A DNA stretch of 64,000 nt from Aeromicrobium phoceense (GTDB lineage: Bacteria; Actinomycetota; Actinomycetes; Propionibacteriales; Nocardioidaceae). The stretch covers positions 372,001 through 436,000 of the forward strand of contig NZ_JACEOG010000001.1 in the NCBI RefSeq assembly GCF_013868155.1, given 5' to 3'. The notes below the pieces were generated by a model. It saw only the letters and a list, made by a program, of their open reading frames with translations. It had not been told where the DNA came from and did no database searches. Below, one piece after another: positions 1 to 64,000 of this stretch. The stretch's first letter is position 1. The number at the start of each line of letters is the position of its first letter. The translations under genes and the position numbers were made by a program.

Positions 1-891
1 CACGATGTCGATCGCGCCGCTCTTGAGCTGGCCGACGGTGCGCTCGCGCTGCGCCTGGGCGAGGTCGCCGTTCAGCGCTGCCACGGTGTAGCCGCGGCTG
101 CGGAGCTTCTCGGCGAGCTCCTCGGTGGCCGACTTCGTGCGCACGAAGATCAGCATCGCGTCGCCCTGCTCGACCTCGAGCACCCGCGTCAGCGCATCGA
201 GCTTGTTGTGGTGCGAGACCGGCATCCACCGCTGGCGCACGCTCGTGGTGCTGCGCTTGGCCTCGGGCGTCGAGATGTCCTGCGGGTCGTGCAGGTAGCG
301 CTTCGCGAGCCGGCGGATGCCCGGGGGCATCGTCGCGGAGAACAGCGCGACCTGCTTGTACTCGGGGGTGTCGGCCAGGATGCGCTCGACGTCCTCGGCG
401 AAGCCCATGTTGAGCATCTCGTCGGCCTCGTCGAGGACGAGCATCTCCAGGTGCGACAGGTCGAGCGAGCCCCGGTCGAGGTGGTCGATCACGCGACCGG
501 GCGTGCCGACGACGACCTGCGCGCCGCGCTTGAGGCCCTGCAGCTGGGCGCCGTAGCTCTGGCCGCCGTAGACCGGCAGCACCTTCAGGCCCGTGCCGGC
601 GGAGTAGCTCTGGATCGCCTCGCTCACCTGCAGCGCGAGCTCGCGGGTGGGCGCCAGGACGAGCGCCTGCGTGCGCGGCGAGCCGGGGTCGAGGCGCTGG
701 ACCATGGGCAGCGCGAACGCGGCGGTCTTGCCGGTGCCGGTCTGGGCCAGGCCCACGACGTCGCCGCCCTTGAGCAGCGCGGGGATCGCCTGCGCCTGGA
801 TCGGGCTGGGCGTCTCGTAGCCGAGCCCGCGCACCACGGCGACGAGCGAGTCGTCCAGACCGAGGTCGTCGAAAGAGGTCTCTTCGGTCAT
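1..891 (-). CDS. DEAD-box ATP-dependent RNA helicase (C-terminus beyond window)
   Basis: ATP-dependent RNA helicase of the DeaD/CsdA/RhlE group, which remodels RNA structure during ribosome assembly or RNA decay. Reading from ATG at 891 down to base 1 gives 297 uninterrupted codons. In order: a Q motif (TPSPIQAQAIP), Walker A (AQTGTGKT), PTREL, TPGR, DEAD and SAT, then the start of the second RecA domain (MLIFVRTKS). The frame is still open at base 1, so the C-terminal tail is missing. The ATG overlaps the ygfZ stop by one base (TGATG), so translation is probably coupled. Family is certain; which cellular helicase it is cannot be told without the C-terminus. Confidence 0.95.
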   Translation of the reverse strand, partial: MTEETSFDDLGLDDSLVAVVRGLGYETPSPIQAQAIPALLKGGDVVGLAQTGTGKTAAFALPMVQRLDPGSPRTQALVLAPTRELALQVSEAIQSYSAGTGLKVLPVYGGQSYGAQLQGLKRGAQVVVGTPGRVIDHLDRGSLDLSHLEMLVLDEADEMLNMGFAEDVERILADTPEYKQVALFSATMPPGIRRLAKRYLHDPQDISTPEAKRSTTSVRQRWMPVSHHNKLDALTRVLEVEQGDAMLIFVRTKSATEELAEKLRSRGYTVAALNGDLAQAQRERTVGQLKSGAIDIV

Positions 892-1817
892 CACAGGTTC
901 AATCCGGCCCGCACGTGCAGGCCTGCGTCGGGGTCGACGATCGGTTCCTGCGCGGCGGCGACGCCGTCGGCGAGGAGCGTGGCGTCGACCGGGGTGTTCC
1001 GCTTGATCAGCGCGAGCGCGATGGGCCCGAGCTCGTGGTGGCGTGCGGCGCTACCGACCTGCCCGACGACCTTGTCGCCGAGGAGGACGTCGGCACCGTG
1101 CGCCGGGAGGTGGTCGACGGAGCCGTCGACGTGGAGCAGGGTCAGCCGGCGGGGCGGGCGACCGAGGTTGTAGACGCGGGCCACCGTCTCCTGGCCCCGG
1201 TAGCAGCCCTTGTCGAGGTGGACGGCCGAGCCGAGCAGCCCGACCTCGTTGGGGATCGTGCGCTCGTCGGTGTCGAGGCCGAAGCGGGGCCGTCCCGCCT
1301 CGATCCGCAGCGCCTCCCAGGCCAGCACGCCCACGGGCGTGCCCGGCACGGAGGTCAGGTCGTCGGTGAGCTCGGTGACGAGGCCGTCGGCGTACCGGCC
1401 GACGACGAAGCGGTCGTCGACCGCCGCGACCTCGACGCGCGACATGAAGCGCATCCGGTCGAGGAACTGCACCAGCGCCGCGCCCGCACCGGGCTCGGTG
1501 TGGGCCCAGAAGGTCTCGCCGTCGTCGACACCGCTGAAGTCGTGCTCGATGCGGCCCTGGGGCGAGAGCAGCAGGACGTCGGTCCAGCGACCGGCGGCCA
1601 GGCCCTCGAGGTACTGCGTGGTGAGCGAGTGCAGCCAGGTCAGCCGGTCGGGACCGGTGATCCGCAGGACGTCGCGGTTGGAGAGGTCGACGAAGCCCTC
1701 GCCCGACAGCAGCGAGCGCTGCTCGGCGGCGAAGGTGGAGCCGTAGTGCGCCGCGACGCCCGCGTCGAGACCCTTGGAGTCGACGGCGCCCTGGCGGTCC
1801 AGCAGCGGGCTACGCAC
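891..1817 (-). CDS. ygfZ: YgfZ/GcvT-like folate-binding protein
   Basis: Tetrahydrofolate-binding protein of the YgfZ family, which supports maturation or repair of certain Fe-S enzymes such as MiaB. The 308-residue protein has an aminomethyltransferase-type fold and the family signature KGCYRGQE in its C-terminal half, containing the conserved Cys. The length is normal for actinobacterial members. Translation starts at GTG 1817, 8 bases inside the end of the upstream nitrobindin-like gene, and ends overlapping the helicase start, so the three genes form a tight minus-strand operon. The Fe-S role is inferred from the family. Confidence 0.9.
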
Positions 1818-2304
1818 GCTCGAGCTTTCCCCAGAGGTGCGACTGCATGGGCTGCCCCTCGGCGGCCATGTCGTGGGCGTACATCAGCGCGCCCTCGACG
1901 AGTCCGTACATCCGCTGTCCCGCGGTGTACTCCTTGGCGGTCACGGTGCGGGCCACGACGTCGGTGGCCAGGGTGATCCGGGCACCGTCCACCTCGCCGT
2001 ACCAGATCTCGGCGTACCCGGTCGGGTGCGCCAGGACCAGCTCGACCCTGCCCTCCTCCGAGGGACGCAGGAAGCCGGTCTCGAGGGCACCGGGGCGCAC
2101 GCGCTCCCCCGCCTCGTCGGTGATCCAGGTGCGGCTGAAGTAGTGCAGGAACGGCCGGCCGTCATGGGCGAAGGCCACCTCCTGCTCGTAGCCGAACGCC
2201 TCGATGGTGGGGTAGTCGCCGCGGCCGTTGCCGTGCCAGGTCCCGAGGAGCCACGCCACGGGCATCAGCTCGGGGTGCAGGTCGGTGGGAATCTGGAAGG
2301 CCAT
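1810..2304 (-). CDS. Nitrobindin-like heme-binding protein (DUF1794, FABP-like fold)
   Basis: Small 10-stranded beta-barrel protein related to nitrobindin/THAP4 and mycobacterial Rv2717c, which bind ferric heme and may scavenge nitric oxide or peroxynitrite. The N-terminus shows the family motif [15 protein letters not shown], and a C-terminal His ([10 protein letters not shown]) fits the axial heme ligand. The chosen ATG (2304, protein MAFQIPTDL) lies 7 nt after a TAGCAT -10 hexamer (2312-2317), so the mRNA is probably leaderless; ATG 2313 would sit inside the hexamer. It is the first gene of the operon with ygfZ and the helicase. Heme binding is inferred from the family. Confidence 0.87.
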
Positions 2305-2311
2305 GGGTTCC

Positions 2312-2346
2312 ATGCTATCGGCCGCCGGAGAAGGCGCCGCTACGCT
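2312..2346. promoter_or_regulatory. Divergent leaderless promoters (nitrobindin-like / dtd)
   Basis: Two -10 hexamers face away from each other in the 48-bp gap. TAGCAT (2312-2317, minus strand) ends 7 nt before the nitrobindin-like ATG. TACGCT (2341-2346, plus strand) ends 6 nt before the dtd ATG. Both spacings place the transcription start at or next to the start codon. No Shine-Dalgarno sequence was seen in either case. The promoter call is inference from spacing. Confidence 0.55.
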
Positions 2347-2352
2347 CCTGCC

Positions 2353-2778
2353 ATGCGTGCGGTGGTGCAGCGGGTGAGCCGGGCCGAAGTCCGTGTCGAC
2401 GGCGAGGCCGTGGGCCGTCTCGACGGGCCGGGGCTCGTGGTGCTGCTGGGCGTCACCCACGAGGACACCGCCGAGGACGCACGGCAGCTGGCCGCCAAGA
2501 TCGCCCGGCTCCGCATCATGGCCGGAGAGCGGTCGGTCGACGAGATCGGCGGCGGCGTCCTGGCGATCAGCCAGTTCACGCTGTACGCCGACACCCGCAA
2601 GGGACGCCGGCCCTCGTGGGGCGCAGCGGCTCCGGGCCCCGTGGCCGAGCCGCTCTACGACGCGTTCTGTGCCGCCGTCGAGAGCGCCGGCGTGCCCGTG
2701 GAGCGCGGCGTCTTCGGCGCCGACATGGCGGTCGAGCTGGTCAATGACGGCCCCGTGACGATCGTGTTGGATTCCTGA
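2353..2778 (+). CDS. dtd: D-aminoacyl-tRNA deacylase
   Basis: Hydrolyses D-aminoacyl-tRNAs (and mischarged Gly-tRNA-Ala), keeping D-amino acids out of protein synthesis; cytoplasmic. The 141-residue protein is of normal length and carries both active-site signatures: SQFTLYAD (catalytic Thr in the SQFTL block) and NDGPVT (the Gly-cisPro motif region that enforces chirality). The ATG at 2353 is 6 nt after TACGCT, consistent with a leaderless mRNA. Longer in-frame starts upstream would run through the divergent gene and are not supported. Confidence 0.97.
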
Positions 2779-2812
2779 AAACTCCTCTCAGCAACGGCCG
2801 TCATACTGGAAA

Positions 2813-2825
2813 GGTTGTGACAACC
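2813..2825. promoter_or_regulatory. Perfect inverted repeat upstream of the LCP gene
   Basis: GGTTGTGACAACC is a 6-bp perfect inverted repeat around one central base, 14 nt before the GTG start of the LCP gene. It could be an operator overlapping the transcription start, or a small hairpin in the 5' UTR. The site is too short to name a regulator. Confidence 0.35.
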
Positions 2826-2839
2826 ATGAGGAGTGAGCG

Positions 2840-3943
2840 GTGACAGACGCACCCGAAGCGGTCCGGCGACCCGGATCGCGCGCGTCGAACCGTCGTTCCT
2901 TCCGCCAGCGCCACCCCGCCGTCGTCTGGGCGGCCGTGCTGATCGTGCTGCTGCCGCTCGTGGGAGGTTCGGCCTACGCCTGGAACCTCAAGCGCAAGCT
3001 CGACGACGTCGACAAGGTCAAGGTCATCGAGGAGCAGCCCGACCCCGACGAGGGCCGCGCACTCAACATCCTGCTGCTGGGCTCCGACAAGGGCGAGCCC
3101 CAGGAGGGCCAGCCGAAGAAGACCACCATCGCCGAGGACGCCGCCTCGGGCGACTGGCCCACCGGCAAGTACCGCAGCGACACGCTCATGGTGGTGCACA
3201 TCCCGGCGGACCGGAAGAAGGTCTACCTCGTCTCGCTGCCCCGCGACTCGTTCGTCCCGATCTACGACGAGAAGGGCGAGACCGACCACTCCGAGAAGAT
3301 CAACGCCGCGTTCAGCGCCGGCGGCCCGCGCGCGGCGATCAACACCGTGGAGAACCTCACCGGCCTGAAGATGGACCACCTGACGATCATCGACTGGGAG
3401 GGATTCAAGGACCTGTCGTCCGCCGTCGGCGGCGTCGAGGTGACGATCCCGGAGTCGTTCTACGACCCCCAGCAGAAGATCCAGTGGGACGCAGGCACGC
3501 AGACCCTGGAGGGCAAGAAGGCGCTCGACTACGTCCGCACGCGGTACGGGCTCGCCGGTGGCGACTTCGACCGGATCAAGCGCCAGCAGAACTTCATGCG
3601 CTCCCTCATGGGCAAGATGCTCAGCTCGGGCGTCACCACGAATCCGACGAAGCTCACCAAGACGGTCTCGGCGCTGACCAAGAACCTCACGGTCGACGAG
3701 GGCTGGTCGGGCACGGCGATGGCCAAGCTCGCGCTGTCGCTGCGCGGCATCCGCACCGACGACGTCACGTTCATGACGGCCCCGGTGCAGGGCACCCAGA
3801 CCGACCCCACCTACGGGAGCGTCGTGGTGCTCCAGCCGGACAAGATGGAGGAGCTGTTCACCGCGCTGAGCAAGGACCGCATGGCGGAGTACCTGCAGAA
3901 GTACCCCGACGACGTCCTGCCCGACGCCGAAGAGGTCTCCTGA
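2840..3943 (+). CDS. LytR-CpsA-Psr (LCP) family cell-wall polymer ligase
   Basis: LCP enzymes move undecaprenyl-linked glycopolymers (teichoic acid, arabinogalactan, capsule) onto peptidoglycan outside the membrane. The 367-residue protein has a basic cytoplasmic N-terminus, one membrane helix at about residues 27-48 and an extracellular LCP domain from about residue 75. Conserved blocks are YRSDTLMVVHI, LVSLPRDSFV, and DYVRTRYGLAGGDFDRIKRQQ, which holds the Arg residues that bind pyrophosphate. GTG at 2840 follows a GAGGAG-like ribosome site. The surface-polymer genes at 38-54 kb are plausible substrate suppliers, but that link is inference. Confidence 0.94.
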   Translation: MTDAPEAVRRPGSRASNRRSFRQRHPAVVWAAVLIVLLPLVGGSAYAWNLKRKLDDVDKVKVIEEQPDPDEGRALNILLLGSDKGEPQEGQPKKTTIAEDAASGDWPTGKYRSDTLMVVHIPADRKKVYLVSLPRDSFVPIYDEKGETDHSEKINAAFSAGGPRAAINTVENLTGLKMDHLTIIDWEGFKDLSSAVGGVEVTIPESFYDPQQKIQWDAGTQTLEGKKALDYVRTRYGLAGGDFDRIKRQQNFMRSLMGKMLSSGVTTNPTKLTKTVSALTKNLTVDEGWSGTAMAKLALSLRGIRTDDVTFMTAPVQGTQTDPTYGSVVVLQPDKMEELFTALSKDRMAEYLQKYPDDVLPDAEEVS

Positions 3944-3944
3944 C

Positions 3945-4358
3945 CTAGGCGCTCCGGCGGTTCCACTCGATCGCCGGGCACGTGTCCATCACCATGGCCA
4001 GACCGGCGTCGATCGTGCGCTCGAAGGCGGCCTCGTCGATGACCCCCAGCTGGAACCAGACCGCCTGCGCGCCGATCTCCACGGCCTGGTCGGCGAACGG
4101 CCCGGCCTCCTCGGAGCGGCGGAAGACGTCGACGACGTCGATCGGGAACGGCACGTCGGCCAGCGTCGCGTAGCCCTGCTCCCCCAGCACCACCGGCGCG
4201 TCGGGGTGGATGGGCACGATGCGCTTGCCGCGCCGCTGGAGCAGCTGCGCGATCGAGTAGGCGGTGCGCGAGGTGTTGTTCGACAACCCCACGACGGCCC
4301 ACGTGTCGAGGTCGTCGAGCATGAGGGAAACGGCGGCGGGATCCTGCCAGTCGGTCAT
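3945..4358 (-). CDS. CoA-binding protein (YccU-like)
   Basis: Small Rossmann-fold protein of the CoA_binding_2 family, resembling the CoA-binding domain of succinyl-CoA synthetase; its biochemical role is unknown. The 137-residue protein shows the nucleotide-binding start WAVVGLSNNTSRTAY, then VVDVFRRSE, and ends in the typical DTCPAIEW block. The ATG at 4358 is 6 nt after a minus-strand TACGGT (4365-4370), fitting leaderless expression. Its stop lies 1 nt beyond the convergent LCP stop, so no room is left for a separate terminator. Confidence 0.9.
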   Translation of the reverse strand: MTDWQDPAAVSLMLDDLDTWAVVGLSNNTSRTAYSIAQLLQRRGKRIVPIHPDAPVVLGEQGYATLADVPFPIDVVDVFRRSEEAGPFADQAVEIGAQAVWFQLGVIDEAAFERTIDAGLAMVMDTCPAIEWNRRSA

Positions 4359-4430
4359 GCTCCGACCGTAACCTCGACCGCCCGTGCGCGCCGGTCGGGA
4401 GGGCCCCCGCCCCGTCCGTATCCTGAACGC

Positions 4431-4898
4431 GTGACGACCGTCCTGACCTACGGAACCTTCGACCTCTTCCACATCGGCCACCTGCGCCTGCTGGAGCGCC
4501 TGTCCTCGATGGGCGACCGGCTCGTCGTCGGGGTCTCCACCGACGACTTCAACGCCGGGAAGGGCAAGAGCACGGTGGTCCCCTACGCCGATCGCGCCGC
4601 GATCGTGGGCGCCATCAAGGGCGTCGACCTGGTCCTGCCGGAGGAGTCGTGGGAGCAGAAGCGCCGCGACATCGTCGAGCAGGAGGTCGACGTGTTCGTC
4701 ATGGGCGACGACTGGACGGGCAAGTTCGACGACCTCTCCGACCTGTGCCGCGTGGAGTACCTCCCCCGCACGAAGGGCATCTCCACCACGGGACTCAAGG
4801 AGATGCTGCGCGTGCTGGACCCGGCACACATCGAGGAGATGCAGGACGCGCTGGGCGTCCTCTCACGCCTGCTCGACCACTACCGCGACCTCACCTGA
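4431..4898 (+). CDS. tagD: Glycerol-3-phosphate cytidylyltransferase-like nucleotidyltransferase
   Basis: Cytidylyltransferase-fold enzyme; the closest match is TagD, which makes CDP-glycerol from CTP and sn-glycerol-3-phosphate. The 155-residue protein has GTFDLFHIGH (the HxGH nucleotide-binding motif) near its start and RTKGISTT in the C-terminal half, the two class signatures. It is slightly longer than classical TagD (about 130 residues). GTG 4431 follows TATCCT by 6 nt. A role in supplying CDP-glycerol to the TagF-like protein at 49.3-51.8 kb is plausible but inferred. The 3' end overlaps the convergent kinase gene by 36 bases. Confidence 0.85.
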   Translation: MTTVLTYGTFDLFHIGHLRLLERLSSMGDRLVVGVSTDDFNAGKGKSTVVPYADRAAIVGAIKGVDLVLPEESWEQKRRDIVEQEVDVFVMGDDWTGKFDDLSDLCRVEYLPRTKGISTTGLKEMLRVLDPAHIEEMQDALGVLSRLLDHYRDLT

Positions 4899-6134
4899 CT
4901 CGCCGAGGCCCGGCAGCAGCAGCCGGAAGGTGGTGTGCTCGGCCCCGACGAGCTCGAGGTAGCCGCCCATCGTGCTCGCGAGGTCGGCGGCGATCGTCAG
5001 TCCGAGACCGCCCACGTCGCCCTGCTTGCGGCTGGCGCCGCGGTTGAAGATCTCGTTCCCGAAGGTACGGCGCCCGCGGTCGGCCACCACGATCTCCACG
5101 TAGGAGCCGGTGTCCCTGGCCTCGACGGTGACCGGGCTGACGCCGTGGCTCGACGCATTCTCGATGAGCACGTCGAGGATCTGCACCACCGGCCCCGGGA
5201 CGACGCGAGCGAAGACCTGGCCCCGCTCGATCTGGTGCACCATGTAGTTGTCGGGTGCGACGATCGGCTTCCAGCGAGCGACCACGTCACTCACCAGCTC
5301 GCTCAGGTCGACGTCGGAGGCGTCGCCCAGTCGTTGACCCCGGGCCAGACCCAGCAGCTCGTCGATCGCACTGCTCAGCCGGTCGAGCTCAGGCAGGTAG
5401 CGATTGAGCTCCTCGGCGACCTCGGGCGGCGTCTGCGGCCACATCGAGAGGTCCTCCAGCTCGAGGCGCAGCGCCGTGATCGGCGTCCGCAGCTGGTGCG
5501 AGGCGTTGGCCGCGAACTCGCGCTCCCGACGCACGAGCTCGCCCAGCCGGGCGGAGCTCGTCCGCAGAGCGGCGCCGATCGCCTCGGCCTCGGGGATCGA
5601 GTAGTGCGGGGGATCCACGTCGAAGCGTCCGAGGCCCAACCGGTCGGCCGCCTCGGCGAGCTCGTCGAAGGGCCGCGACAGCCGCCGCGCCAGGACGTAG
5701 CCGAAGGCCGCGGCGATCGCCACGAGGCTGAGGCCGATGAGGATCAGCGGCACGAGCGCGTCGGAGATCCGCTCCTCGATGAGGTCGCGCGACCGCGACA
5801 GCGTGAGCGTCCCGCCGTCCTCCAGGTCGCGCTTCGCCACGATGTCGTCCGCGGGGTCGACCTCGGGCCCGGCGACGACGGGAGACCCGGTCTCGGGCTC
5901 GTAGGTCAGTGTCTCGGCCTCGCTGAGGAAGCCGCTGAGGAACTCCACGTCCACCGCGGAGTCGTTCTTGCGCCGCTCGTCGACGACGGCGGCCAGCTGG
6001 TCGGCGGCCCGCTCGATCTTGCGCTCCTCGTACGAGGTGACGAGGTCGGCGAGCATGTAGGCGCGCGGGATGCCGTAGAGGGCGAGCATCGCCGCGGTCA
6101 TGCCCACGAGGGCCACGACCAGCCGCTCACGCAT
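4863..6134 (-). CDS. Sensor histidine kinase of the surface-fibre locus
   Basis: Membrane-bound two-component kinase, 423 residues. Helix 1 spans about residues 5-27, a short extracytoplasmic sensor about 28-126, helix 2 about 127-148, then a HAMP linker. The H-box is ASHQLRTPITALRLELEDL with the phosphoacceptor His at about 213. The N-box is ILDVLIENASSHG, followed by a DRG motif and GGLGLTIA in the ATP lid. ATG 6134 overlaps the response regulator stop by 8 bases, so the pair is translationally coupled. It is the last gene of the TasA/SipW/Ig locus and probably senses the cell surface. The stimulus is unknown. The 3' end runs 36 bases into tagD. Confidence 0.93.
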   Translation of the reverse strand: MRERLVVALVGMTAAMLALYGIPRAYMLADLVTSYEERKIERAADQLAAVVDERRKNDSAVDVEFLSGFLSEAETLTYEPETGSPVVAGPEVDPADDIVAKRDLEDGGTLTLSRSRDLIEERISDALVPLILIGLSLVAIAAAFGYVLARRLSRPFDELAEAADRLGLGRFDVDPPHYSIPEAEAIGAALRTSSARLGELVRREREFAANASHQLRTPITALRLELEDLSMWPQTPPEVAEELNRYLPELDRLSSAIDELLGLARGQRLGDASDVDLSELVSDVVARWKPIVAPDNYMVHQIERGQVFARVVPGPVVQILDVLIENASSHGVSPVTVEARDTGSYVEIVVADRGRRTFGNEIFNRGASRKQGDVGGLGLTIAADLASTMGGYLELVGAEHTTFRLLLPGLGESGEVAVVVEQA

Positions 6135-6834
6135 CGGCCTGGTCCTCCAGCCGGAAGCCCACGCCGCGGACGTTCGTGATCTGCACCGGCGCACCGGCGT
6201 CCTCGAGCTTCTGACGCAGGCGGCCCACCGTGGCGTCGACCATCTTCGTCGAGCCGAACCAGTTCTCGTCCCAGACGTCGCTGGTCAGGCGCTCGCGGGT
6301 GACCACCGCTCCCCGCACCTCGTCGAGCAGGACGAGGACGTCGAACTCCTTCGACGTCACGGCCACCTCGGCGTCGTTCACCCAGATGCGGCGCGAGGCC
6401 GGGTCCACGCGCAGGCCGGACGCGCCCGGCGCCGCGGGAGCGGGCGCGGCCGGCTCCACCGGCGCGCTGCGGCGCAGCAGGGCGCGCGCCCGGGCGAGGA
6501 GCTCGGCCAGGGCGAAGGGCTTGGACAGGTAGTCGTCGGCGCCGACGTCGAGGCCCACCACGCGATCGAGCTCGCCGTCGCGAGCGGTCAGGATGATGAT
6601 GCCGCCGCGGTAGCCGCCCTCGCGAGCCCGGCGGCACACCTCGAGCCCGTCGATGTCGGGCAGGCCGAGATCCAGGAGCACCAGGTCGAGGTCGCCCAGC
6701 GCGATCCGCTCGACCGCCGTGATGCCCTCGGCCACCCACTCGACGACATAGCCCTCACGCTCGAGCGTGCGGACCAGGGGCGGGGCGATCTTGTCGTCGT
6801 CCTCGACGACGAGCACTTGGGTGGCCACGATCAC
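6127..6834 (-). CDS. OmpR-family response regulator of the surface-fibre locus
   Basis: DNA-binding response regulator, 235 residues. The receiver domain has the acidic pocket (VVEDDD), the phosphoacceptor Asp at about 55 (LVLLDLGLPD) and the conserved Lys in YLSKPFA. A Pro/Ala-rich linker leads to a winged-helix Trans_reg_C domain (TSKEFDVLVLL to VRGVGFRLE). GTG 6834 is chosen because it forms a GTGA overlap with the stop of the upstream membrane gene. OmpR-type proteins bind direct repeats about 11 bp apart, which matches the GTGGA arrays upstream of the TasA-like and Ig-like genes. That it binds them is inference. Confidence 0.94.
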   Translation of the reverse strand: MIVATQVLVVEDDDKIAPPLVRTLEREGYVVEWVAEGITAVERIALGDLDLVLLDLGLPDIDGLEVCRRAREGGYRGGIIILTARDGELDRVVGLDVGADDYLSKPFALAELLARARALLRRSAPVEPAAPAPAAPGASGLRVDPASRRIWVNDAEVAVTSKEFDVLVLLDEVRGAVVTRERLTSDVWDENWFGSTKMVDATVGRLRQKLEDAGAPVQITNVRGVGFRLEDQADA

Positions 6835-7223
6835 CGAGCATAGGGCCGACGCGTGTGACGAGCGTGCTCCCGTCGCACGCGCCCGTCCTGCACCAGCAGA
6901 CACACGACCCCCACGCTGAGCAGGATCAGCACCAAGCGGGTGGCCGAGAGGTCGCCCCCACCGTCGCCGGGGAGTCCCACCGTCATGGCCAGCAGGCTGC
7001 TGCCCGCCGTCGCGGCCACGAGCGCGCCGGCGCCCAGGTGCGACTCGAAGCAGTTGTGCATCCACATCTTCACGGCGGTGAGACCGGCGACCGCGGCGAT
7101 CACGATCTCCATCACGACGTAGACGCGTGACGGTGCCGCCGGGATCAGCGTGAGGTAGACCAGACCGATCGCCAGACAGGCGGCCGCGGCCCAGCGAGAG
7201 GCGGTCGTGCGCAGGCGTCGCAT
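6831..7223 (-). CDS. Small polytopic membrane protein of the surface-fibre locus
   Basis: A 130-residue protein of unknown family with four predicted membrane helices, at about residues 12-30, 33-51, 60-80 and 90-110, and a basic C-terminal tail (RVRREHARHTRRPYAR). The second loop contains a single Cys (WMHNCFESH). The ATG overlaps the stop of the Ig-repeat gene by one base and its stop overlaps the response regulator start (GTGA), so it is surely co-expressed with both. It might relay surface status to the kinase or help secretion; neither is shown by the sequence. Confidence 0.8.
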   Translation of the reverse strand: MRRLRTTASRWAAAACLAIGLVYLTLIPAAPSRVYVVMEIVIAAVAGLTAVKMWMHNCFESHLGAGALVAATAGSSLLAMTVGLPGDGGGDLSATRLVLILLSVGVVCLLVQDGRVRREHARHTRRPYAR

Positions 7224-9079
7224 CAGAAGTCCTTGTCGGCGGTGCCGGATTCGGTGACGTTGGCGGTGGAGGAGCGGATGCCCGAGAGGTCGGTGGCCGC
7301 GTTGCTCGGGGTCCACACCATCGCGGCGGCGGTGGTGTTCGTCCGTAGGTCGCTCGCCTTGCCACTGGCGAAGGTGCCCAGCTTCAGCGTCACGACCGTG
7401 CGCTCCAGGCCGTTCACCGTCGTGGTGTTGGCGGTCATCGTCGCGTTGAGGCTCACGGTGCGCAGCAGGCGGACGTAGTCGCCCTTGAGGTTGACCGAGC
7501 CCAGGCCCAGCACGGTGCTGCCGTTGAGGACGTCGAGCGTGTCGCCCTTGCTGCCGCGGAGCAGCGCCGGCAGGTTGCCGTCGCGGAGCCGGACCTGCAC
7601 GTTCGTGGCCGACCCGTTCCAGCCCGCCATGACCGAGGCCGGGTTGACCTGCGCGGTGTACGTGAAGGTGATCGTGTCGTTCGCACCCGGCAGGCCGGCG
7701 GTGCTGCCCGAGCCGTTGGTGGTCTGGACGTCGGCTCCCGCGAGGGGGCTGTTGTCCACCGGCACCGTCTCGAGAGCGGAGATCGTCGTCCGTCCGGAGC
7801 CGTCGAGCAGGACTGCGCGCAGGTCGTACACGGCGCTGGCGACCTTCGTGGTGTCCCACGAGCAGGTGTAGGGCGACGTGGTGTCGGTGCAGACATCGGT
7901 CCAGGTGGAGCCGCCGGTCGGGGCGTACTGGATCCGCACCGAGGTGACGCCGGCGGTGGAGCTGGCGACGGCGGTGAGCGTGGCCGTGCGGCTCAGCAGC
8001 GCGCCGGGGTCGTCGAGCGACACCGAGGACACCGTGTTGTCGACGACGCGGTTCGCCACGGCGGCCGAGGTCGTCGTGTTGCCGGCCTCGTCGGTGGCGA
8101 CCGCGCGGAACGAGTAGGTGCCGCTCGTCAGCGCAGTGGTGGCGACGCGGCAGGACCACGGCTCGGCCTCGATCGTGCACAGCGACTTCCACGTGGTGGT
8201 GCCGGAAGCCGCGTACTGGAGCTCGACGGTGGCGACGCCGGAGTGGGCGTCGGCGGCCGTCGCGGCGAAGGTGCGCGTGCCGCTCAGCGGCGTGCCGGGG
8301 TCGGTCATCGTGACGGTCGGGGCGACGTTGTCGACGGTGACGTCGGTGACGACCTCCGACGTGGTGGTGGTCGAGCCGGCCGTGAGCTGGGCGCGGAACT
8401 CGTAGTCACCGGACGCGACGGCGGCCGAGTTCCACGAGCACGTGTAGGGAGAGACGAGGTTCGAGCAGGCGGTCGACCAAGTGGAGGCGCCCACCAGTCG
8501 GTACTGCAGGCGCACCGTGTGGCTGAGCGTGCCCGTGTTGAAGACGCCCGCCGAGAGCTGCACCGTGCCGCGGACCGTGTCGCCCGGGTCGTTCATCACG
8601 ACGAGCAGCTTGTTCGCGACGGCCGTGCGGACGGAGTCGGACGTGGTCTCGTACCCGGCGAGGTCGGTCGCGCGGGCCCGGAGGTCGTAGCGGCCGTCGG
8701 CGAGTGCGGTGGTGGTCCACGCGCAGGAGTACGGGGCGGTCGCGTCGGTGCACAGCGCGGTCCAGGTGCCGGATCCGGCGGGGCTGTACTCGACCGTGAC
8801 GTCCTTGACGCCGAGCCCGGAGTCGGAGGCCTGCGCCTCGATCGTCACCGCGCCCTGGACCGCCGTGCCGGGGGACGTCACGGCGACGGTCGGAGGCGTC
8901 CAGTCCGCGGCGGCGCGCACGGTGGCGGTGCCCTGCGTGGTGGAGGTGAAGGTCGCGGACGAGAAGCCCGGGGAGATGAAGGCGGCCACCGCGAGCAGGG
9001 CCAGAACGGCCAGCAGGGTCAGGGAACGACGCGCGGAGTCGATGCGCACGGGTCCACCTGCCTTCTGGTTCCGGTTCAT
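7223..9079 (-). CDS. Secreted surface protein with four Ig-like repeats
   Basis: A 618-residue exported protein. Residues about 17-58 form a signal region with a hydrophobic helix followed by SSATFTSTTQGTATV, the pattern of SipW-dependent signal peptides. Four Ig-like repeats of about 96 residues follow (about 60-440). Each has a Cys pair spaced C-x8-C at 110/119, 205/214, 301/310 and 397/406, next to Y(T/S)C(S/A)W-type sequence, suggesting one disulfide per repeat. A distinct C-terminal domain of about 170 residues follows, with no LPXTG or membrane anchor. ATG 9079 lies 7 nt after TAGCGT (leaderless). A longer GTG/ATG start would run into the promoter array. It probably works as an adhesin or fibre-associated protein. 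Confidence 0.9.
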   Translation of the reverse strand: MNRNQKAGGPVRIDSARRSLTLLAVLALLAVAAFISPGFSSATFTSTTQGTATVRAAADWTPPTVAVTSPGTAVQGAVTIEAQASDSGLGVKDVTVEYSPAGSGTWTALCTDATAPYSCAWTTTALADGRYDLRARATDLAGYETTSDSVRTAVANKLLVVMNDPGDTVRGTVQLSAGVFNTGTLSHTVRLQYRLVGASTWSTACSNLVSPYTCSWNSAAVASGDYEFRAQLTAGSTTTTSEVVTDVTVDNVAPTVTMTDPGTPLSGTRTFAATAADAHSGVATVELQYAASGTTTWKSLCTIEAEPWSCRVATTALTSGTYSFRAVATDEAGNTTTSAAVANRVVDNTVSSVSLDDPGALLSRTATLTAVASSTAGVTSVRIQYAPTGGSTWTDVCTDTTSPYTCSWDTTKVASAVYDLRAVLLDGSGRTTISALETVPVDNSPLAGADVQTTNGSGSTAGLPGANDTITFTYTAQVNPASVMAGWNGSATNVQVRLRDGNLPALLRGSKGDTLDVLNGSTVLGLGSVNLKGDYVRLLRTVSLNATMTANTTTVNGLERTVVTLKLGTFASGKASDLRTNTTAAAMVWTPSNAATDLSGIRSSTANVTESGTADKDF

Positions 9080-9085
9080 GGGGTC

Positions 9086-9141
9086 AACGCTACGGAGCAG
9101 CGCTCCACGGGCGATCCACACGAGATCCTCGGGAGTTCCAC
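9086..9141 (-). promoter_or_regulatory. GTGGA-array promoter of the Ig-repeat gene
   Basis: On the minus strand, GTGGA boxes lie at 9137-9141, 9126-9130 (GAGGA, one mismatch), 9115-9119 and 9104-9108, each exactly 11 bp apart, then 7 bp, then TCCGTAGCGTT (9086-9096). The last element holds a TAGCGT -10 hexamer that ends 7 nt before the ATG, implying a leaderless mRNA. Box spacing, distance and 11-mer are the same as in the TasA-like promoter. Direct repeats with an 11-bp period are typical of OmpR-family sites. Confidence 0.8.
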
Positions 9142-9167
9142 ACTTCGCTGCAGGGCGCGGTGACGAC

Positions 9168-9806
9168 TCAGGTGAGCGCGTGGCGGCCGACGACGGCCAC
9201 GGGGATGGCCCGAGCGCCGGCCTTCTTCGCCGGGGCGCCGGCGGTGGGGGTCAGCGGCGCGGGGGCGTCGTCGTCCTCGGGGCGACGCAGGGCGCGGCCG
9301 AGATCGACCAGGGCGATCAGCGCGATGAGCCCGGCCGGCACGCCGGTGACGAGCATCCGGGTCTCGCGGTCGGCCAGGGCCATGAAGGCGTACCCGACGT
9401 ACGGGACGGTCTGCTCCACGACCGGCTGGGTGCCCGAGAGGAGGCTGAACTCCCACGGGTCGGGGTCGGGATTGGCGTCGCCCTGGGTCGTGAAGAGGCG
9501 GGCGCCGCTCTCGCCGGGCTCGATCTGCGTGATGCGGTGCGTCACGAGCGTCGAGACGCCGCTGTCCGCCGGGGGGAGGTAGGTGATGACGTCGCCGACG
9601 GCGAGGTCGGCCACGGGCACGGGGCGCTCGAAGGCGATCGAGCCCTTCTCGAACGTGCCGGACATCGAGCCGCCCGTGATGACGTAACGCTCGAAGCCGA
9701 ACAGGCTGGGGGCGATGTAGGCCACGCTGGCGACGGTGACGACGAGCAGGAGCAGCGTCGTGACGCCACGGCCGAGCAGGCGGGCTGCTCGCGTGAGGTG
9801 CTTCAT
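9168..9806 (-). CDS. sipW: Signal peptidase I, SipW/ER type
   Basis: Membrane serine protease that removes signal peptides. The 212-residue protein has an N-terminal helix (about 14-34), then GGSMSGTFEKGS with the catalytic Ser and LVTHRI, where His replaces the Lys of ordinary bacterial signal peptidases, as in SipW and the eukaryotic ER enzyme. TTQGDANPDPDP is the third conserved block. A second helix lies at about 150-168, followed by a Pro/Ala-rich cytoplasmic tail. It sits between the two genes whose products carry SipW-type signal regions, so these are its likely substrates (inference). The start is ATG 9806, 107 nt after the TasA-like gene. Confidence 0.93.
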   Translation of the reverse strand: MKHLTRAARLLGRGVTTLLLLVVTVASVAYIAPSLFGFERYVITGGSMSGTFEKGSIAFERPVPVADLAVGDVITYLPPADSGVSTLVTHRITQIEPGESGARLFTTQGDANPDPDPWEFSLLSGTQPVVEQTVPYVGYAFMALADRETRMLVTGVPAGLIALIALVDLGRALRRPEDDDAPAPLTPTAGAPAKKAGARAIPVAVVGRHALT

Positions 9807-9853
9807 CTGGGACTCCTTCGTCGATCGGTTCTGGTGGGTCGGTGTGCTCCGGG

Positions 9854-9896
9854 CTGGGTGGCAGGGCGCCCGAACGACGCCCTGCCGTCAACCCAG
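9854..9896 (-). terminator. Hairpin between the TasA-like gene and sipW
   Basis: GGCAGGGCG (9860-9868) pairs perfectly with CGCCCTGCC (9878-9886) around a 9-nt loop. Outer arms CTGGGT (9854-9859) and ACCCAG (9891-9896) extend the stem past a 4-nt bulge. No long T-tract follows. It probably acts as a partial terminator or mRNA 3'-end stabiliser, giving more fibre protein than peptidase from one transcript. Confidence 0.6.
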
Positions 9897-9913
9897 TTCC
9901 CCGGAGCGGGGCG

Positions 9914-10450
9914 TCACTGGTTGGTGGTGGTCCCGTCCAGCTGGACGGCGTCCCACGTGTACGTGGCGGTCGCGGCCTTGCCCTGCTGCGTGTTGGACGC
10001 GGCCTGGTCGAGGGTGACCGTGAAGGTGTAGTCGTTCGCCTCGCCGGCGGCCCACGTGCCGAGCGTGTTCTTGGTGCCGTCGGCCAGGCCGCCGAAGGTG
10101 CCCGAGTAGACGGTCGTGTTCTTCGTCGTGTTCTTGATGACGAGCTTGAGGTTCTCGCCGTCGAAGCCGTTGGTGGAGGCGACCTCGGTCAGCGAGAAGT
10201 TCGCGGGCAGCGTGCCGGTGTTGGTCAGCTTGAGCGAGCCGTTGAGGACGTCGCCCGGCTTGAGGTTGTCGAGGTTGAAGACCGCCTGGCCGGCCTTGGA
10301 GTTGCTCTGCGTCAGCGTGCCGGAGGTGGCGGCGCTGATGGTGTTGCCTGTGGTCGAGCTGAAGGTCGCACCCGAGCCCACGGCGATGACGCCGGCGGCC
10401 AGCAGCGTGGCGAGGGGGACGAGGACCTTGGTGGAACGGCTGGTGCGCAT
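9914..10450 (-). CDS. TasA/camelysin-like secreted fibre protein
   Basis: A 178-residue exported protein of the TasA/camelysin (M73) family, whose Bacillus members form amyloid-like matrix fibres after SipW processing. The signal region is a helix at about 9-27 followed by GSGATFSSTTGNTISAATSG. The mature part contains FNLDNLKPGDVLNGSLKLTNTGTLPANF, which matches the NLxPGD strand of TasA. No Cys occurs in the mature part. ATG 10450 has a GGAGAAG ribosome site and a 60-nt leader from TAGCGT. It is the first gene of the locus. The fibre role is inferred from the family; no protease function is expected. Confidence 0.88.
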   Translation of the reverse strand: MRTSRSTKVLVPLATLLAAGVIAVGSGATFSSTTGNTISAATSGTLTQSNSKAGQAVFNLDNLKPGDVLNGSLKLTNTGTLPANFSLTEVASTNGFDGENLKLVIKNTTKNTTVYSGTFGGLADGTKNTLGTWAAGEANDYTFTVTLDQAASNTQQGKAATATYTWDAVQLDGTTTNQ

Positions 10451-10510
10451 GTGCTTCTCCTGTGTTCGGGTGCCGGCCGCGCTCTGCGGCCTGGCTGGGT
10501 TGACAAGAAG

Positions 10511-10607
10511 AACGCTACGGAGGCCAGATCCACACGATGTCCACGTGGAATCCACCGCCGGTCCCCACTTCGGCACCGTTTGTCCACCGCTGCGCCACCA
10601 GGTCCAC
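10511..10607 (-). promoter_or_regulatory. GTGGA-array promoter of the TasA-like gene
   Basis: On the minus strand GTGGA occurs at 10551-10555, 10540-10544 and 10529-10533, exactly 11 bp apart, with a one-mismatch copy (GGGGA) in phase at 10562-10566. After 7 bp comes TCCGTAGCGTT (10511-10521), the same 11-mer as at the Ig-repeat promoter. Further copies lie at 10583-10587 and 10603-10607, with GTGGC at 10594-10598. TAGCGT is the likely -10, leaving a leader of about 60 nt. The array would be bound by an activator overlapping the -35 region. Confidence 0.8.
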
Positions 10608-10618
10608 ACGCATGACGA

Positions 10619-10648
10619 AGGGCCCCGGGAGATCACTCCCGGGGCCCT
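10619..10648 (-). terminator. Strong hairpin terminator after the sulfur operon
   Basis: AGGGCCCCGGGAG (10619-10631) pairs perfectly over 13 bp with CTCCCGGGGCCCT (10636-10648) around an ATCA loop. It lies 14 nt past the DUF1416 stop on the minus strand and separates the sulfur operon from the TasA-like promoter array. Confidence 0.85.
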
Positions 10649-10662
10649 ACGGTGCTGCTGGG

Positions 10663-10959
10663 TCAGATGGCGACGGCCACGTCCGCGACCGAGCCCTTGG
10701 CGGCGACCACCTGCGAGTCGACCACCTCCGCGCGCGGCGCCAGCGTGCGCAGCGTCCAGGTGCCGGGCGCGGCGAAGAACCGGAACTGGCCCGTCGCCGA
10801 CGTCGGCACCTCGGCGGTGAACTCACCGTTGCGGTCGAGCAGGCGCACGTAGGCGTTGCCCACCGGCTGCTCGTCGCGCAGCACGACTCCCTGGATCACG
10901 GCCTGGTTCGTCACGTCGACGCCCTCGAGGCTCGGTCCGCCCTTGATCGCTCCGCACAT
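10663..10959 (-). CDS. DUF1416 domain protein
   Basis: A 98-residue protein of the DUF1416 family, which is found directly after SseA-type sulfurtransferases in actinobacteria. It begins MCGAIKGGPSLEGVD, with a conserved Cys at position 2 that could carry sulfur, followed by a beta-rich region resembling a carboxypeptidase-regulatory fold (VIQGVVLRDEQPVGNAYVRL). It starts 2 nt after the sseA stop. A role as sulfur acceptor or partner of SseA is inference. Confidence 0.9.
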   Translation of the reverse strand: MCGAIKGGPSLEGVDVTNQAVIQGVVLRDEQPVGNAYVRLLDRNGEFTAEVPTSATGQFRFFAAPGTWTLRTLAPRAEVVDSQVVAAKGSVADVAVAI

Positions 10960-10961
10960 GG

Positions 10962-11810
10962 TCAGGCCTTTCCGGGCTCGTCGCCGAGGGCGACCGGCAC
11001 GCCGCGCAGCGAGCCGTACTCGCTCCACGAGCCGTCGTAGTTCTTGACGTTGGGGTAGCCGAGGATCTCGCTCAGCACGAACCACGTGTGCGAGCTGCGC
11101 TCGCCGATGCGGCAGTACGCGATGGTGTCCTTGCCCTCGTCGAGGCCGGCGCCTGCGTACAGCGCCGAGAGCTCCTCGTCCTTGCGGAACGTGCCGTCGT
11201 CGTTCGCGGCCTTGCTCCACGGCACGTTGCCGGCGGTGGGGATGTGGCCACCGATCTGCGCGGCCTCCTGGGGCAGGTGCGCCGGGGCGAGCAGGCGACC
11301 GGCGAACTCGTCGGGGCTGCGCACGTCGATGAGGTTCTTGGTGCCGATGGCCTCGACGACCTCCTCGCGGTAGGCGCGGATGTCCTCGTTGGGCTCCTGC
11401 GCCGTGTAGGTGGTGGCCGGGCGCGTGGTGACCTCGTCGGTCAGCTCACGGCTGTCGAGCTCCCACTTCTTGCGGCCGCCGTCGAGCAGGCGCAGGTCGG
11501 TGTGGCCGTAGTACTTGAGGTACCAGTAGGCGTAGGCCGCGAACCAGTTGTTGTTGCCGCCGTAGAAGACGACCGTGTCGTCGTTCGACACGCCCTTCTC
11601 GCTCAGCAGGGCCTCGAGGCGGTCCTTGCTGATGAAGTCGTGGCGGACGCCGTCCTGCAGGTCCTTCTTCCAGTCCAGCTTGATGGCGCCGGGGATGTGG
11701 CCCTTGTCGTAGGCCTCGACGTCCTCGTCGACCTCGATGAGGACGACGTTCTCGTCGTTCAGGTGTTCCTCGACCCAGTCGGCGGTGACGAGTGCGGTCT
11801 CGCGGCTCAT
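10962..11810 (-). CDS. sseA: Thiosulfate/3-mercaptopyruvate sulfurtransferase
   Basis: Rhodanese-family enzyme that transfers sulfane sulfur from thiosulfate or 3-mercaptopyruvate through a Cys persulfide. The 282 residues form two rhodanese domains. The N-terminal one is inactive (YGGNNNWFAAYAYW at the loop position), and the C-terminal one carries the active loop YCRIGERSS with Cys at about 233. The CRIGERS loop is typical of the actinobacterial CysA2/SseA group. It is the middle gene of DUF4395-sseA-DUF1416, behind a Cys-containing leader peptide, so expression probably responds to cysteine supply. Confidence 0.94.
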   Translation of the reverse strand: MSRETALVTADWVEEHLNDENVVLIEVDEDVEAYDKGHIPGAIKLDWKKDLQDGVRHDFISKDRLEALLSEKGVSNDDTVVFYGGNNNWFAAYAYWYLKYYGHTDLRLLDGGRKKWELDSRELTDEVTTRPATTYTAQEPNEDIRAYREEVVEAIGTKNLIDVRSPDEFAGRLLAPAHLPQEAAQIGGHIPTAGNVPWSKAANDDGTFRKDEELSALYAGAGLDEGKDTIAYCRIGERSSHTWFVLSEILGYPNVKNYDGSWSEYGSLRGVPVALGDEPGKA

Positions 11811-11862
11811 GGTGGTTCCTTTTCCTCTGCGGAGTGGTGGTTGCGACGTGCGGTTCAGGCGC

Positions 11863-12303
11863 TCATGCCAGTGGCCTGGCGAGGCGGCGGGTGGTCAGGT
11901 AGAGCTCGCAGCCCAGGCAGAAGCCCGTGGTGGCGTTGAGCAGGGCGGCGACGAGGGCGAAGCCCACGGCGACGAGGCCGACGGCGGTCAGGCCGGTCGC
12001 GAGGGCGACGAGGCCGATCAGGGTGAAGGCCAGGCCGACCGCCTGCGCGAAGCGCGGGGGGCGGGAGTCCTCGGTCCGGGCGGGAGACCCGATCCGCGGC
12101 CGGACGGCGGTGCGGAACAGCCACGCCCACGGCGACGCCGACAGCGACACGAACACCCCGAGCGCGAAGACGACGGCCTGGACGGCCAGCAGCGCCTCGC
12201 GCCACGGCGACGGCAGCACGAGCACCAGCGCCAGGACGGCGGCGGTGATCGCGGCGGTGAAGCGGAGCGCGCGCGGATCGACGACGGAGGTGTCGTGAGG
12301 CAT
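11863..12303 (-). CDS. DUF4395 membrane protein
   Basis: A 146-residue membrane protein of the DUF4395 family with four predicted helices, at about 15-35, 37-57, 90-108 and 110-128. A CxxC motif (GFCLGCELY) sits at the C-terminal end. In actinobacteria the family occurs next to thioredoxins and SseA and may handle thiols or sulfur at the membrane. ATG 12303 has a GGAG-type ribosome site. The gene is first in the sulfur operon, 50 nt after the leader peptide stop. Confidence 0.88.
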   Translation of the reverse strand: MPHDTSVVDPRALRFTAAITAAVLALVLVLPSPWREALLAVQAVVFALGVFVSLSASPWAWLFRTAVRPRIGSPARTEDSRPPRFAQAVGLAFTLIGLVALATGLTAVGLVAVGFALVAALLNATTGFCLGCELYLTTRRLARPLA

Positions 12304-12353
12304 GGAGGTTCTCCGAACAGGAGGGAGGGCTGACGAACGTACGGGCGGAGGTG

Positions 12354-12431
12354 TCAGCGCAGACGACACAGCGCCGAACGCGTGCGGCAGTTGTCCACTG
12401 CGCGGCGTCGGGTGAGGTGTGTCGTGAACAT
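12354..12431 (-). CDS. Cys-containing leader peptide (Ms5788A-like)
   Basis: A 25-codon ORF, reading MFTTHLTRRRAVDNCRTRSALCRLR. The RRRAVDxCRxxSALCR core matches the leader peptides found upstream of actinobacterial sulfur operons. ATG 12431 lies 6 nt after TACTGT (12438-12443), so the mRNA is leaderless, as for mycobacterial Cys leader ORFs that act as cysteine-responsive attenuators. The two Cys codons (15 and 22) lie in the last 11 codons, where stalled ribosomes could affect folding of the 50-nt stretch before DUF4395. Family match is from memory of the pattern; the attenuation role is inferred. Confidence 0.8.
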   Translation of the reverse strand: MFTTHLTRRRAVDNCRTRSALCRLR

Positions 12432-12512
12432 GCGCCCACAGTAGGCGGTAGGGCACACCCGACCTCCGCTGAATCTCATCCAGCGAGACGAACGTCCGTC
12501 AGATGAGACACC

Positions 12513-12866
12513 TCAGGCGAGGGCGCGGTCCAGCGCCACCAGCACCTGGTCGCGCGTCGGAGCTCCCGAGGCGCGCTCCACGATGCGGCCCGAGGCATCG
12601 AGCACCAGCACCGTGGGCGTTCGCAGCACGCCCACCCGACGGACGAGATCGAGCTCGGACTCCGCGTCGATCTCCACGGCGGAAATGCCCGGGACGAGCG
12701 CGGTCACCTGCCCCAGCACCTGCCGGGTGGCACGGCACGGGGCGCAGAAGGCACTGGAGAACTGGACCAGCGTGGCCCGCCCCCCCAGCGGCACGCCGAG
12801 GTCGTCGGGGCTCAGTCGCCCGTCCTCGTCGTCGCCCGACGATCCGGCGAACCGCCGTTCTTCCAC
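12513..12866 (-). CDS. Thioredoxin-family protein, anchor out of frame
   Basis: Thioredoxin-fold domain with the redox motif FCAPC in SSAFCAPCRATR and the cis-Pro block RTPTVLVLD, ending at 12513. The frame has no good start: GTG 12866 lacks a ribosome site. A well-placed GTG at 12931 with a GAGGAGGAG ribosome site opens another frame that encodes a membrane anchor and stops at 12812. Related actinobacterial proteins join an N-terminal helix to this domain, so a frameshift near 12840-12870 is likely (mutation, sequencing error or programmed slippage). It may handle thiol exchange for the sulfur operon. Confidence 0.8.
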   Translation of the reverse strand: MEERRFAGSSGDDEDGRLSPDDLGVPLGGRATLVQFSSAFCAPCRATRQVLGQVTALVPGISAVEIDAESELDLVRRVGVLRTPTVLVLDASGRIVERASGAPTRDQVLVALDRALA

Positions 12867-12931
12867 TGCATCGCGGCGGCCAGGACCACCGCCACGACGA
12901 CGGCCACCAGGAGCACCTCGACTCCGTCCAC
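12812..12931 (-). CDS. Short membrane-anchor ORF, probable 5' part of the thioredoxin gene
   Basis: A 39-codon ORF starting at GTG 12931, 4 nt after GAGGAGGAGAG. It encodes MDGVEVLLVAVVVAVVLAAAM, a clear membrane helix, then MQWKNGGSPDRRATTRTGD. After about residue 27 the sequence loses family likeness, while the overlapping frame gives RFAGSSGDDEDGRLSPDDLG, the expected continuation into the thioredoxin domain. It is either the separated anchor of a frameshifted gene or a tiny independent membrane protein. Confidence 0.6.
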   Translation of the reverse strand: MDGVEVLLVAVVVAVVLAAAMQWKNGGSPDRRATTRTGD

Positions 12932-12957
12932 CGGCTCTCCTCCTCGGTTCGTTCCCC

Positions 12958-13030
12958 GTGTGACATCGGTGTGACGTGGTTCTCACTGATGGAGCGCCGC
13001 TCGTCACAGCCCCGTGACATGAAGTATGGT
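12958..13030 (+). promoter_or_regulatory. glnR promoter with GTNAC direct repeats
   Basis: GTGAC occurs at 12960-12964 and 12971-12975, 11 bp apart, with CTCAC in phase at 12982-12986. A second pair, GTCAC (13003-13007) and GTGAC (13014-13018), is also 11 bp apart. TATGGT (13025-13030) is a likely -10. GTNAC-n6 repeats with an 11-bp period resemble GlnR (and MtrA) boxes, suggesting autoregulation. The site is seen; the regulator is inferred. Confidence 0.55.
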
Positions 13031-13102
13031 CGACGAGGCAATGAGGCTTCGATGAACACGGTGCGTTCGTCGGGGCCTCGACGTGTATAGGAGGCCAATC
13101 AC

Positions 13103-13858
13103 GTGTCCCACCTGTTGCTGCTGACCAAGAGCTCGCAGTCCTCGGTCGAGGTCCTGCCCTCGCTCGCGCTGCTCCCCCACCACGTCAAGATCCTGCCCGC
13201 GGAGGCCAGCGCCCTCATCGACGCGCCCCCGTGCGACGCCGTCCTGGTCGACGGCCGCCACGACCTGGCGCAGGTCCGCAGCCTCACCCGCGTGATCCGC
13301 ACGACCGGCATCGAGTGCCCGCTCGTGCTCATCCTCACCGAGGGCGGCCTCACCGTCGCCGCCGCCGACTGGGGCATGGACGACGTCATCCTCACCACCG
13401 CCGGTCCTGCCGAGCTGGAGGCCCGCCTGCGGCTGGCCATGGGCCGCGTCGCCGCCGACGGCGACAAGTCCGAGGACGACAGCCACATCATCAGCGCCAG
13501 CGGCCTCGTGGTCGACGACGTCACCTACACCGCCAAGCTCGACGGTCGCGTCCTGGACCTGACGTTCAAGGAGTTCGAGCTCCTCAAGTTCCTGGCCCAG
13601 CACCCGGGCCGCGTGTTCACCCGTCAGCAGCTGCTGCAGGAGGTGTGGGGCTACGACTACTTCGGCGGCACCCGCACCGTCGACGTCCACGTCCGCCGCC
13701 TGCGCGCCAAGCTGGGCCCCGAGAACGAGACGCTCATCGGCACCGTCCGCAACGTGGGCTACCGGTTCGTCTCACGCCGCGAGTCCGGCGAGGTCGCGGC
13801 CGAGCGCGCCGCCGAGCGCCAGGAGTCCGCGCGCCGTCAGGTCGCGGGCCGCGCCTGA
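13103..13858 (+). CDS. glnR: GlnR-type nitrogen response regulator
   Basis: Global nitrogen-metabolism regulator of actinobacteria, an OmpR-family protein that acts without a dedicated kinase. The 251 residues begin [20 protein letters not shown], close to Streptomyces GlnR. The atypical receiver domain keeps Asp50 (AVLVDGRHD) but lacks the usual acidic cluster. The winged-helix domain runs from [19 protein letters not shown] to VRNVGYRFV and contains the recognition block [18 protein letters not shown]. The Ala/Arg/Glu-rich tail is family-typical. GTG 13103 follows AGGAGG at 13089-13094. It is convergent with the PMM-like gene 26 nt away. Confidence 0.95.
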
Positions 13859-13884
13859 TCCGCGCCCCGGCGAGTGAGCGTGGC

Positions 13885-14643
13885 TCAGCCCAGCGTGGGG
13901 ATGAGCTCGTCGAGGTACTCCACCGTGTCGGGCCAGCCCTCGACCGCGTGGCACGGGACGCCGAGCGCCAGCACCGGGTAGTCGTTGCCCTCGGGGTCGA
14001 GCCGGTCGCCGACGAACAGCATGTCGTCGAGGCTGATGCCGGTGGCGTCCGCCAGCTGCTTCATCCCGTAGGCCTTGTCGATCCCGCGGTGGGTGATGTC
14101 GACCGAGGTGGAGCCGCCCGAGCGCACCTCGAGATCGGGCAGCACGGCGGCGACGGCGTCGCGCAGTGCGCCCTTCTTCCTCCCGTCGGGGTCCCACGCC
14201 ATCTTCGCCTCGATCGGCGCCTTCTGACCGAGCGCGGAGAAGGTGATCTGCGAGCCGCGGTCCTCCAGGATGTCGCCCCAGGTCTGCGACTCCCACAGGC
14301 CGAGGCGCTTCGCCTCCTGTTCGACCGCGGCGAGCGCGCGATCGCGCTCGTCCTCGGTCAGGGCGTGCGCGTAGACCGTGACGATCTCGTCGCCGCGCAG
14401 CCGGTAGTACTGGGTGCCGCACGTGGGCAGCAGGTGGATCCGCTCCAGTACCTCGGCGGGAGCGGGCGGCAGCTGCTCCACGACCTGTTTGCGGAACTGC
14501 TCCAGCTGGCCACCGGAGATGATCGCCACCTCGACGCGTTCGGCGAGCCGGACGAGCTGGTCGCCGATGGCCTCGGGGATCGCGCACTTCGACGGGGCGA
14601 GCGTGTCGTCGAGATCGAAGGCGACGAGTCGGGGTCCGGACAC
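13885..14643 (-). CDS. HAD-IIB phosphatase/phosphomannomutase-like protein
   Basis: A 252-residue HAD-superfamily protein with a type IIB cap. Motif I is FDLDDTLAPSK, motif II ISGG, motif III a Lys, and motif IV GDRLDPEGNDYPV. The pattern DDTLAPSK with GD-x3-PEGNDYP and the middle block PTCGTQYYRL is closest to the eukaryotic PMM2 type of phosphomannomutase. With manA opposite and manC nearby, a step from mannose-6-phosphate to mannose-1-phosphate would close the route to GDP-mannose. This function is inference; a sugar phosphatase is the alternative. GTG 14643 lies 7 nt after TAGACT and is divergent from manA. Confidence 0.8.
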   Translation of the reverse strand: MSGPRLVAFDLDDTLAPSKCAIPEAIGDQLVRLAERVEVAIISGGQLEQFRKQVVEQLPPAPAEVLERIHLLPTCGTQYYRLRGDEIVTVYAHALTEDERDRALAAVEQEAKRLGLWESQTWGDILEDRGSQITFSALGQKAPIEAKMAWDPDGRKKGALRDAVAAVLPDLEVRSGGSTSVDITHRGIDKAYGMKQLADATGISLDDMLFVGDRLDPEGNDYPVLALGVPCHAVEGWPDTVEYLDELIPTLG

Positions 14644-14650
14644 GCGAGGG

Positions 14651-14660
14651 AGTCTACTGT
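14651..14660. promoter_or_regulatory. Overlapping divergent -10 elements (PMM-like / manA)
   Basis: In the 24-bp gap, minus-strand TAGACT (14651-14656) ends 7 nt before the PMM-like GTG, and plus-strand TACTGT (14655-14660) ends 7 nt before the manA ATG. The two hexamers share two base pairs, so RNA polymerase can hardly occupy both promoters at once. Confidence 0.6.
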
Positions 14661-14667
14661 TGAGTAC

Positions 14668-15879
14668 ATGCGCCGTCTGCACAACATGACCCAGGCGTAC
14701 GACTGGGGCTCCACGAGTGACATTCCTCGATTCCTGGGGCGCACGGGATCGGGGGAACCGGTCGCCGAGATGTGGCTGGGCACCCATCCCCTGGCCCCCT
14801 CGCAGGTCGAGACGCCCGAGGGCCTGCGCCCGCTGTCCGACGTGGCCGGCGAGATCCCCTTCATGCTCAAGATCCTCGCGGCCGAGCAGCCGCTGTCGAT
14901 CCAGGTGCACCCCGGCCAGGCCGAGGCCCGCGAGGGATTCGCGCGCGAGGAGGCGGCCGGCGTGCCGCTGGACTCGCCACAGCGCGTGTTCAAGGACCCG
15001 AACCACAAGCCCGAGATGGTCTACGCGCTCAGCACCTTCGACACCCTCGTGGGCTTCCGCCCCACCGCCGAGATCCTGCGCGTCTTCTCCCAGCTCGACA
15101 CCCCCACGATCAACGCCGCGTCCGCCACCCTGCGCGCGAAGACGGGCTTCAAGGGCATCGTCCGCGTCCTGGAGAACCTGCTGATCGCGCCCCCGCCGCC
15201 GGCCGAGATCGCCCAGGTCGTCATCCAGTGCAAGGCGCTCGTGCACGACGGCGTCGACATCAAGCGCGCCTACAGCACCGCGGCGATGATCGCCCGGCAC
15301 CATCCCGACGACGTGGGCATCGTGGTCTCGCTGCTGCTCAACCGCTTCACGCTCCAGCCGGGCGAGGCGATGTTCCTGGGCACGGGCGTCATCCACGCGC
15401 ACCTGTCGGGCCTGTGCCTGGAGGCCATGGTCAACTCCGACAACGTCATGCGCGCCGGACTCACCCGCAAGGCGCTCGACCCCGAGGGCCTCATCCGCTG
15501 CCTCGAGGCCGGCATGGCCCGCGTCGCTCGGGTCGAGCCGGGGTACCCCTCGTTCTCCACGGAGGTCTACCACCCGGAGGTCGAGGAGTTCGCGCTCGCG
15601 GTCACCCAGGTGTCCCCCGCCGACCCCGACGGCGTCTCGATCATCGCCGCCGCGCACTCGATCGTCATGTGCATCGGCGGTGCCGTGCAGCTGCTGAACT
15701 CGCGCGGCGAGAAGGTTCCGCTGAGCCGCGGCGAGACGGTCTACACCGATGCCGAGGACGGCGACCTCACCTTGGTGGGCACGGGCGAGATCGCCCAGAT
15801 CTACCTGCCCGGTCCCGGCACGCCCGACTCCGAGCTCAAGGACCTGGTGGGCCACCGGCCCGTACGCGCGATCCCCTGA
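14668..15879 (+). CDS. manA: Mannose-6-phosphate isomerase, class I
   Basis: Zn-dependent isomerase that interconverts fructose-6-phosphate and mannose-6-phosphate. The 403-residue protein begins with AYDWGSTSDIPRFLG and shows the metal-site blocks SIQVHPG (Gln and His ligands), KPEMVYAL (Glu ligand) and GVIHAHLSG (His ligand). NSDNVMRAGLT is the substrate-site signature. ATG 14668 follows TACTGT by 7 nt. It lies between the PMM-like gene and the convergent manC gene, which together could turn fructose-6-phosphate into GDP-mannose for glycans. Confidence 0.96.
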   Translation: MRRLHNMTQAYDWGSTSDIPRFLGRTGSGEPVAEMWLGTHPLAPSQVETPEGLRPLSDVAGEIPFMLKILAAEQPLSIQVHPGQAEAREGFAREEAAGVPLDSPQRVFKDPNHKPEMVYALSTFDTLVGFRPTAEILRVFSQLDTPTINAASATLRAKTGFKGIVRVLENLLIAPPPPAEIAQVVIQCKALVHDGVDIKRAYSTAAMIARHHPDDVGIVVSLLLNRFTLQPGEAMFLGTGVIHAHLSGLCLEAMVNSDNVMRAGLTRKALDPEGLIRCLEAGMARVARVEPGYPSFSTEVYHPEVEEFALAVTQVSPADPDGVSIIAAAHSIVMCIGGAVQLLNSRGEKVPLSRGETVYTDAEDGDLTLVGTGEIAQIYLPGPGTPDSELKDLVGHRPVRAIP

Positions 15880-15882
15880 GGA

Positions 15883-16935
15883 TCAGAGCAGGTCGGCGCG
15901 GTCGAGCCCGGGCAGTTGCGCCACGATCTCCTTGACCCGCTGCGACTGGGCGAGGTCGAGCACCAGCACGGCGTCGTCGGTCTGCACGACGGCCACGTTG
16001 CGCAGGCCCAGCACGGCGATCTGCACGCCCTCCTGCCCCCGGGCCACGCCGTCGGCGTCCACCCAGAGCACGTCGGGCGACGAGCCGAGCGGAGCGATGG
16101 AGGCGAAGTCGCCGAGGTCGTCCCACCCGAAGGTGGCCGGGACGACCGCCATGCCGCCCTCCGCGGCCACCGGCTCGGCGACGGCGTGGTCGATGGCGAT
16201 CTTCTCCAGCGTCGGCCAGGTGCGACCGAGCTCGGCCACGAAGGCGGGGGTGCCCCACGCGGCCGCGACCGCCCGGAGGCCGGCGGCGAGCTCGGGCCGG
16301 AAGCGTGCTAGCGAGTCGAGCAGGACCGACGCGCGGGCCACGAACATCCCGGCGTTCCACACGTGGTCGCCCGAGGCCAGGTAGCCGCGCGCGGTCTCCT
16401 CGTCGGGCTTCTCCACGAAGCTGCGCACCGCCCGGGCCGAGCCGAACCCCTCGAGCGGGTCGCCCGACGCGATGTAGCCGAACGCGGTGGACGGCTCGGT
16501 GGGCTCGATCCCGATCGTGACGATGTAGCCCTGCTCGGCCACGGCGATCGCCTCGCGCACGGCGTCGGCGAAGCGGTCGGGGTCGGGGATGCGGTGGTCG
16601 GCGGCGAACGAGCCCACGACGGCGTCGGGGTCGGCGCGCTCGATGATCGCGGCGGCGAGACCGATCGCCGGCATCGACTCGCGCGGCGACGGCTCGAGCA
16701 GCAGGTTCACGAGCTCGGGCAGCTGCGCGGCGATCGCGCTGCCGTGCGCCGCGCCGGACACCACGTGGATGTGCTCGACCGACGCGAGCGGCAGCATCCG
16801 GTCCCACGTCTGCTGGATCAGCGTGCGGCCGGTGCCCTCGAGATCGAGCAGGAACTTCGGCCGGGCCTTCCGCGACAGCGGCCACAGGCGGGTTCCGGCG
16901 CCGCCGGCCGGGATGATGGCGTGGAACGTGGACAC
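15883..16935 (-). CDS. manC: Mannose-1-phosphate guanylyltransferase
   Basis: Makes GDP-mannose from GTP and mannose-1-phosphate. The 350-residue protein is the nucleotidyltransferase domain alone, without the isomerase domain of fused ManC proteins. Key blocks are IIPAGGAGTRLWPLSRK (GTP binding), FAADHRIPD, FVEKPD and WNAGMF. GTG 16935 is chosen because TACAGT (16943-16948, minus strand) ends 7 nt before it; GTG 16944 would fall in the promoter. It converges on manA with a 3-nt gap. Confidence 0.95.
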   Translation of the reverse strand: MSTFHAIIPAGGAGTRLWPLSRKARPKFLLDLEGTGRTLIQQTWDRMLPLASVEHIHVVSGAAHGSAIAAQLPELVNLLLEPSPRESMPAIGLAAAIIERADPDAVVGSFAADHRIPDPDRFADAVREAIAVAEQGYIVTIGIEPTEPSTAFGYIASGDPLEGFGSARAVRSFVEKPDEETARGYLASGDHVWNAGMFVARASVLLDSLARFRPELAAGLRAVAAAWGTPAFVAELGRTWPTLEKIAIDHAVAEPVAAEGGMAVVPATFGWDDLGDFASIAPLGSSPDVLWVDADGVARGQEGVQIAVLGLRNVAVVQTDDAVLVLDLAQSQRVKEIVAQLPGLDRADLL

Positions 16936-16942
16936 GGCGGTC

Positions 16943-17001
16943 ACTGTAGTGGTCCACGAGGGACGGCGTAACGGGTCGACAGCGCGCGGGCCAGCCATAC
17001 T
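16943..17001. promoter_or_regulatory. Divergent leaderless promoters (manC / carboxyltransferase)
   Basis: TACAGT on the minus strand (16943-16948) ends 7 nt before the manC GTG. CATACT on the plus strand (16996-17001) ends 7 nt before the carboxyltransferase GTG. No ribosome-binding sequence was seen for either gene. Confidence 0.5.
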
Positions 17002-17008
17002 GGGTGCC

Positions 17009-18436
17009 GTGTCCCGCCTCACCGCCCGTGAACTGATCGACCTCGTCCTCGACCCCGGATCCTGGGAGTCGTGGGACGAGCCGGTCGACCACACCGTGCA
17101 CCCCGAGCCCTACCGCACCGACCTGCTGGCCGCGGCCGAGCGCGCGGGCACCGACGAGTCGATCATCACCGGTCGCGCCCTGATGCGAGGCCGGCCGGTG
17201 GCCGTCTTGGTGAACGAGTTCAAGTTCCTCGCCGGATCGATCGGGCAGGTGGCGGCCGAGCGCATCGTGCGCGCCGTGCGACGCGCCACCGCCGAGGGGA
17301 TCCCCGTGCTGGCCACCACCGCCTCGGGCGGCACGCGCATGCAGGAGGGCACGCCCGCGTTCGTCCGCATGGTCGACATCTCCCGCGCGCTGATGGACCA
17401 CAAGGCGGCCGGCCTGCCCTACCTCATCTACCTGCGCCACCCCACCACCGGCGGCGTCTTCGCCTCGTGGGGATCGCTCGGCCACATCACGATCGCCGAG
17501 CCCGGCGCCCTCATCGGCTTCCTCGGCCCGAAGGTCTACGAGCTGCTCAACGGCGCTCCCTTCCCGCCCGGCATCCAGACCTCGGACAACCTCGCGAACC
17601 GCGGCATCATCGATGCCGTCGTGATGCCCGAGGAGCTGCCGTTCATGGTGGACACGGCGCTGTCGATCCTCATCGACCCGCCGAGGGAGTCCACCCGGGC
17701 CCGGCGTCCGGGCGCGACGGAGCGCCGCCACGAGACGTGGGACTCGGTGCTGCTCACCCGCACCCCCGACCGCCCCGGCGTCCGTGAGGTGCTGCGCTGG
17801 GGCTGCGACGAGATCATCCGCCTGCAGGGCACCGAGCGCGGCGAGCGCGACGCCGCGATGATCGTCGCGCTGGCCCGGATCGACGGCGAGCCCTGCGTCG
17901 TGATCGGTCAGGACCGCACGACCCAGAGCCGGATCAAGCCGATGGGCCCCGCGGCGCTGCGTGAGGCCCGGCGCGGCATGAAGCTTGCGAACGAGCTCGG
18001 CCTACCGCTCGTGTCGTTCATCGACACCCCGGGGGCCGAGCTGTCCCCCGATGCCGAGCAGGGCGCCATCGCGGGCGAGATCGCCCGCTGCATCAGCTCG
18101 ATGTCGACGATGCGCGTCCCCTCCGTCTCGGTGCTGCTGGGCCAGGGCTGCGGGGGCGGCGCGCTGGCGCTGCTGCCGGCCTCCCGCACGATCGCGGCCG
18201 AGAACTCGTGGCTCTCGCCACTGCCGCCCGAGGGCGCCAGTGCCATCGTCTTCGGCGACGTCGACCACGCCGCCCAGCTGTCCGCCGAGCAGCGCATCAG
18301 CGCCTTCGACCTCCACGAGTCCGGCGCGGTGCACCACCTCGTGCCCGAGCCGGACGACGACGACCCCGAGTCCTTCGCCCGGGCGATGGCGGCCGAGGTG
18401 GCCCATCACCTGCGTGAGCTGAGGGGGCAGGCATGA
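17009..18436 (+). CDS. Fused acetyl/acyl-CoA carboxylase carboxyltransferase
   Basis: Carboxyltransferase that moves the carboxyl group from biotin to acetyl-CoA or another acyl-CoA. The 475 residues hold a beta-type half (ASGGTRMQEG, GSLGHITIAEPGALIGFLGP) followed by an alpha-type half (FIDTPGAELSPDAEQGAIAGEIA, GQGCGGGALAL). The Cys4 zinc finger of E. coli AccD is absent. GTG 17009 follows CATACT by 7 nt. Its stop overlaps the mshD start (ATGA), so the two are co-translated. No biotin carboxylase or carrier gene is in the window, so the acyl substrate is uncertain. Confidence 0.9.
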   Translation: MSRLTARELIDLVLDPGSWESWDEPVDHTVHPEPYRTDLLAAAERAGTDESIITGRALMRGRPVAVLVNEFKFLAGSIGQVAAERIVRAVRRATAEGIPVLATTASGGTRMQEGTPAFVRMVDISRALMDHKAAGLPYLIYLRHPTTGGVFASWGSLGHITIAEPGALIGFLGPKVYELLNGAPFPPGIQTSDNLANRGIIDAVVMPEELPFMVDTALSILIDPPRESTRARRPGATERRHETWDSVLLTRTPDRPGVREVLRWGCDEIIRLQGTERGERDAAMIVALARIDGEPCVVIGQDRTTQSRIKPMGPAALREARRGMKLANELGLPLVSFIDTPGAELSPDAEQGAIAGEIARCISSMSTMRVPSVSVLLGQGCGGGALALLPASRTIAAENSWLSPLPPEGASAIVFGDVDHAAQLSAEQRISAFDLHESGAVHHLVPEPDDDDPESFARAMAAEVAHHLRELRGQA

Positions 18437-19227
18437 CGCTCCTCGACCTGGCCGAGGCCGTCCTCGAGGCCGACGGCGTCGCTCCGTTCAACGAGGCCAC
18501 CACCATCGCGCTGCGCGACGGCACTGCCCTGCGCCTGGAGCGGTACGACGAGGTCGTGGGTGCCGTCGCGGTCGGCGACGCCCCCGTCGAGTTCGTCGTC
18601 CACCCGCGCTACCGCCGCCAGGGCCGAGGCCGCGCGCTCGTCGACGACCTGGTCGCCCGCGGTGAGACCCGGTTCTGGGCCCACGGCGACCTGCCGGGCG
18701 CCCAGGCCCTCGCCGCGGCCGCCGGGCTGCGCGCCGTGCGCACGCTGCTCGTGCTGACCACCACCGACCGTGAGGTCGAGGAGCCCCGGCTGCCCGCGGG
18801 TGTCTCGATCCGGCCCTTCGAGGAGGCCGACGCCGACGCCGTCGTCGCGGTGAACGCCCGCGCGTTCGCGCACCACCCGGAGCAGGGTGCGATGGACCGC
18901 GCCGACTTCGACCGGCGCCGCGCCCAGGCGTGGTTCGACCCCGCCGGCCTGTTCGTCGCCGAGCGCGACGGCGCGGTGGTCGGATTCCACTGGACCAAGG
19001 TCGAGGACGGCGTCGGCGAGGTCTACGTGGTGGGCGTCGATCCGTCCGCCCACGGCGGCGGGCTGGGCACCGCCCTCACCGCCGTCGGGCTGCGCCACCT
19101 GTGGTCGCAGGACGTCGCGGAGATCGACCTGTACGTCGAGGGGGACAACGACCCGGCGCTGGCGGTGTACCGGCGCCTCGGGTTCACCGAGAAGGCACGC
19201 GACGTCCTCTACGCCACGCAGGACTGA
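18433..19227 (+). CDS. mshD: Mycothiol synthase (double GNAT)
   Basis: Acetylates the cysteinyl-glucosaminyl-inositol precursor, the last step of mycothiol synthesis. The 264-residue protein contains two GNAT domains. The N-terminal one is degenerate but keeps VHPRYRRQGRGRALV; the active C-terminal one has VVGVDPSAHGGGLGTALT for acetyl-CoA binding. Family-specific blocks are AHHPEQGAMDRADF, WFDPAGLF, GFHWTKVED and LYVEGDNDPALAVYRRLGF. ATG 18433 overlaps the carboxyltransferase stop by 4 bases. Confidence 0.93.
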   Translation: MTLLDLAEAVLEADGVAPFNEATTIALRDGTALRLERYDEVVGAVAVGDAPVEFVVHPRYRRQGRGRALVDDLVARGETRFWAHGDLPGAQALAAAAGLRAVRTLLVLTTTDREVEEPRLPAGVSIRPFEEADADAVVAVNARAFAHHPEQGAMDRADFDRRRAQAWFDPAGLFVAERDGAVVGFHWTKVEDGVGEVYVVGVDPSAHGGGLGTALTAVGLRHLWSQDVAEIDLYVEGDNDPALAVYRRLGFTEKARDVLYATQD

Positions 19228-19228
19228 G

Positions 19229-20260
19229 TCAGACCAGGCCGCGCTGCAGCTCGGCGGCGATCCTGCGCACGGCGGCCGGCGCGGCCGTGCCGAACCCGAC
19301 CATCGTCGCGAAGCCGTGGATCAGCCCTTCCTCACGCTGGGCGGTCACCGGGACCCCGGCCTCGCGCAGCGCCTCGGCGTAGGCCTCGCCCTCGTCGCGC
19401 AGCGGATCGAAGGCCGCGGTGACGACGTGCGCGGGCGGCAGGTCGTGCAGGTCGCCCCGGATCGGGGAGATCCGTGGGTCCGAGCGGTCCTCGCCGCGGG
19501 CGAGGTACGCACCGGAGAACTCGTCCATGAGGTCCTCGGTCAGGAAGTACCCGTGGCCGAACTCGCGCCGGCTGCGCGTGATCGTGGTGAAGTCCGTGAC
19601 CGGGTAGACCAGCAGCTGGAAGCGCGGCACCGGCCCGCCGGAACGGACCATCTCCTGGGCCACGACGGTGGCCAGGTTGCCCCCGGCGCTGTCACCGCCG
19701 ACCGCGATCCGGTCGGGGTCGAGCGCCAGGCCCGACGCGTTCTCGCAGACCCAGATCCACGCCGCGAGGCAGTCGTCCACGGCTGCGGGGAACGGGTGCT
19801 CGGGAGCGAGCCGGTAGTCCACCGCGACGACGCGCACCATCGCCTGCTCCGCCAGGTAGCGGCACACCGCGTCGTGGCTGTCCAGGTCACCGAGGGTGAA
19901 GCCGCCGCCGTGGAACCACACGAGCGCGGGCGAGGGCCCGCGCAGGTCCCGCGGCGTGTAGAACCGGAGCCGGAGCGGGCCGGCGGGACCGGCGATCTGC
20001 CGCTCGGTGACGGCGCCGATGGGCTGGGCGCCACCGAGCAGCCGATCGGCGCGGACCAGGTCGCGTCGCTGACGGCTGATCGGGGTGGCGGCGGGGTCGG
20101 GATTCTCGAGTCGCAGGAGCGCCAGCAGGGCCTGCATGTCGGGGTGCAGCACCTGGTCGCCGTGCCGGACCGGCCGGCCGAAGGCGACCCGTTTCAGCGG
20201 CCTGGGAGCCGCGCCGACGGCGGCGACAGCGGCCCTCCGGGCCCGTCCTGAGACGCTCAT
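19229..20260 (-). CDS. Alpha/beta hydrolase (HSL-type esterase)
   Basis: Carboxylesterase of the hormone-sensitive-lipase family, 343 residues. It has the oxyanion motif WFHGGGFTLGD, the nucleophile elbow GGDSAGGN, and the remaining triad residues in AAFDPLRDEG (Asp) and GLIHGF (His). The arrangement is typical of bacterial LipN/LipR-type esterases. ATG 20260 lies 7 nt after TACGTT on the minus strand. No true signal peptide is seen, so it is probably cytoplasmic. It converges on mshD with 1 nt between the genes. The substrate is unknown. Confidence 0.92.
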   Translation of the reverse strand: MSVSGRARRAAVAAVGAAPRPLKRVAFGRPVRHGDQVLHPDMQALLALLRLENPDPAATPISRQRRDLVRADRLLGGAQPIGAVTERQIAGPAGPLRLRFYTPRDLRGPSPALVWFHGGGFTLGDLDSHDAVCRYLAEQAMVRVVAVDYRLAPEHPFPAAVDDCLAAWIWVCENASGLALDPDRIAVGGDSAGGNLATVVAQEMVRSGGPVPRFQLLVYPVTDFTTITRSRREFGHGYFLTEDLMDEFSGAYLARGEDRSDPRISPIRGDLHDLPPAHVVTAAFDPLRDEGEAYAEALREAGVPVTAQREEGLIHGFATMVGFGTAAPAAVRRIAAELQRGLV

Positions 20261-20391
20261 GGGGGCGAACGTAGCAGCACCATCCGTCACCCCAGTCACG
20301 CCGATCCGACCATTGGCGCGCTTTTTCTTGGGACATGGCGCATCATGAAGGGGACGACACCACGTCTCGTAGGCGACGAGAGGACAAGTCG

Positions 20392-20580
20392 ATGGGCACT
20401 GCCAAAGCACTCAAGGTCGACCAGAGGGACCCGCAGCCCAGCTTGGCCGCGCCCTTGGGCGAGACTCCGGTGGCCCGCCCCGGCTTCCGCCGCTCCATGC
20501 TCTTCCTCGTCCTGCTCTCGGTCCCGCTGTGGGCCGCGATCGCCGGCGGCGCCTACCTCATGGTCCAGGCGCTCGGCTGA
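20392..20580 (+). CDS. Small one-helix membrane protein
   Basis: A 62-residue protein of unknown function. A charged N-terminus (MGTAKALKVDQRDPQP) leads to one membrane helix at about residues 36-58 (MLFLVLLSVPLWAAIAGGAY). ATG 20392 has a GAGAGGA ribosome site. An in-frame ATG at 20335 would add a basic stretch without a ribosome site. It ends 39 nt before ppk, directly ahead of a PHO-box-like repeat, so it may not be co-transcribed with ppk. Confidence 0.7.
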   Translation: MGTAKALKVDQRDPQPSLAAPLGETPVARPGFRRSMLFLVLLSVPLWAAIAGGAYLMVQALG

Positions 20581-20598
20581 GTTCACCGTCCCGTCACC
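20581..20598 (+). promoter_or_regulatory. PHO-box-like repeat upstream of ppk
   Basis: GTTCACC (20581-20587) is followed 11 bp later by CGTCACC (20592-20598), 5 of 7 bases matching. The actinobacterial PhoP binding site is a direct repeat of GTTCACC units with an 11-bp period. The site ends 21 nt before the ppk ATG. The second unit is weak, so confidence is moderate. Confidence 0.5.
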
Positions 20599-20619
20599 TT
20601 CCCGTGTCATCGTGAGCCC

Positions 20620-22752
20620 ATGGAGACCACCGACCTGACGGTCCCCGAGCCGCTCGCGTCCTCCCCCGACGAGTTCGACGTCGATCCGCCCTACGACGCG
20701 CACGACGGCGGGCTGCCCGACGACCGCTTCCTCGACCGCGAGCTGTCGTGGATCGCGTTCAACGCACGCGTGCTGGAGCTGGCCGAGCTCGAGTCCCTCC
20801 CGCTGCTGGAGCGCACGCGCTTCTTGGCGATCTTCGGCAGCAACCTCGACGAGTTCTTCATGGTGCGGATCGCCGGCCTCAAGCGGCGCATCGCCGCCGG
20901 CGTGGCCGTCCCCTCCGCGAGCGGACTGAACCCCCGCGACGTCCTGTCGTCCAGCCTCCAGGCAAGCCGCGTGCTGATGGAGCGCCAGGCGCGCCTGCTG
21001 CACGACTCGATCATGCCGGCGCTCGCCGAGGAGCAGATCCACCTGCTGCGCTGGCACGAGCTCACCGACGAGGAGCGCGGCCGGATCACGGAGTTCTATC
21101 ACCACCGCGTCTTCCCGGTGCTGACGCCGCTGGCGGTCGACCCGGCCCACCCGTTCCCCTACATCTCGGGCCTGTCGCTCAACATCGCGCTCGTGATGCG
21201 CAACCCCCGCACCGGCAAGGAGCACTTCGCCAGGGTCAAGGTGCCCCCGGTGATCCAGCGGTGGACCAAGGCCTCCGACGGCCGCTACGTCGCCCTCGAG
21301 GACGTCATCGCCGCCAACCTCGACAGCCTCTTCCCGGGCATGGAGATCATCGACCACCACACGTTCCGCGTCACGCGCAACGAGGACCTGGAGGTCGAGG
21401 AGGACGACGCGGAGAACCTGCTGAAGGCGCTCGAGAAGGAGCTGCTGCGCCGTCGCTTCGGCCCGCCGGTGCGGCTCGAGGTCGACGAGAACATGTCCGA
21501 CGCCGTCCTGGAGCTGCTCGTCAGCGAGCTGGGCGTCTCGGACGAGGAGGTCTTCCGCCTGAGCGGCCCGCTCGACCTGCGCAGCCTCAACGAGATCGCC
21601 GACAACGACCGTCCCGACCTGAAGTTCCCGCCGTTCGTGCCGGGCACGCACGAGCACCTCGCCGAGGTGGAGACCTCGAGCCCGGCCGACATGTTCAGCG
21701 CGCTGCGCAAGCGCGACGTGCTGGTGCACCACCCCTACGACTCGTTCGCCACGAGCGTGCAGCGGTTCATCGAGCAGGCCGCTGCCGACCCGCACGTGCT
21801 GGCGATCAAGCAGACGCTCTACCGCACCTCGGGTGACTCCCCGATCATCGACTCGCTGGTCGACGCCGCCCGCTCGGGCAAGCAGGTGCTGGTGCTGGTG
21901 GAGATCAAGGCGCGTTTCGACGAGCAGGCCAACATCCGCTGGGCCCGCAAGCTGGAGCGCGCCGGCTGCCACGTGGTCTACGGGCTCGTCGGCCTCAAGA
22001 CGCACTGCAAGCTCGCCCTGGTGATCCGCGACGAGCCCGACGGCCTGCGCCGCTACGCCCACATCGGCACCGGCAACTACAACCCCAAGACCGCCCGCCA
22101 CTACGAGGACTTCGGCCTGCTGACCTCGAACCGCGAGATCACCCACGACCTCACCGAGCTGTTCAACAGCCTCTCCGGATTCGCGATGACCAGCGACTAC
22201 GACTCCCTGCTCGTCGCCCCGCGCGAGCTGCGGTCGGGCCTGGTCGACCGCATCGACCGCGAGATCCGGCGGCACCGCGAGGGCAAGCCCGCGCACATCG
22301 CGTTCAAGCTCAACTCCCTCGTCGACGAGGCGATCATCGACAAGCTCTACGAGGCGTCCCGCGCCGGCGTCGGCGTCGATCTCATCATCCGCGGGATCTG
22401 CGCCCTACGCCCCGGCGTGCCGGGCCTGTCCGAGCGCATCCGCGTGCGCAGCGTCCTGGGGCGCTTCCTCGAGCACAGCCGCGTGTTCGTCTTCGGCGTG
22501 GGCGACGACCGCGAGGTGTGGATCGGCTCGTCCGACCTCATGCACCGCAACCTCGACCGCCGCGTCGAGGTGCTCGTGCGGGTGCCGTCGCAGGCCCACG
22601 TCGACCAGCTGGCCGGCCTGCTGGAGACGATGGTGTCGGACGAGACCCTCGCGTGGCACCTGGGACCGGACGGGGCATGGACCCGCGTCGTCGGCGCGAA
22701 CGTCCAGGAGCTCCTCATCGAGCGGGCACGCTCTCGCCGGTCACGGGCCTGA
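20620..22752 (+). CDS. ppk: Polyphosphate kinase 1
   Basis: Makes inorganic polyphosphate reversibly from ATP. The 710-residue protein covers all PPK1 domains: N-terminal ([15 protein letters not shown]), head ([22 protein letters not shown]), and two PLD-like catalytic domains. [21 protein letters not shown] contains the phosphoacceptor His, and [17 protein letters not shown] is also conserved. ATG 20620 follows the PHO-box-like site. It is next to mutT1 and the pst operon, so phosphate storage and uptake are encoded together. Confidence 0.97.
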
Positions 22753-22769
22753 GAGCGCACACTGTCACC

Positions 22770-23642
22770 ATGGCGAGCAAGGTCATCCCCGCCGCGGGCG
22801 GCATCGTCTGGCGCAAGGCCGGTCCGAGCGGGTCCGGCGGCATCGAGGTGCTGCTCGTGCACCGGCCGGGATACGACGACTGGACCTTCCCCAAGGGCAA
22901 GGCCGACCCGGAGGAGCCGCTGCCCGTCACGGCCGTCCGCGAGATTCTCGAGGAGACCGGCTACCGCGTGCGGCTGGTCCATCCCCTGCCCGAGGTGACG
23001 TACCGCGTCCGCGGCGGCCTCAAGCAGGTCGCCTACTGGGTCGCCCGCCCGCTGGACGACCAGAGCGACTTCCGCCCCAACCGCGAGGTCGACGACGTGA
23101 GGTGGTTCGCGCCCCGCGCGGCCCGCAAGAAGCTCACCTACGAGCACGACCGCCGGCTGCTGGAGTCCTTCGAGGACCTCGTGGCGAGGAAGTCGCACAA
23201 GGCGCGCACGCTCGTGGTCCTGCGCCACGCCAAGGCGGTCCCCCGCGACGCGTTCGACGGTGGCGACCGCGACCGCCCCCTCGCCGCGGCAGGTCACGAC
23301 CGCGCGAAGGAGCTCGTGCCGCTGCTCAGTGCCTTCGGCGTGCGGCGCATCGTCAGCAGCCCGGCCACCCGCACGGTGCAGACCGTGGACCCCTACGTCG
23401 CCCTCACCGACGAGCTGCTCGAGCTCGACGACCGGCTGGTCGAGGGCGCCTCTGCGGCCAAGGTCGAGCGGGCCGTCGAGGCCCTGCTGGGCACCAAGCG
23501 ACCCACCGTGGCCTGCACGCACCGGCCCACGCTGCGCGACGTCTACGCCGCGCTCGGCGTCAGCGGACCCGTGCTCGCCCCCGGCCACGCCCTGGTGATC
23601 CACCACCGCAAGGGCAAGGTGCTGGCCTCCGAGCTGGTCTGA
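22770..23642 (+). CDS. mutT1: MutT1-type Nudix hydrolase with C-terminal histidine phosphatase domain
   Basis: Two-domain protein, 290 residues, with the architecture of mycobacterial MutT1, which removes 8-oxo-dGTP or diadenosine polyphosphates from nucleotide pools. The Nudix box starts GKADPEEPLPVTAVREILEETGY (about residues 48-70). The histidine phosphatase domain begins VVLRHAKAVP at about residue 150, with the RH catalytic motif, and contains THRPTLRD near its end. It follows ppk by 17 nt in the same orientation, the arrangement seen in many actinobacteria. Confidence 0.92.
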   Translation: MASKVIPAAGGIVWRKAGPSGSGGIEVLLVHRPGYDDWTFPKGKADPEEPLPVTAVREILEETGYRVRLVHPLPEVTYRVRGGLKQVAYWVARPLDDQSDFRPNREVDDVRWFAPRAARKKLTYEHDRRLLESFEDLVARKSHKARTLVVLRHAKAVPRDAFDGGDRDRPLAAAGHDRAKELVPLLSAFGVRRIVSSPATRTVQTVDPYVALTDELLELDDRLVEGASAAKVERAVEALLGTKRPTVACTHRPTLRDVYAALGVSGPVLAPGHALVIHHRKGKVLASELV

Positions 23643-23684
23643 TTCCCCGGATTCCCGGCATCGATCTCCCAGCCTTCCGCCAGG

Positions 23685-23739
23685 GTTCACCTTCCGTTCA
23701 CCCTCGTCGCGAGTTCCCTACACCTGCGGTTCCTAGCGT
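23685..23739 (+). promoter_or_regulatory. pstS promoter with PHO box
   Basis: Two perfect GTTCACC units lie at 23685-23691 and 23696-23702, exactly 11 bp apart, the arrangement recognised by actinobacterial PhoP. TAGCGT (23734-23739) is a likely -10, 50 nt before the pstS start. The PstSCAB operon is therefore probably induced by phosphate limitation through PhoP, whose gene is not in the window. Confidence 0.75.
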
Positions 23740-23789
23740 GGCGGTGTTCGAGGCAGTCGCCTCACACACGCTCCAGAGAGGGAACACAC

Positions 23790-24881
23790 GTGAACCGCAA
23801 GTCCATGCGCACCCTGGCCGCCACCGCGGCGGGTTCCGCGCTGCTGTTCGGCCTGTCGGCCTGTGGTGCCGCCAACGAGTCCGCCAACGCGGACGATTCC
23901 TCCGACAGCTCGCTCAGCGGCACGCTCAACGGCGCCGGCGCCAGCTCGCAGCAGTCGGCAGTCGACGCCTGGAAGCAGGGCTTCCAGACCGCCAACGCCG
24001 ATGTCACGGTCAACTACGACGCCATCGGCTCCGGCGGCGGTCGTGAGCAGTTCATCGCCGGTGGCGTCTCGTTCGCCGGCTCCGACGCCTACCTCGACGA
24101 CGCGGAGGTCACCTCCGCGAAGGAGCGCTGCGGCTCCGACGTCGTGACCGTCCCCGTCTACGTCAGCCCCGTCGCCGTGGTCTACAACCTCGACGGTGTC
24201 GACGGCCTCCAGCTCTCGCCGGAGACCATCGGCGCGATCTTCGCCGGCGACGTCACGAAGTGGAACGACGACGCGATCGCCGAGGACAACCCGGACGCCG
24301 AGCTGCCCGACTCCACGATCACGCCCGTCCACCGCGGCGACGCCTCGGGCACCACCGAGAACTTCACCGCCTACCTCGACGCCGCCTCGGGTGGCTCGTG
24401 GACGCACGGTGAGGTCGAGGAGTGGCCGGTCAAGGGTGGCGAGGCCGCCCAGCAGACCTCCGGCGTGATCCAGGCCGTCTCCGGCGGCCAGGGCACGATC
24501 GGCTACGCCGACGCCAGCCAGGCCGGCGAGCTGAGCACCGTCGCGGTCAAGGTCGGCGAGGAGTTCGTCGCGCCGACCCCCGAGGCCGCCGCCAAGGTCC
24601 TCGACGCCGCCACGCAGGTGGAGGGTCGCGCCGAGACTGACCTGGCCCTGGAGATCGACCGCAAGACCGAGGCCGCGGGTGTCTACCCGATCGTCTTGGT
24701 CTCGTACCAGATCGCCTGCCAGAAGTACGAGGACGCCGCCGAGGCCGAGCTCGTCAAGGAGTGGCTGACCTACGTCGCCGGCAGCGAGGGCCAGGACGCC
24801 TCCGCCGAGGCCGCCGGCTCCGCGCCCCTGTCGGAGGACTTCTCCGCCAAGGCGCAGGCCGCGATCGACACCATCAGCTGA
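23790..24881 (+). CDS. pstS: Phosphate-binding lipoprotein PstS
   Basis: High-affinity phosphate-binding protein of the Pst ABC transporter, lipid-anchored outside the membrane. The 363 residues begin with a lipoprotein signal (LLFGLSACG, lipobox LSAC, Cys at about 25). The mature protein shows NGAGASSQQ and GSGGGREQF near its start and HRGDASGTTENFTAYL, the phosphate-contact loops of the family. GTG 23790 is preceded by GAGAGGGAA. A strong hairpin follows the gene, which would favour PstS over the membrane subunits. Confidence 0.96.
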   Translation: MNRKSMRTLAATAAGSALLFGLSACGAANESANADDSSDSSLSGTLNGAGASSQQSAVDAWKQGFQTANADVTVNYDAIGSGGGREQFIAGGVSFAGSDAYLDDAEVTSAKERCGSDVVTVPVYVSPVAVVYNLDGVDGLQLSPETIGAIFAGDVTKWNDDAIAEDNPDAELPDSTITPVHRGDASGTTENFTAYLDAASGGSWTHGEVEEWPVKGGEAAQQTSGVIQAVSGGQGTIGYADASQAGELSTVAVKVGEEFVAPTPEAAAKVLDAATQVEGRAETDLALEIDRKTEAAGVYPIVLVSYQIACQKYEDAAEAELVKEWLTYVAGSEGQDASAEAAGSAPLSEDFSAKAQAAIDTIS

Positions 24882-24891
24882 TGCCTTCGGT

Positions 24892-24919
24892 CCGGGCGAG
24901 GGGCTGACCCCTCGCCCGG
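24892..24919 (+). terminator. Perfect hairpin between pstS and pstC
   Basis: CCGGGCGAGGGG (24892-24903) pairs over 12 bp with CCCCTCGCCCGG (24908-24919) around CTGA. There is no T-tract. It is likely a partial terminator or stability element that sets more PstS per PstCAB. Confidence 0.7.
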
Positions 24920-24956
24920 GTCATGGGCACCAGACGAACTCCATCAAGGACACCAT

Positions 24957-25889
24957 GTGAGCACCTCCACCGAACCGCGCACGGCGACCCGCCCGGGAGA
25001 TCGCGTCTTCCGCGGCATCTCGCTGGGCGCGGCCGTCGTCATCCTGGCGACGCTCGCCGGCGTCGGCATCTTCCTGACCGCCGAGGGGATCCCGGGCATC
25101 ACCGCGTCGCCCGACGAGGTCAAGAGCGGCGAGTCGTTCCTACAGTACGTCGGTCCGCTGGTCTTCGGCACGCTGTGGGCCGCGTTCATCGCGCTGCTGA
25201 TCGCCACGCCGGTCGCCATCGGCGTCGCGCTGTTCATCTCGCACTACGCGCCGCGCCGCCTGGCGCAGCCCATCGGCTACCTCATCGACCTGCTCGCCGC
25301 CGTGCCGAGCGTCGTCTACGGCACGTGGGGCATCATCACGCTCTCGTCGGCGATCCAGCCGCTGTACGTGTGGCTCGAGGAGAACCTCGGCTTCATCCCG
25401 CTGTTCGCCGGGCCGGCCTCGGCCACCGGGCGCACGCTGCTGACCGCCGCCCTCGTGCTCGCGATCATGGTGCTGCCGATCATGACCGCGATCTGCCGCG
25501 AGATCTTCCTGCAGACGCCGCGCCTGCACGAGGAGGCCGCACTGGCCCTCGGCGCCACCCGCTGGGAGATGACGAAGATGGCCGTCTTCCCCTACGCCCG
25601 CTCGGGCATGGTGTCGGCGGCGATGCTCGCCCTGGGCCGGGCCCTGGGCGAGACCATGGCCGTCGCCATGGTGCTGAGCGCCTCAGGCGTCGTCAGCTTC
25701 AACGTCATCAGCTCGAGCAACCCCAACACGATCGCGGCGAACATCGCGCAGTCGTTCCCCGAGGCCAGCGGCCTGAACGTGAACGTGCTGATCGCCACCG
25801 GACTGGTGCTGTTCGTCATCACCTTCGCCGTGAACTTCGCCGCCCGCGCCATCGTCGAGCGCAACAAGGAATTCTCCGGAGCGAACTGA
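24957..25889 (+). CDS. pstC: Phosphate ABC transporter permease PstC
   Basis: Membrane subunit of the Pst phosphate importer, 310 residues with six predicted helices. The cytoplasmic EAA loop is EEAALALGATRWEMTKMAVFPYARSG, ending in the conserved coupling region. AVPSVVYGTWG and GRALGETMAVAMV are further family blocks. GTG 24957 follows the hairpin; the next gene, pstA, starts 1 nt after its stop. Confidence 0.95.
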   Translation: MSTSTEPRTATRPGDRVFRGISLGAAVVILATLAGVGIFLTAEGIPGITASPDEVKSGESFLQYVGPLVFGTLWAAFIALLIATPVAIGVALFISHYAPRRLAQPIGYLIDLLAAVPSVVYGTWGIITLSSAIQPLYVWLEENLGFIPLFAGPASATGRTLLTAALVLAIMVLPIMTAICREIFLQTPRLHEEAALALGATRWEMTKMAVFPYARSGMVSAAMLALGRALGETMAVAMVLSASGVVSFNVISSSNPNTIAANIAQSFPEASGLNVNVLIATGLVLFVITFAVNFAARAIVERNKEFSGAN

Positions 25890-25890
25890 C

Positions 25891-26958
25891 ATGACCACGA
25901 CTCTCTCCCCCGCCCCGCCGTCCGGCGACCTCGCCGACTCGCTGCGCACGCACGCGCTGCCGACCGCGGCACCCCGGGTGATTCACGCTGCCGCGCTCCT
26001 GCTGGTCCTCGCGGGCATCTTCGGCCTCGTGGACCTGCGCCTGGCCTTCGTCGGCTACGCCCTCGCGTGGATCGTCCCGATCTGGTCGTGGCTCGTCGAG
26101 GGCCGCCGCAAGGCCACCGACCGGCTCGTGACCCTGCTGGTCACCTCCGCGTTCGGGCTGGCGCTGATCCCGCTCGGCAGCATCATGTGGAGCGTCCTCG
26201 AGCGTGGCCTGCCCGTCCTGAGCAGCGAGTTCTTCACCTACTCGATGCGCAACGTCGTGGGCGAGGGCGGCGGCATCTACCACGCGATCGTCGGCACCCT
26301 GCTGATCACGGCGGCCGCCACCGTCATCTCGGTCCCGATCGGCCTGTTCACCGCGATCTACCTGATCGAGTACGGCGAGGACGGCCGGCTCTCGAGCTCG
26401 ATCCGGTTCCTGGTGGACGTCATGACCGGCATCCCCTCGATCGTCGCCGGCCTGTTCGCCTACGCGCTGTTCGTGGTGTTCTTCGGCGACGGCGTCCGGA
26501 TGGGCATCGGCGGAGCCGTGGCGCTCTCGGTGCTGATGGTCCCGGTCGTGGTGCGCTCCTGCGAGGAGATGCTCAAGCTCGTCCCGAACGAGCTGCGCGA
26601 GGCCTCCTACGCGCTCGGGGTGCCGAAGTGGCGCACCATCGTGAAGGTCGTGCTGCCCACCGCGCTGGCCGGCATCGTCACCGGCATCACCCTGGCGATC
26701 GCCCGCGTCATCGGCGAGACCGCTCCCCTGCTGGTGATCGCCGGAGCCACCGACTCGGTGAACTTCAACTTGTTCGACGGCCGCATGGCGACCCTGCCGG
26801 TCTTCACCTACTCCTCCATCATGCAGCCCGGCGTCCCGCCGGAGCCGAGCATCGAGCGGGCCTGGGGCGCGGCACTCGTGCTTCTGCTCATCGTGATGCT
26901 GCTGAACCTCGTCGCCCGCCTCGTCTCCCACTTCTTCTCGCCCCAGGGCGAGCGCTGA
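25891..26958 (+). CDS. pstA: Phosphate ABC transporter permease PstA
   Basis: Second permease subunit of the Pst importer, 355 residues. Two extra N-terminal helices (about 30-70) precede the six-helix core, a common actinobacterial arrangement. Family blocks are [52 protein letters not shown] (EAA loop) and [11 protein letters not shown]. It ends 20 nt before pstB. Confidence 0.95.
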
Positions 26959-26978
26959 CCTCCCGGAAGGAAACCCCC

Positions 26979-27758
26979 ATGGCCAAGAGCATCGACGTCT
27001 CGGACCTGAACATCTACTACGGCGACTTCCTCGCCGTCGAAGGCGTGAACATCGCCGTCCCCGCCCGCGCCGTGACGGCCTTCATCGGCCCGTCGGGCTG
27101 CGGCAAGTCCACGTTCCTGCGGTCGCTGAACCGCATGCACGAGGTGATCCGCGGCGCCCGCGTCGAGGGCAAGGTGCTGGTCGACGGCCAGGATCTCTAC
27201 GCCTCCGACATGGACCCGGTGAACGTTCGCCGCAAGATCGGCATGGTCTTCCAGCGCCCCAACCCGTTCCCGACGATGTCGATCGCCGAGAACGTCCTCG
27301 CGGGCCAGCGCCTCAACAGCAAGCGCATGAAGAAGTCCGAGGCCGACGACGTGGTGGAGCGCTCGCTGCGCCGCGCTGGCCTGTGGGCCGAGGTCAAGGA
27401 CCGCCTCGAGCGTCCCGGCTCGAGCCTGTCCGGCGGGCAGCAGCAGCGTCTGTGCATCGCGCGCGCCGTGGCCGTGGAGCCCGAGGTGCTGCTGATGGAC
27501 GAGCCGTGCTCGGCGCTCGACCCGATCTCGACGAGCGTCATCGAGGACCTGATCCACGAGCTCAAGAACGACTACACGATCGTGATCGTCACCCACAACA
27601 TGCAGCAGGCCGCGCGCGTCTCGGACCAGACGGCGTTCTTCAACCTCGCCGGCGTGGGTCAGCCCGGACGCCTCGTGGAGCTCGGTCCCACCGAGAAGAT
27701 GTTCGCCAACCCCGAGGACCCGGCCACCGAGGCCTACATCCAGGGCCGGTTTGGGTGA
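26979..27758 (+). CDS. pstB: Phosphate ABC transporter ATPase PstB
   Basis: ATP-binding subunit that powers phosphate import, 259 residues. Walker A is GPSGCGKST, the Q-loop [12 protein letters not shown], the signature [14 protein letters not shown], Walker [13 protein letters not shown], and the switch His is in [11 protein letters not shown] 26979 follows GGAAGGAAA. It is the last gene of the pst operon. No phoU follows here; the PhoU-like gene in the window belongs to Pit. Confidence 0.97.
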
Positions 27759-27765
27759 GCCCGAG

Positions 27766-27782
27766 CTCGCTCTGCGAGCGAG
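27766..27782 (+). terminator. Small hairpin after pstB
   Basis: CTCGCT (27766-27771) pairs with AGCGAG (27777-27782) around a 5-nt loop, 8 nt past the pstB stop. It may end the pst transcript. It adjoins a repeat element, so it could be part of that instead. Confidence 0.4.
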
Positions 27783-27795
27783 GTGCGAACCCAGG

Positions 27796-27930
27796 TCGAG
27801 TAGGGAGGCCGCTCAGCGGCCGACCGTATCGAGACCCGGTCGGCGGACGGGCCGCCCCAGCCACGGGATCTCCTCAGCCACTGATCTCGGTACACCGTCT
27901 CGCAAGCTCGCCGGCACTCGATCACCGGCC
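27796..27930. repeat. Palindromic intergenic repeat element, copy 1
   Basis: The pstB-pit gap holds two modules of a dispersed element. The first runs from TCGAGTA (27796-27802) through the hairpin GGCCGCTCAGCGGCC (27807-27821) to GTATCGAGACC (27826-27836). The second, in the opposite orientation, runs from GATCTCGGTAC (27883-27893) to ACTCGATCACCGG (27916-27928). The same GATCTCGATAC/ACTCGATCACCGG ends occur at 58.74-58.89 kb. No ORF is supported here. Confidence 0.7.
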
Positions 27931-27938
27931 GTGACCAC

Positions 27939-28961
27939 TCAGGGCAGGAACGGGCGGGCGACGAAGTAGAAGGCCGCGGCGACGGCGGCGGCCGCCGGCA
28001 TCGTGATGATCCACGCGATGACGATGCCCTTCGCGACACCCCAGCGCACGGCGCTGAAGCGCTTCGTGGCGCCGGCGCCCATGATCGCCGAGGTGATCGT
28101 GTGGGTGGTCGAGACCGGCGCGTGCAGGCCGATCGCCATGACGTAGAGGACGCTGGCCGCGGTGGCCTCGGCGGCGAAGCCCTTCGGCGGATCGAGCTCG
28201 ATGATGCGGCGCCCGAGGGTGCGCATGATCCGGAAGCCGCCGGAGTACGTGCCCGCCGCGATCGCGCTGGCGGAGGCGACGATGACCCACAGAGGGACGT
28301 CGTCGGTGGTGTGCAGGCCGCCGGCCGTGAGCGCCAGGACGATGATGCCCATCGTCTTCTGCGCGTCCTGCAGGCCGTGGCCCAGCGCCATGGCGGCCGC
28401 CGAGACGGTCTGCGACGCACGGAAGCCGCGCTGCACGCGGGCCGGCTTGGCGCGGCGGAAGATCCACATGATGGCAGTCATCAACCCGAACGCGAGGAAG
28501 AAGCCCAACGCCGGGCTCAGCACCATCGGGATCGCGACCTTGTCGACGAGCGTGCTCCACTCGACCGTGGTGGCCGAGGCGATGCCGGCGCCGACGATGC
28601 CGCCGATCAGGGCGTGCGACGACGACGACGGGATGCCGAAGTACCACGTGATGAGGTTCCAGGTGATCGCGCCGACGAGGGCCGCCAGCACGATCGTCAG
28701 CGCGTGGGCCCGGTCGGCCGCACTGGATCCGGTGGCTCCGTCGATGTCGATGATGCCCTGGATGGTCTTGGCGACCTCGACGCCCAGCCACGCGCCCACG
28801 AAGTTCAGGATCGCGGCCATCGCGAGGGCGACGCGAGGCGTGAGGGCACGCGTCGACACCGAGGTGGCGATGGCGTTGGCGGCGTCGTGGAAGCCGTTCG
28901 TGTAGTCGAAGACGAGGGCGATCACGACGACCGTGACCACCATGACCATCACCAAGTCCAC
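27939..28961 (-). CDS. pit: Low-affinity inorganic phosphate transporter Pit
   Basis: Proton-coupled transporter of metal-phosphate complexes, 340 residues with about ten membrane helices. Both halves carry the family signature: FDYTNGFHDAANAIATS near the start and ALGHGLQDAQKTMGI in the second half. GIPSSSSHALIGG and APVSTTHTITSAIMG are the paired inner blocks. GTG 28961 directly follows the stop of the PhoU-like gene, so the two are one operon. No PHO box was found upstream, fitting use under phosphate-rich conditions. Confidence 0.95.
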   Translation of the reverse strand: MDLVMVMVVTVVVIALVFDYTNGFHDAANAIATSVSTRALTPRVALAMAAILNFVGAWLGVEVAKTIQGIIDIDGATGSSAADRAHALTIVLAALVGAITWNLITWYFGIPSSSSHALIGGIVGAGIASATTVEWSTLVDKVAIPMVLSPALGFFLAFGLMTAIMWIFRRAKPARVQRGFRASQTVSAAAMALGHGLQDAQKTMGIIVLALTAGGLHTTDDVPLWVIVASASAIAAGTYSGGFRIMRTLGRRIIELDPPKGFAAEATAASVLYVMAIGLHAPVSTTHTITSAIMGAGATKRFSAVRWGVAKGIVIAWIITMPAAAAVAAAFYFVARPFLP

Positions 28962-29579
28962 TCAGGACTCCTTGACGGCGATCTGCTCGACGGTGTTCGC
29001 CACCGACTCCAGCGCGTCGATGGCCGACTCGACGGCCTCGACGATGTCCTTGAGCTTCAGCACCTGCATCGCCTTGTAGTTGCCGTCGAACAGGTCGGCG
29101 AGCAGGCGGCGGTGGTTGCGGTCGCCCTCGTTCTCGAGGCGGTTGATCTCGATCCAGAAGTCGTCGAGGTCCTTCATCGTGCGCAGCCGCGGCATGGCCT
29201 CGGCGGTGAGGTTCGACGCGCGCTGCAGCACCTGCACCTGGGCTGCGAAGTCCTCGGGGAACTCGGTGATGCCGTAGAGGGCCGCGCAGTCGACGACCTC
29301 CTCCATGTAGTCCATGACGTCGTCGAGGCTGCTGGCCAGCGCGTAGATGTCCTCACGGTCGAACGGCGTGATGAACGTGCTGTTCACCAGCTTGATGATC
29401 GCGTGGGTCGTGTCGTCGGCCGCGTGCTCGGCGTCGCTCATCTGGTCGGCGAGAGCAGCCTTGTCCGCCTCGGGGTCCAGCAGCCGGGCGACGATGCCCG
29501 ACCCGATGACCAGGTGGTTGGCCATCTCGGTGAAGAGGTCGTAGAACGAAGCCTCGACCGGTCGGATGCGAAAACGCAC
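28962..29579 (-). CDS. DUF47 PhoU-like Pit accessory protein
   Basis: All-helical protein of the DUF47/PhoU-like family, 205 residues, thought to regulate the Pit transporter encoded next to it. Conserved blocks are FYDLFTEMANHLV, DAEHAADDTTHAIIKLVN, TPFDREDIYALASSLDDVMDYMEE and EIEINRLENEGDR-like EINRLENEGDRNHRRLL. GTG 29579 has a GAGGAG site 7 nt upstream and gives the usual MRFRIRPVEASFYDLF start; an ATG at 29597 would itself overlap that ribosome site. Confidence 0.92.
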   Translation of the reverse strand: MRFRIRPVEASFYDLFTEMANHLVIGSGIVARLLDPEADKAALADQMSDAEHAADDTTHAIIKLVNSTFITPFDREDIYALASSLDDVMDYMEEVVDCAALYGITEFPEDFAAQVQVLQRASNLTAEAMPRLRTMKDLDDFWIEINRLENEGDRNHRRLLADLFDGNYKAMQVLKLKDIVEAVESAIDALESVANTVEQIAVKES

Positions 29580-29658
29580 GCGGGTACTCCTCGGCATGGG
29601 GCGGGCAGACTCTGCCCATGGTAGGTGTTGGGCGAGCGCAGCCGCCAACCGAGGCCGT

Positions 29659-29838
29659 TCAGGCGTCGGGGGCGATGCCCAGGAGTCCGTCGATCTCCTC
29701 CTGGGAGAGTGGCTCGGCGGCTCCCGAGGCGGCGATCATCAGCCGAGAGGTCAGCTCGATCTCGGCCAGCGCGGCATCGTCGCGCAGCCGATCGTCGAGC
29801 GGCTCGCTCGTGCGTTCGCCGGGGGGGTACAGGGCCAC
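29659..29838 (-). CDS. Small hypothetical protein
   Basis: A 59-residue acidic protein starting at GTG 29838 (MALYPPGERTSEPLDDRLRDD). It is predicted to be helical, without membrane segment or Cys, and ends LSQEEIDGLLGIAPDA. An in-frame start at 29871 would extend it into the palindrome. It lies between purL and the DUF47 gene on the same strand. Function unknown; coding is supported by good codon use and lack of a competing frame. Confidence 0.5.
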   Translation of the reverse strand: MALYPPGERTSEPLDDRLRDDAALAEIELTSRLMIAASGAAEPLSQEEIDGLLGIAPDA

Positions 29839-29853
29839 ATACCGAGAGTACGC

Positions 29854-29873
29854 GGGTGAGGGGCCCCTCACCC
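29854..29873. other. Perfect 20-bp palindrome after purL
   Basis: GGGTGAGGGGCCCCTCACCC is a loopless 10+10 palindrome, 59 nt past the purL stop and 16 nt before the small downstream gene. It could fold as a terminator-like hairpin on either strand or bind a dimeric protein. Confidence 0.5.
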
Positions 29874-29932
29874 AAGCCCGGAAGCGAAAACCGTCCGTTG
29901 TGACTAGACGCCGATGGCCGCTGCGGGTCTTG

Positions 29933-32900
29933 TCAGCCGACCCAGACCCGGGCGTTGCGGAACATCCGCAGCCACGGGCTCTCCACCGACGGGTCGGCCG
30001 AGGTCCACGACAGCTGCGCGTTGCGCTGCACGCGCTCGGCGTGCGGCATCATCGCGGTGAACCGGCCGTCGGTCGTCGTGACGGCGGTGAGGCCGTCGGG
30101 TGAGCCGTTGGGGTTCGCCGGATAGTCCGTGGCCACCTGACCGCTCACGTCCACGAAGCGCGCCGCCCGCTGCACGGTGGCCGCGTCGCCGCGCACCGAG
30201 AAGTTCGCGAAGCCCTCACCGTGGGCCACCGCGATCGGCACCTTCGAGCCGGCCATGCCGGAGAAGAAGACCGAGGGTGAGTCGAGCACCTCGACGAGGG
30301 ACAGGCGCGCCTCGTACTGCTCCGAGGCGTTGCGCGTGAACCGCGGCCATGCCTCGGCGCCCGGGATGATGTCGGCCAGCGAGGCGAACATCTGGCAGCC
30401 GTTGCAGATGCCGATGCCGAACGTGTCGGGGCGGGAGAAGAACCCGGCGAACGCGTCGGTGAGCGCGGGGTTGAACAGCACCGATCGCGCCCAACCCTCC
30501 CCGGCGCCCAGCGTGTCGCCATAGGAGAACCCGCCGCAGGCCGCCAGGCCCACCACGTCGGCGAGGTCGAAGCGGCCCGACTGCAGGTCGGTCATGTGCA
30601 CGTCGTACGTGTCGAAGCCGGCGCGGTCGAAGCCGAAGGCAGTCTCGACGTGGGAGTTGACGCCCTGCTCGCGCAGGATCGCCACCTTCGGCCGGGCGCG
30701 ACCCACGAGGTACGGCGCGGCGACGTCGTCGGTGGGGTCGAAGGTGGGCTCCACCGTGAGCGTCGGGACGGCGGCGCCGATCGCGGCGTGCTCCGCGTCG
30801 GCGCACGCGGGGTTGTCGCGCAGGCGCGAGATCCGCCACGAGACCTCGTCCCACGTCTGGGCCAGGCCCTCGAGCGGCTCGTCGAGCCCGAGGGCGGGCA
30901 CCCGGACGTGACGGTCCGGCGCGGACGTTCCCACGCGGTGCACGAGGTCGGCCAGGCCGTGCTGCCGCAGCAGCGCCAGGGCGTCGTCGGCCTGCTCGGC
31001 GGGCACGGCCAGGACGGCGCCGAGCTCCTCGGTGAACAGGGCGGCCAGGTCGTCGACGTCGAGGTCCACGCCCACGCCCCCGGCGAACGCCATCTCGCAC
31101 ACCGCGGCCCACAGGCCACCGTCGGAGCGATCGTGGTACCCCAGCAGCAGGCCGGCGTCGCGCAGCGCGTTGACGCCGTCGACCAGGGCGACGAGGCGCG
31201 CCGGGTCGTCGAGGTCGGGCACCGTGCCACCGAACTCCCCGCGCACCTGGGCCAGCATCGAGCCGCCGAGGCGGTTGCGGCCGGCACCGAGGTCGGCCAG
31301 CAGCAGCGCCGCTCCGGCGGGCAGCTCGGGAGTGGCCGTGCCGCGCACGTCGGGCAGCGAGGCGAACGCCGTGACGACGAGCGACACGGGCGCGGTCACC
31401 TGCTTCTCGGTGCCGTCCTCCTCGGTCCAGCGCGTGCGCATCGACAGCGAGTCCTTGCCCACCGGGACCGAGATCCCGAGCGCGGGGCACAGCTCCATCG
31501 CGACGGCGTGCACGGTGTCGTAGAGCGCGGCGTCCTCGCCGTCCTCCCCGCACGCGGCCATCCAGTTGCACGAGAGCTTGACGCCCGGCAGGTGGATCGG
31601 CGCGGCCAGCAGGTTCGTGATCGCCTCGCCCACGGCCATCCGGCCGGAGGCCGGGCCGTCGACCGCGGCCAACGGCGTGCGCTCGCCGCTGGCCATCGCC
31701 TGACCGGCGAATCCCACGTGGTCCGAGAGCGTCACGGCGACGTCGGCCACCGGCACCTGCCACGGACCGACCATCTGGTCGCGGTGGGTGAGGCCCCCAA
31801 CCGTGCGGTCGCCGATCGTGACGAGGAAGCGCTTCGAGGCCACCGAGGGGTGACGCAGGACGTCGTGGGCCACCTCGACCACGTCGACGTCCGCGAGGTC
31901 GAGCTCGCTCGTCGAGCGGGCCACGCGGGTGGCGTCGCGGGTCATCTTCGGCGGCTTGCCGAGCAGAACCTCCAGCGGCATGTCGATCGGCGTCTCGTCG
32001 GCGGGGTCGACCGGCTCGAGGACGAGCTGCGCGTCGTCACGGGCCACGCCCACGACGGCGAACGGGCAGCGCTCGCGGTCGGCCAGCGCGGCGAACCGCT
32101 CCAGCGACTCCGGCGCGATCGCCAGGACGTAGCGCTCCTGGCTCTCGTTGCACCACGCCTCCTTGGGTGCCAGGCCGCTCTCCTCGAGCGGCACCGCACC
32201 CAGCTCGAACGTGGCACCGACCCCGGCGTCGTCGACGAGCTCGGGGAACGCGTTCGAGAGTCCGCCCGCTCCCACGTCGTGGATCGACAGGATCGGGTTC
32301 TCCTCGCCGAGGGACCAGCAGTGGTTGATGACCTCCTGCGCGCGCCGCTCGATCTCGGGGTTGCCGCGCTGCACCGAGTCGAAGTCGAGCTCGGCGGCGT
32401 TGGCGCCGGCCGCCTGCGACGAGGCCGCACTGCCGCCCATGCCGATGCGCATGCCGGGACCGCCCAGCTGCACCAAGAGGCTGCCGGCGGGGAAGGCGAT
32501 CTTCTCAGTCATCTCGGCGCTGATCGAGCCCAGGCCGCCCGCGCTCATGATCGGCTTGTGATACCCGCGGCGAACGCCGTCGACGGTCTGCTCGTAGACG
32601 CGGAAGAAGCCACCGAGGCCGGGGCGCCCGAACTCGTTGTTGAACGCCGCGGCGCCGATCGGGCCCTCGGTCATGATGTCCAGCGGACTGGCGATGTGGG
32701 CGGGACGGCCGTACTGCTCGGTCTCCCACGGCTCGTCGGTGCCGGGCAGGTGGAGGTTCGACACGACGAAGCCCGTCAGGCCGGCCTTGGGCTGCGAGCC
32801 GCGGCCCGTGGCGCCCTCGTCGCGGATCTCGCCACCGGCGCCGGTGGCGGCGCCCGGGAAGGGCGAGATCGCCGTGGGGTGGTTGTGCGTCTCGACCTTC

Positions 32901-33787
32901 ATCAGCACGTGCACCTCGCCGTCGCGGGGGGCGTAGCGGCTGGGGCCGTCGGCCGCCTCTGGCAGCCAGCGCCTGGCCGGGCCGCCCTCCATGATCGAGG
33001 CGTTGTCCTTGTAGGCCACGACGGTGCCGTGGCCCGCGATCGCCTCGGTGTGGCGGATCATCGCGAACAGCGACCGGTCCTGCGGCTCGCCGTCGACCAC
33101 GAAGTCGGCGTTGAAGATCTTGTGGCGACAGTGCTCGGAGTTCGCCTGGGCGAACATCATCAGCTCGACGTCGGTGGGGTTGCGGTCCAGGTCCGTAAAG
33201 GCGTCGACGAGGTAGTCGATCTCGTCCGGCGACAGCGCCAGGCCGAACTCGGTGTCGGCCGCGACGAGCGCCTCGCGGCCACCGCCGAGGACGTCGATCC
33301 GCTGCATCGGCTCGGCCTCGCGCTCGTCGAAGAGGTCGGCGGCCGCATCACGGGAGTAGAGCGCCGTCTCGGTCATGCGGTCGTGCAGCACGTCGGCGCA
33401 GGCGGCCAGCTGCTCGGGGGTGGGCTCGGCGCCGACGAGGGTGTACTCGGTGACCCGCTCGACCCGCCGCACGTCGAGCCCGCAGTTGTGGACGATGTCG
33501 GTGGCCTTGCTCGACCACGGCGAGATGGTGCCGAGCCGGGGCCCGACCACGACGAGCGCTCCGTCGGGTCCGCCCTGGGCCGGGTCGCCGTAGTCGAGGA
33601 TCCGGGTCACCGTGTCGGTCGTGGCGGCATCGAGGGGTCGCTCGCTGGCGACCCAGTGCACGTGCCGCGCACGGACGTCGGTCAGCCCGGGGGCCACCTC
33701 CTGGAGGCGGGCCAGCAGGGCTCGGGAGCGGAAGGCCGAGAGGGCGTTGCCGCCCTCGACCACGGTGAGTTCGACGTCGCGCGACAC
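29933..33787 (-). CDS. purL: Phosphoribosylformylglycinamidine synthase, single-chain large type
   Basis: Fourth step of purine synthesis: converts FGAR to FGAM with ATP and glutamine. The 1284 residues contain an N-terminal PurS-like domain, two AIR-synthase-like halves ([46 protein letters not shown]) and a C-terminal class I glutaminase ([16 protein letters not shown], nucleophile Cys at about 1131 in GICNGCQ, His and Glu in MPHAER). This is the proteobacterial/eukaryotic architecture. GTG 33787 follows TAGGCT by 7 nt. The other pur genes are at 56-63 kb, with no purS or purQ among them. Confidence 0.96.
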
Positions 33788-33928
33788 GCGCCCCAGCCTA
33801 ACGACCCGTCCGGCCCGGTCTTCCGGGCGGATCGGCCCTGAGACCGCACCCGGGACAGCACGGCGCCGCGGTGGGCACCTCCGCGGTCGTCGAGTGGCGC
33901 ATTCCGGGGTCGCGAGTGTGGCGGCGGG

Positions 33929-34552
33929 TCAGCGGGCGGCGAGGGCGATCGCCAGCAGCAGGCAGCTGACGAACGAGATCGGCACGAGCCACAGCACGCC
34001 GAGGAACAGGGTGACGGTGGTGCCGACCGTCGGCGGGAAGAACCAGCGCGCCCGCGGCAGGTCGGCGGCGTCCTGGAGCACGCCGGGGCCGAGACCGAAG
34101 CCGCGCCAGAGGCCCTTGAGGCGCGAGAACACGCGGACGCCGCCCGTGGCTCCGGCCAGCTGACCCAGCACGAGGCGGGCCTCGCCCACGTCATCGCTCA
34201 TCGCGACCGCGATGCCCAGCTCGGTGGCGAGCTGCTGCTCGTCCTCCACCGCGGCGAGGATCCGCTGCCGGCGCCAGGCGAACGCGCCGGACAGCAGTGC
34301 ACCTATGCCCGCGATCAGCCCGGCGAGCACGCTCAGCCAGACGTCGTCCGCCAGCACGCTGACGATCGCCAGTCCGGCGAGGAACGGCCACGACACGACC
34401 ATCACGCCCAGCGAAGGCCAGCGCAGCAGCCGCACCGCGAGGCGCAGCGCCTGGGCCGCGCGCGCGGCGGCGAGCTCGGTCTGACCGTCCACCCGCGTCG
34501 TGAACCCGCCGACCGCGGCGTTGACGCGCCGCCCCGTCTTCCCGATGCCCAT
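33929..34552 (-). CDS. Hypothetical membrane protein
   Basis: A 207-residue protein of unknown family. Two helices at about 46-66 and 70-92 are followed by a cytoplasmic stretch of about 75 residues (WRRQRILAAVEDEQQLATELG), then a helix pair at about 172-206. ATG 34552 lies 6 nt after TAGGCT on the minus strand, so it is probably leaderless. It is separated from purL by 141 nt, in which nothing was recognised. Confidence 0.8.
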   Translation of the reverse strand: MGIGKTGRRVNAAVGGFTTRVDGQTELAAARAAQALRLAVRLLRWPSLGVMVVSWPFLAGLAIVSVLADDVWLSVLAGLIAGIGALLSGAFAWRRQRILAAVEDEQQLATELGIAVAMSDDVGEARLVLGQLAGATGGVRVFSRLKGLWRGFGLGPGVLQDAADLPRARWFFPPTVGTTVTLFLGVLWLVPISFVSCLLLAIALAAR

Positions 34553-34643
34553 GTCACCAGCCTAGGAGGGGAGTCGATGACCCACCCGAGAACAACCGAT
34601 GGGCCATTCCGGCGGGCCTCACGAACACGCGTTGTATCTTGTG

Positions 34644-34672
34644 TTGTAACTCACAGTTTCGCGTGCTAGGTT
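34644..34672 (+). promoter_or_regulatory. Promoter of the secreted DUF6801 gene
   Basis: TTGTAA (34644-34649), a 17-bp spacer and TAGGTT (34667-34672) form a housekeeping-type promoter, in a locally AT-richer stretch. The start point would be near 34679, leaving a 60-nt leader with an AGAGAGG ribosome site. Confidence 0.6.
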
Positions 34673-34740
34673 CCCCGCACGCCCGTTCTTGCGCGCCGAG
34701 ATCCCACCCCGGCGAGCACCGTCCCAGAGAGGTGTCCCTC

Positions 34741-35637
34741 GTGACCCGTTCTTCCCTCATGGCGCGCCGTGTCGCGCTCCCCGTCACCGCCGCACTCGTC
34801 GGCGGTACCTTCGCCGCGATCGGCTTCTCCGCCCCCGCCCAGGCCGCCGGAAGCCAGCCCGTCGACAAGTCGTTCACCTACCAGTGCCAGGTCTTCGCCG
34901 GCCCGCTCGACCTCGGCCTGCGGGAGGTCGGCGTCAGGACCGTGACCCGGATCCCCGCCACCGTGTTCCGCGGTGAGCGCATCGCTCCGACGCCCGTCGC
35001 GATCACGCTGGCCATGCCCGACGTGCTGCGTGACGGCACGCGCCTGCTGGGCACCGAGGCCTCGGGCCAGTCGACGAACGCGGCCGTGACCCTGAGCTCC
35101 GCCGGCCGCTCGATGAACGTCCGCATCCCCTCGCTTTCTGCTGCGCGGGCTCCCATCCCCGCCGACTCCGCCTGGACGATCGCGGCGAAGGGCACCGTCC
35201 CGGCCATCACCGCGCCGGCCTACACCGCGGGCGCGGCCACGCTGAGCATGCCCGCGAAGTTCTACGTCACCGCGACCATCTACGGTTCCGGCGGCAACGT
35301 CCCCGCAACGATGGACTGCTCGACGACGCAGGCCCGGACGCTCGCCTCGATCCGGCAGGTGAACGCCGCGCCCAAGGCGCCGCGCACGGTCAAGGTCGTC
35401 ACGAAGAAGAACAAGGCCAAGAAGTTCGTCATCCGTGCGACGGACGCCGACCGCAACCGTCTGACCTACAAGGCCGGCAAGGTCTCCAAGAAGGCCGGCA
35501 AGGTCTCGGTCCGGGGCTCCAAGCTCACCTTCAAGCCGCGGAAGAACTTCAAGGGCAAGGCCGCCTTCTACGTCAGCATCCGCGACGGCAAGGGCGGATC
35601 GGCCAAGACGAAGGTCGTCGTCACCGTCAAGAAGTGA
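34741..35637 (+). CDS. Secreted DUF6801 protein with Lys-rich Ig-like C-terminus
   Basis: A 298-residue exported protein. A signal peptide with a basic start (RSSLMARRVALPVTAALVGG) ends near APAQA-AGS (about residue 37). A DUF6801-like beta domain (about 42-205) follows, with two Cys (YQCQVF and MDCSTTQ) that could form a disulfide. The last 85 residues form an Ig/cadherin-like domain very rich in Lys (KVVTKKNKAKKFVIRATD), which suggests contact with anionic wall polymers. GTG 34741 has its own promoter, and a hairpin terminator follows. Function unknown. Confidence 0.83.
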   Translation: MTRSSLMARRVALPVTAALVGGTFAAIGFSAPAQAAGSQPVDKSFTYQCQVFAGPLDLGLREVGVRTVTRIPATVFRGERIAPTPVAITLAMPDVLRDGTRLLGTEASGQSTNAAVTLSSAGRSMNVRIPSLSAARAPIPADSAWTIAAKGTVPAITAPAYTAGAATLSMPAKFYVTATIYGSGGNVPATMDCSTTQARTLASIRQVNAAPKAPRTVKVVTKKNKAKKFVIRATDADRNRLTYKAGKVSKKAGKVSVRGSKLTFKPRKNFKGKAAFYVSIRDGKGGSAKTKVVVTVKK

Positions 35638-35657
35638 CCGCACCACAGGTGTGAAGG

Positions 35658-35687
35658 AGGGGCGAGGGCCGCGAGGCTCTCGCCCCT
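35658..35687 (+). terminator. Hairpin terminator after the DUF6801 gene
   Basis: AGGGGCGAG (35658-35666) pairs with CTCGCCCCT (35679-35687) over 9 bp with a 12-nt loop. It lies between the convergent DUF6801 and Fpg/Nei genes and may serve both. Confidence 0.75.
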
Positions 35688-35703
35688 TCGTCTGCCCGCA
35701 GGG

Positions 35704-36561
35704 CTACTTCAGGAACTTCGACGTGGTGCGGTCCTTGAGCAGCGTGCCGCCGGTCTGGCAGGTCGGGCAGTACTGCAGCGAGGAGTCGGCGAACACCACC
35801 TCGGCCACGGTGTCGCCGCAGACGTCGCACCTCTGGCCCGCGCGGCCGTGCACGCGCATGCGCTCGCGCTTGGCGTCCTTGAGGTCGGCAGCGGGCTTGC
35901 CGTCGGCCGCGGCGACCGCCTCGGTGAGCACCGAGGTCACGGCGGTCTCCAGCCGCACCACCTCGTCCTCGTCCAGCTTCTCCGCGATCGCGAACGGCGA
36001 CAGCCTCGCGGCGTGCAGGATCTCGTCGCTGTAGGCGTTGCCGATGCCCGCCACGACGGTCTGGTCGCGCAGCAGCCGCTTGACCTGCATCCGGCGCTGC
36101 AGCAGCGGCCGCAGGTCGAAGCCGGGCGCCAACGGGTCGGGGCCGAGCCGCTCGATCCCCCCGACCTCCTGCGGATCGCGCACGGCGTAGACCGCCAGGC
36201 CCTTGCGGGTGCCCGCCTCGGTGAGGTCGAACCCCTCGTGCGGGCCGTCCCCGCGGTCCACGCGGAAGCGCAGGGCGAGCGGGCCGCCCATCTTGACCCG
36301 GCTGTCCCCGAAGTGGTCCGACCACCGCAGCCAGCCGGCCTTGGCCAGGTGGATCACCAGGTGCAGCCCGTCCACGTCGATGTCGATGAACTTGCCGTGC
36401 CGACGGACACCGGAGACGGTCAGGCCCGCGAACGCCGAGACAGGCGGGTCGTAGGTCTTGAGCACGGCGAACGACGCGGGCTCGATCTCGGCCACCACGG
36501 CACCGTCGAGCTTGTCGCCCAGCCAGTGGACGAGCGCCTCGACCTCGGGCATCTCGGGCAT
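35704..36561 (-). CDS. Fpg/Nei family DNA glycosylase
   Basis: Bifunctional DNA glycosylase/AP lyase of base-excision repair, 285 residues. It begins MPEMPEVEAL, so the catalytic N-terminal Pro (after Met removal) and Glu are present. A helix-two-turn-helix region includes IGNAYSDEILHAA, and a C-terminal zinc finger has CDVC and CPTC. Which damaged base it prefers (8-oxoG or oxidised pyrimidine) cannot be read from the sequence. ATG 36561 follows TAGGCT by 6 nt. Confidence 0.93.
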   Translation of the reverse strand: MPEMPEVEALVHWLGDKLDGAVVAEIEPASFAVLKTYDPPVSAFAGLTVSGVRRHGKFIDIDVDGLHLVIHLAKAGWLRWSDHFGDSRVKMGGPLALRFRVDRGDGPHEGFDLTEAGTRKGLAVYAVRDPQEVGGIERLGPDPLAPGFDLRPLLQRRMQVKRLLRDQTVVAGIGNAYSDEILHAARLSPFAIAEKLDEDEVVRLETAVTSVLTEAVAAADGKPAADLKDAKRERMRVHGRAGQRCDVCGDTVAEVVFADSSLQYCPTCQTGGTLLKDRTTSKFLK

Positions 36562-36579
36562 GGGGTCAGCCTACGAGGC

Positions 36580-37794
36580 TCAACCGGCGAACGTCAGCCA
36601 CAACAGCACGACGTTCAGCGCCACGATCGCGGCGGCGGCCAGCGACGCGAGCGCCGTGGTGAGGCGCCGGTTGACGTACTCGCCCATCACGGCGCGCGAC
36701 GCGGTCAGCCACACCAGCGGGACCACAGCGAACGGGATGCCCATCGACAGCACGACCTGCGAGACCACCAGGGCGCGCGTCGGATCGATGCCCAGCAGCA
36801 GCACGACCAGCGCGGGCACCAGCGTGATCAGGCGACGGGTCACCGGCTTGAGCGACCACGGCGTCAGCGCGCGCATCACCTCCGCGCCCGCCGCGCTGCC
36901 CACGGAGGTGGAGGAGATGCCCGAGCCGAGCAGCGCCACCGCGAACAGCAGGGCCACGCCCACGCCGATCTCACTGCTGATCAGATCGTGGGCGCCGGCG
37001 ATCGTGTCGGTGCCGGGCATGCCCTGGAGGTTCGCGGCGGCCATCAGCAGCAGGCCGAGGTTCAGCATGCCGGCCAGGATGAGCGCCAGCACGACATCGA
37101 TCCGGGTGGCGGCCAGCAGATCGCGGACGGACGAGTGCTCACCGCGCGCACCCAGCCGGTCGGCGGTGAGGCTCGAGTGCAGGTAGACCGCGTGCGGCAT
37201 CACCGTGGCGCCGACGATGCCCGAGGCCAGCAGGACGCTCTCCGCGCCGTCGAAGCGCGGCACCAGCCCCTGCGCGACCTCGCCGGCCGGCGGCGGGCCG
37301 ACGACGAGCCCGGCGAGGAAGCCCACGGCGATCAGCAGCAGGAACCCGAGGATGATCCGCTCCAGCACGCCTTGGCCCCAGCGGTCGCCGACGGCGAGCA
37401 CGATCATCGCCACCGCGGCCGTCAGCAGGGCACCCAGCGGCAGCGGCACGCCGAAGAGCAGGTGGAACGCGATCGCGCCGCCGATGACCTCGGCCAGGTC
37501 GGTCGCGATGGCGATCCCCTCGGCCTGGAGCCAGTAGAGGAAGCGGGCGCGCACCGAGACGCGGCCGCCGACCTGCGCCGCCAGCGACCGACGCGTGACC
37601 AGCCCGAGCTTGGCCGAGAGGTACTGGATCAGCACCGCCATGAGGTTGGCCAGCACGATGACCCAGACCAGGGTGTACCCGAACCGCGCCCCCGCGGTCA
37701 GGTTGGTCGCGACGTTGCCCGGGTCCACGTACGCGACGGCAGCGATGAACGCCGGCCCCAGCAGCGTGAGCCGGCGTCGCAGGACCTGCGTCAC
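36580..37794 (-). CDS. mntH: Nramp-type Mn(II)/Fe(II) transporter MntH
   Basis: Proton-coupled divalent metal importer, 404 residues with about 11 membrane helices. The metal-site signature DPGN is present in helix 1 (VAYVDPGNVATN), and helix 6 has the A/MPH motif (GATVMPHAVYLHS). GTG 37794 overlaps the stop of the GNAT gene by 1 base, so the two form an operon. No MntR or DtxR box was recognised. Confidence 0.94.
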   Translation of the reverse strand: MTQVLRRRLTLLGPAFIAAVAYVDPGNVATNLTAGARFGYTLVWVIVLANLMAVLIQYLSAKLGLVTRRSLAAQVGGRVSVRARFLYWLQAEGIAIATDLAEVIGGAIAFHLLFGVPLPLGALLTAAVAMIVLAVGDRWGQGVLERIILGFLLLIAVGFLAGLVVGPPPAGEVAQGLVPRFDGAESVLLASGIVGATVMPHAVYLHSSLTADRLGARGEHSSVRDLLAATRIDVVLALILAGMLNLGLLLMAAANLQGMPGTDTIAGAHDLISSEIGVGVALLFAVALLGSGISSTSVGSAAGAEVMRALTPWSLKPVTRRLITLVPALVVLLLGIDPTRALVVSQVVLSMGIPFAVVPLVWLTASRAVMGEYVNRRLTTALASLAAAAIVALNVVLLWLTFAG

Positions 37795-38072
37795 TAGGCC
37801 AGCAGGTCCTGGTACTGCGGGCGCTTCTCGACGAAGCGCTTGATGTAGCTGCAGTGGACCTTGGCCTTCTTGCCGCGGGCGCGCACGTCGTCGAGCGCGA
37901 AGGTGACGAGCTGGCTCGCCAGGCCCTGACCCTCGAACCGCTCGTCGATCACGGTGTGCGGGAAGACGACGACGTCGCCCTCCTCACGCGCCTCGGTGAA
38001 GCCGGCGCGCTCACCGTCGACCGCGATCTCGTACTGCTGCTCCGCTTCGTTGTGCGTGATGTCGACCGTCAT
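37794..38072 (-). CDS. Small GNAT-fold acetyltransferase (YjdJ type)
   Basis: A 92-residue minimal GNAT-fold protein. FPHTVIDERFEGQGLASQLVTFALDDVR holds the acetyl-CoA-binding block (EGQGLAS), and VHCSYIKRFVEKRPQY contains the Cys and Tyr typical of this group. ATG 38072 gives the standard MTVDITHNEAEQQYE start. It is upstream of mntH and translationally linked to it. Substrate unknown. Confidence 0.88.
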   Translation of the reverse strand: MTVDITHNEAEQQYEIAVDGERAGFTEAREEGDVVVFPHTVIDERFEGQGLASQLVTFALDDVRARGKKAKVHCSYIKRFVEKRPQYQDLLA

Positions 38073-38197
38073 GGACCGACCCTCCCACATCGGCTTTCCC
38101 CTCTGCACGACGAGCGGGGCACCACGAGCGGGCAGGTGGGCTGGGACGGTTGGTCCCTTCGACCCCGGGGCCCGGGTGCACTCGCTACGGTGGCTCC

Positions 38198-39511
38198 ATG
38201 AAGATCAGTGTCATCGGCTGCGGATACCTCGGCGCCGTCCACGCCGCCAGCATGGCGGAGCTCGGCCACGAGGTCGTCGGCGTCGACACCGACCTGGCCA
38301 AGATCGAGAGCCTGGCCGCCGGCCGCGCCCCGTTCTTCGAGCCCAACCTGCCCGAGCTGCTCGAGCGCACGCTGGCGAGCGGACGGCTCTCGTTCACCTC
38401 CGACTTCGCCGACGCGGCCGACGCCCAGGTGCACTTCCTGTGCGTGGGCACCCCGCAGAAGCAGGGCGAGTACGCGGCCGACCTGCGCTACGTCGACGGC
38501 GCCTTCGCGAGCCTGCTCGACGTCGTCGCGCCGGGCGCCCTGATCGCCGGCAAGTCCACCGTGCCCGTTGGCACCGCCGAGCGGCTCGCGGCCCGGCTGG
38601 CCGACGTCCAGCCCGACGCGATGCTCGTGTGGAACCCCGAGTTCCTACGCGAGGGCTTCGCCGTCCAGGACACGCTGCACCCCGACCGCCTCGTCTACGG
38701 CGTGCCCGACGGCGCGGCCGGCGAGCGCGCCACCGCGCTGCTCGACGAGGTCTACGCCACGATCCTGGCCGAGGACACGCCGCGCCTGGTGATGGATCCC
38801 GCGACCGCCCAGCTGGTCAAGGTCGCCGCCAACTCGTTCCTGGCCACGAAGATCTCCTTCATCAACGCGATGGCCGAGCTGTGCGAGCGCACCGACGCCG
38901 ACGTCACGGCCCTTGCCGACGCCATCGGCCTCGACGACCGCATCGGCCGCAAGTTCCTCAACGCCGGCCTGGGCTTCGGCGGCGGCTGCCTGCCGAAGGA
39001 CATCCGCGCGTTCATGGCGCGCGCCGGCGAGCTGGGCGCCGACCAGACGCTGAGCTTCCTGGCGGAGGTCGACGCCATCAACACCCGTCGCCGGGTGCGC
39101 ATGGTCGACCTCGCCCGCGAGGAGTGTGGGGGCTCGCTGCTGGGCCGCAGCGTCACCGTGCTGGGCGCATCGTTCAAGCCCGACTCGGACGACATCCGCG
39201 ACTCCCCCGCGCTGAACGTGGCCGAGCAGCTGCGCCTGCAGGGCGCCACGGTGCGGGTCACCGACCCCGCAGCGCTGGGCAACGCGAAGTCGTCGTACCC
39301 GAACCTGCTCTACGTGGAGGACACCGAGGAGGCCCTCACGGGGGCCGACCTCGTGCTGCTGCTCACCGAATGGCGCGAGTACCGCGACCTCGACCCGGCC
39401 GTGGCCGGCGCGAAGGTGCGCCAGCGACGGATCCTGGACGGCCGCAACGCGCTCGACCCCGAGCAGTGGCGAGCCGCCGGGTGGACCTACCGAGCGCTGG
39501 GGAGGCCCTGA
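38198..39511 (+). CDS. ugd: UDP-glucose/GDP-mannose 6-dehydrogenase family enzyme
   Basis: NAD-dependent oxidation of a nucleotide sugar to the uronic acid, most likely UDP-glucose to UDP-glucuronate. The 437 residues have an N-terminal Rossmann motif (VIGCGYLGAVHA), the catalytic Cys in GFGGGCLPKDIRAF, the conserved NPEFLREG and a C-terminal domain with GASFKPDSDDIRDSPAL. ATG 38198 lies 6 nt after TACGGT. It opens the polysaccharide region. GDP-mannose is possible as a substrate, given manC at 16 kb, but UDP-glucose is the usual one. Confidence 0.9.
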   Translation: MKISVIGCGYLGAVHAASMAELGHEVVGVDTDLAKIESLAAGRAPFFEPNLPELLERTLASGRLSFTSDFADAADAQVHFLCVGTPQKQGEYAADLRYVDGAFASLLDVVAPGALIAGKSTVPVGTAERLAARLADVQPDAMLVWNPEFLREGFAVQDTLHPDRLVYGVPDGAAGERATALLDEVYATILAEDTPRLVMDPATAQLVKVAANSFLATKISFINAMAELCERTDADVTALADAIGLDDRIGRKFLNAGLGFGGGCLPKDIRAFMARAGELGADQTLSFLAEVDAINTRRRVRMVDLAREECGGSLLGRSVTVLGASFKPDSDDIRDSPALNVAEQLRLQGATVRVTDPAALGNAKSSYPNLLYVEDTEEALTGADLVLLLTEWREYRDLDPAVAGAKVRQRRILDGRNALDPEQWRAAGWTYRALGRP

Positions 39512-39520
39512 CCCCTCGGG

Positions 39521-40534
39521 TCAGGACGGCGAGGACTCGACGCGCTCGTAGGTGACCTTCGAGAGGCCGTGGCGCACGAGCGACTCCTCGGCCGAGTCGC
39601 CGAACCGCAGCCGCTTCGTGTGCTCGAGGTTGTCCTCGATGAGCACGCGGTTGGTGCGGATGAGGTCGGCCACGACGCCGAGCATCACGCACAGCATCGC
39701 CATCGTCAGAAGCAGCACGCCGAGCAGCAGCGACTGCAGGTGGCCTCCCTGCTCGCCCTGCGTCCACAGCACGCCGTAGCGCAGGAACGGGATCATCCCG
39801 ACCACGCCGAAGAACAGCGTGAGCCAGCTGAAGATCACGTACGGCTTGTACATGATGAACGACCGGATGATCGCCATGGCGGACTTGGCGATGTGCTCGG
39901 GCGTGGTCTTGAACAGGCGCGACTCGCGGGTCTTGGCGTTCGTGACGACCGGGATGCTGGCGATCTTCAGGTTCTTGTTGCCCGCCTGGATGATCGTCTC
40001 CATGCAGTAGCTGAACCGCGTGATCGTGTTCAGCAGGATCAGGCTCTCGCGCGAGTAGGCGCGGAACCCGCTCGCGGCGTCGGGCAGCTTCGTGCCGGCG
40101 GCCCGGTTCACCACGGCGCTGCCGACCTTCTGCAGCTGCTTCTTGGCCCAGGAGAAGTGCTCGACGAGGTGCACCTGCCGGTCGGCGATGACGATGTCGG
40201 CCTTCCCGGCGACGATCGGCTGGACGAGGTCGGTGATCCGCTCCTGCGGGTACTGGTTGTCGCCGTCGGTGTTCACGACCACGTCGGCACCGAGCTCGAG
40301 CGCCCGGATGACCCCGTCGTGGAACGAGCGGCCAAGACCCTGGTTCCGCACGTGGTGCACGAACTCGGTCACGCCGTGGTCGCGGGCCACCTCGACCGTC
40401 CGGTCGGTGCAGCCGTCGTCGATGACCAGCACGACGATCTCGTCGACGCCGGGAATCTCTCGGGGGATGGACGCCAGCACCAGAGGGAGCGTCTCCTCCT
40501 CATTCAGGCACGGGATCTGAACGACTAGTTTCAC
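39521..40534 (-). CDS. Glycosyltransferase family 2 (polyprenyl-phosphate sugar type)
   Basis: A 337-residue GT2 with the DPM/ArnC-like pattern. VVQIPCLNEEETLPLVL opens the GT-A domain, VIDDGCTDRT binds the nucleotide, and NTDGDNQYP holds the metal-binding DxD. A pair of C-terminal membrane helices (about 230-252 and 265-290) anchors it. It probably transfers a sugar to polyprenyl phosphate at the inner membrane face. GTG 40534 follows TTGAGGAAACC. It converges on ugd 9 nt away. Confidence 0.9.
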   Translation of the reverse strand: MKLVVQIPCLNEEETLPLVLASIPREIPGVDEIVVLVIDDGCTDRTVEVARDHGVTEFVHHVRNQGLGRSFHDGVIRALELGADVVVNTDGDNQYPQERITDLVQPIVAGKADIVIADRQVHLVEHFSWAKKQLQKVGSAVVNRAAGTKLPDAASGFRAYSRESLILLNTITRFSYCMETIIQAGNKNLKIASIPVVTNAKTRESRLFKTTPEHIAKSAMAIIRSFIMYKPYVIFSWLTLFFGVVGMIPFLRYGVLWTQGEQGGHLQSLLLGVLLLTMAMLCVMLGVVADLIRTNRVLIEDNLEHTKRLRFGDSAEESLVRHGLSKVTYERVESSPS

Positions 40535-40586
40535 GGTTTCCTCAAGATCGGGTACGGGCGCTCGCGAGCCATTCTACGGGGCGGAA

Positions 40587-41339
40587 TCAGGCGGGCTTGC
40601 GAGCGGAGACGACCAGGCCGATGCCCCGGTCGGGCCGCAGGCGCTGGAGCAGGCAGAACGGGCGCACGAGCACGGCGACCGCCAGGCCCACGAGCCGGTT
40701 GGGCGGCTGGAACGTGCGGCCGCTGGCGAAGGTCAGGTCCTCCATCGACGCCTCGCGCCGCGCGAGCTTGTGGGCGTCGACACGGTTGCGCACGGCCTCG
40801 AGCGCGTAGCCCAGCGGCCAGCCGTAGACCGTCGTCTCGACGTCCACGAGGCCCGCGCGCTCCAGCTGCGCGCGCAGCTCCTGCGGCTCGTACCGGCGGA
40901 AGTGGCCGGCGTTCGTGTCCATCGGGCCGAACCGGCGCTGGAACGCGGGCACGGACATCACGAGGTGACCACCGGGGCGGATCGACGCCACCCAGTCCTC
41001 GAGGGCCTGGTCGTCGTGCTCGAGGTGCTCGAGCACCTCGAAGGCGCACACCACGTCGAACGTGGAGGCGGCCGGCACGTCGGCGTGCACGCCGTGGATC
41101 ACCGTGCCGCCGGAGGGCTCGATCCGGGAGGCGGCCACGGCATAGGAGCTGTCGTCGGGCTCGACCGCGAGGTACTCGCTGTGCTGGGCCAGCCGCGCCC
41201 CGATGGCGCCCTGGCCGCAGCCGACCTCAAGCACGGTGCGCGGCGCGATCCGCTCGAAGACCCGCTGGACCACGACGTAACGCAGCCAGGCCCGGATCGC
41301 CAGCGGCGGCAGTCCTGCGCTTGTCTTCGACACGCTCAC
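40587..41339 (-). CDS. SAM-dependent methyltransferase (class I)
   Basis: A 250-residue methyltransferase with motif I VLEVGCGQGAIGARL, acidic residue in VEPDDSS, and the post-motif CAFEVLEHLEHDDQAL typical of the Methyltransf_11/23 group. An in-frame GTG at 41339 overlaps the GT4 stop (GTGA) and is preferred over GTG 41333. In this polysaccharide region it may methylate a sugar or lipid carrier; the substrate is unknown. Confidence 0.88.
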   Translation of the reverse strand: MSVSKTSAGLPPLAIRAWLRYVVVQRVFERIAPRTVLEVGCGQGAIGARLAQHSEYLAVEPDDSSYAVAASRIEPSGGTVIHGVHADVPAASTFDVVCAFEVLEHLEHDDQALEDWVASIRPGGHLVMSVPAFQRRFGPMDTNAGHFRRYEPQELRAQLERAGLVDVETTVYGWPLGYALEAVRNRVDAHKLARREASMEDLTFASGRTFQPPNRLVGLAVAVLVRPFCLLQRLRPDRGIGLVVSARKPA

Positions 41340-42466
41340 TCCTCCTCGACCGGCGTGATTCCGCCGATCTCGCTCATCATCGGTCGTACGGCTTCCGCCG
41401 CGGTGAACTCGCGGGCCGCCCGCTCCCCCATGCGCTCGCGCAGGGAGTCCAGCCGGCCGCGGTCCACGGACAACTCTCGCAGCACCGCAGCCAGGGCCTC
41501 GGCATCGCCCGGGGGAACGTAGGCCGCGTCGTCGCCCAGCACGCCGCGCTGGGAGGCCGTGTCGGAGGTGACGACGGCACAGCCGGCCGCCGCGCCCTGG
41601 AACACCTTCGTGGGCACGACCTCGCGCGCCTTGGCGGTCGTCCCGAAGATCCCCAGGCACACGTCCTGGGTCGCGACGAGGCGGATGAGGTCGGCGGGCT
41701 CGAGCCACTCGATCCAGCGCACCGCCGGGTGGTCGCCGACGATCCGCCGGGCCTCGTCCCAGTCCTGGCCGCGCCCGACCAGGGTGATCTCGACGCGGTC
41801 GTCGGGCTCGAGCAGCGCGGCCGCCCGGGCGATCGTCGTGGCGCCCTGGAGCGGCGTGAAAAGGCCGAAGAAGATCGCGCGCAGCGGCTCGTCGACGCCG
41901 CGGTCAGCGGCGGCCCCGCTCGCGGCGAACCACTCGTCGGAAGCCCCCACGGGACACACGACGACGTCGCGGCGGCCGCCCTCGGCGAGGGCCGGCACCC
42001 GCTCGGCGGTGTCGACGACGACCACGTCGGCGCAGGCCAGGGCCAACCGGTCGATCGCCACCATCACGCGTCCGCGCAGGGACCGGCGGGAGGCCAGGCC
42101 CCGGTCGAGGACCGTGCCCGAGGCCGAGACGAGGTGGTCGAGCACGATCGGGACGCGGCCGAAGACCAGCCGGGCGAGCACGACGTCGAAGTGACCGAGG
42201 TAGCCAACCAGCACCGCGTCGGGACGCCCGCGCCTGCGCTCCCTGAGGCCGAGGCGCACGAGGGACGCCCAGCGGCGCAGCAGGCGCAGCCCGAAGCCGG
42301 GGAGCCGCCACGGCTCCTGCACCAGCGTGACGCGCTCGGCCGTCGAGTAGCCCAGGGGGCGGTTGAGCTCGACGACGTCCTGGTTCCACGCGCGCAGCCC
42401 GGCGATCAGCACCGCGACGCGAGGGTGGACAGCGGAGTCGTAGGTTCCGAAGGCCACGATGCGCAC
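41336..42466 (-). CDS. Glycosyltransferase family 4
   Basis: A 376-residue GT-B fold glycosyltransferase. The N-terminal domain holds the DHLVSASGT region, and the C-terminal nucleotide-sugar domain shows ITLVGRGQDW, ICLG-like VCLGIFGTTAKAREVVPTKVFQGAAAGCAVV (the E-x7-E-like donor site) and VPPGD. GTG 42466 is chosen because TACAGT (42474-42479) ends 7 nt before it. It is co-expressed with the methyltransferase. Confidence 0.9.
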   Translation of the reverse strand: MRIVAFGTYDSAVHPRVAVLIAGLRAWNQDVVELNRPLGYSTAERVTLVQEPWRLPGFGLRLLRRWASLVRLGLRERRRGRPDAVLVGYLGHFDVVLARLVFGRVPIVLDHLVSASGTVLDRGLASRRSLRGRVMVAIDRLALACADVVVVDTAERVPALAEGGRRDVVVCPVGASDEWFAASGAAADRGVDEPLRAIFFGLFTPLQGATTIARAAALLEPDDRVEITLVGRGQDWDEARRIVGDHPAVRWIEWLEPADLIRLVATQDVCLGIFGTTAKAREVVPTKVFQGAAAGCAVVTSDTASQRGVLGDDAAYVPPGDAEALAAVLRELSVDRGRLDSLRERMGERAAREFTAAEAVRPMMSEIGGITPVEEE

Positions 42467-42473
42467 GCCCGAC

Positions 42474-42520
42474 ACTGTAGCCGCTGGGCTCGGTCCGCCC
42501 TGTCGAGCGGTTGCTAGCCT
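42474..42520. promoter_or_regulatory. Divergent leaderless promoters (GT4 / flippase-like gene)
   Basis: Minus-strand TACAGT (42474-42479) precedes the GT4 GTG by 7 nt; plus-strand TAGCCT (42515-42520) precedes the flippase-like GTG by 6 nt. No ribosome site was seen for either. Confidence 0.5.
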
Positions 42521-42526
42521 CAGCAC

Positions 42527-43468
42527 GTGGACGCGCAGCCGGTGGGGCCTGCCCCGACGGGCGAGAAGCGCAGCGGCGCCCGTGCGTGGGCTCGCCGAGC
42601 GGCGCTCGTCGTGATGCTGGCCCTGGCCGTCGTGGCCATCACCCGCAACTACCAGGCGATCGCCGAGGACCTCGAGCGCATCCCGCCATGGACCGTGGCC
42701 GCGGCGTCGGTGTTCGCGGTGCTGGGCATGCTGGCGTCCCTGCAGGTCTGGCGCGAGCTCCTCGCGGGTCTGGGATCGCGCCTGGGCCTGAGGATCTCGG
42801 CGCACATCTTCTTCGTGAGCCAGCTCGGCAAGTACGTCCCGGGCAGCCTCTGGTCGATCGTGGCCCAGATGGAGATGGGGCGCGAGCACCGGGTCCCGCG
42901 GCGGTCCGCCGCCGTGCTGGGCGTGCTGGCGCTGGTGATCTCCGGCGTCGCCGGGATCACGGTCGCCGTGGCGCTGATGCCGTGGGTCACCCCCGAGCTG
43001 CGCCACCGGTTCTGGTGGCTCGTCCTCGTCCTGCCCCTGCTCTACGTCGCGATCCACCCGCGGCTGCTGGACCGCGTGCTCAACCGGCTGCTCCGCCTCG
43101 CGCGGCGCGAGCCCCTCCCTGAGGCGATCGGCTGGAGGTCCCTGCTCAAGGCCACCGCGTGGCAGTGCCTCACCTGGCTGCTGCTGGGGCTGCAGGTGTG
43201 GTTCATCGTCATCGGCCTCGACGGTGACCCGGTGGAGACCCTGGCGCCCTCGATCGTCGGCTACGCCCTGGCGTACACGCTGGGAATGGCCGCGTTCTTC
43301 CTGCCGGCCGGCGCGGGCGTCCGCGACGCCGTGCTGGTGCTGGCACTCGCCGGATCGATGCCGACGTCCACGGCGCTCGTCGTGGCGCTGGTCGTGCGCT
43401 GCCTGGCGACGCTGGTCGACCTACTCCTCGCGGGCATCCAGCTGGTCATCCACCGCGTCGCCGCGTGA
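42527..43468 (+). CDS. Lysylphosphatidylglycerol synthase TM-region family (YbhN/AglD-like) protein
   Basis: An integral membrane protein of 313 residues with about eight helices, in the UPF0104/LPG_synthase_TM family. HIFFVSQLGKYVPGSLWSIVAQ and AFFLPAGAGVRDAVLVLAL are the paired conserved blocks. Members act as lipid or lipid-linked sugar flippases or partners of glycosyltransferases, so a role in exporting a surface glycan is plausible. GTG 42527 follows TAGCCT by 6 nt. The 3' end overlaps the convergent YfhO gene by 48 bases. Confidence 0.87.
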   Translation: MDAQPVGPAPTGEKRSGARAWARRAALVVMLALAVVAITRNYQAIAEDLERIPPWTVAAASVFAVLGMLASLQVWRELLAGLGSRLGLRISAHIFFVSQLGKYVPGSLWSIVAQMEMGREHRVPRRSAAVLGVLALVISGVAGITVAVALMPWVTPELRHRFWWLVLVLPLLYVAIHPRLLDRVLNRLLRLARREPLPEAIGWRSLLKATAWQCLTWLLLGLQVWFIVIGLDGDPVETLAPSIVGYALAYTLGMAAFFLPAGAGVRDAVLVLALAGSMPTSTALVVALVVRCLATLVDLLLAGIQLVIHRVAA

Positions 43469-46207
43469 CCTCGTCCGTCGCCGGACCAGCGGGACGACGA
43501 AGACACCGGCCGTGAGCAGCGCGGCTCCCGCGCTGATCGCCAGGCCTGGCGCCAGTCCGGGTGCCCGGTACGCCAGCTCCACCGTGTGGCGGCCGTCGGG
43601 CACCGGCACGGCCGCGAAGGCGTGGTTGGCGGCCACGAGGTCGACCGGCTCCCCGTCGACGGTGGCCTCCCAGCCCTCGCGGAGGATCGAGTCGCCCACG
43701 ACGAGGTAGCCGTCGCCGTCGGCGTCGACCTCGACCTCGATCGATCCCGCGTCATCGCGGACGGTGTCGACGCGGGCGCTCGAGCCCTCGGCCTCGAACG
43801 GGCCCGGCTCGTCCAGCAGCACGCGGTCGGCGGGCACGCCCTCCCCCAGCAGCTCGAGCCGCTCGTCGGCGGACTCCACCACGCGGCTCTCGCCCGCCCA
43901 GCGGATTCTCGGCAGCGAGGTCGACCGCTCGTAGACCAGCGAGCCGGCGTCGACGTGCACGAGCTTGAGGCCGTCATCGTCCGGGCGCAGGGCGCGGCAC
44001 GAGAGTCCGTCGGCGGTCGCGTCGAGCTCGACCGCGCGGGGCGCGCCGGAGAACCACACCTCGACCTCGGCGTCATCCGAGGAGGGCAGGTCCTCACCGG
44101 CCACACCGATGCGCAGCTGGCCGTCCTCCATCGTCGTGTTGAAGGCGCGAGCGCCCTCCACCACCTCGCCCCCGGCCGTGACCCGGACGTGCGCCTGGAC
44201 CCGGTCGTCGTCCTCCAGCGGAACGGTCCGGTCGAGGGACAGGACGACACCGCGCAGCGGTCCCGCCGGCAGCTCGCAGGACGCCCGTTCCTCGTCGCCG
44301 AGGGTCACGGTCCCCGAGCGCTCGCCGGACGGATCGTCGGCCCTGCCGACGATCTGGCTGGGCCGGACGGCCCAGTACTTCACGGAGAACTGGTCCAGGA
44401 GCGGGTCGTCGCCGATCTCGGGGGTGGGGAGGTCGGCGAAGCGGGTGTAGGTCCGCGTCACCTGGGTGTCGGGCGACACCGCCTGGAGCAACTGCATCCA
44501 GGCCGGCGCGGTGAACTCGTGTCCCACCGGCGTCCGGAGCTTGTAGTAGTCGGACGTGGCCGGGTAGCCCCACATGCCACCGCTGGCGTAGCGATCGGCG
44601 CCGATGTTCGCCTGGAGGAACTCGTGGGCCTCCGTCACGGGGTACAGGTTGCTGCGGTCGCTGAGTGGCCAGACGTGCCGCGCGAACACGACGGCCTGGA
44701 CGATGACGATCACGACCAGGGCGAGCGGGACGAACGGACGCACCCGGCGGCTGAGGAGTCCCGCGGCCAGGACGGCGACGCCGGCGAGGGCCCAGATCGC
44801 GGGCGCGACGAGCTGGTCCCTGACGAGGCCCGTGGCGCCCGTGATGGCGGCGACCTCGTGCACCCGCCACCCGACGTAGAGGGCACCGAGCGCGAGGACG
44901 GCGCCCACCGCGAGGCGGCCCACGAGGGGAAGACGCCGGCGCTCGGGACGGGGACCCGGTCCGTCGTCGTCCGACATCAGCCGGTCGAGGCCGAAGGCAG
45001 CCGCGAGGGCCACCAGGAACCCGACGATGGAGGTCGCGCGGCCGATCTTGTTCGTGTCGAATCCCGGCAGCTGCTGCAGCAGGTCCAGCGGCGCCCCGCC
45101 GAACCACGTCAGCCAGACCCAGGCGGCCAGGAGCACCGAAATGAGCGCCACGACCCCCGGGCGGACGCGGGCGCTGCGCCCCAGCACGAGGAGCGTCAGC
45201 ACGAGGAGCACGGCGCCGACGCCGACGTAGGCGATGCCCTCGATCGGGTTGGTGCTGCTCCAGCGCGCGTTGTCGACGCACGTGCCCCACGCCCGTGGTG
45301 CCACGCTCGTCACGAGCAGCTCACTCGGGGACGCCTCGCGCGGCTCCCGTCCGGCCAGCACGGTCTGGAGGTTCATCACGAAGGGCAGGATCTGGACCGC
45401 CGCCAGGGCCACGCCCAGCACCACGCCACCCGCCGCGCCGGCGTACGCGAGGACCGTCGCGCGGGTGCCCTGCTGGCGCCATCCCACCACCAGCACGTAG
45501 ACGGCGCCGGTCGTCAGTGCGAAGAGCGTCACCGCCGGGAAGCCACCCAGCAGCATGCTCGCCACGACGAGGCCGACCCAGGCGACGTCGCGCGCGCGAC
45601 GCTCCACCACGACCCGGTCCAGCGCCCAGAGCAGCAGCGGGATGAACACGGCCACGCGCGTGTGGGGCCAGTTCGTCCACATCAACATGAAGCCGCACGT
45701 GAAGAACACGAAGCCGGCGAGCAGGCCCGCGCTGCGACGGACACCCCAGCGGCCCAGCAGGGCCACCATCCCCACCACGACGATGACGAGCTCGGTGAGC
45801 TTCACCCACGCCGGCGCCACGTGGCTCGGCAGCACCCAGAACGGCCAGGTGACGGGGCTGAGCACCGTGTGGTTCGGCAACGACGCCATGGGTGCCCCGC
45901 CGACCTCGTAGGGCGTCCACGTCGGCCACACCCCGCTCCGGGCGGACTCGACGGTGTTGACGATCGCGGGGTACAGGGCGTCGAACGTGTCGCCGCGGCA
46001 CCACATCGCTCCCGCCGGAACAGCGCCGGTCGCGGTGAACGGCCAGTACGCCCGGAGGAAGTCGACGTCGAGGAAGACCCCGAAGCCGAACAGCGCCGGA
46101 CCGAACGTCAGCGCGACGAGCAGGACGAAGCCGAGCACGACGACGGCGCGCGTGACGCGCTCGACCGGGGTGGCCCCGGTCCGCTCTCGCGACGTCGTGT
46201 CCGTCAT
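43421..46207 (-). CDS. YfhO-family membrane glycosylation protein
   Basis: A 928-residue membrane protein related to YfhO of Gram-positive bacteria, which glycosylates teichoic acid outside the membrane. About 12 helices span residues 20-515, including the first loop FLDVDFLRAYWPF and WTNWPHTRVAVFIPLLLWALDR. A large extracytoplasmic beta-rich region follows (about 540-880), ending in WEATVDGEPVDLVAANHAFAAVPVPDGRH, the family's C-terminal signature, and a last helix at about 890-915. ATG 46207. The donor is probably a polyprenyl-linked sugar (inference). Confidence 0.85.
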   Translation of the reverse strand: MTDTTSRERTGATPVERVTRAVVVLGFVLLVALTFGPALFGFGVFLDVDFLRAYWPFTATGAVPAGAMWCRGDTFDALYPAIVNTVESARSGVWPTWTPYEVGGAPMASLPNHTVLSPVTWPFWVLPSHVAPAWVKLTELVIVVVGMVALLGRWGVRRSAGLLAGFVFFTCGFMLMWTNWPHTRVAVFIPLLLWALDRVVVERRARDVAWVGLVVASMLLGGFPAVTLFALTTGAVYVLVVGWRQQGTRATVLAYAGAAGGVVLGVALAAVQILPFVMNLQTVLAGREPREASPSELLVTSVAPRAWGTCVDNARWSSTNPIEGIAYVGVGAVLLVLTLLVLGRSARVRPGVVALISVLLAAWVWLTWFGGAPLDLLQQLPGFDTNKIGRATSIVGFLVALAAAFGLDRLMSDDDGPGPRPERRRLPLVGRLAVGAVLALGALYVGWRVHEVAAITGATGLVRDQLVAPAIWALAGVAVLAAGLLSRRVRPFVPLALVVIVIVQAVVFARHVWPLSDRSNLYPVTEAHEFLQANIGADRYASGGMWGYPATSDYYKLRTPVGHEFTAPAWMQLLQAVSPDTQVTRTYTRFADLPTPEIGDDPLLDQFSVKYWAVRPSQIVGRADDPSGERSGTVTLGDEERASCELPAGPLRGVVLSLDRTVPLEDDDRVQAHVRVTAGGEVVEGARAFNTTMEDGQLRIGVAGEDLPSSDDAEVEVWFSGAPRAVELDATADGLSCRALRPDDDGLKLVHVDAGSLVYERSTSLPRIRWAGESRVVESADERLELLGEGVPADRVLLDEPGPFEAEGSSARVDTVRDDAGSIEVEVDADGDGYLVVGDSILREGWEATVDGEPVDLVAANHAFAAVPVPDGRHTVELAYRAPGLAPGLAISAGAALLTAGVFVVPLVRRRTRSRGDAVDDQLDAREE

Positions 46208-46284
46208 GGGTGTGCTCCCTGGCCTGGTCGGGCGGACATCTCCTGCGCGGAGATGACGGAGGACGGGCGGTGTCCCCCAGCAGT

Positions 46285-46314
46285 TATGATGACGGGGCCG
46301 ACACGACAGGGGGA
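46285..46314 (+). promoter_or_regulatory. Promoter and ribosome site of the RgpF/TagF gene set
   Basis: TATGAT (46285-46290) is the best -10 in the gap between the divergent YfhO gene and this set. AGGGGGA (46308-46314) is a strong ribosome site 7 nt before GTG 46322. The -35 region is weak. Confidence 0.5.
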
Positions 46315-46321
46315 CGCGCGG

Positions 46322-46813
46322 GTGTATTCAGACGTCGACGAGGACGCCGAACTCCGGTCCGAGCTCGAGCGGTGCCGTCGCGAACTCGCCTCCCTGCGCG
46401 AGCAGCACGAGGCCTGCGCCGAGCGCGAGGCCGAGCACGACCGGGCCCGGGAGCAGTCCCTGGAGATCTCCCGTGTCCTCGACGCCCGGCTGACGGCCGA
46501 GGAGCGGCAGACCAGCGGCCCGAAGGGCTGGCTGAAGCGTCGTGTGATGCCCAACGCAGCCACGGGCGAGGAGATCGAGGACGTCACCGAGCTGCGCGCC
46601 TCCGCCCTGTTCGACGGGGCCTGGTACCTGCGGGCCTACCCCGAGGTCGTGACCACCGGCCTGAGCCCGGCGCTGCACTACCTGCGGCACGGCGCCGCAG
46701 AGGGCAAGGACCCGGGACCCGACTTCAGCACCAGGCGCTACCTCGCGAAGCACCCGCTCGTCGCGCGCAAGAAGGCCAATCCCCTCCTCAACCACCTCCG
46801 CACGCACCAGTGA
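46322..46813 (+). CDS. Coiled-coil protein with glycosyltransferase-associated repeat module
   Basis: A 163-residue protein. Residues about 8-55 are a Glu/Arg-rich coiled coil (ELERCRRELASLREQHEACAE). The second half is DGAWYLRAYPEVVTTGLSPALHYL-type sequence followed by FSTRRYLAKHPLVARKKANPLLNHL, a module found next to wall-polymer glycosyltransferases and present at the N-termini of the next two genes. It has no catalytic domain and may bind partner enzymes. Its TGA overlaps the next GTG (GTGA). Confidence 0.83.
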   Translation: MYSDVDEDAELRSELERCRRELASLREQHEACAEREAEHDRAREQSLEISRVLDARLTAEERQTSGPKGWLKRRVMPNAATGEEIEDVTELRASALFDGAWYLRAYPEVVTTGLSPALHYLRHGAAEGKDPGPDFSTRRYLAKHPLVARKKANPLLNHLRTHQ

Positions 46814-49275
46814 CCGCCGACGACCTGGCCGCGCTCGAGACGATGTCCGAACGCGGCAGACTCCAGGCCGAGACGGCCGCCGTCGCCCCGTACTTCGACG
46901 AGGCGTACTACGCGCTCTCCCTGCCCGAGCTGCCCGACACCGTCACCGACCTGCTCGAGCACTTCTGCACCACGGGATGGAAGCAGCTGCGCAAGCCGAA
47001 CGCCGACTTCGACGTGTGGTGGTACTGGGCCAACCACCTCGACCCGGCCGAGGAGACGATCAACCCCCTCGTCCACTACGCGCTCGTCGGTCGTGATGCG
47101 GGACTGTCCACCCGGCCGGCGACCACCGCCGCGGGCCCCGGTGCGGTGCTGCCCACCGACCGGCCGGTGCGCCGCGCGACCCTCTTCGCCGGCTTCGACA
47201 CCGAGGGGGTCGTCGACGAGGCGGCCCTGCTCCTGCTGCGCGAGCTGGCCCGGTTCAGCGACGTCTTCTGCCTCTTCGACGGGTACCTCCCCGACGCCGA
47301 GCTGGCCAAGCTGCGCGAGGTCGCGCACGACGCCTGGGCGATCCGCCACGGCGCCTACGACTTCGGCTCCTACGCGATGCTCGCCAGCGAGCTCGTCGGC
47401 TGGGAGCGGCTCGAGCAGAACGACGAGGTCCTGTTCGTCAACGACTCGTCCTACCTGGTGCGGCCGCTCGACGCGGTGTTCGGGCGGATGGACGCCCAGG
47501 CGTGCGACTGGTGGGGCCTGCAGGCCACGAAGGGCATCGCGATGACGCGCGACGTCCCCGAGAACGCGTTCCCCGACCCGATCCCGCTCGACACGGTGCG
47601 CGAGGAGCTGCTCGACCGGTTCGAGGAATCCGTGACGTACGACTTCCTCGTCGGCTCCTACTTCCTGGCCTTCCGGCGTCCCGTGCTCGACAGCCCGGTC
47701 TTCCGCAAGCTCGTCGAGAGCGTCACCGCGCAGCGCTCGAAGCGCCTGGTGATCCAGAAGTACGAGATCGGGCTGACCCACCTGCTGATCGGCCACGGCC
47801 ACCGCTTCTCGACGTTCGTGCCGCACCTCTATCCCTTCCACCCGATCTTCACGCCGTGGGCGTTCCACATGATCGGTGAGGGGTTCCCCGTCCTGAAGCG
47901 GTTCCTGCTGTACCAGAACCACTACGACGTGCCCGAGATCTCGCGGTGGAAGGAGCGGCTCCTGGAGGTCGCGCCCGACGCTCCCGTGGAGGTGTTCGAG
48001 GAGAACCTGCTCCGCACGGCTCCCGACGACCTGCTGCAGCGCAGCTTCTCGATCCACACCGGCCCCGACGGCGAGGTCGTCGTGCCCACGCCGATGACGC
48101 CCCGCCAGTTCAAGAAGGCCGACACCGCGGCGCCGCGCCGGCCCGACCGCTGGGTGTTCGTCGTCGACCCCGCCACGGGCGAGCTGCCCGACAACAGCCG
48201 CGCGATCCTCGACCTCGTCGGCGACGACCCCGAGATCGAGAAGATCGTCCTCACGCGGTCCGCGCGCCTCGACGTGCCCGGTCGCAACGTGACCCGGCTC
48301 CCCCAGCGCAGCCCGCAGGGACGCGAGGCGCTGCTGGGCGCCGGCGTCATCCTGGTGAAGGAGCGGCCCTACCGCACGCTCGGCCTCGCGGGTCTGCCCG
48401 AGCGCCACGTCGTCGTCGCGGTGCGCGAGGGACTGTCGCTCTCGGCCACCGCCCGGATGCTCAAGCCGGCCGACCACCCGGGCGACGTCCACCCCTCCGA
48501 CACCGGGCCGCTCGAGATGCTGCACCAGATCCCGCGCCAGGCGATCAGCGGAGTGCTGACCGCGTCGGCCGTCGACCGATCGGCCACACTCGCGGCCCAC
48601 TGGCCCGCGCGGTTCACCGAGGCCTGGCTGACCGGCATCCCGGCCCACGACCATCTCGTCGCCGAGGTGCCTCCGGCCGAGGTCGCCGCCCAGGAGCAGG
48701 GCGTCCGTGACCTCCTGCGCGGACGCCGCCTCGTGCTGCTGGCCACGACGCGCCGGTCCTCCACGGGGTCGGCGAAGCCGTACCCGTACTCCCCGCGCGA
48801 GATCGACGCGCTCGTCACGTGGGCGGAGTCGAACGACGCCGTGTGGGGGATCCGCGACCTCCGGGGCGACCTCGAGCGCGCCTACCTGCGGAGGTTCGCC
48901 GGATCGGCGCTCGACCTGTCGGCGCAGCGGTTCGGCCGCACCCAGGCCGTGCTGCGCGCCACCGACCTCCTGGTCACCGACCACGACGGCATCGGGCTCG
49001 ACTTCATGGCCACCGGCCGTCCCGTCGTCAGCTTCGCCCACGACCTCGACGACGTGGCCGACTCGCTGCTGTTCGACCTCGAGCACCTGTTCCCCGGACC
49101 CGTCTGCCGCGACTTCGACTCCTTCCACGCGGCGCTCTCGCACGCCCTCGACTCGACCGAGCCCTCGCGGCGCTACCGGCGCACCCGCGACCTGCTGATC
49201 GACCACCTCGACGGACGCAGCACGGAGCGGGCCGTCGAGCGCCTGCGCCTCGAGCTCGAGGGGGGTGCCGCATGA
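46810..49275 (+). CDS. RgpF/TagF-like protein with degenerate glycerophosphotransferase domain
   Basis: An 821-residue protein. After the shared FDVWWYWANHLDPAEETINPLVHY module (about 55-85), a rhamnan-synthesis-F-like glycosyltransferase domain (about 115-430) has YDFGSYAMLASELVGW, VLFVNDSSYLVRPLD and YDFLVGSYFLAFRR. The C-terminal domain aligns with CDP-glycerol glycerophosphotransferases but lacks their key residues: the NxWHGxP position reads AVREGLSL, the second His is absent (GIRDL) and DYSS reads DHDG. Only the RgpF-like half is likely to be active. It overlaps both neighbours by 4 bases. Confidence 0.85.
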   Translation: MTADDLAALETMSERGRLQAETAAVAPYFDEAYYALSLPELPDTVTDLLEHFCTTGWKQLRKPNADFDVWWYWANHLDPAEETINPLVHYALVGRDAGLSTRPATTAAGPGAVLPTDRPVRRATLFAGFDTEGVVDEAALLLLRELARFSDVFCLFDGYLPDAELAKLREVAHDAWAIRHGAYDFGSYAMLASELVGWERLEQNDEVLFVNDSSYLVRPLDAVFGRMDAQACDWWGLQATKGIAMTRDVPENAFPDPIPLDTVREELLDRFEESVTYDFLVGSYFLAFRRPVLDSPVFRKLVESVTAQRSKRLVIQKYEIGLTHLLIGHGHRFSTFVPHLYPFHPIFTPWAFHMIGEGFPVLKRFLLYQNHYDVPEISRWKERLLEVAPDAPVEVFEENLLRTAPDDLLQRSFSIHTGPDGEVVVPTPMTPRQFKKADTAAPRRPDRWVFVVDPATGELPDNSRAILDLVGDDPEIEKIVLTRSARLDVPGRNVTRLPQRSPQGREALLGAGVILVKERPYRTLGLAGLPERHVVVAVREGLSLSATARMLKPADHPGDVHPSDTGPLEMLHQIPRQAISGVLTASAVDRSATLAAHWPARFTEAWLTGIPAHDHLVAEVPPAEVAAQEQGVRDLLRGRRLVLLATTRRSSTGSAKPYPYSPREIDALVTWAESNDAVWGIRDLRGDLERAYLRRFAGSALDLSAQRFGRTQAVLRATDLLVTDHDGIGLDFMATGRPVVSFAHDLDDVADSLLFDLEHLFPGPVCRDFDSFHAALSHALDSTEPSRRYRRTRDLLIDHLDGRSTERAVERLRLELEGGAA

Positions 49276-51827
49276 CGCACGACGAGTTCGCCCTGGCCTG
49301 GGTCGCCTTCGCCGCGCGGTGGGACGCGGCCCGGAGCGAGTCCGCCGAGGCCGCGCAGGCACTGCTCGACGAGGTGCTGTCCTCGGGACTGTCGCCGGCC
49401 CCGGACACGGCCGCGCCCGCCTCTGAGCCAGTCGTGCTGGCCTGCGAGATCGCCCTCGTCAAGCGCGCGAAGGCGCTCGACGTCAAGGCCTACCGGCGCT
49501 CGCAGTCAGTGGTGCGGGCCGCCCAGACCGGACCTTACAAGCACTACTGCGGCACCGGCTGGAAGCAGCTGGTCAACCCGCGGATCGACTTCGACCTGTG
49601 GTGGTACTGGAACGAGCACCTCGACCCGACGCGCGAGGACGTCAACCCGCTGGTGCACCACCTGGTCTCGGGGCGGCACCAGGGCCTGCCCACCCTGCCG
49701 CCCGCCCACGACGTGCGACCGCCCACGACGTTCGAGCCCGGCCAGGCGGTCCGGCGGGTCTGCCTCTTCGTGGGCTACGACCCCGACGGCATCGTCGACG
49801 ACCACGTCGTCGCCTACGTCACCGAGCTGTCGCGGCACGCCGACGTCTACTACCTGGCCGACTCCACGATGGCGCCCGGCGAGCTGGAGAAGCTGGCCGA
49901 CGTGACCCGTGGGGCCTGGGCCATCCGGCACGGCCGCTACGACTTCGGCTCGTGGTCGATGCTCGCCCAGGACCTCGTCGGCTGGGACGTCCTCGAGACG
50001 TACGACGAGGTCGTGTTCGCGAACGACAGCGCCTACCTGGTGCGGCCCCTCGACGAGGTGTTCGCGCGGATGGACGCCACCCCCGGCGACTGGTGGGGCC
50101 TGCACGCCACGAAGCGGCCCTACTCCCGCGACCACGGCGACGACACTCCCCTGCCGCTGGCGGAGGCGAAGGAGCGCTGGCGCGTCGCCAACGAGATCGA
50201 CCCGCTCGACCACCTGCACCTGAGCTCGTACTTCCTCGTCTTCCGCCGCCCGGTCGTCGCCGACCCGGGGTTCCGCGCGCGGATCGACTCGGTCCGACGC
50301 CAGGCGAAGAAGCCGTTGGTCATCCTCAAGTACGAGATCGGCCTGAGCCGGTACCTGCTGACCCACGGCTTCGACTTCGCGACGATCGTCGACGGCCTCT
50401 ACCCCTACCTGCCGGCCTACACGGCCGACTACTGGGACGTCGTCGCCCAGGGGTTCCCGCTGCTCAAGCGCAACCTGATCTCGGAGAACCCGCGGCGCAC
50501 GCCCGATCTCGCCGGCTGGAAGGAGCGGATCCTCGACCTCGTTCCGGGCGCCGACGTCGAGTCCTTCGAGCGCAACCTGCTCCGGGTCAGCGCGGACGAC
50601 CAGCTGCGGCACAGCCTCTCGATCACGACCCGCCCCGACGGCACCGTCGACTACCACGAGCCCTGGGCGTGGGCGCGCTTCCGCACCGAGGACCGCTGGG
50701 CGCCCAAGTTCGACCACTGGTGGGCGTTCCCCGTGTGCGCGTACTCCCACACGCTCTCGGGCAACGAGCGAGCCCTGTTCGACGAGGTCGCCCACGACCC
50801 GTCGATCAAGAAGATCATCCTGACCCGCTCGCGCCGGATCGACCTGCCCGGCCAGAACGTCGTCACCGTCCCGCTGATGAGCCGCGAGGGCCAGCACCAC
50901 CTCGTCAGGTCGCGCCAGATCTTCGTCAAGCACGGACCCCGGATCAACGGGCACTGGCCGGTCTCCCCGATCACCCACAACTTCGTCAACCTGTGGCACG
51001 GGATCCCGCTCAAGCGCTTCGGCTCGGCGATGATCGATCCGCCGCCCGAGCTGGAGCGGGCCGAGGGCCGCGAGCACGCGGCCACCCGCGCCGTGGTCAC
51101 CTCCAGTCGGCTCGACTCCCTCACGATGCGGTCGGCCTTCTGGCCCCTGGCCCACGCCGACATGTGGCCCACCGGGCTGCCGCGCAACGACTACATCCGG
51201 TGCGAGCCCGAACGCCTCCCGGCCGACCTCGCCGAGTCCGTGCGCCGGCTCGAGGAGGACACGCAGGGGCGCAGGCTGGTGCTGTTCCTGCCGACCTTCA
51301 AGGACGCGCAGGACGAGGCGTACTACCGGTTCAGCCCCGAGGAGCTCGCGTGGCTCCAGGACTGGATGTACCGCCACGACGCCGTGCTCGGCGTCCGCGA
51401 GCACATGGCCGACTCGGCCAAGACCTACTGGCACCAGCTGGCGCCCCTCGGGGCCATCGACGTGTCCAGCCGGCGCTACCCCGACCTCGAGGTGCTCTAC
51501 CGCAGCGCCGACGGCCTCGTCAGCGACTACTCCAGCTGCCTCGTCGACTTCATGCTGACCGGACGGCCCATGGCCAGCTTCGCGTACGACCTGGATCGCT
51601 ACGCCCAGCAGGAGCGCGGGCTGTTCTATGATCTGAGCCAGGTTCTTCCCGGGCCCGTGTGCGAGACCTTCGACGACCTCGCCGCAGCGCTCGACGGCTT
51701 CTTCGATCCGCTGACGCCCGACCAGGAGGAGGACTACGCCTGGCGGCGTCGGCTCTTCTTCGACCACGTCGACGACCGGGCCTCCGCTCGTGTCGTGGCC
51801 CGGGTGAAGTCCCTTTACGGCAGCTGA
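49272..51827 (+). CDS. Bifunctional RgpF-like glycosyltransferase / CDP-glycerol glycerophosphotransferase
   Basis: An 851-residue paralogue of the preceding protein. It has the shared module (FDLWWYWNEHLDPTREDVNPLVHH), the RgpF-like domain (YDFGSWSMLAQDLVGW, VVFANDSAYLVRPLD, HLHLSSYFLVFRR), and a complete glycerophosphotransferase domain with VNLWHGIPLKRFGS, FLPTFKDAQ, GVREHMAD and LVSDYSSCLVDFMLTGRP. It should transfer glycerol-phosphate units from CDP-glycerol to a lipid-linked glycan. ATG 49272 overlaps the previous stop. TagD-like enzyme at 4.4 kb could supply CDP-glycerol. Confidence 0.9.
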   Translation: MTHDEFALAWVAFAARWDAARSESAEAAQALLDEVLSSGLSPAPDTAAPASEPVVLACEIALVKRAKALDVKAYRRSQSVVRAAQTGPYKHYCGTGWKQLVNPRIDFDLWWYWNEHLDPTREDVNPLVHHLVSGRHQGLPTLPPAHDVRPPTTFEPGQAVRRVCLFVGYDPDGIVDDHVVAYVTELSRHADVYYLADSTMAPGELEKLADVTRGAWAIRHGRYDFGSWSMLAQDLVGWDVLETYDEVVFANDSAYLVRPLDEVFARMDATPGDWWGLHATKRPYSRDHGDDTPLPLAEAKERWRVANEIDPLDHLHLSSYFLVFRRPVVADPGFRARIDSVRRQAKKPLVILKYEIGLSRYLLTHGFDFATIVDGLYPYLPAYTADYWDVVAQGFPLLKRNLISENPRRTPDLAGWKERILDLVPGADVESFERNLLRVSADDQLRHSLSITTRPDGTVDYHEPWAWARFRTEDRWAPKFDHWWAFPVCAYSHTLSGNERALFDEVAHDPSIKKIILTRSRRIDLPGQNVVTVPLMSREGQHHLVRSRQIFVKHGPRINGHWPVSPITHNFVNLWHGIPLKRFGSAMIDPPPELERAEGREHAATRAVVTSSRLDSLTMRSAFWPLAHADMWPTGLPRNDYIRCEPERLPADLAESVRRLEEDTQGRRLVLFLPTFKDAQDEAYYRFSPEELAWLQDWMYRHDAVLGVREHMADSAKTYWHQLAPLGAIDVSSRRYPDLEVLYRSADGLVSDYSSCLVDFMLTGRPMASFAYDLDRYAQQERGLFYDLSQVLPGPVCETFDDLAAALDGFFDPLTPDQEEDYAWRRRLFFDHVDDRASARVVARVKSLYGS

Positions 51828-51860
51828 CCCCCCGCCTGTCGAACAGAGAGTTGACCGCAC

Positions 51861-52841
51861 ATGTCGCACTACGCCGTCGAGATCGACCCGACGAACCTGA
51901 ACACGAGCCACGCTCAGGTGATCGATCTGCTCGGCGACGCCCACCGCGTGCTGGACGTGGGCTGCTGGGCCGGTGACCTCGGCCGCGTCCTGATCGAGCG
52001 CGGCTGCCGGGTGAGCGGTTTCGAGCTCGACGCCGAGGCCGCCGCGATCGCCGCGGAGCACCTGGAGTCGGTCGTCGTGGGCGACCTCGATGCGGCGCCC
52101 CTGAGCGGGCACTTCGAGGCGGGCTCCTTCGACGCGATCATCTTCGCCGACGTGCTCGAGCACGTCATGGACCCCGTCAGTGTGCTCGCCGACAGCGCGC
52201 GCCTGCTGGCTCCCGGCGGCCGCATCGTCATCTCGATCCCGAACGTCACCCACGGCTCGCTGCGGCTGGCGCTGCTGCAGGGCCGCTGGCGCACGACCGA
52301 CACCGGCCTGCTCGACCACACCCACATCCGGTTCTTCTCCCGCGAGGGCCTGCTGCAGATGGTCGCCGACGCGGGCCTGGTGACCGACGAGCTGCGCGGC
52401 ACCACGGCGGACCCGCTGGGGGTCGAGGTGGACGTGGACCCCCACGCCCTGCCGACCGGCGTGCTGGCGTGGATCCGGACCCAGCCCGATGCGATGGTCT
52501 ACCAGTTCCAGCTCGCCGTCCGTCCCCCGCGCGCCGGCGAGGTGCCCACGACGCCCGAGCTGGTCGTCGGCAAGGACCCGCGCTGGGTGCGTCCGGGCCC
52601 CGATGCCGAGCACGTGATGACCGCCGCCTGGCGCGCGCAGCTGGTCGAGCGCGACCGCATCATCGGGCTCGAGACCACGGCCGCCGTGGCTGCGGCGGAG
52701 ACTCGGCGGCTGCAGGGGATGGTCAAGCGCCTGCGCGCGCAGGTGCGCGAGCTGGAGAAGCCCGCGGCCCCGCCGGCACCCGCCTCCGGTGCGCTCCGGC
52801 GCACGGCAGGTCGTGTCCGGCGCCGGCTGCGACGTCGCTGA
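51861..52841 (+). CDS. SAM-dependent methyltransferase with C-terminal coiled coil
   Basis: A 326-residue protein. The N-terminal methyltransferase domain has motif I VLDVGCWAGDLGRVL, acidic FELDAEA, and IIFADVLEHVMDPVSVL, as in the Methyltransf_23 group. LDHTHIRFFSREGLLQM is typical of methyltransferases in polysaccharide clusters. A C-terminal coiled coil (about 255-300) and a very basic tail (RRTAGRVRRRLRRR) follow. It is 33 nt after the TagF-like gene and probably modifies the same polymer, for example by capping. Confidence 0.88.
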   Translation: MSHYAVEIDPTNLNTSHAQVIDLLGDAHRVLDVGCWAGDLGRVLIERGCRVSGFELDAEAAAIAAEHLESVVVGDLDAAPLSGHFEAGSFDAIIFADVLEHVMDPVSVLADSARLLAPGGRIVISIPNVTHGSLRLALLQGRWRTTDTGLLDHTHIRFFSREGLLQMVADAGLVTDELRGTTADPLGVEVDVDPHALPTGVLAWIRTQPDAMVYQFQLAVRPPRAGEVPTTPELVVGKDPRWVRPGPDAEHVMTAAWRAQLVERDRIIGLETTAAVAAAETRRLQGMVKRLRAQVRELEKPAAPPAPASGALRRTAGRVRRRLRRR

Positions 52842-52847
52842 GGCCCG

Positions 52848-54395
52848 TCAGCGCACGTTGTTGGAGTAGCGCTCCCGCACGGCCTTGCGCCGTCCCCAGC
52901 GGTTCTCGAGCCGCGCGAACTCCCACGGGCGGACGGCGTTGTCGCGCGTGACGGACTCGAAGTGCCACAGGCTGACCTCGTGCAGCCACAGCGACCGCAG
53001 TCCGGCGCGGCTCGTCTTGAGCCCGAAGTCGACGTCGTTGAAGTTCATCGGGAACCGCTCGCTGAAGCCGCCCACCTCCTCGAACACGTCGCGCCGCACC
53101 GCCACGCACGCACCCGTCAGCGCCGTGACCTCGCGATTGACCTGCAGCTCGCCCAGCTCGCCGGGGGCGTCCTCGGCGGCGGTGCGGTACGGATCGGACA
53201 GGAAGCCGCTGCCGAAGCGGACCCCGCCGTGCTGCACGGTGCCGTCCTCGAAGAAGAGCTTGGCACCGGTCGCGCCCACGCCGGGCTCGCGCAGCGGGGC
53301 GATGAGCGTCTCGATGACCTCGTCGCTGCGCGCCGCCATGTCGTCGTTGAGGAAGACGAGGACGTCACCGGCCGCGTAGGCCGCCCCGACGTTGCACTTG
53401 GCGCTGAAGTTGAACTTCTCCGTGAAGACGACGAGCCGGATCCGCAGGCCGTGGCTCTCGCGGAGCGCGCGCAGCTCCTCGAGCACCTCCTCCGGCGTGG
53501 GACGGTCGTAGACGATCACGAACTCGAGGTCGGTGTGGCGCGTGTGCTCGGCCACCGTGCGCACGGTCTCGGTGACGAGGTTGCGGTGGGCACCCCAGAC
53601 CTCCCCCGAGGTGCCGATCGTCGGGATGATGATCGAGGTGGGCGTCGTGACGTCGGGACAGCGGACGATGCGCAGCAGCCCCGGCGCCTCCGACACCGTC
53701 ACGGTGGCCTCGATCCCGACGCGGTCGAGGTGGGCCTGCACGACGGGGACGGCGTCCGCGGCCTCGTGCTCGGGTCCCCCGTTCCGGCGGTAGAGGACGC
53801 GCTGCACGTGCCGCACGTCGCCGCCGCGCTCGCTGACCCGCAGGAGCGCGTCGAGCCCGGCGGCCGGTCCGCTGTCGGGCGAGAAGCCGCCCGCGGCGAG
53901 GAGGGAGCTGCGACGCAGGACGCTGAGACGTCCCACGTAGGCGTGGTGCAGCAGCCGTTCCGGCGACCAGTCGGGCTTGAAGTACGGTCGGCGCCCGGAA
54001 CCGTCGGGCGCGGGCTCGTCGTGGTCGCTGTACACCACGTCGAGCTCGTCGCCGGCGGCGTCGACGGCCTTCGCCACGACCACGAGGGCCTGGGCCGTCA
54101 GCTCGTCACCGAGGTCGAGCAGGCCGACGAAGTCACCGGTCGCGGCGTCCAGGCCCGCGGACGGGCCCGCCGCGGACTCCACCGTGACGATCCTCGGCTC
54201 GGCCGCGGCCGCCTCGCGCAGGGCGTCGACGACCTCGGACGCCGCCGCGGGACCGTGGACCACCACCCACTGCCAGTCCCGCAGGCGCTGCCCGCGTACG
54301 GACGCCGCCGTGAGGTCGAACGCCTCACGGCTCGCGTCCTCGACGGTGGTCAGAAGTGAGAACCGCGGCGTCGTCACGCCATCGCCTGCATGCAC
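52848..54395 (-). CDS. Tandem glycosyltransferase family 2 protein
   Basis: A 515-residue protein with two GT2-like domains. The first (about 10-215) keeps the fold and a SDHDEP metal-site-like motif; the second (about 245-500) has TSIIIPTIG, LVFLNDDMAA (metal-binding DD) and FPMNFNDVDFGLKTSRAG. LWHFESVTRD resembles the family's C-terminal block. GTG 54395 lies 6 nt after TAGGCT (54402-54407). It is convergent with the methyltransferase 6 nt away. The acceptor is unknown. Confidence 0.88.
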   Translation of the reverse strand: MHAGDGVTTPRFSLLTTVEDASREAFDLTAASVRGQRLRDWQWVVVHGPAAASEVVDALREAAAAEPRIVTVESAAGPSAGLDAATGDFVGLLDLGDELTAQALVVVAKAVDAAGDELDVVYSDHDEPAPDGSGRRPYFKPDWSPERLLHHAYVGRLSVLRRSSLLAAGGFSPDSGPAAGLDALLRVSERGGDVRHVQRVLYRRNGGPEHEAADAVPVVQAHLDRVGIEATVTVSEAPGLLRIVRCPDVTTPTSIIIPTIGTSGEVWGAHRNLVTETVRTVAEHTRHTDLEFVIVYDRPTPEEVLEELRALRESHGLRIRLVVFTEKFNFSAKCNVGAAYAAGDVLVFLNDDMAARSDEVIETLIAPLREPGVGATGAKLFFEDGTVQHGGVRFGSGFLSDPYRTAAEDAPGELGELQVNREVTALTGACVAVRRDVFEEVGGFSERFPMNFNDVDFGLKTSRAGLRSLWLHEVSLWHFESVTRDNAVRPWEFARLENRWGRRKAVRERYSNNVR

Positions 54396-54437
54396 GCCGC
54401 GAGCCTACTGGGACGACGCCGCGGTTTCACGGGGCGA

Positions 54438-56000
54438 TCAGTCGATCTCGCGCTTGAGGATCTTGCCCGTCGCGGTCATCGGCAGCGCGTCGCGGAACTC
54501 CACGATGCGCGGGTACTTGTACTGGGCGAACTGGCCCTTGGCCCACTCGCGCAGCTCGGCCTCGGTGGTGGGATCGTCGGTGTTCTTGACCACGACCGCC
54601 TTGATCTCCTCGCCGTGCGACTCGTGCGGGACGCCGATGACGGCGACCAGCGAGACCGCCGGGTGCGTCATCAGCACCTCCTCCAGCTCGCGCGGGTACA
54701 CGTTGTAGCCGCCGCGGATGATCATGTCCTTGCTGCGGTCGACGATGTAGAAGTAGTCGTCGTCGTCCTTGCGCGCGAGGTCGCCCGTGCGGAACCACTC
54801 GCCGTGGATCGCCTCGGCGGTGGCGGCGGGGCGGTTGTAGTAGCCCTTCATGATGCCGTGGCCCTTGATGGCGATCTCGCCGATCGCCTCGGGGTCGTGG
54901 GCCAGGTCGGACCAGTCGTCGTTGATGAGCTTGAGCTCGACGCCCTCGACGGCCCGGCCGATCGAGCCCACGCGGACGGGCTCGCCACGGACGCCGAACG
55001 AGGCGACCGGCGACGTCTCGGACAGGCCGTAGCCCTCCTGGATGACGATGCCGAACTTCTCCTCGAACTGGCGGTGGATGTCGACGGGCAGCGCCGCGCC
55101 ACCGGACGCGGCGACGCGCAGGTTCGCCGCGATCGCCTCGACGTCGACGCCGCCGTCGGACTGCGCCAGGGCCTGCAGCAGGCCCCAGTACATCGTCGGG
55201 ACGCCGGCGAAGAAGGTGACCTTCTCCTTGAGCAGCAGCGCCAGCGCGGCGTCGGGCTCGAAGCGCGGCAGGTAGACGATCGTGCCGCCGAACAGGATCG
55301 CGGTGTTCTGGATGACGCTCTGGCCGAAGATGTGGAACAGCGGCAGCACGGCGAGGTAGGTGTCGGGGTCGCTCTCGTCGGCGCCGAACAGCGACGGGCC
55401 GAGGCCGGCGTTCGCGCGCAGGTTGCGGTGCATCAGCTCGGCGCCCTTGGGCTGGCCGGTGGTGCCCGACGTGTAGAGGATGACGGCGGTGTCGTCGTCG
55501 TCGCGCTCGACCGTGGTGAACTCGGGCGACTGCTTCGCCACGAGCGGGCCGTAGAACTCCGGCGCCTCCATGGGCTCGGGCGCGGCCGAGTCGAGCTTGA
55601 TGAGGAAGAACTCCTTGCAGCCCTCGACCTGGTTGAATCCGGCCCAGGCGCGGTCGCCGATCGGCAGGTCGGGCGTGCCCTCGAACGCGAAGAAGGCCAC
55701 CGCGTCGGAGTCGTCGAGGTGGTACGCGACCTCACGCTCGGACAACAGCACGTTGAGCGGGACGACCGTGGCGCCGGCCTTGAGGATGCCGAAGTAGACG
55801 ATCGTGAAGTAGGGCAGGTTCGGGATCGAGATCGCGACCTTGTCGCCGGGCTTGATCCCCCGCTCGACCAGCAGGTTCGCGACCTGGTTGGCCGCACCGT
55901 TGACCTGCGCGTAGTTCAGCCGCGTGTCACCGAAGACAATGGCGGTGCGCTCGGGGTACTTGGCGGTCGTGTCGTCGAGGATCGCGGCGAGATTGGTCAC
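54438..56000 (-). CDS. Long-chain fatty-acid-CoA ligase (FadD family)
   Basis: ANL-superfamily acyl-CoA synthetase, 520 residues, that activates fatty acids with ATP and CoA. The AMP-binding loop is ILYTSGTTGQPKGAE, the acyl-binding region contains LFHIFGQSV, and the later motifs are GYGLSETSP, WFRTGDLARKDDDDYFYIVDRSKDMI and the C-terminal Lys in MTATGKILKREID. A TTACA-n7-TGTAA inverted repeat lies upstream. A ribosome site GAAGG precedes GTG 56000. Chain-length preference cannot be read. Confidence 0.93.
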   Translation of the reverse strand: MTNLAAILDDTTAKYPERTAIVFGDTRLNYAQVNGAANQVANLLVERGIKPGDKVAISIPNLPYFTIVYFGILKAGATVVPLNVLLSEREVAYHLDDSDAVAFFAFEGTPDLPIGDRAWAGFNQVEGCKEFFLIKLDSAAPEPMEAPEFYGPLVAKQSPEFTTVERDDDDTAVILYTSGTTGQPKGAELMHRNLRANAGLGPSLFGADESDPDTYLAVLPLFHIFGQSVIQNTAILFGGTIVYLPRFEPDAALALLLKEKVTFFAGVPTMYWGLLQALAQSDGGVDVEAIAANLRVAASGGAALPVDIHRQFEEKFGIVIQEGYGLSETSPVASFGVRGEPVRVGSIGRAVEGVELKLINDDWSDLAHDPEAIGEIAIKGHGIMKGYYNRPAATAEAIHGEWFRTGDLARKDDDDYFYIVDRSKDMIIRGGYNVYPRELEEVLMTHPAVSLVAVIGVPHESHGEEIKAVVVKNTDDPTTEAELREWAKGQFAQYKYPRIVEFRDALPMTATGKILKREID

Positions 56001-56030
56001 GGTGCCTTCTTTCGGGGGGTGTGTCCTCAG

Positions 56031-56047
56031 TTACATCGACACTGTAA
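56031..56047. promoter_or_regulatory. Inverted repeat upstream of the acyl-CoA ligase gene
   Basis: TTACA and TGTAA are separated by 7 bp, 31 nt before the FadD-family start. The size suits a TetR- or GntR-type dimer. Because the gene is a fatty-acid activator, a fatty-acid-responsive repressor site is plausible, but no such regulator is in the window. Confidence 0.4.
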
Positions 56048-56085
56048 TCGAGGCCCGGACCGCCACCGACACCCTGTCCATCACC

Positions 56086-56946
56086 TCACCAGCTCAGCCC
56101 GGTGAGCCTCTCGTAGGCCTCGATGTAGCGCTCGCGGGTGCGCTCGACGATCTCGTCGGGCAGCCGCGGCGGCGGAGTGTCCGACGCCCGGTCCCAGCCC
56201 GACTCGGCCGACGTCAGCCAGTCGCGGACGAACTGCTTGTCATAGCTGGGCTGGGCCTGCCCGGGCACGTACCGGTCGGCGGGCCAGAAGCGCGACGAGT
56301 CGGGCGTCAGCACCTCGTCGGCCAGGACGATGGTGCCGTCCGGGCGGGCGCCGAACTCGAGCTTCGTGTCGGCCAGGATGATGCCGCGCTCGCGGGCGAT
56401 CTCCTCGGCACGGCCGTAGACCGCCAGGGTGAGGTCGCGCAGTCGCTCGGCCATCTCGGCGCCGACGGTCGCCACGATCGCCTCGAACGAGACGTTCTCG
56501 TCGTGCTCGCCGAGGTCGGCCTTCGTGGCGGGGGTGAAGATCGGCTCGTCCAGCCGCGAGCCGTCGACGAGGCCGTCGGGCAGCGGGATGCCGCACACGG
56601 CGCCCGTCTCGCGGTAGTCGATCAGGCCGGAGCCGGTGAGGTAGCCGCGGGCGACGCACTCCACCGGGAACATGTCGAGCCGCTCGACGACCAGCGCCCG
56701 CCCCGCGACCTCGGGCGGCACGTCGGTGCTGACGACATGGTGCGGCACGAGGTCTTCCAACTGGTCGAACCACCACAGGCTCATCCGGGTGAGGATCTCG
56801 CCCTTGTCGGGGATCCCCGGCTCGAGGATGAAGTCGTAGGCGCTCACCCGGTCGGAGGCGACCATCAGCAGGTGGTCGCCGTACGTGTACAGGTCGCGCA
56901 CCTTGCCCGAGTGCAGGTGGGTGGCTCCGGGGATCTCCAGCGGCAT
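56086..56946 (-). CDS. purC: SAICAR synthase
   Basis: Purine step joining aspartate to CAIR. The 286 residues begin [20 protein letters not shown], with the GKVRDLY start motif; [12 protein letters not shown] and ADTKLEFG are further conserved blocks. The length and sequence are of the larger, actinobacterial/yeast-like type. ATG 56946 lies 6 nt after TAGCCT on the minus strand. Confidence 0.96.
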
Positions 56947-56999
56947 GGCATCAGGCTAGTGGCCTGCCCAGCCGCGCGTTTCCGTGGCAGGCTGTGCCG

Positions 57000-58187
57000 G
57001 TGCCATCGACCCGGACCATGACCACGACCCTGCTGGTGTCGGCCCTCGTCGTCTACAGCGCACAGGGGATGCTCGTCCCGGTCCTGGCACCCGTCACACG
57101 CCTCGTCGGGCTCGGCGAGGTCGATCTCGGCGCGGTCATGACGCTGTCGGCGGCGATGCTCGTGGTCGCCGGGCCGTGGTGGGGCCGCGAGGTCGACCGC
57201 ATCGGCGTGCACGCCGTGCTGGTCCGCGGGCTGCTGATCGCCACCGTGGGTGCCACGGGGTTCGCCGTGATGACCGAGCTCGCGGCACGGGAGGAGCTGC
57301 CCCGTTGGGTCGTCCTCGGGGCGTTCGCACTGACGCGGGGGGTGCTCTACGGGCTGGGCTTCGCGGCCGTGCCGGTGGCGGCGCTGACGTACCTCGCCTC
57401 CACGAGCCAGGGCGCGATCGAGCGCACGAAGGCGATGGGCGCGTTCGGCGCGGTCCAGGGCATCTCTCTGGTGGTCGGGCCCGCGCTCGGCGGCCTCGCG
57501 GCGATCGGCGGACTGCTGCTGCCGGTGTACCTCGCGCCGGTGCTGGTCGGTGCCACCCTCGTCGCCGTCTGGCTCCTGCCGGTGCCCGAGCGGCAGGAGC
57601 GTCCGGAGCGCGAGCGACTCGGGTTCCGCGATCCTCGCGTGCTGCCGTTCCTCCTGGCCGGTGGCGCGCTGTTCCTCGGCCTGGCGCTCGTGGAGATCAT
57701 CCTGGGCTTCCTCGTGCAGGACCGGCTCGGACTGTCGGACACCGCCACCGCACAGGTGGTCGCCGTCGCCGGCGTGCTGATCGGCATCGGGTTCGCGGTG
57801 ACGCAGGCCTTCGTGGCACCGCGGGTGCCCGGCGGGCCCCGGGCGCTCATCGTGGTCGGCAGCCTGGTCGCGGCGGTCGGCTACGCCGGAGCCGTGTTCG
57901 CCTCCAGCACGGCCACCCTGCTCCCGGCGATGGTCGTCGTCGCGGCGGGGCTGGGGCTCGCGGTGCCCGGCTACAACGCCGGCGCCACCCTCGCGGTCGA
58001 GCCGAGTGAGCACGCCGCCGTCGCGGGACAGCTCTCCGCCACCGTCGGCCTCACCTACGTGGCCGGCCCGGTCATGGGCGCCGGGCTCTACGGGCTCAAC
58101 GACGTGGCGCCGATCGTGGGCGCCGGGCTGCTGTCGGTCGTGGCAGCCGGATTGGCCTTCGCGCGGCTGCGACCCGTGGCACGATGA
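57000..58187 (+). CDS. Major facilitator superfamily transporter
   Basis: A 395-residue MFS permease with 12 predicted helices. The loop between helices 2 and 3 reads GREVDRIGVHAVLVRG (the D-R-x-G motif A), and the same spacing is repeated in the second half. The architecture fits drug or metabolite efflux; substrate unknown. GTG 57000 is chosen because a CAGGCT hexamer ends 6 nt before it; other starts at 56994 or ATG 57018 are possible. It starts divergently from purC. Confidence 0.87.
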   Translation: MPSTRTMTTTLLVSALVVYSAQGMLVPVLAPVTRLVGLGEVDLGAVMTLSAAMLVVAGPWWGREVDRIGVHAVLVRGLLIATVGATGFAVMTELAAREELPRWVVLGAFALTRGVLYGLGFAAVPVAALTYLASTSQGAIERTKAMGAFGAVQGISLVVGPALGGLAAIGGLLLPVYLAPVLVGATLVAVWLLPVPERQERPERERLGFRDPRVLPFLLAGGALFLGLALVEIILGFLVQDRLGLSDTATAQVVAVAGVLIGIGFAVTQAFVAPRVPGGPRALIVVGSLVAAVGYAGAVFASSTATLLPAMVVVAAGLGLAVPGYNAGATLAVEPSEHAAVAGQLSATVGLTYVAGPVMGAGLYGLNDVAPIVGAGLLSVVAAGLAFARLRPVAR

Positions 58188-58191
58188 CGCC

Positions 58192-58740
58192 ATGGGCGTC
58201 GTTCATCCGGGTTCCGAGCTGAACCCCACCAAGGCCGAGCTGCTCGAGGCATGGCTGCCCCACCAGCCGTGGTGGCCGGCCGGCGCGTCGGTCCCGCCGT
58301 TCCAGTCGAACTTCCGCTTCGACGATCCCGAGGGCGAGGTGGGGATCGAGTCGTTCCTGCTCCCGGTCGGCGACGAGGTCGTGCACGTCCCGCTGACCTA
58401 CCGCTCGGCCCCGCTCGAGGGCGCTGACCTCGTGGGCGAGATGGACCACTCGGTGCTCGGTCGCCGGTGGGTCTACGACGGCGCGACCGATCCCGTCTAC
58501 GTCGCCGAGACGTCCGCCGTGATCCGTGAGGGCCGCGGCGAGGTCACGATGCTGATGCCCGACGGCAGTCGCATCTCGCGTCGCTCGGTCACCGCGTCGG
58601 TGCACGGCAGCGGCTCGGGCGACGGCACGCTCCACGTCGAGCGGATCGTGGACGCCCAGGCACCTGCTGAGGCAACCGGCCTCCTCACCGCGACGTGGGC
58701 GGAGCACCCCGGCCCCGTCGTACTGGCCTGGCTCGCCTGA
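58192..58740 (+). CDS. Maltokinase N-terminal cap-like domain protein
   Basis: A 182-residue protein resembling the N-terminal cap of actinobacterial maltokinase (Mak) and stand-alone cap-like proteins. Typical blocks are LNPTKAELLEAWLPHQPWW, GEVGIESFLLPVG, VPLTYRSAPLEGA, and DHSVLGRRWVYDGATDPV. No kinase domain is present. It starts 4 nt after the MFS stop, so the two are probably co-transcribed. Function unknown; the stop codon overlaps the start of a repeat element. Confidence 0.82.
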   Translation: MGVVHPGSELNPTKAELLEAWLPHQPWWPAGASVPPFQSNFRFDDPEGEVGIESFLLPVGDEVVHVPLTYRSAPLEGADLVGEMDHSVLGRRWVYDGATDPVYVAETSAVIREGRGEVTMLMPDGSRISRRSVTASVHGSGSGDGTLHVERIVDAQAPAEATGLLTATWAEHPGPVVLAWLA

Positions 58741-58889
58741 TCTCGATACACCTGCTCGTTCCTCGCAGGCACTCGATCACCGGCCGCCGGCGATCGAGCA
58801 GCCGGCGCCGGCCGCCGGCGATCGAGCAGCCGGCGCCGGCCGCCGGCGATCGAGTAGCTGGGGAGCGCAGCGAGCCGCGTATCGAGATC
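58739..58889. repeat. Palindromic intergenic repeat element, copy 2
   Basis: The ends GATCTCGATAC (58739-58749) and GTATCGAGATC (58879-58889) are perfect 11-bp inverted repeats. Just inside, ACTCGATCACCGG (58771-58783) and CGATCGAGTAGC (right side) are also inverted. The centre holds 2.7 tandem copies of a 28-bp GC-rich unit. The left arm matches the second module at 27.88-27.93 kb. No ORF is supported. Confidence 0.8.
58780..58857. repeat. 28-bp tandem repeat inside the element
   Basis: Unit 1 (58780-58807) and unit 2 (58808-58835) are identical; unit 3 (58836-58857) diverges after GATCGAG. Each unit holds CCGGCCGCCGG and GATCGAGCAGCC. There are no spacers, so this is not a CRISPR array. 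Confidence 0.8.
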
Positions 58890-58909
58890 ACGTGATCCCG
58901 GCGGCGAGG

Positions 58910-60331
58910 TCAGAGGATGGCGCCCGGCGCGTAGGCGGCGGCGTCGGGGTGGCGCTTCAGCACGGCGTCGACCTGCGACAGCACCGCGGAGACCTGGGAG
59001 ACGGCGGCGCCCGTGAAGGCCAGCGGCTCGGCGACGAGGCGCTGGAGGTCCTCGGCCGTGAGGCCGAGACGGTCGTCGGCGGCCAACCGGTCGAGCAGGT
59101 CGTTGTCGGCGGTGCCCTGCTCGCGCATCTCGAGCGCGACCGCGACGGCGTGCTCCTTGATGGCCTCGTGGGCGGTCTCGCGACCGACGCCGTGCCGCAC
59201 CGCCGCCATCAGGACCTTCGTGGTGGCCAGGAACGGCAGGTAGCGGTCGAGCTCGCGCTGGACCACGGCCGGGAACACCCCGAACTCGTCCAGCACGGTC
59301 AGGAACGTCTCGAACAGGCCGTCGGCGGCGTAGAACGCGTCCGGCAGAGCCACGCGGCGCACGACCGAGCACGACACGTCGCCCTCGTTCCACTGGTCGC
59401 CGGAGAGCTCGCCCACCATGGACGCGTAGCCCCGCAGCACCACCGCGAGACCGTTGACGCGCTCGCACGAGCGGGTGTTCATCTTGTGGGGCATCGCCGA
59501 CGAGCCGACCTGGCCGGGCTTGAAGCCCTCCGTGACCAGCTCGTTGCCCGCCATGAGGCGCACCGTGAGCGCCAGGCTCGACGGCGCGGCGACCAGCTGG
59601 ACCAGCGCGCTGACGGCGTCGAAGTCGAGGGACCGTGGGTAGACCTGACCGACGCTCGTGAACGTGCGCTCGAAGCCCAGGTGCGCCGCGACGCGCTGCT
59701 CGAGGTCGGCGAGCTTCGCCTCGTCGCCACCGAGGAGGTCGAGCATGTCCTGGCCGGTGCCGACCGGGCCCTTGATCCCGCGCAGCGGGTACCGGGCGAT
59801 CAGCTGCTCGACGCGCTCGATGCCGACGAGCAGCTCGTCGGCGGTGGTCGCGAAGCGCTTGCCCATCGTGGTGGCCTGCGCGGCGACGTTGTGGCTGCGT
59901 CCGGCCATCACCAGTTCGGCGTGCTCACCGGCCAGCCGGCCCAGGCGCGCCAGCGCGGCGACGGCTCGGTCGCGCACCAGCGCCAGCGAGGCGCGGACCT
60001 GGAGCTGCTCCACGTTCTCGGTCAGGTCGCGCGAGGTCATGCCCTTGTGGATGTGCTCGCTCCCGGCGAGGGCGGCGAACTCCTCGATGCGGGCCTTCAC
60101 GTCGTGGCGGGTCACGCGCTCGCGCGCGGCGATCGACTCGAGGTCGACCTGGTCGACGACCGCCTCGTGCGCCTCGATGACGCCGTCGGGGGTCTCGACG
60201 CCGAGGTCGCGCTGGGCCTTCAGGACCGCGATCCACAGCTGGCGCTCGAGGACGATCTTGTGCTCGGGCGACCAGATGCGTGCCAGCTCGGCGGACGCGT
60301 AACGGGAGGCGAGGACGTTCGGAGTGGTCAC
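58910..60331 (-). CDS. purB: Adenylosuccinate lyase
   Basis: Cleaves SAICAR and adenylosuccinate, two steps of purine synthesis. The 473-residue protein has the fumarase-superfamily signature GSSAMPHKMNTR, with the catalytic loop, plus TSRDLTENVEQ and AGRSHNVAAQATT (catalytic His region). The length matches the longer PurB type. GTG 60331 follows GACAAT by 6 nt. It is 17 nt downstream of the Lrp-type regulator gene. Confidence 0.95.
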   Translation of the reverse strand: MTTPNVLASRYASAELARIWSPEHKIVLERQLWIAVLKAQRDLGVETPDGVIEAHEAVVDQVDLESIAARERVTRHDVKARIEEFAALAGSEHIHKGMTSRDLTENVEQLQVRASLALVRDRAVAALARLGRLAGEHAELVMAGRSHNVAAQATTMGKRFATTADELLVGIERVEQLIARYPLRGIKGPVGTGQDMLDLLGGDEAKLADLEQRVAAHLGFERTFTSVGQVYPRSLDFDAVSALVQLVAAPSSLALTVRLMAGNELVTEGFKPGQVGSSAMPHKMNTRSCERVNGLAVVLRGYASMVGELSGDQWNEGDVSCSVVRRVALPDAFYAADGLFETFLTVLDEFGVFPAVVQRELDRYLPFLATTKVLMAAVRHGVGRETAHEAIKEHAVAVALEMREQGTADNDLLDRLAADDRLGLTAEDLQRLVAEPLAFTGAAVSQVSAVLSQVDAVLKRHPDAAAYAPGAIL

Positions 60332-60348
60332 CCGCCCATTGTCGCAGT

Positions 60349-61356
60349 TCAGCCTGCGGCGCCGGAGAGCAGGACGCGGCCGTCGTCGTCCAGGACCCGC
60401 CCCTGGCGCTTGACGCTGCGGACGATCGTGGCCCGGTCGAGCACCTGCCACCCCGGCACCTGCGCTGCGGCGGCGGCCTCGAAGTCGACGAGGTCCCCGA
60501 GGGCGCCGAACCGCGCGACGAGGGCGAGGTTGCCCGGGGCCACCACGGCGGCGCAGCGCACGACGCACGGGAACTCGCTCATCACGGGGCCGACGGCCCG
60601 CGGATCGTCGGCCCGGACCTCCAGCATCACGGCGCGGCCCGCGCCACCGGCCGAGGCCACCACGTCGCAGCCGAGGCGGATCGCGCGCGAGCGCAGCGCC
60701 CGGTCGAGCAGGCGGCGTGCCGTCGGCTCGGGGCGGTCGAGCCGGCGGGCGATGTCCGCGACGCTCATCCGCGGCTCCTCGACCAGGGCCTCGGTGAGTT
60801 GCTGGAGGACGTCGTCGTCCGGAGCGGACACGGGGCCGTCGCTGCGCCGGTCGAGCGCGAGCTCCTGATCGGCGTCCAATGCGCCGAGGCGCCACTGCGC
60901 GTCCTCACGGTGAACCGTGGCGATGAAGAAGACGCGCGTCATGAAGACGTCGGGATCCGAGCCCACGAGGGTGTCGACGCGCTCACGCATGGCGCCGAGT
61001 CCGCGGCCGACCAGCACCACGGCGATGTCGTCCTCGCCGGCCAGCAGGTCGACCGCGTAGACCTCCTCCTCGGCGGCGATCCTCTCGGCGACCCGCACCT
61101 CCGAGCCGGGACGGACCTTCAGCTTCAGGACGACGGCGTCGCGGTCGGCCGCCAGCTGCTCCGCGCTCGGGCGGACCACGAACCAGGCGAGACGCTCGGC
61201 GACCAGGCGGTCCCACCGGCGGGCAGCAGTGGCCGGGTCGACGCCGATCGTGCGACCGATCGCGCTCCACGGCGCGCGCGGCGCCACCTGGAGGGCATGG
61301 ACCAGGGCGAGGTCGATCTCAGGCAGCTCGGGAAGGCCCTGCCACGACGCGTACAT
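60349..61356 (-). CDS. Double-length Lrp/AsnC-type transcriptional regulator
   Basis: A 335-residue regulator with two HTH-AsnC plus ligand-binding (RAM) units in tandem. The first HTH is at about 12-55 (LPEIDLALVHALQVAPRAPW, IGRTIGVDPATAARR), the second at about 180-225 (DDDVLQQLTEALVEEPRMSVADIARRLDRPEPT). Each is followed by a ferredoxin-like domain (VVLKLKVRPGSE and VMLEVRADDPR). It resembles stand-alone tandem Lrp proteins of actinobacteria. ATG 61356 has AGTATG (61365-61370, read CATACT on the minus strand) upstream. The effector, perhaps an amino acid, is unknown. It lies between purD and purB. Confidence 0.88.
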   Translation of the reverse strand: MYASWQGLPELPEIDLALVHALQVAPRAPWSAIGRTIGVDPATAARRWDRLVAERLAWFVVRPSAEQLAADRDAVVLKLKVRPGSEVRVAERIAAEEEVYAVDLLAGEDDIAVVLVGRGLGAMRERVDTLVGSDPDVFMTRVFFIATVHREDAQWRLGALDADQELALDRRSDGPVSAPDDDVLQQLTEALVEEPRMSVADIARRLDRPEPTARRLLDRALRSRAIRLGCDVVASAGGAGRAVMLEVRADDPRAVGPVMSEFPCVVRCAAVVAPGNLALVARFGALGDLVDFEAAAAAQVPGWQVLDRATIVRSVKRQGRVLDDDGRVLLSGAAG

Positions 61357-61364
61357 GACTCCAG

Positions 61365-61370
61365 AGTATG
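61365..61370 (-). promoter_or_regulatory. Likely -10 element of the Lrp-type gene
   Basis: CATACT on the minus strand ends 8 nt before the ATG at 61356, and the overlapping TACTCT ends 6 nt before it. This supports 61356 rather than 61392 as the start. The rest of the 101-nt purD-lrp gap shows nothing recognisable. Confidence 0.45.
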
Positions 61371-61457
61371 GGTTGACGGTTTCACGCCGCATCTCGGTGG
61401 CGGATCGTCGCCATGATCAACATCACGCTGACGGAACCGGGCAATGCGTGCGTCCCG

Positions 61458-62702
61458 TCATTCCGGGAGATGCGCCGCGATGTCCCGCCGGTGGTGGGCC
61501 CCGCGGATCCGGACCAGATCGACCCCGGCGTACGCGCGACGTCGCGCCTCGTCGAGATCGGCACCCACGGCGGTGACCGACAGGACGCGTCCACCCGCCG
61601 TCACGAGGTTGCCGTCCTCGTCGATCTTGGTCCCCGCGTGGATCACGTCGACGCCCTCGAGCGCGTCGGCCTCGTCGACGCCGTCGATGCGGTCGCCCGT
61701 GACCGGCGACTCCGGGTAGTGCTCCGACGCGATGACCACCGTGACGGCCGAGCCGTCGTGCCACTGCGGCAGGCCGACCTCGGCGAGCGTGCCGGTGGCC
61801 GCGCCGTGCAGCAGCGCCGACAGGGGCGTCCTGAGCAGCGACAGCAGGGCCTGGGTCTCGGGGTCGCCGAAGCGCGCGTTGAACTCGACCACGCGCGTGC
61901 CCCGGCTGGTGAGGGCCAGGCCTGCGTAGAGCAGACCCTGGAAGGGGGTGCCGCGCGCGGCCATCTCCTTGACGGTGGGCAGCAGGACGCGCTGGGTCAC
62001 GTCGCTCACGAGGTCGTCGGGCGCCCATGCGAGCGGCGTGTACGCCCCCATGCCGCCGGTGTTGGGCCCTTCGTCGCCGTCGAGGGCGCGCTTGAAGTCC
62101 TGGGCCGGCTGCAGCGGCAGCACCGTCGAGCCGTCGGTGATCGCGAACAGCGAGACCTCCGGACCGTCGAGGTACTCCTCGATCACGACGCGGGCGCAGG
62201 AGACGCCGTGGTCGAACGCGACCTGGCGGTCCTCGGTGACGACGACGCCCTTGCCGGCGGCGAGCGCGTCGTCCTTGACGACGTAGGGCGGGCCGAAGGT
62301 GTCGAGCGCGTCGGCCACCTGCTCAGGGGTCTCGCAGACCCGGGCCATGGCGGTGGGGACGTCGGCGGCGGCCATGACCTGCTTCGCGAACGCCTTCGAG
62401 CCCTCGAGCTGGGCCGCCTCGGCAGTGGGGCCGAAGCAGGCGATGCCGGCCTCCCGAACGGCGTCGGCGACGCCGGCCACCAAGGGCGCCTCGGGGCCGA
62501 CGACGACCAGGCCGGCACCGATCCTCGTGGCGAGGTCGGCCACGGCCGCGCCGTCCAGTGGGTCGACCGGGTGCAGCGTGGCGACGGCCGCCATGCCCGG
62601 GTTGCCCGGGGCGGCGTGGACCTCGGTGACCTGGGAGTCACGGGAGAGGGCCAGGGACAGGGCGTGCTCGCGGCCGCCGGTGCCGATGACGAGAACCTTC
62701 AC
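61458..62702 (-). CDS. purD: Phosphoribosylamine-glycine ligase
   Basis: Second step of purine synthesis, ATP-dependent joining of glycine to phosphoribosylamine. The 414 residues begin KVLVIGTGGREHAL; the ATP-grasp part has VVKDDALAAGKGV and FNARFGDPETQALL, and TGGMGAYTPL is the substrate block. GTG 62702 follows TAGGCT (62709-62714) by 6 nt. It lies downstream of two unknown genes on the same strand. Confidence 0.96.
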   Translation of the reverse strand: MKVLVIGTGGREHALSLALSRDSQVTEVHAAPGNPGMAAVATLHPVDPLDGAAVADLATRIGAGLVVVGPEAPLVAGVADAVREAGIACFGPTAEAAQLEGSKAFAKQVMAAADVPTAMARVCETPEQVADALDTFGPPYVVKDDALAAGKGVVVTEDRQVAFDHGVSCARVVIEEYLDGPEVSLFAITDGSTVLPLQPAQDFKRALDGDEGPNTGGMGAYTPLAWAPDDLVSDVTQRVLLPTVKEMAARGTPFQGLLYAGLALTSRGTRVVEFNARFGDPETQALLSLLRTPLSALLHGAATGTLAEVGLPQWHDGSAVTVVIASEHYPESPVTGDRIDGVDEADALEGVDVIHAGTKIDEDGNLVTAGGRVLSVTAVGADLDEARRRAYAGVDLVRIRGAHHRRDIAAHLPE

Positions 62703-62737
62703 CCGTCGAGCCTAGCGGCGCCCGGCGCCGGCACCGA

Positions 62738-63283
62738 TCACGACGGGGCGTCGGCGGAGCCGGCGGCGACCTCGCGAGCGAGCGCCACGAGGCCGTCCCA
62801 CGGACGCGGCCCGTCGGTGCCGGTCAGGAACGAGGCCCACGTGAGGGGCTGCTCGACCGGGAGCGTGAGCTCGTCGAAGGCGCGGGTCCAGCCGGCCAGC
62901 AGCCGCTCGTCGTAGCGGCCGGAGGCCAGCAGGAACGAGGTGACCGCCGAGACGGTGCCGCGACGGTCCTCGTCGTCCTCGCGCAGCAGCTCGGCGAGGT
63001 CGGCGCCGAACCCTTCGGCGTCGAACTCGGGCCACGAGGCGGCCGCGTGCAGCCCGTCGCGCAGCAGGTCGGGCAGGCGGTCCCAGTCGGTGAGGTCCTC
63101 GCGGTGGGGTCCGAACGCGATCGTGGCCAGCGCCGCGACGACGCCGTGGGCCCCGATGGCCGCGAAGAAGCCCGCCATCGCCTCGGGGCGCCGGTGCTGC
63201 CGCTCCAGCACCCGCATGAGGCGGGTGAAGCGCGCCGCCTGCTGCCGCGAGACGAGATCGGAGGGCGGGAGGACGTCAGTCAT
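62738..63283 (-). CDS. Hypothetical protein (downstream of purD-linked gene pair)
   Basis: A 181-residue protein of unknown family, mostly helical and acidic, without membrane segments or Cys. Recognisable stretches are RQQAARFTRLMRVLERQHRRPEAM and EFDAEGFGADLAELLREDDEDR. ATG 63283 overlaps the stop of the upstream gene by 8 bases, so the two are coupled. Its TGA is 35 nt before purD. Confidence 0.75.
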   Translation of the reverse strand: MTDVLPPSDLVSRQQAARFTRLMRVLERQHRRPEAMAGFFAAIGAHGVVAALATIAFGPHREDLTDWDRLPDLLRDGLHAAASWPEFDAEGFGADLAELLREDDEDRRGTVSAVTSFLLASGRYDERLLAGWTRAFDELTLPVEQPLTWASFLTGTDGPRPWDGLVALAREVAAGSADAPS

Positions 63284-63989
63284 CGGCCACCTGGGACCTG
63301 CGGCCCGTGACGACGTCGCCCAGCGCCGCGACGACCTCCTCGAGGGTGAGCGGGACGAGCGAGACCTCGACCTCCTCGTTGCCGGTGCGGGGCGCGTGCT
63401 CGACGCGGTACCAGCCCTGGGCGCCCGCGTCGACGACGGTGACGGAGGCGTCGACGTCGCGCTCGGCCCAGTTGCCCGTCGCGCGCCAGGCCAGGCGCCA
63501 CCCCTCGAGGATCGGATCGAGCGCCGCGTCACCGCTCGGGTCGACGCCGTCGAGCGTCATGGCCGCGTCGATGACCGTGGTGTTCGTGCCCACGGTGTCG
63601 CGGTCGTCGACGACCTCGCGGTCGAAGATCGCCAGCCACTGGCGCAGCTGGTCACGCAGCAGGCCGAGCTCGGTGGCCGTCACGACGACCGCGCCCTCGG
63701 CGTCGGGCGTGCTGGTGGTGGCGCGGCCGTCGGGCATCCAGCCGATGAACAGGGGCTTCAGGGTGGCGCCGTCGAAGCGCTCGACGACGATGCTGCGTGC
63801 CGGGCCCACCGCGACCTCGACCAGGCTCGCGGCCGTGGGATGGACGCCCGTGGAGGTCACGAGTCCCTCCTGGCGCAGGCGGGTGGGCGCGTCGCCCGGG
63901 CTGATCCGGCCCGCATGGACCTCGGCGAGCTTGATCAGGTCGTCGTAGCCGACGGTCAGCTGCAGGAAGGTCTCGTCGAGTTTCGGCAC
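63276..63989 (-). CDS. Hypothetical protein
   Basis: A 237-residue protein of unknown family. It begins LDETFLQLTVGYDDLIKLAEVHAG and is predicted to be a mixed alpha/beta fold with an acidic C-terminus. There is no signal peptide, membrane segment or familiar catalytic motif. The size and layout vaguely recall secretion-accessory proteins, but no family can be claimed. GTG 63989 is the only in-frame start within the window; an upstream start beyond 64000 cannot be excluded. Confidence 0.7.
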   Translation of the reverse strand: MPKLDETFLQLTVGYDDLIKLAEVHAGRISPGDAPTRLRQEGLVTSTGVHPTAASLVEVAVGPARSIVVERFDGATLKPLFIGWMPDGRATTSTPDAEGAVVVTATELGLLRDQLRQWLAIFDREVVDDRDTVGTNTTVIDAAMTLDGVDPSGDAALDPILEGWRLAWRATGNWAERDVDASVTVVDAGAQGWYRVEHAPRTGNEEVEVSLVPLTLEEVVAALGDVVTGRRSQVADD

Positions 63990-64000
63990 GGTGGCTCCAG

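Follow-up and report, generated by a model that had tools for sequence, protein, structure and literature searches.

Tandem 11-bp repeat arrays as predicted operators of an OmpR/PhoB-type response regulator at a TasA/SipW/Ig-repeat surface-protein locus of Aeromicrobium and other Nocardioidaceae

In Bacillus, the tapA-sipW-tasA genes place a TasA/camelysin-type exported protein beside a dedicated SipW-type signal peptidase, and SinR is among the regulators that control them; an adjacent two-component system is not known to do so. The Streptomyces DraK/DraR pair is a two-component system, with antibiotic genes as the targets of DraR. The PhoB pho box of the Escherichia coli pstS promoter, whose sequence we confirmed at 100% identity in genome records, consists of four tandem 11-bp units and lacks a -35 element, its last half-site standing 11 bp from the -10, which we take to be TATTTT (TGTCA-N11-TATTTT). 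More generally, regulators of the OmpR/PhoB type occupy direct repeats in the form of tandem dimers (PMC4832192), a PHO box comprises two direct repeat units of 11 nt (PMC4415409), and a pho box usually stands in for the -35 (PMC4971064). Among actinobacteria, the PHO boxes of Streptomyces PhoP, an OmpR-family regulator, have 11-nt direct repeat units (GTTCACC; PMC6988585) and are part of the phosphate regulon, and Mycobacterium tuberculosis PhoP, which belongs to the same family as RegX3 and MtrA, forms a tandem dimer on direct repeats (PMC4832192).

Here we compare with these systems a locus of Aeromicrobium phoceense contained in a 64-kb window, i.e., the whole stretch of DNA analysed (64,000 nucleotides). 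On its minus strand lie, in this order, a tasA-like gene, a SipW-type signal peptidase gene, an Ig-repeat gene, orf3, a response regulator gene (RR) and a histidine kinase gene (HK):

9914-10450, minus strand: TasA/camelysin-family exported protein, 178 aa (PF12389, 27.4 bits vs. a cut-off of 22.5)
9860-9886, no strand assigned: perfect 9-bp hairpin in the tasA-sipW gap, seen in the sequence
9168-9806, minus strand: signal peptidase I of the SipW/archaeal type (TIGR02228, 67.1 bits vs. a cut-off of 51.85)
7223-9079, minus strand: Ig-repeat exported protein (Big_7 and Big_13), with an alternative GTG start at 9049
6831-7223, minus strand: orf3, a small hydrophobic protein, overlapping the Ig stop codon
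6127-6834, minus strand: OmpR/PhoB-type RR (PF00072 and PF00486), proposed binder of both arrays described below
4863-6134, minus strand: sensor HK with a DraK-type N-terminal sensor domain, its start overlapping the end of the RR gene

The tasA-like protein belongs to the TasA/camelysin family by its PF12389 score, above the curated cut-off, and does not reach the narrower Bacillus TasA equivalog (21.9 vs. a cut-off of 450). Modelled with AlphaFold at modest confidence (pLDDT 70.6), it has its best PDB match in the TasA fibre 8aur (E 5.7e-4, TM 0.47). Likewise, the signal peptidase scores 58.6 against the Bacillus SipW equivalog (cut-off 190). The locus resembles tapA-sipW-tasA in pairing a TasA-type protein with a probable SipW-type peptidase of its own, and differs from it in gene order, in the added Ig-repeat protein and in leaving both Bacillus equivalog cut-offs unreached. 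The kinase shares with Streptomyces DraK its sensor domain (PF18092, 29.1 vs. 26.4 bits). Alongside these putative targets is encoded the RR, with a receiver domain (PF00072, 90.1 bits) and a winged-helix Trans_reg_C domain (PF00486, 75.5 bits), as expected from the OmpR-family regulator that the initial annotation had placed at 6127-6834. By curated cut-offs this RR is not PhoB (158.8 vs. 296.2 bits for the PhoB equivalog), MtrA (NF040689, 162.7 vs. 300 bits, which places it outside the MtrA regulon) or CseB. Its best solved-structure match is RegX3 (2oqr, E 7e-45); by the tests made, however, M. tuberculosis PhoP, RegX3 and MtrA are not its orthologs, and they have other half-sites and targets.

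Overlaps of a few bases join Ig to orf3, orf3 to RR and RR to HK (CTTCTGATGCG, CGGTGATCGTG and GCCGATGCGTGAG, respectively), and these four genes are therefore probably one operon. The hairpin at 9860-9886 is a possible attenuator lowering sipW relative to tasA, which would yield a high tasA:sipW ratio. Rfam searches returned nothing credible at the tasA/Ig locus.

Upstream of tasA and of the Ig gene lie two arrays of tandem repeats, each followed by a -10 element:

10616-10651, no strand assigned: terminator-like 16-bp inverted repeat, with the tasA array on one side and the DUF1416 gene on the other
10567-10577, minus strand: degenerate fifth unit GGTGCCGAAGT of the tasA array, preceding the four units, its CCGAA core kept in the genus
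10512-10566, minus strand: operator/promoter 1 (tasA), four 11-bp units GGGGACCGGCG GTGGATTCCAC GTGGACATCGT GTGGATCTGGC then CTCCGTAGCGT, conserved in genus and family
10512-10517, minus strand: TAGCGT -10 of operator/promoter 1, within CTCCGTAGCGT
9142-9152, minus strand: degenerate fifth unit TGCAGCGAAGT of the Ig array, preceding the four units
9087-9141, minus strand: operator/promoter 2 (Ig-orf3-RR-HK operon), four units GTGGAACTCCC GAGGATCTCGT GTGGATCGCCC GTGGAGCGCTG then CTCCGTAGCGT
9087-9092, minus strand: TAGCGT -10 of operator/promoter 2, within CTCCGTAGCGT

Aligned in register, both promoters follow the pattern G[T/G/A]GGA-N6 repeated four times and ending at CTCCGTAGCGT. The initial annotation had located minus-strand GTGGA boxes at 10551, 10540 and 10529 with an in-phase GGGGA at 10562, and at 9137, 9115 and 9104 with an in-phase GAGGA at 9126, each set followed by an identical 11-mer holding the -10; every box is found at these positions, and the 11-mer TCCGTAGCGTT at 10511-10521 and 9086-9096. 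GGGGA and GAGGA, counted apart at that stage, are indeed in phase and are members of the arrays, which makes four units per promoter rather than three. The degenerate fifth units end in ..CCGAAGT (tasA array) and ..GCGAAGT (Ig array). The further copies described up to 10607 at the tasA promoter also exist (10587, 10598 and 10607), but are off phase by 1, 1 and 3 bp, respectively, and absent in close relatives, and so are probably outside the site proper. We also considered an inverted-repeat reading, as GTGGATTCCAC at 10545-10555 is palindromic, and rejected it since the palindrome is not kept in relatives.

The last GTGGA stands 11 bp from TAGCGT in both promoters of the window (GTGGA-N11-TAGCGT), and no sigma-70 -35/-10 pair was found in the promoter region. 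Instead, the 3' end of the array falls just where a -35 would otherwise lie, as it does in pho-box promoters. Direct half-sites, an 11-bp period, a fixed distance to the -10 and no -35 hexamer, which are sequence characteristics of an OmpR/PhoB-family direct-repeat activator promoter, are found here. The likeness to pstS extends to the four tandem units and the half-site-to-TATTTT distance; the half-site there is TGTCA and here GTGGA, and the targets here are surface proteins, not phosphate genes. The half-site is also neither CTGTCAT nor GTTCACC, which, with the PhoB cut-off unreached, sets these promoters apart from the Pho regulon, and both half-site and regulon differ from those of Streptomyces PhoP.

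From this organisation we infer binding of the arrays by the RR, its phosphorylation, and activation rather than repression. Given the pstS-like geometry, the lack of a -35/-10 pair and the pho-box literature, activation by two tandem RR dimers in place of a -35 is the most likely mode. The adjacent HK would phosphorylate the RR, and the phosphorylated RR would bind head-to-tail on the four 11-bp half-sites as two tandem dimers; the last half-site would replace the absent -35 and place RNA polymerase on the TAGCGT -10. In this way tasA-sipW would be switched on from promoter 1 and Ig-orf3-RR-HK from promoter 2, such that the surface fibre, its signal peptidase, the Ig-repeat protein and the RR would rise together with positive feedback. 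The same RR could conversely bind the array as a repressor, blocking RNA polymerase until a kinase signal relieves it: an array overlapping the -35 place would suit a repressor too, and the operon organisation implies autoregulation under either sign. We hold this to be improbable, as no recognisable -35 is left for the polymerase alone, and the distance to the -10 is constant and matches that of pho-box activator sites.

The ATG of the Ig-repeat gene at 9079 sits 7 nt past the -10, and a leaderless start there is possible. Within the genus the Ig gene has its ATG 6-7 nt past the -10 (window 9077-9092, minus strand, and loci L079, L081, L083, L086, L089 and L091), suggesting a leaderless Ig transcript; an ATG close behind the -10 is mostly missing at loci of other genera.

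In the 64-kb window, GTGGA-N6-GTGGA occurs three times vs. 0.18 expected. As a genome-wide marker this bare pair had to be discarded as too common (16 matches vs. 10 for the reversed control in the 3.27-Mb genome). The composite pattern including the -10, by contrast, has two perfect matches in the 3.27 Mb, both at this locus. When up to 3 mismatches are allowed, it yields 8 matches in this genome vs. 21 for the reversed control, and the weaker matches are thus background. We trained a unit matrix on 30 promoters of other species, leaving out the window and its three closest relatives. It scored the two arrays at 42.1 and 36.2; the runner-up among independent sites of the window reached 6.0, and 100 simulated 64-kb sequences gave 21.1 at most. 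Among periods of 7-17 bp, 11 bp scored 31.0 and every other period below 0.

Across 49 Aeromicrobium genomes, in-frame searches identified tasA in 24 and an RR ortholog in 25. The composite array (up to 3 mismatches) was detected in 21 of the 49, all RR-positive (42 matches vs. 3 for the reversed control), and in none of the 24 RR-negative genomes. Of these arrays, the ones inspected map to the tasA/Ig locus or, where a contig ends, precede this same tasA leader. The pattern overlooked four RR-positive genomes (G017, G030, G031 and G040), yet arrays are present in them too: at tasA the -10 is degenerate or of the CAGAGT type, and at the Ig gene the boxes are shifted two units upstream, helical phase unchanged. 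In one genome (G047, locus L085, 7100-11120), tasA is amplified in tandem, with four copies found and an array ahead of the copies.

At the family level, the RR was detected (E ≤ 1e-60) in 192 of 342 Nocardioidaceae genomes and 8 of 26 genera; at E ≤ 1e-75, 395 sampled genomes of the class showed it in this family only. At many loci outside Aeromicrobium, tasA, sipW, Ig, RR and HK stay together, with four-unit arrays then CTCCSTAGCGTT or GAGCAGAGT ahead of tasA and Ig. A blind search of all 342 genomes for GTGGA-N6-GTGGA-N6-CTCCNTAGCGTT (up to 2 mismatches) returned 48 matches in 38 genomes, the reversed pattern returning 0. By position comparison, 40 of the 48 are no more than about 6 kb from an RR ortholog and, where examined, lie ahead of tasA, Ig or orf3; these 40 include six genomes not looked at before (G129, G138, G154, G162, G211 and G289). 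Another match, ahead of tasA in G214, counts against a role of the RR, as no regulator above 42% identity is present in this genome, and so do some RR-positive loci with only weak arrays by the GTGGA matrix (L206, L210 and L211 among them). The remaining 7 matches are sites unlinked to the RR, in genomes with a more distant RR type. Overall, as the initial annotation predicted, the array is retained in relatives and does not turn up at random genome positions in the own-genome, genus and family searches. Physical linkage of the RR with array and targets, and their possible co-inheritance, make the co-occurrence partly automatic.

Where RR-HK sits away from tasA (L215 in G325, L214 in G332 and the second RR copy of G333, L208), an array lies directly before orf3-RR-HK, which indicates that the array follows the regulator; at the rearranged loci L204 and L217 it lies before orf3 or RR. 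Together with the operon structure in the window, the arrays before orf3-RR-HK imply autoregulation of the RR via the predicted Ig-orf3-RR-HK operon. A sister RR clade (L226-L239 and L241, about 60-64% identity) is mostly without tasA nearby, and some of its members have a SipW-type gene behind GTTACC-containing arrays.

The recognition helix of the RR is near-invariant (WDENW[FY]GSTK[TM][LV]D-x-T...GRLRQKL) save for position x, which is A or T at GTGGA loci and V where the arrays hold GTTACC or GTTGCC units. GTTRCC half-sites accompany V at 14 of 15 loci and GTGGA accompanies A or T at 33 of 34, i.e., 47 of 49 loci are concordant, a count in which the array assignments for L208, L214, L215 and L217 were read by eye. 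In our own alignment, position x corresponds to Ser216 of M. tuberculosis PhoP, a residue in the major groove near the bases (PMC4832192). Residue x changes about three times on the RR tree, and an independent-pairs test falls short of significance; with the RR confined to this family in the 395-genome class sample, more independent changes are not easily found. This covariation of helix and half-site is thus a strong hint, not proof, of a link between RR and array.

Taken together, each array very probably represents a binding site for the OmpR/PhoB-type RR encoded at 6127-6834, through which tasA-sipW and Ig-orf3-RR-HK would be activated. The dedicated operator co-regulating two surface proteins proposed in the initial annotation is in this respect supported by the co-occurrence, by the arrays ahead of regulator genes and by the helix covariation, with the amendment that the second array is predicted to drive a whole operon including orf3, RR and kinase, not the Ig gene alone.

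Could another protein read the arrays, the neighbouring RR being incidental? One might invoke another OmpR-family regulator, a cooperative binder of direct repeats like BldC, or an alternative sigma factor: further actinobacterial proteins bind direct repeats (BldC for example, PMC5859096), the G214 array has no close RR ortholog, and some species carry an extra GAF-histidine kinase upstream of tasA. This appears very improbable in view of the RR-negative genomes of the genus, which are without the array despite keeping many other regulators, of the arrays before orf3/RR-HK where these sit apart from tasA, and of the joint variation of RR helix residue and half-site. The gene for the GAF-domain histidine kinase ends just before the tasA operator at five loci (L080, L086, L088, L089 and L091), and at L217 (2489-3697) such a kinase lies beside HK; it is possibly an extra input to the same system. 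As cognate partner we rejected it, for no regulator gene adjoins it and it is missing from the window locus. Finally, common as bare GTGGA-N6-GTGGA may be in this GC-rich genome, a chance or low-complexity similarity in G-rich DNA is already refuted by leave-out scores far above simulations, the specific 11-bp period, the clean control in 342 genomes and conservation across several genera, and this explanation, a functionless duplicated promoter included, retains a negligible probability.

An RR-unlinked operator of the same type precedes a short region in seven genomes of one other genus of the family (g18, probably Nocardioides):

L292, 447-646, minus strand: candidate small RNA region
L293, 131-330, plus strand: candidate small RNA region
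L294, 443-642, minus strand: candidate small RNA region
L295, 447-646, minus strand: candidate small RNA region
L296, 439-638, minus strand: candidate small RNA region
L297, 130-329, plus strand: candidate small RNA region
L298, 130-329, plus strand: candidate small RNA region

These regions have no convincing reading frame. Hairpins in them hold 2-4 GGGGGG runs, most of the regions also have a terminator-like hairpin, and they are thus candidates for a small RNA; covariation support is weak, and Rfam gave nothing credible for them.

Our search of an open-access library found no paper that connects actinobacterial SipW/TasA with a two-component system. The kind of operator predicted here is known (direct repeats of the OmpR/PhoB type); this regulator, this half-site and a surface-fibre regulon were not found in the literature searched. 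What would emerge is an actinobacterial TasA/SipW/Ig surface system under its own dedicated two-component control, identified from sequence alone, with a sharply defined operator and one residue/half-site pair with which to study specificity in the OmpR/PhoB family. It is further tempting to speculate, with doubt somewhat outweighing confidence, that a Nocardioidaceae-specific regulator family has co-evolved its recognition helix with its operator, V at the PhoP Ser216 position reading GTTRCC and A or T reading GTGGA, and that operators of this one type drive not only surface-fibre/SipW loci but also the operon of the regulator itself and, in some genomes of the Nocardioides group, a G-rich small RNA. 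If true, this co-evolved set of helices and operators would be a natural series for studying how half-site specificity changes in the OmpR family.
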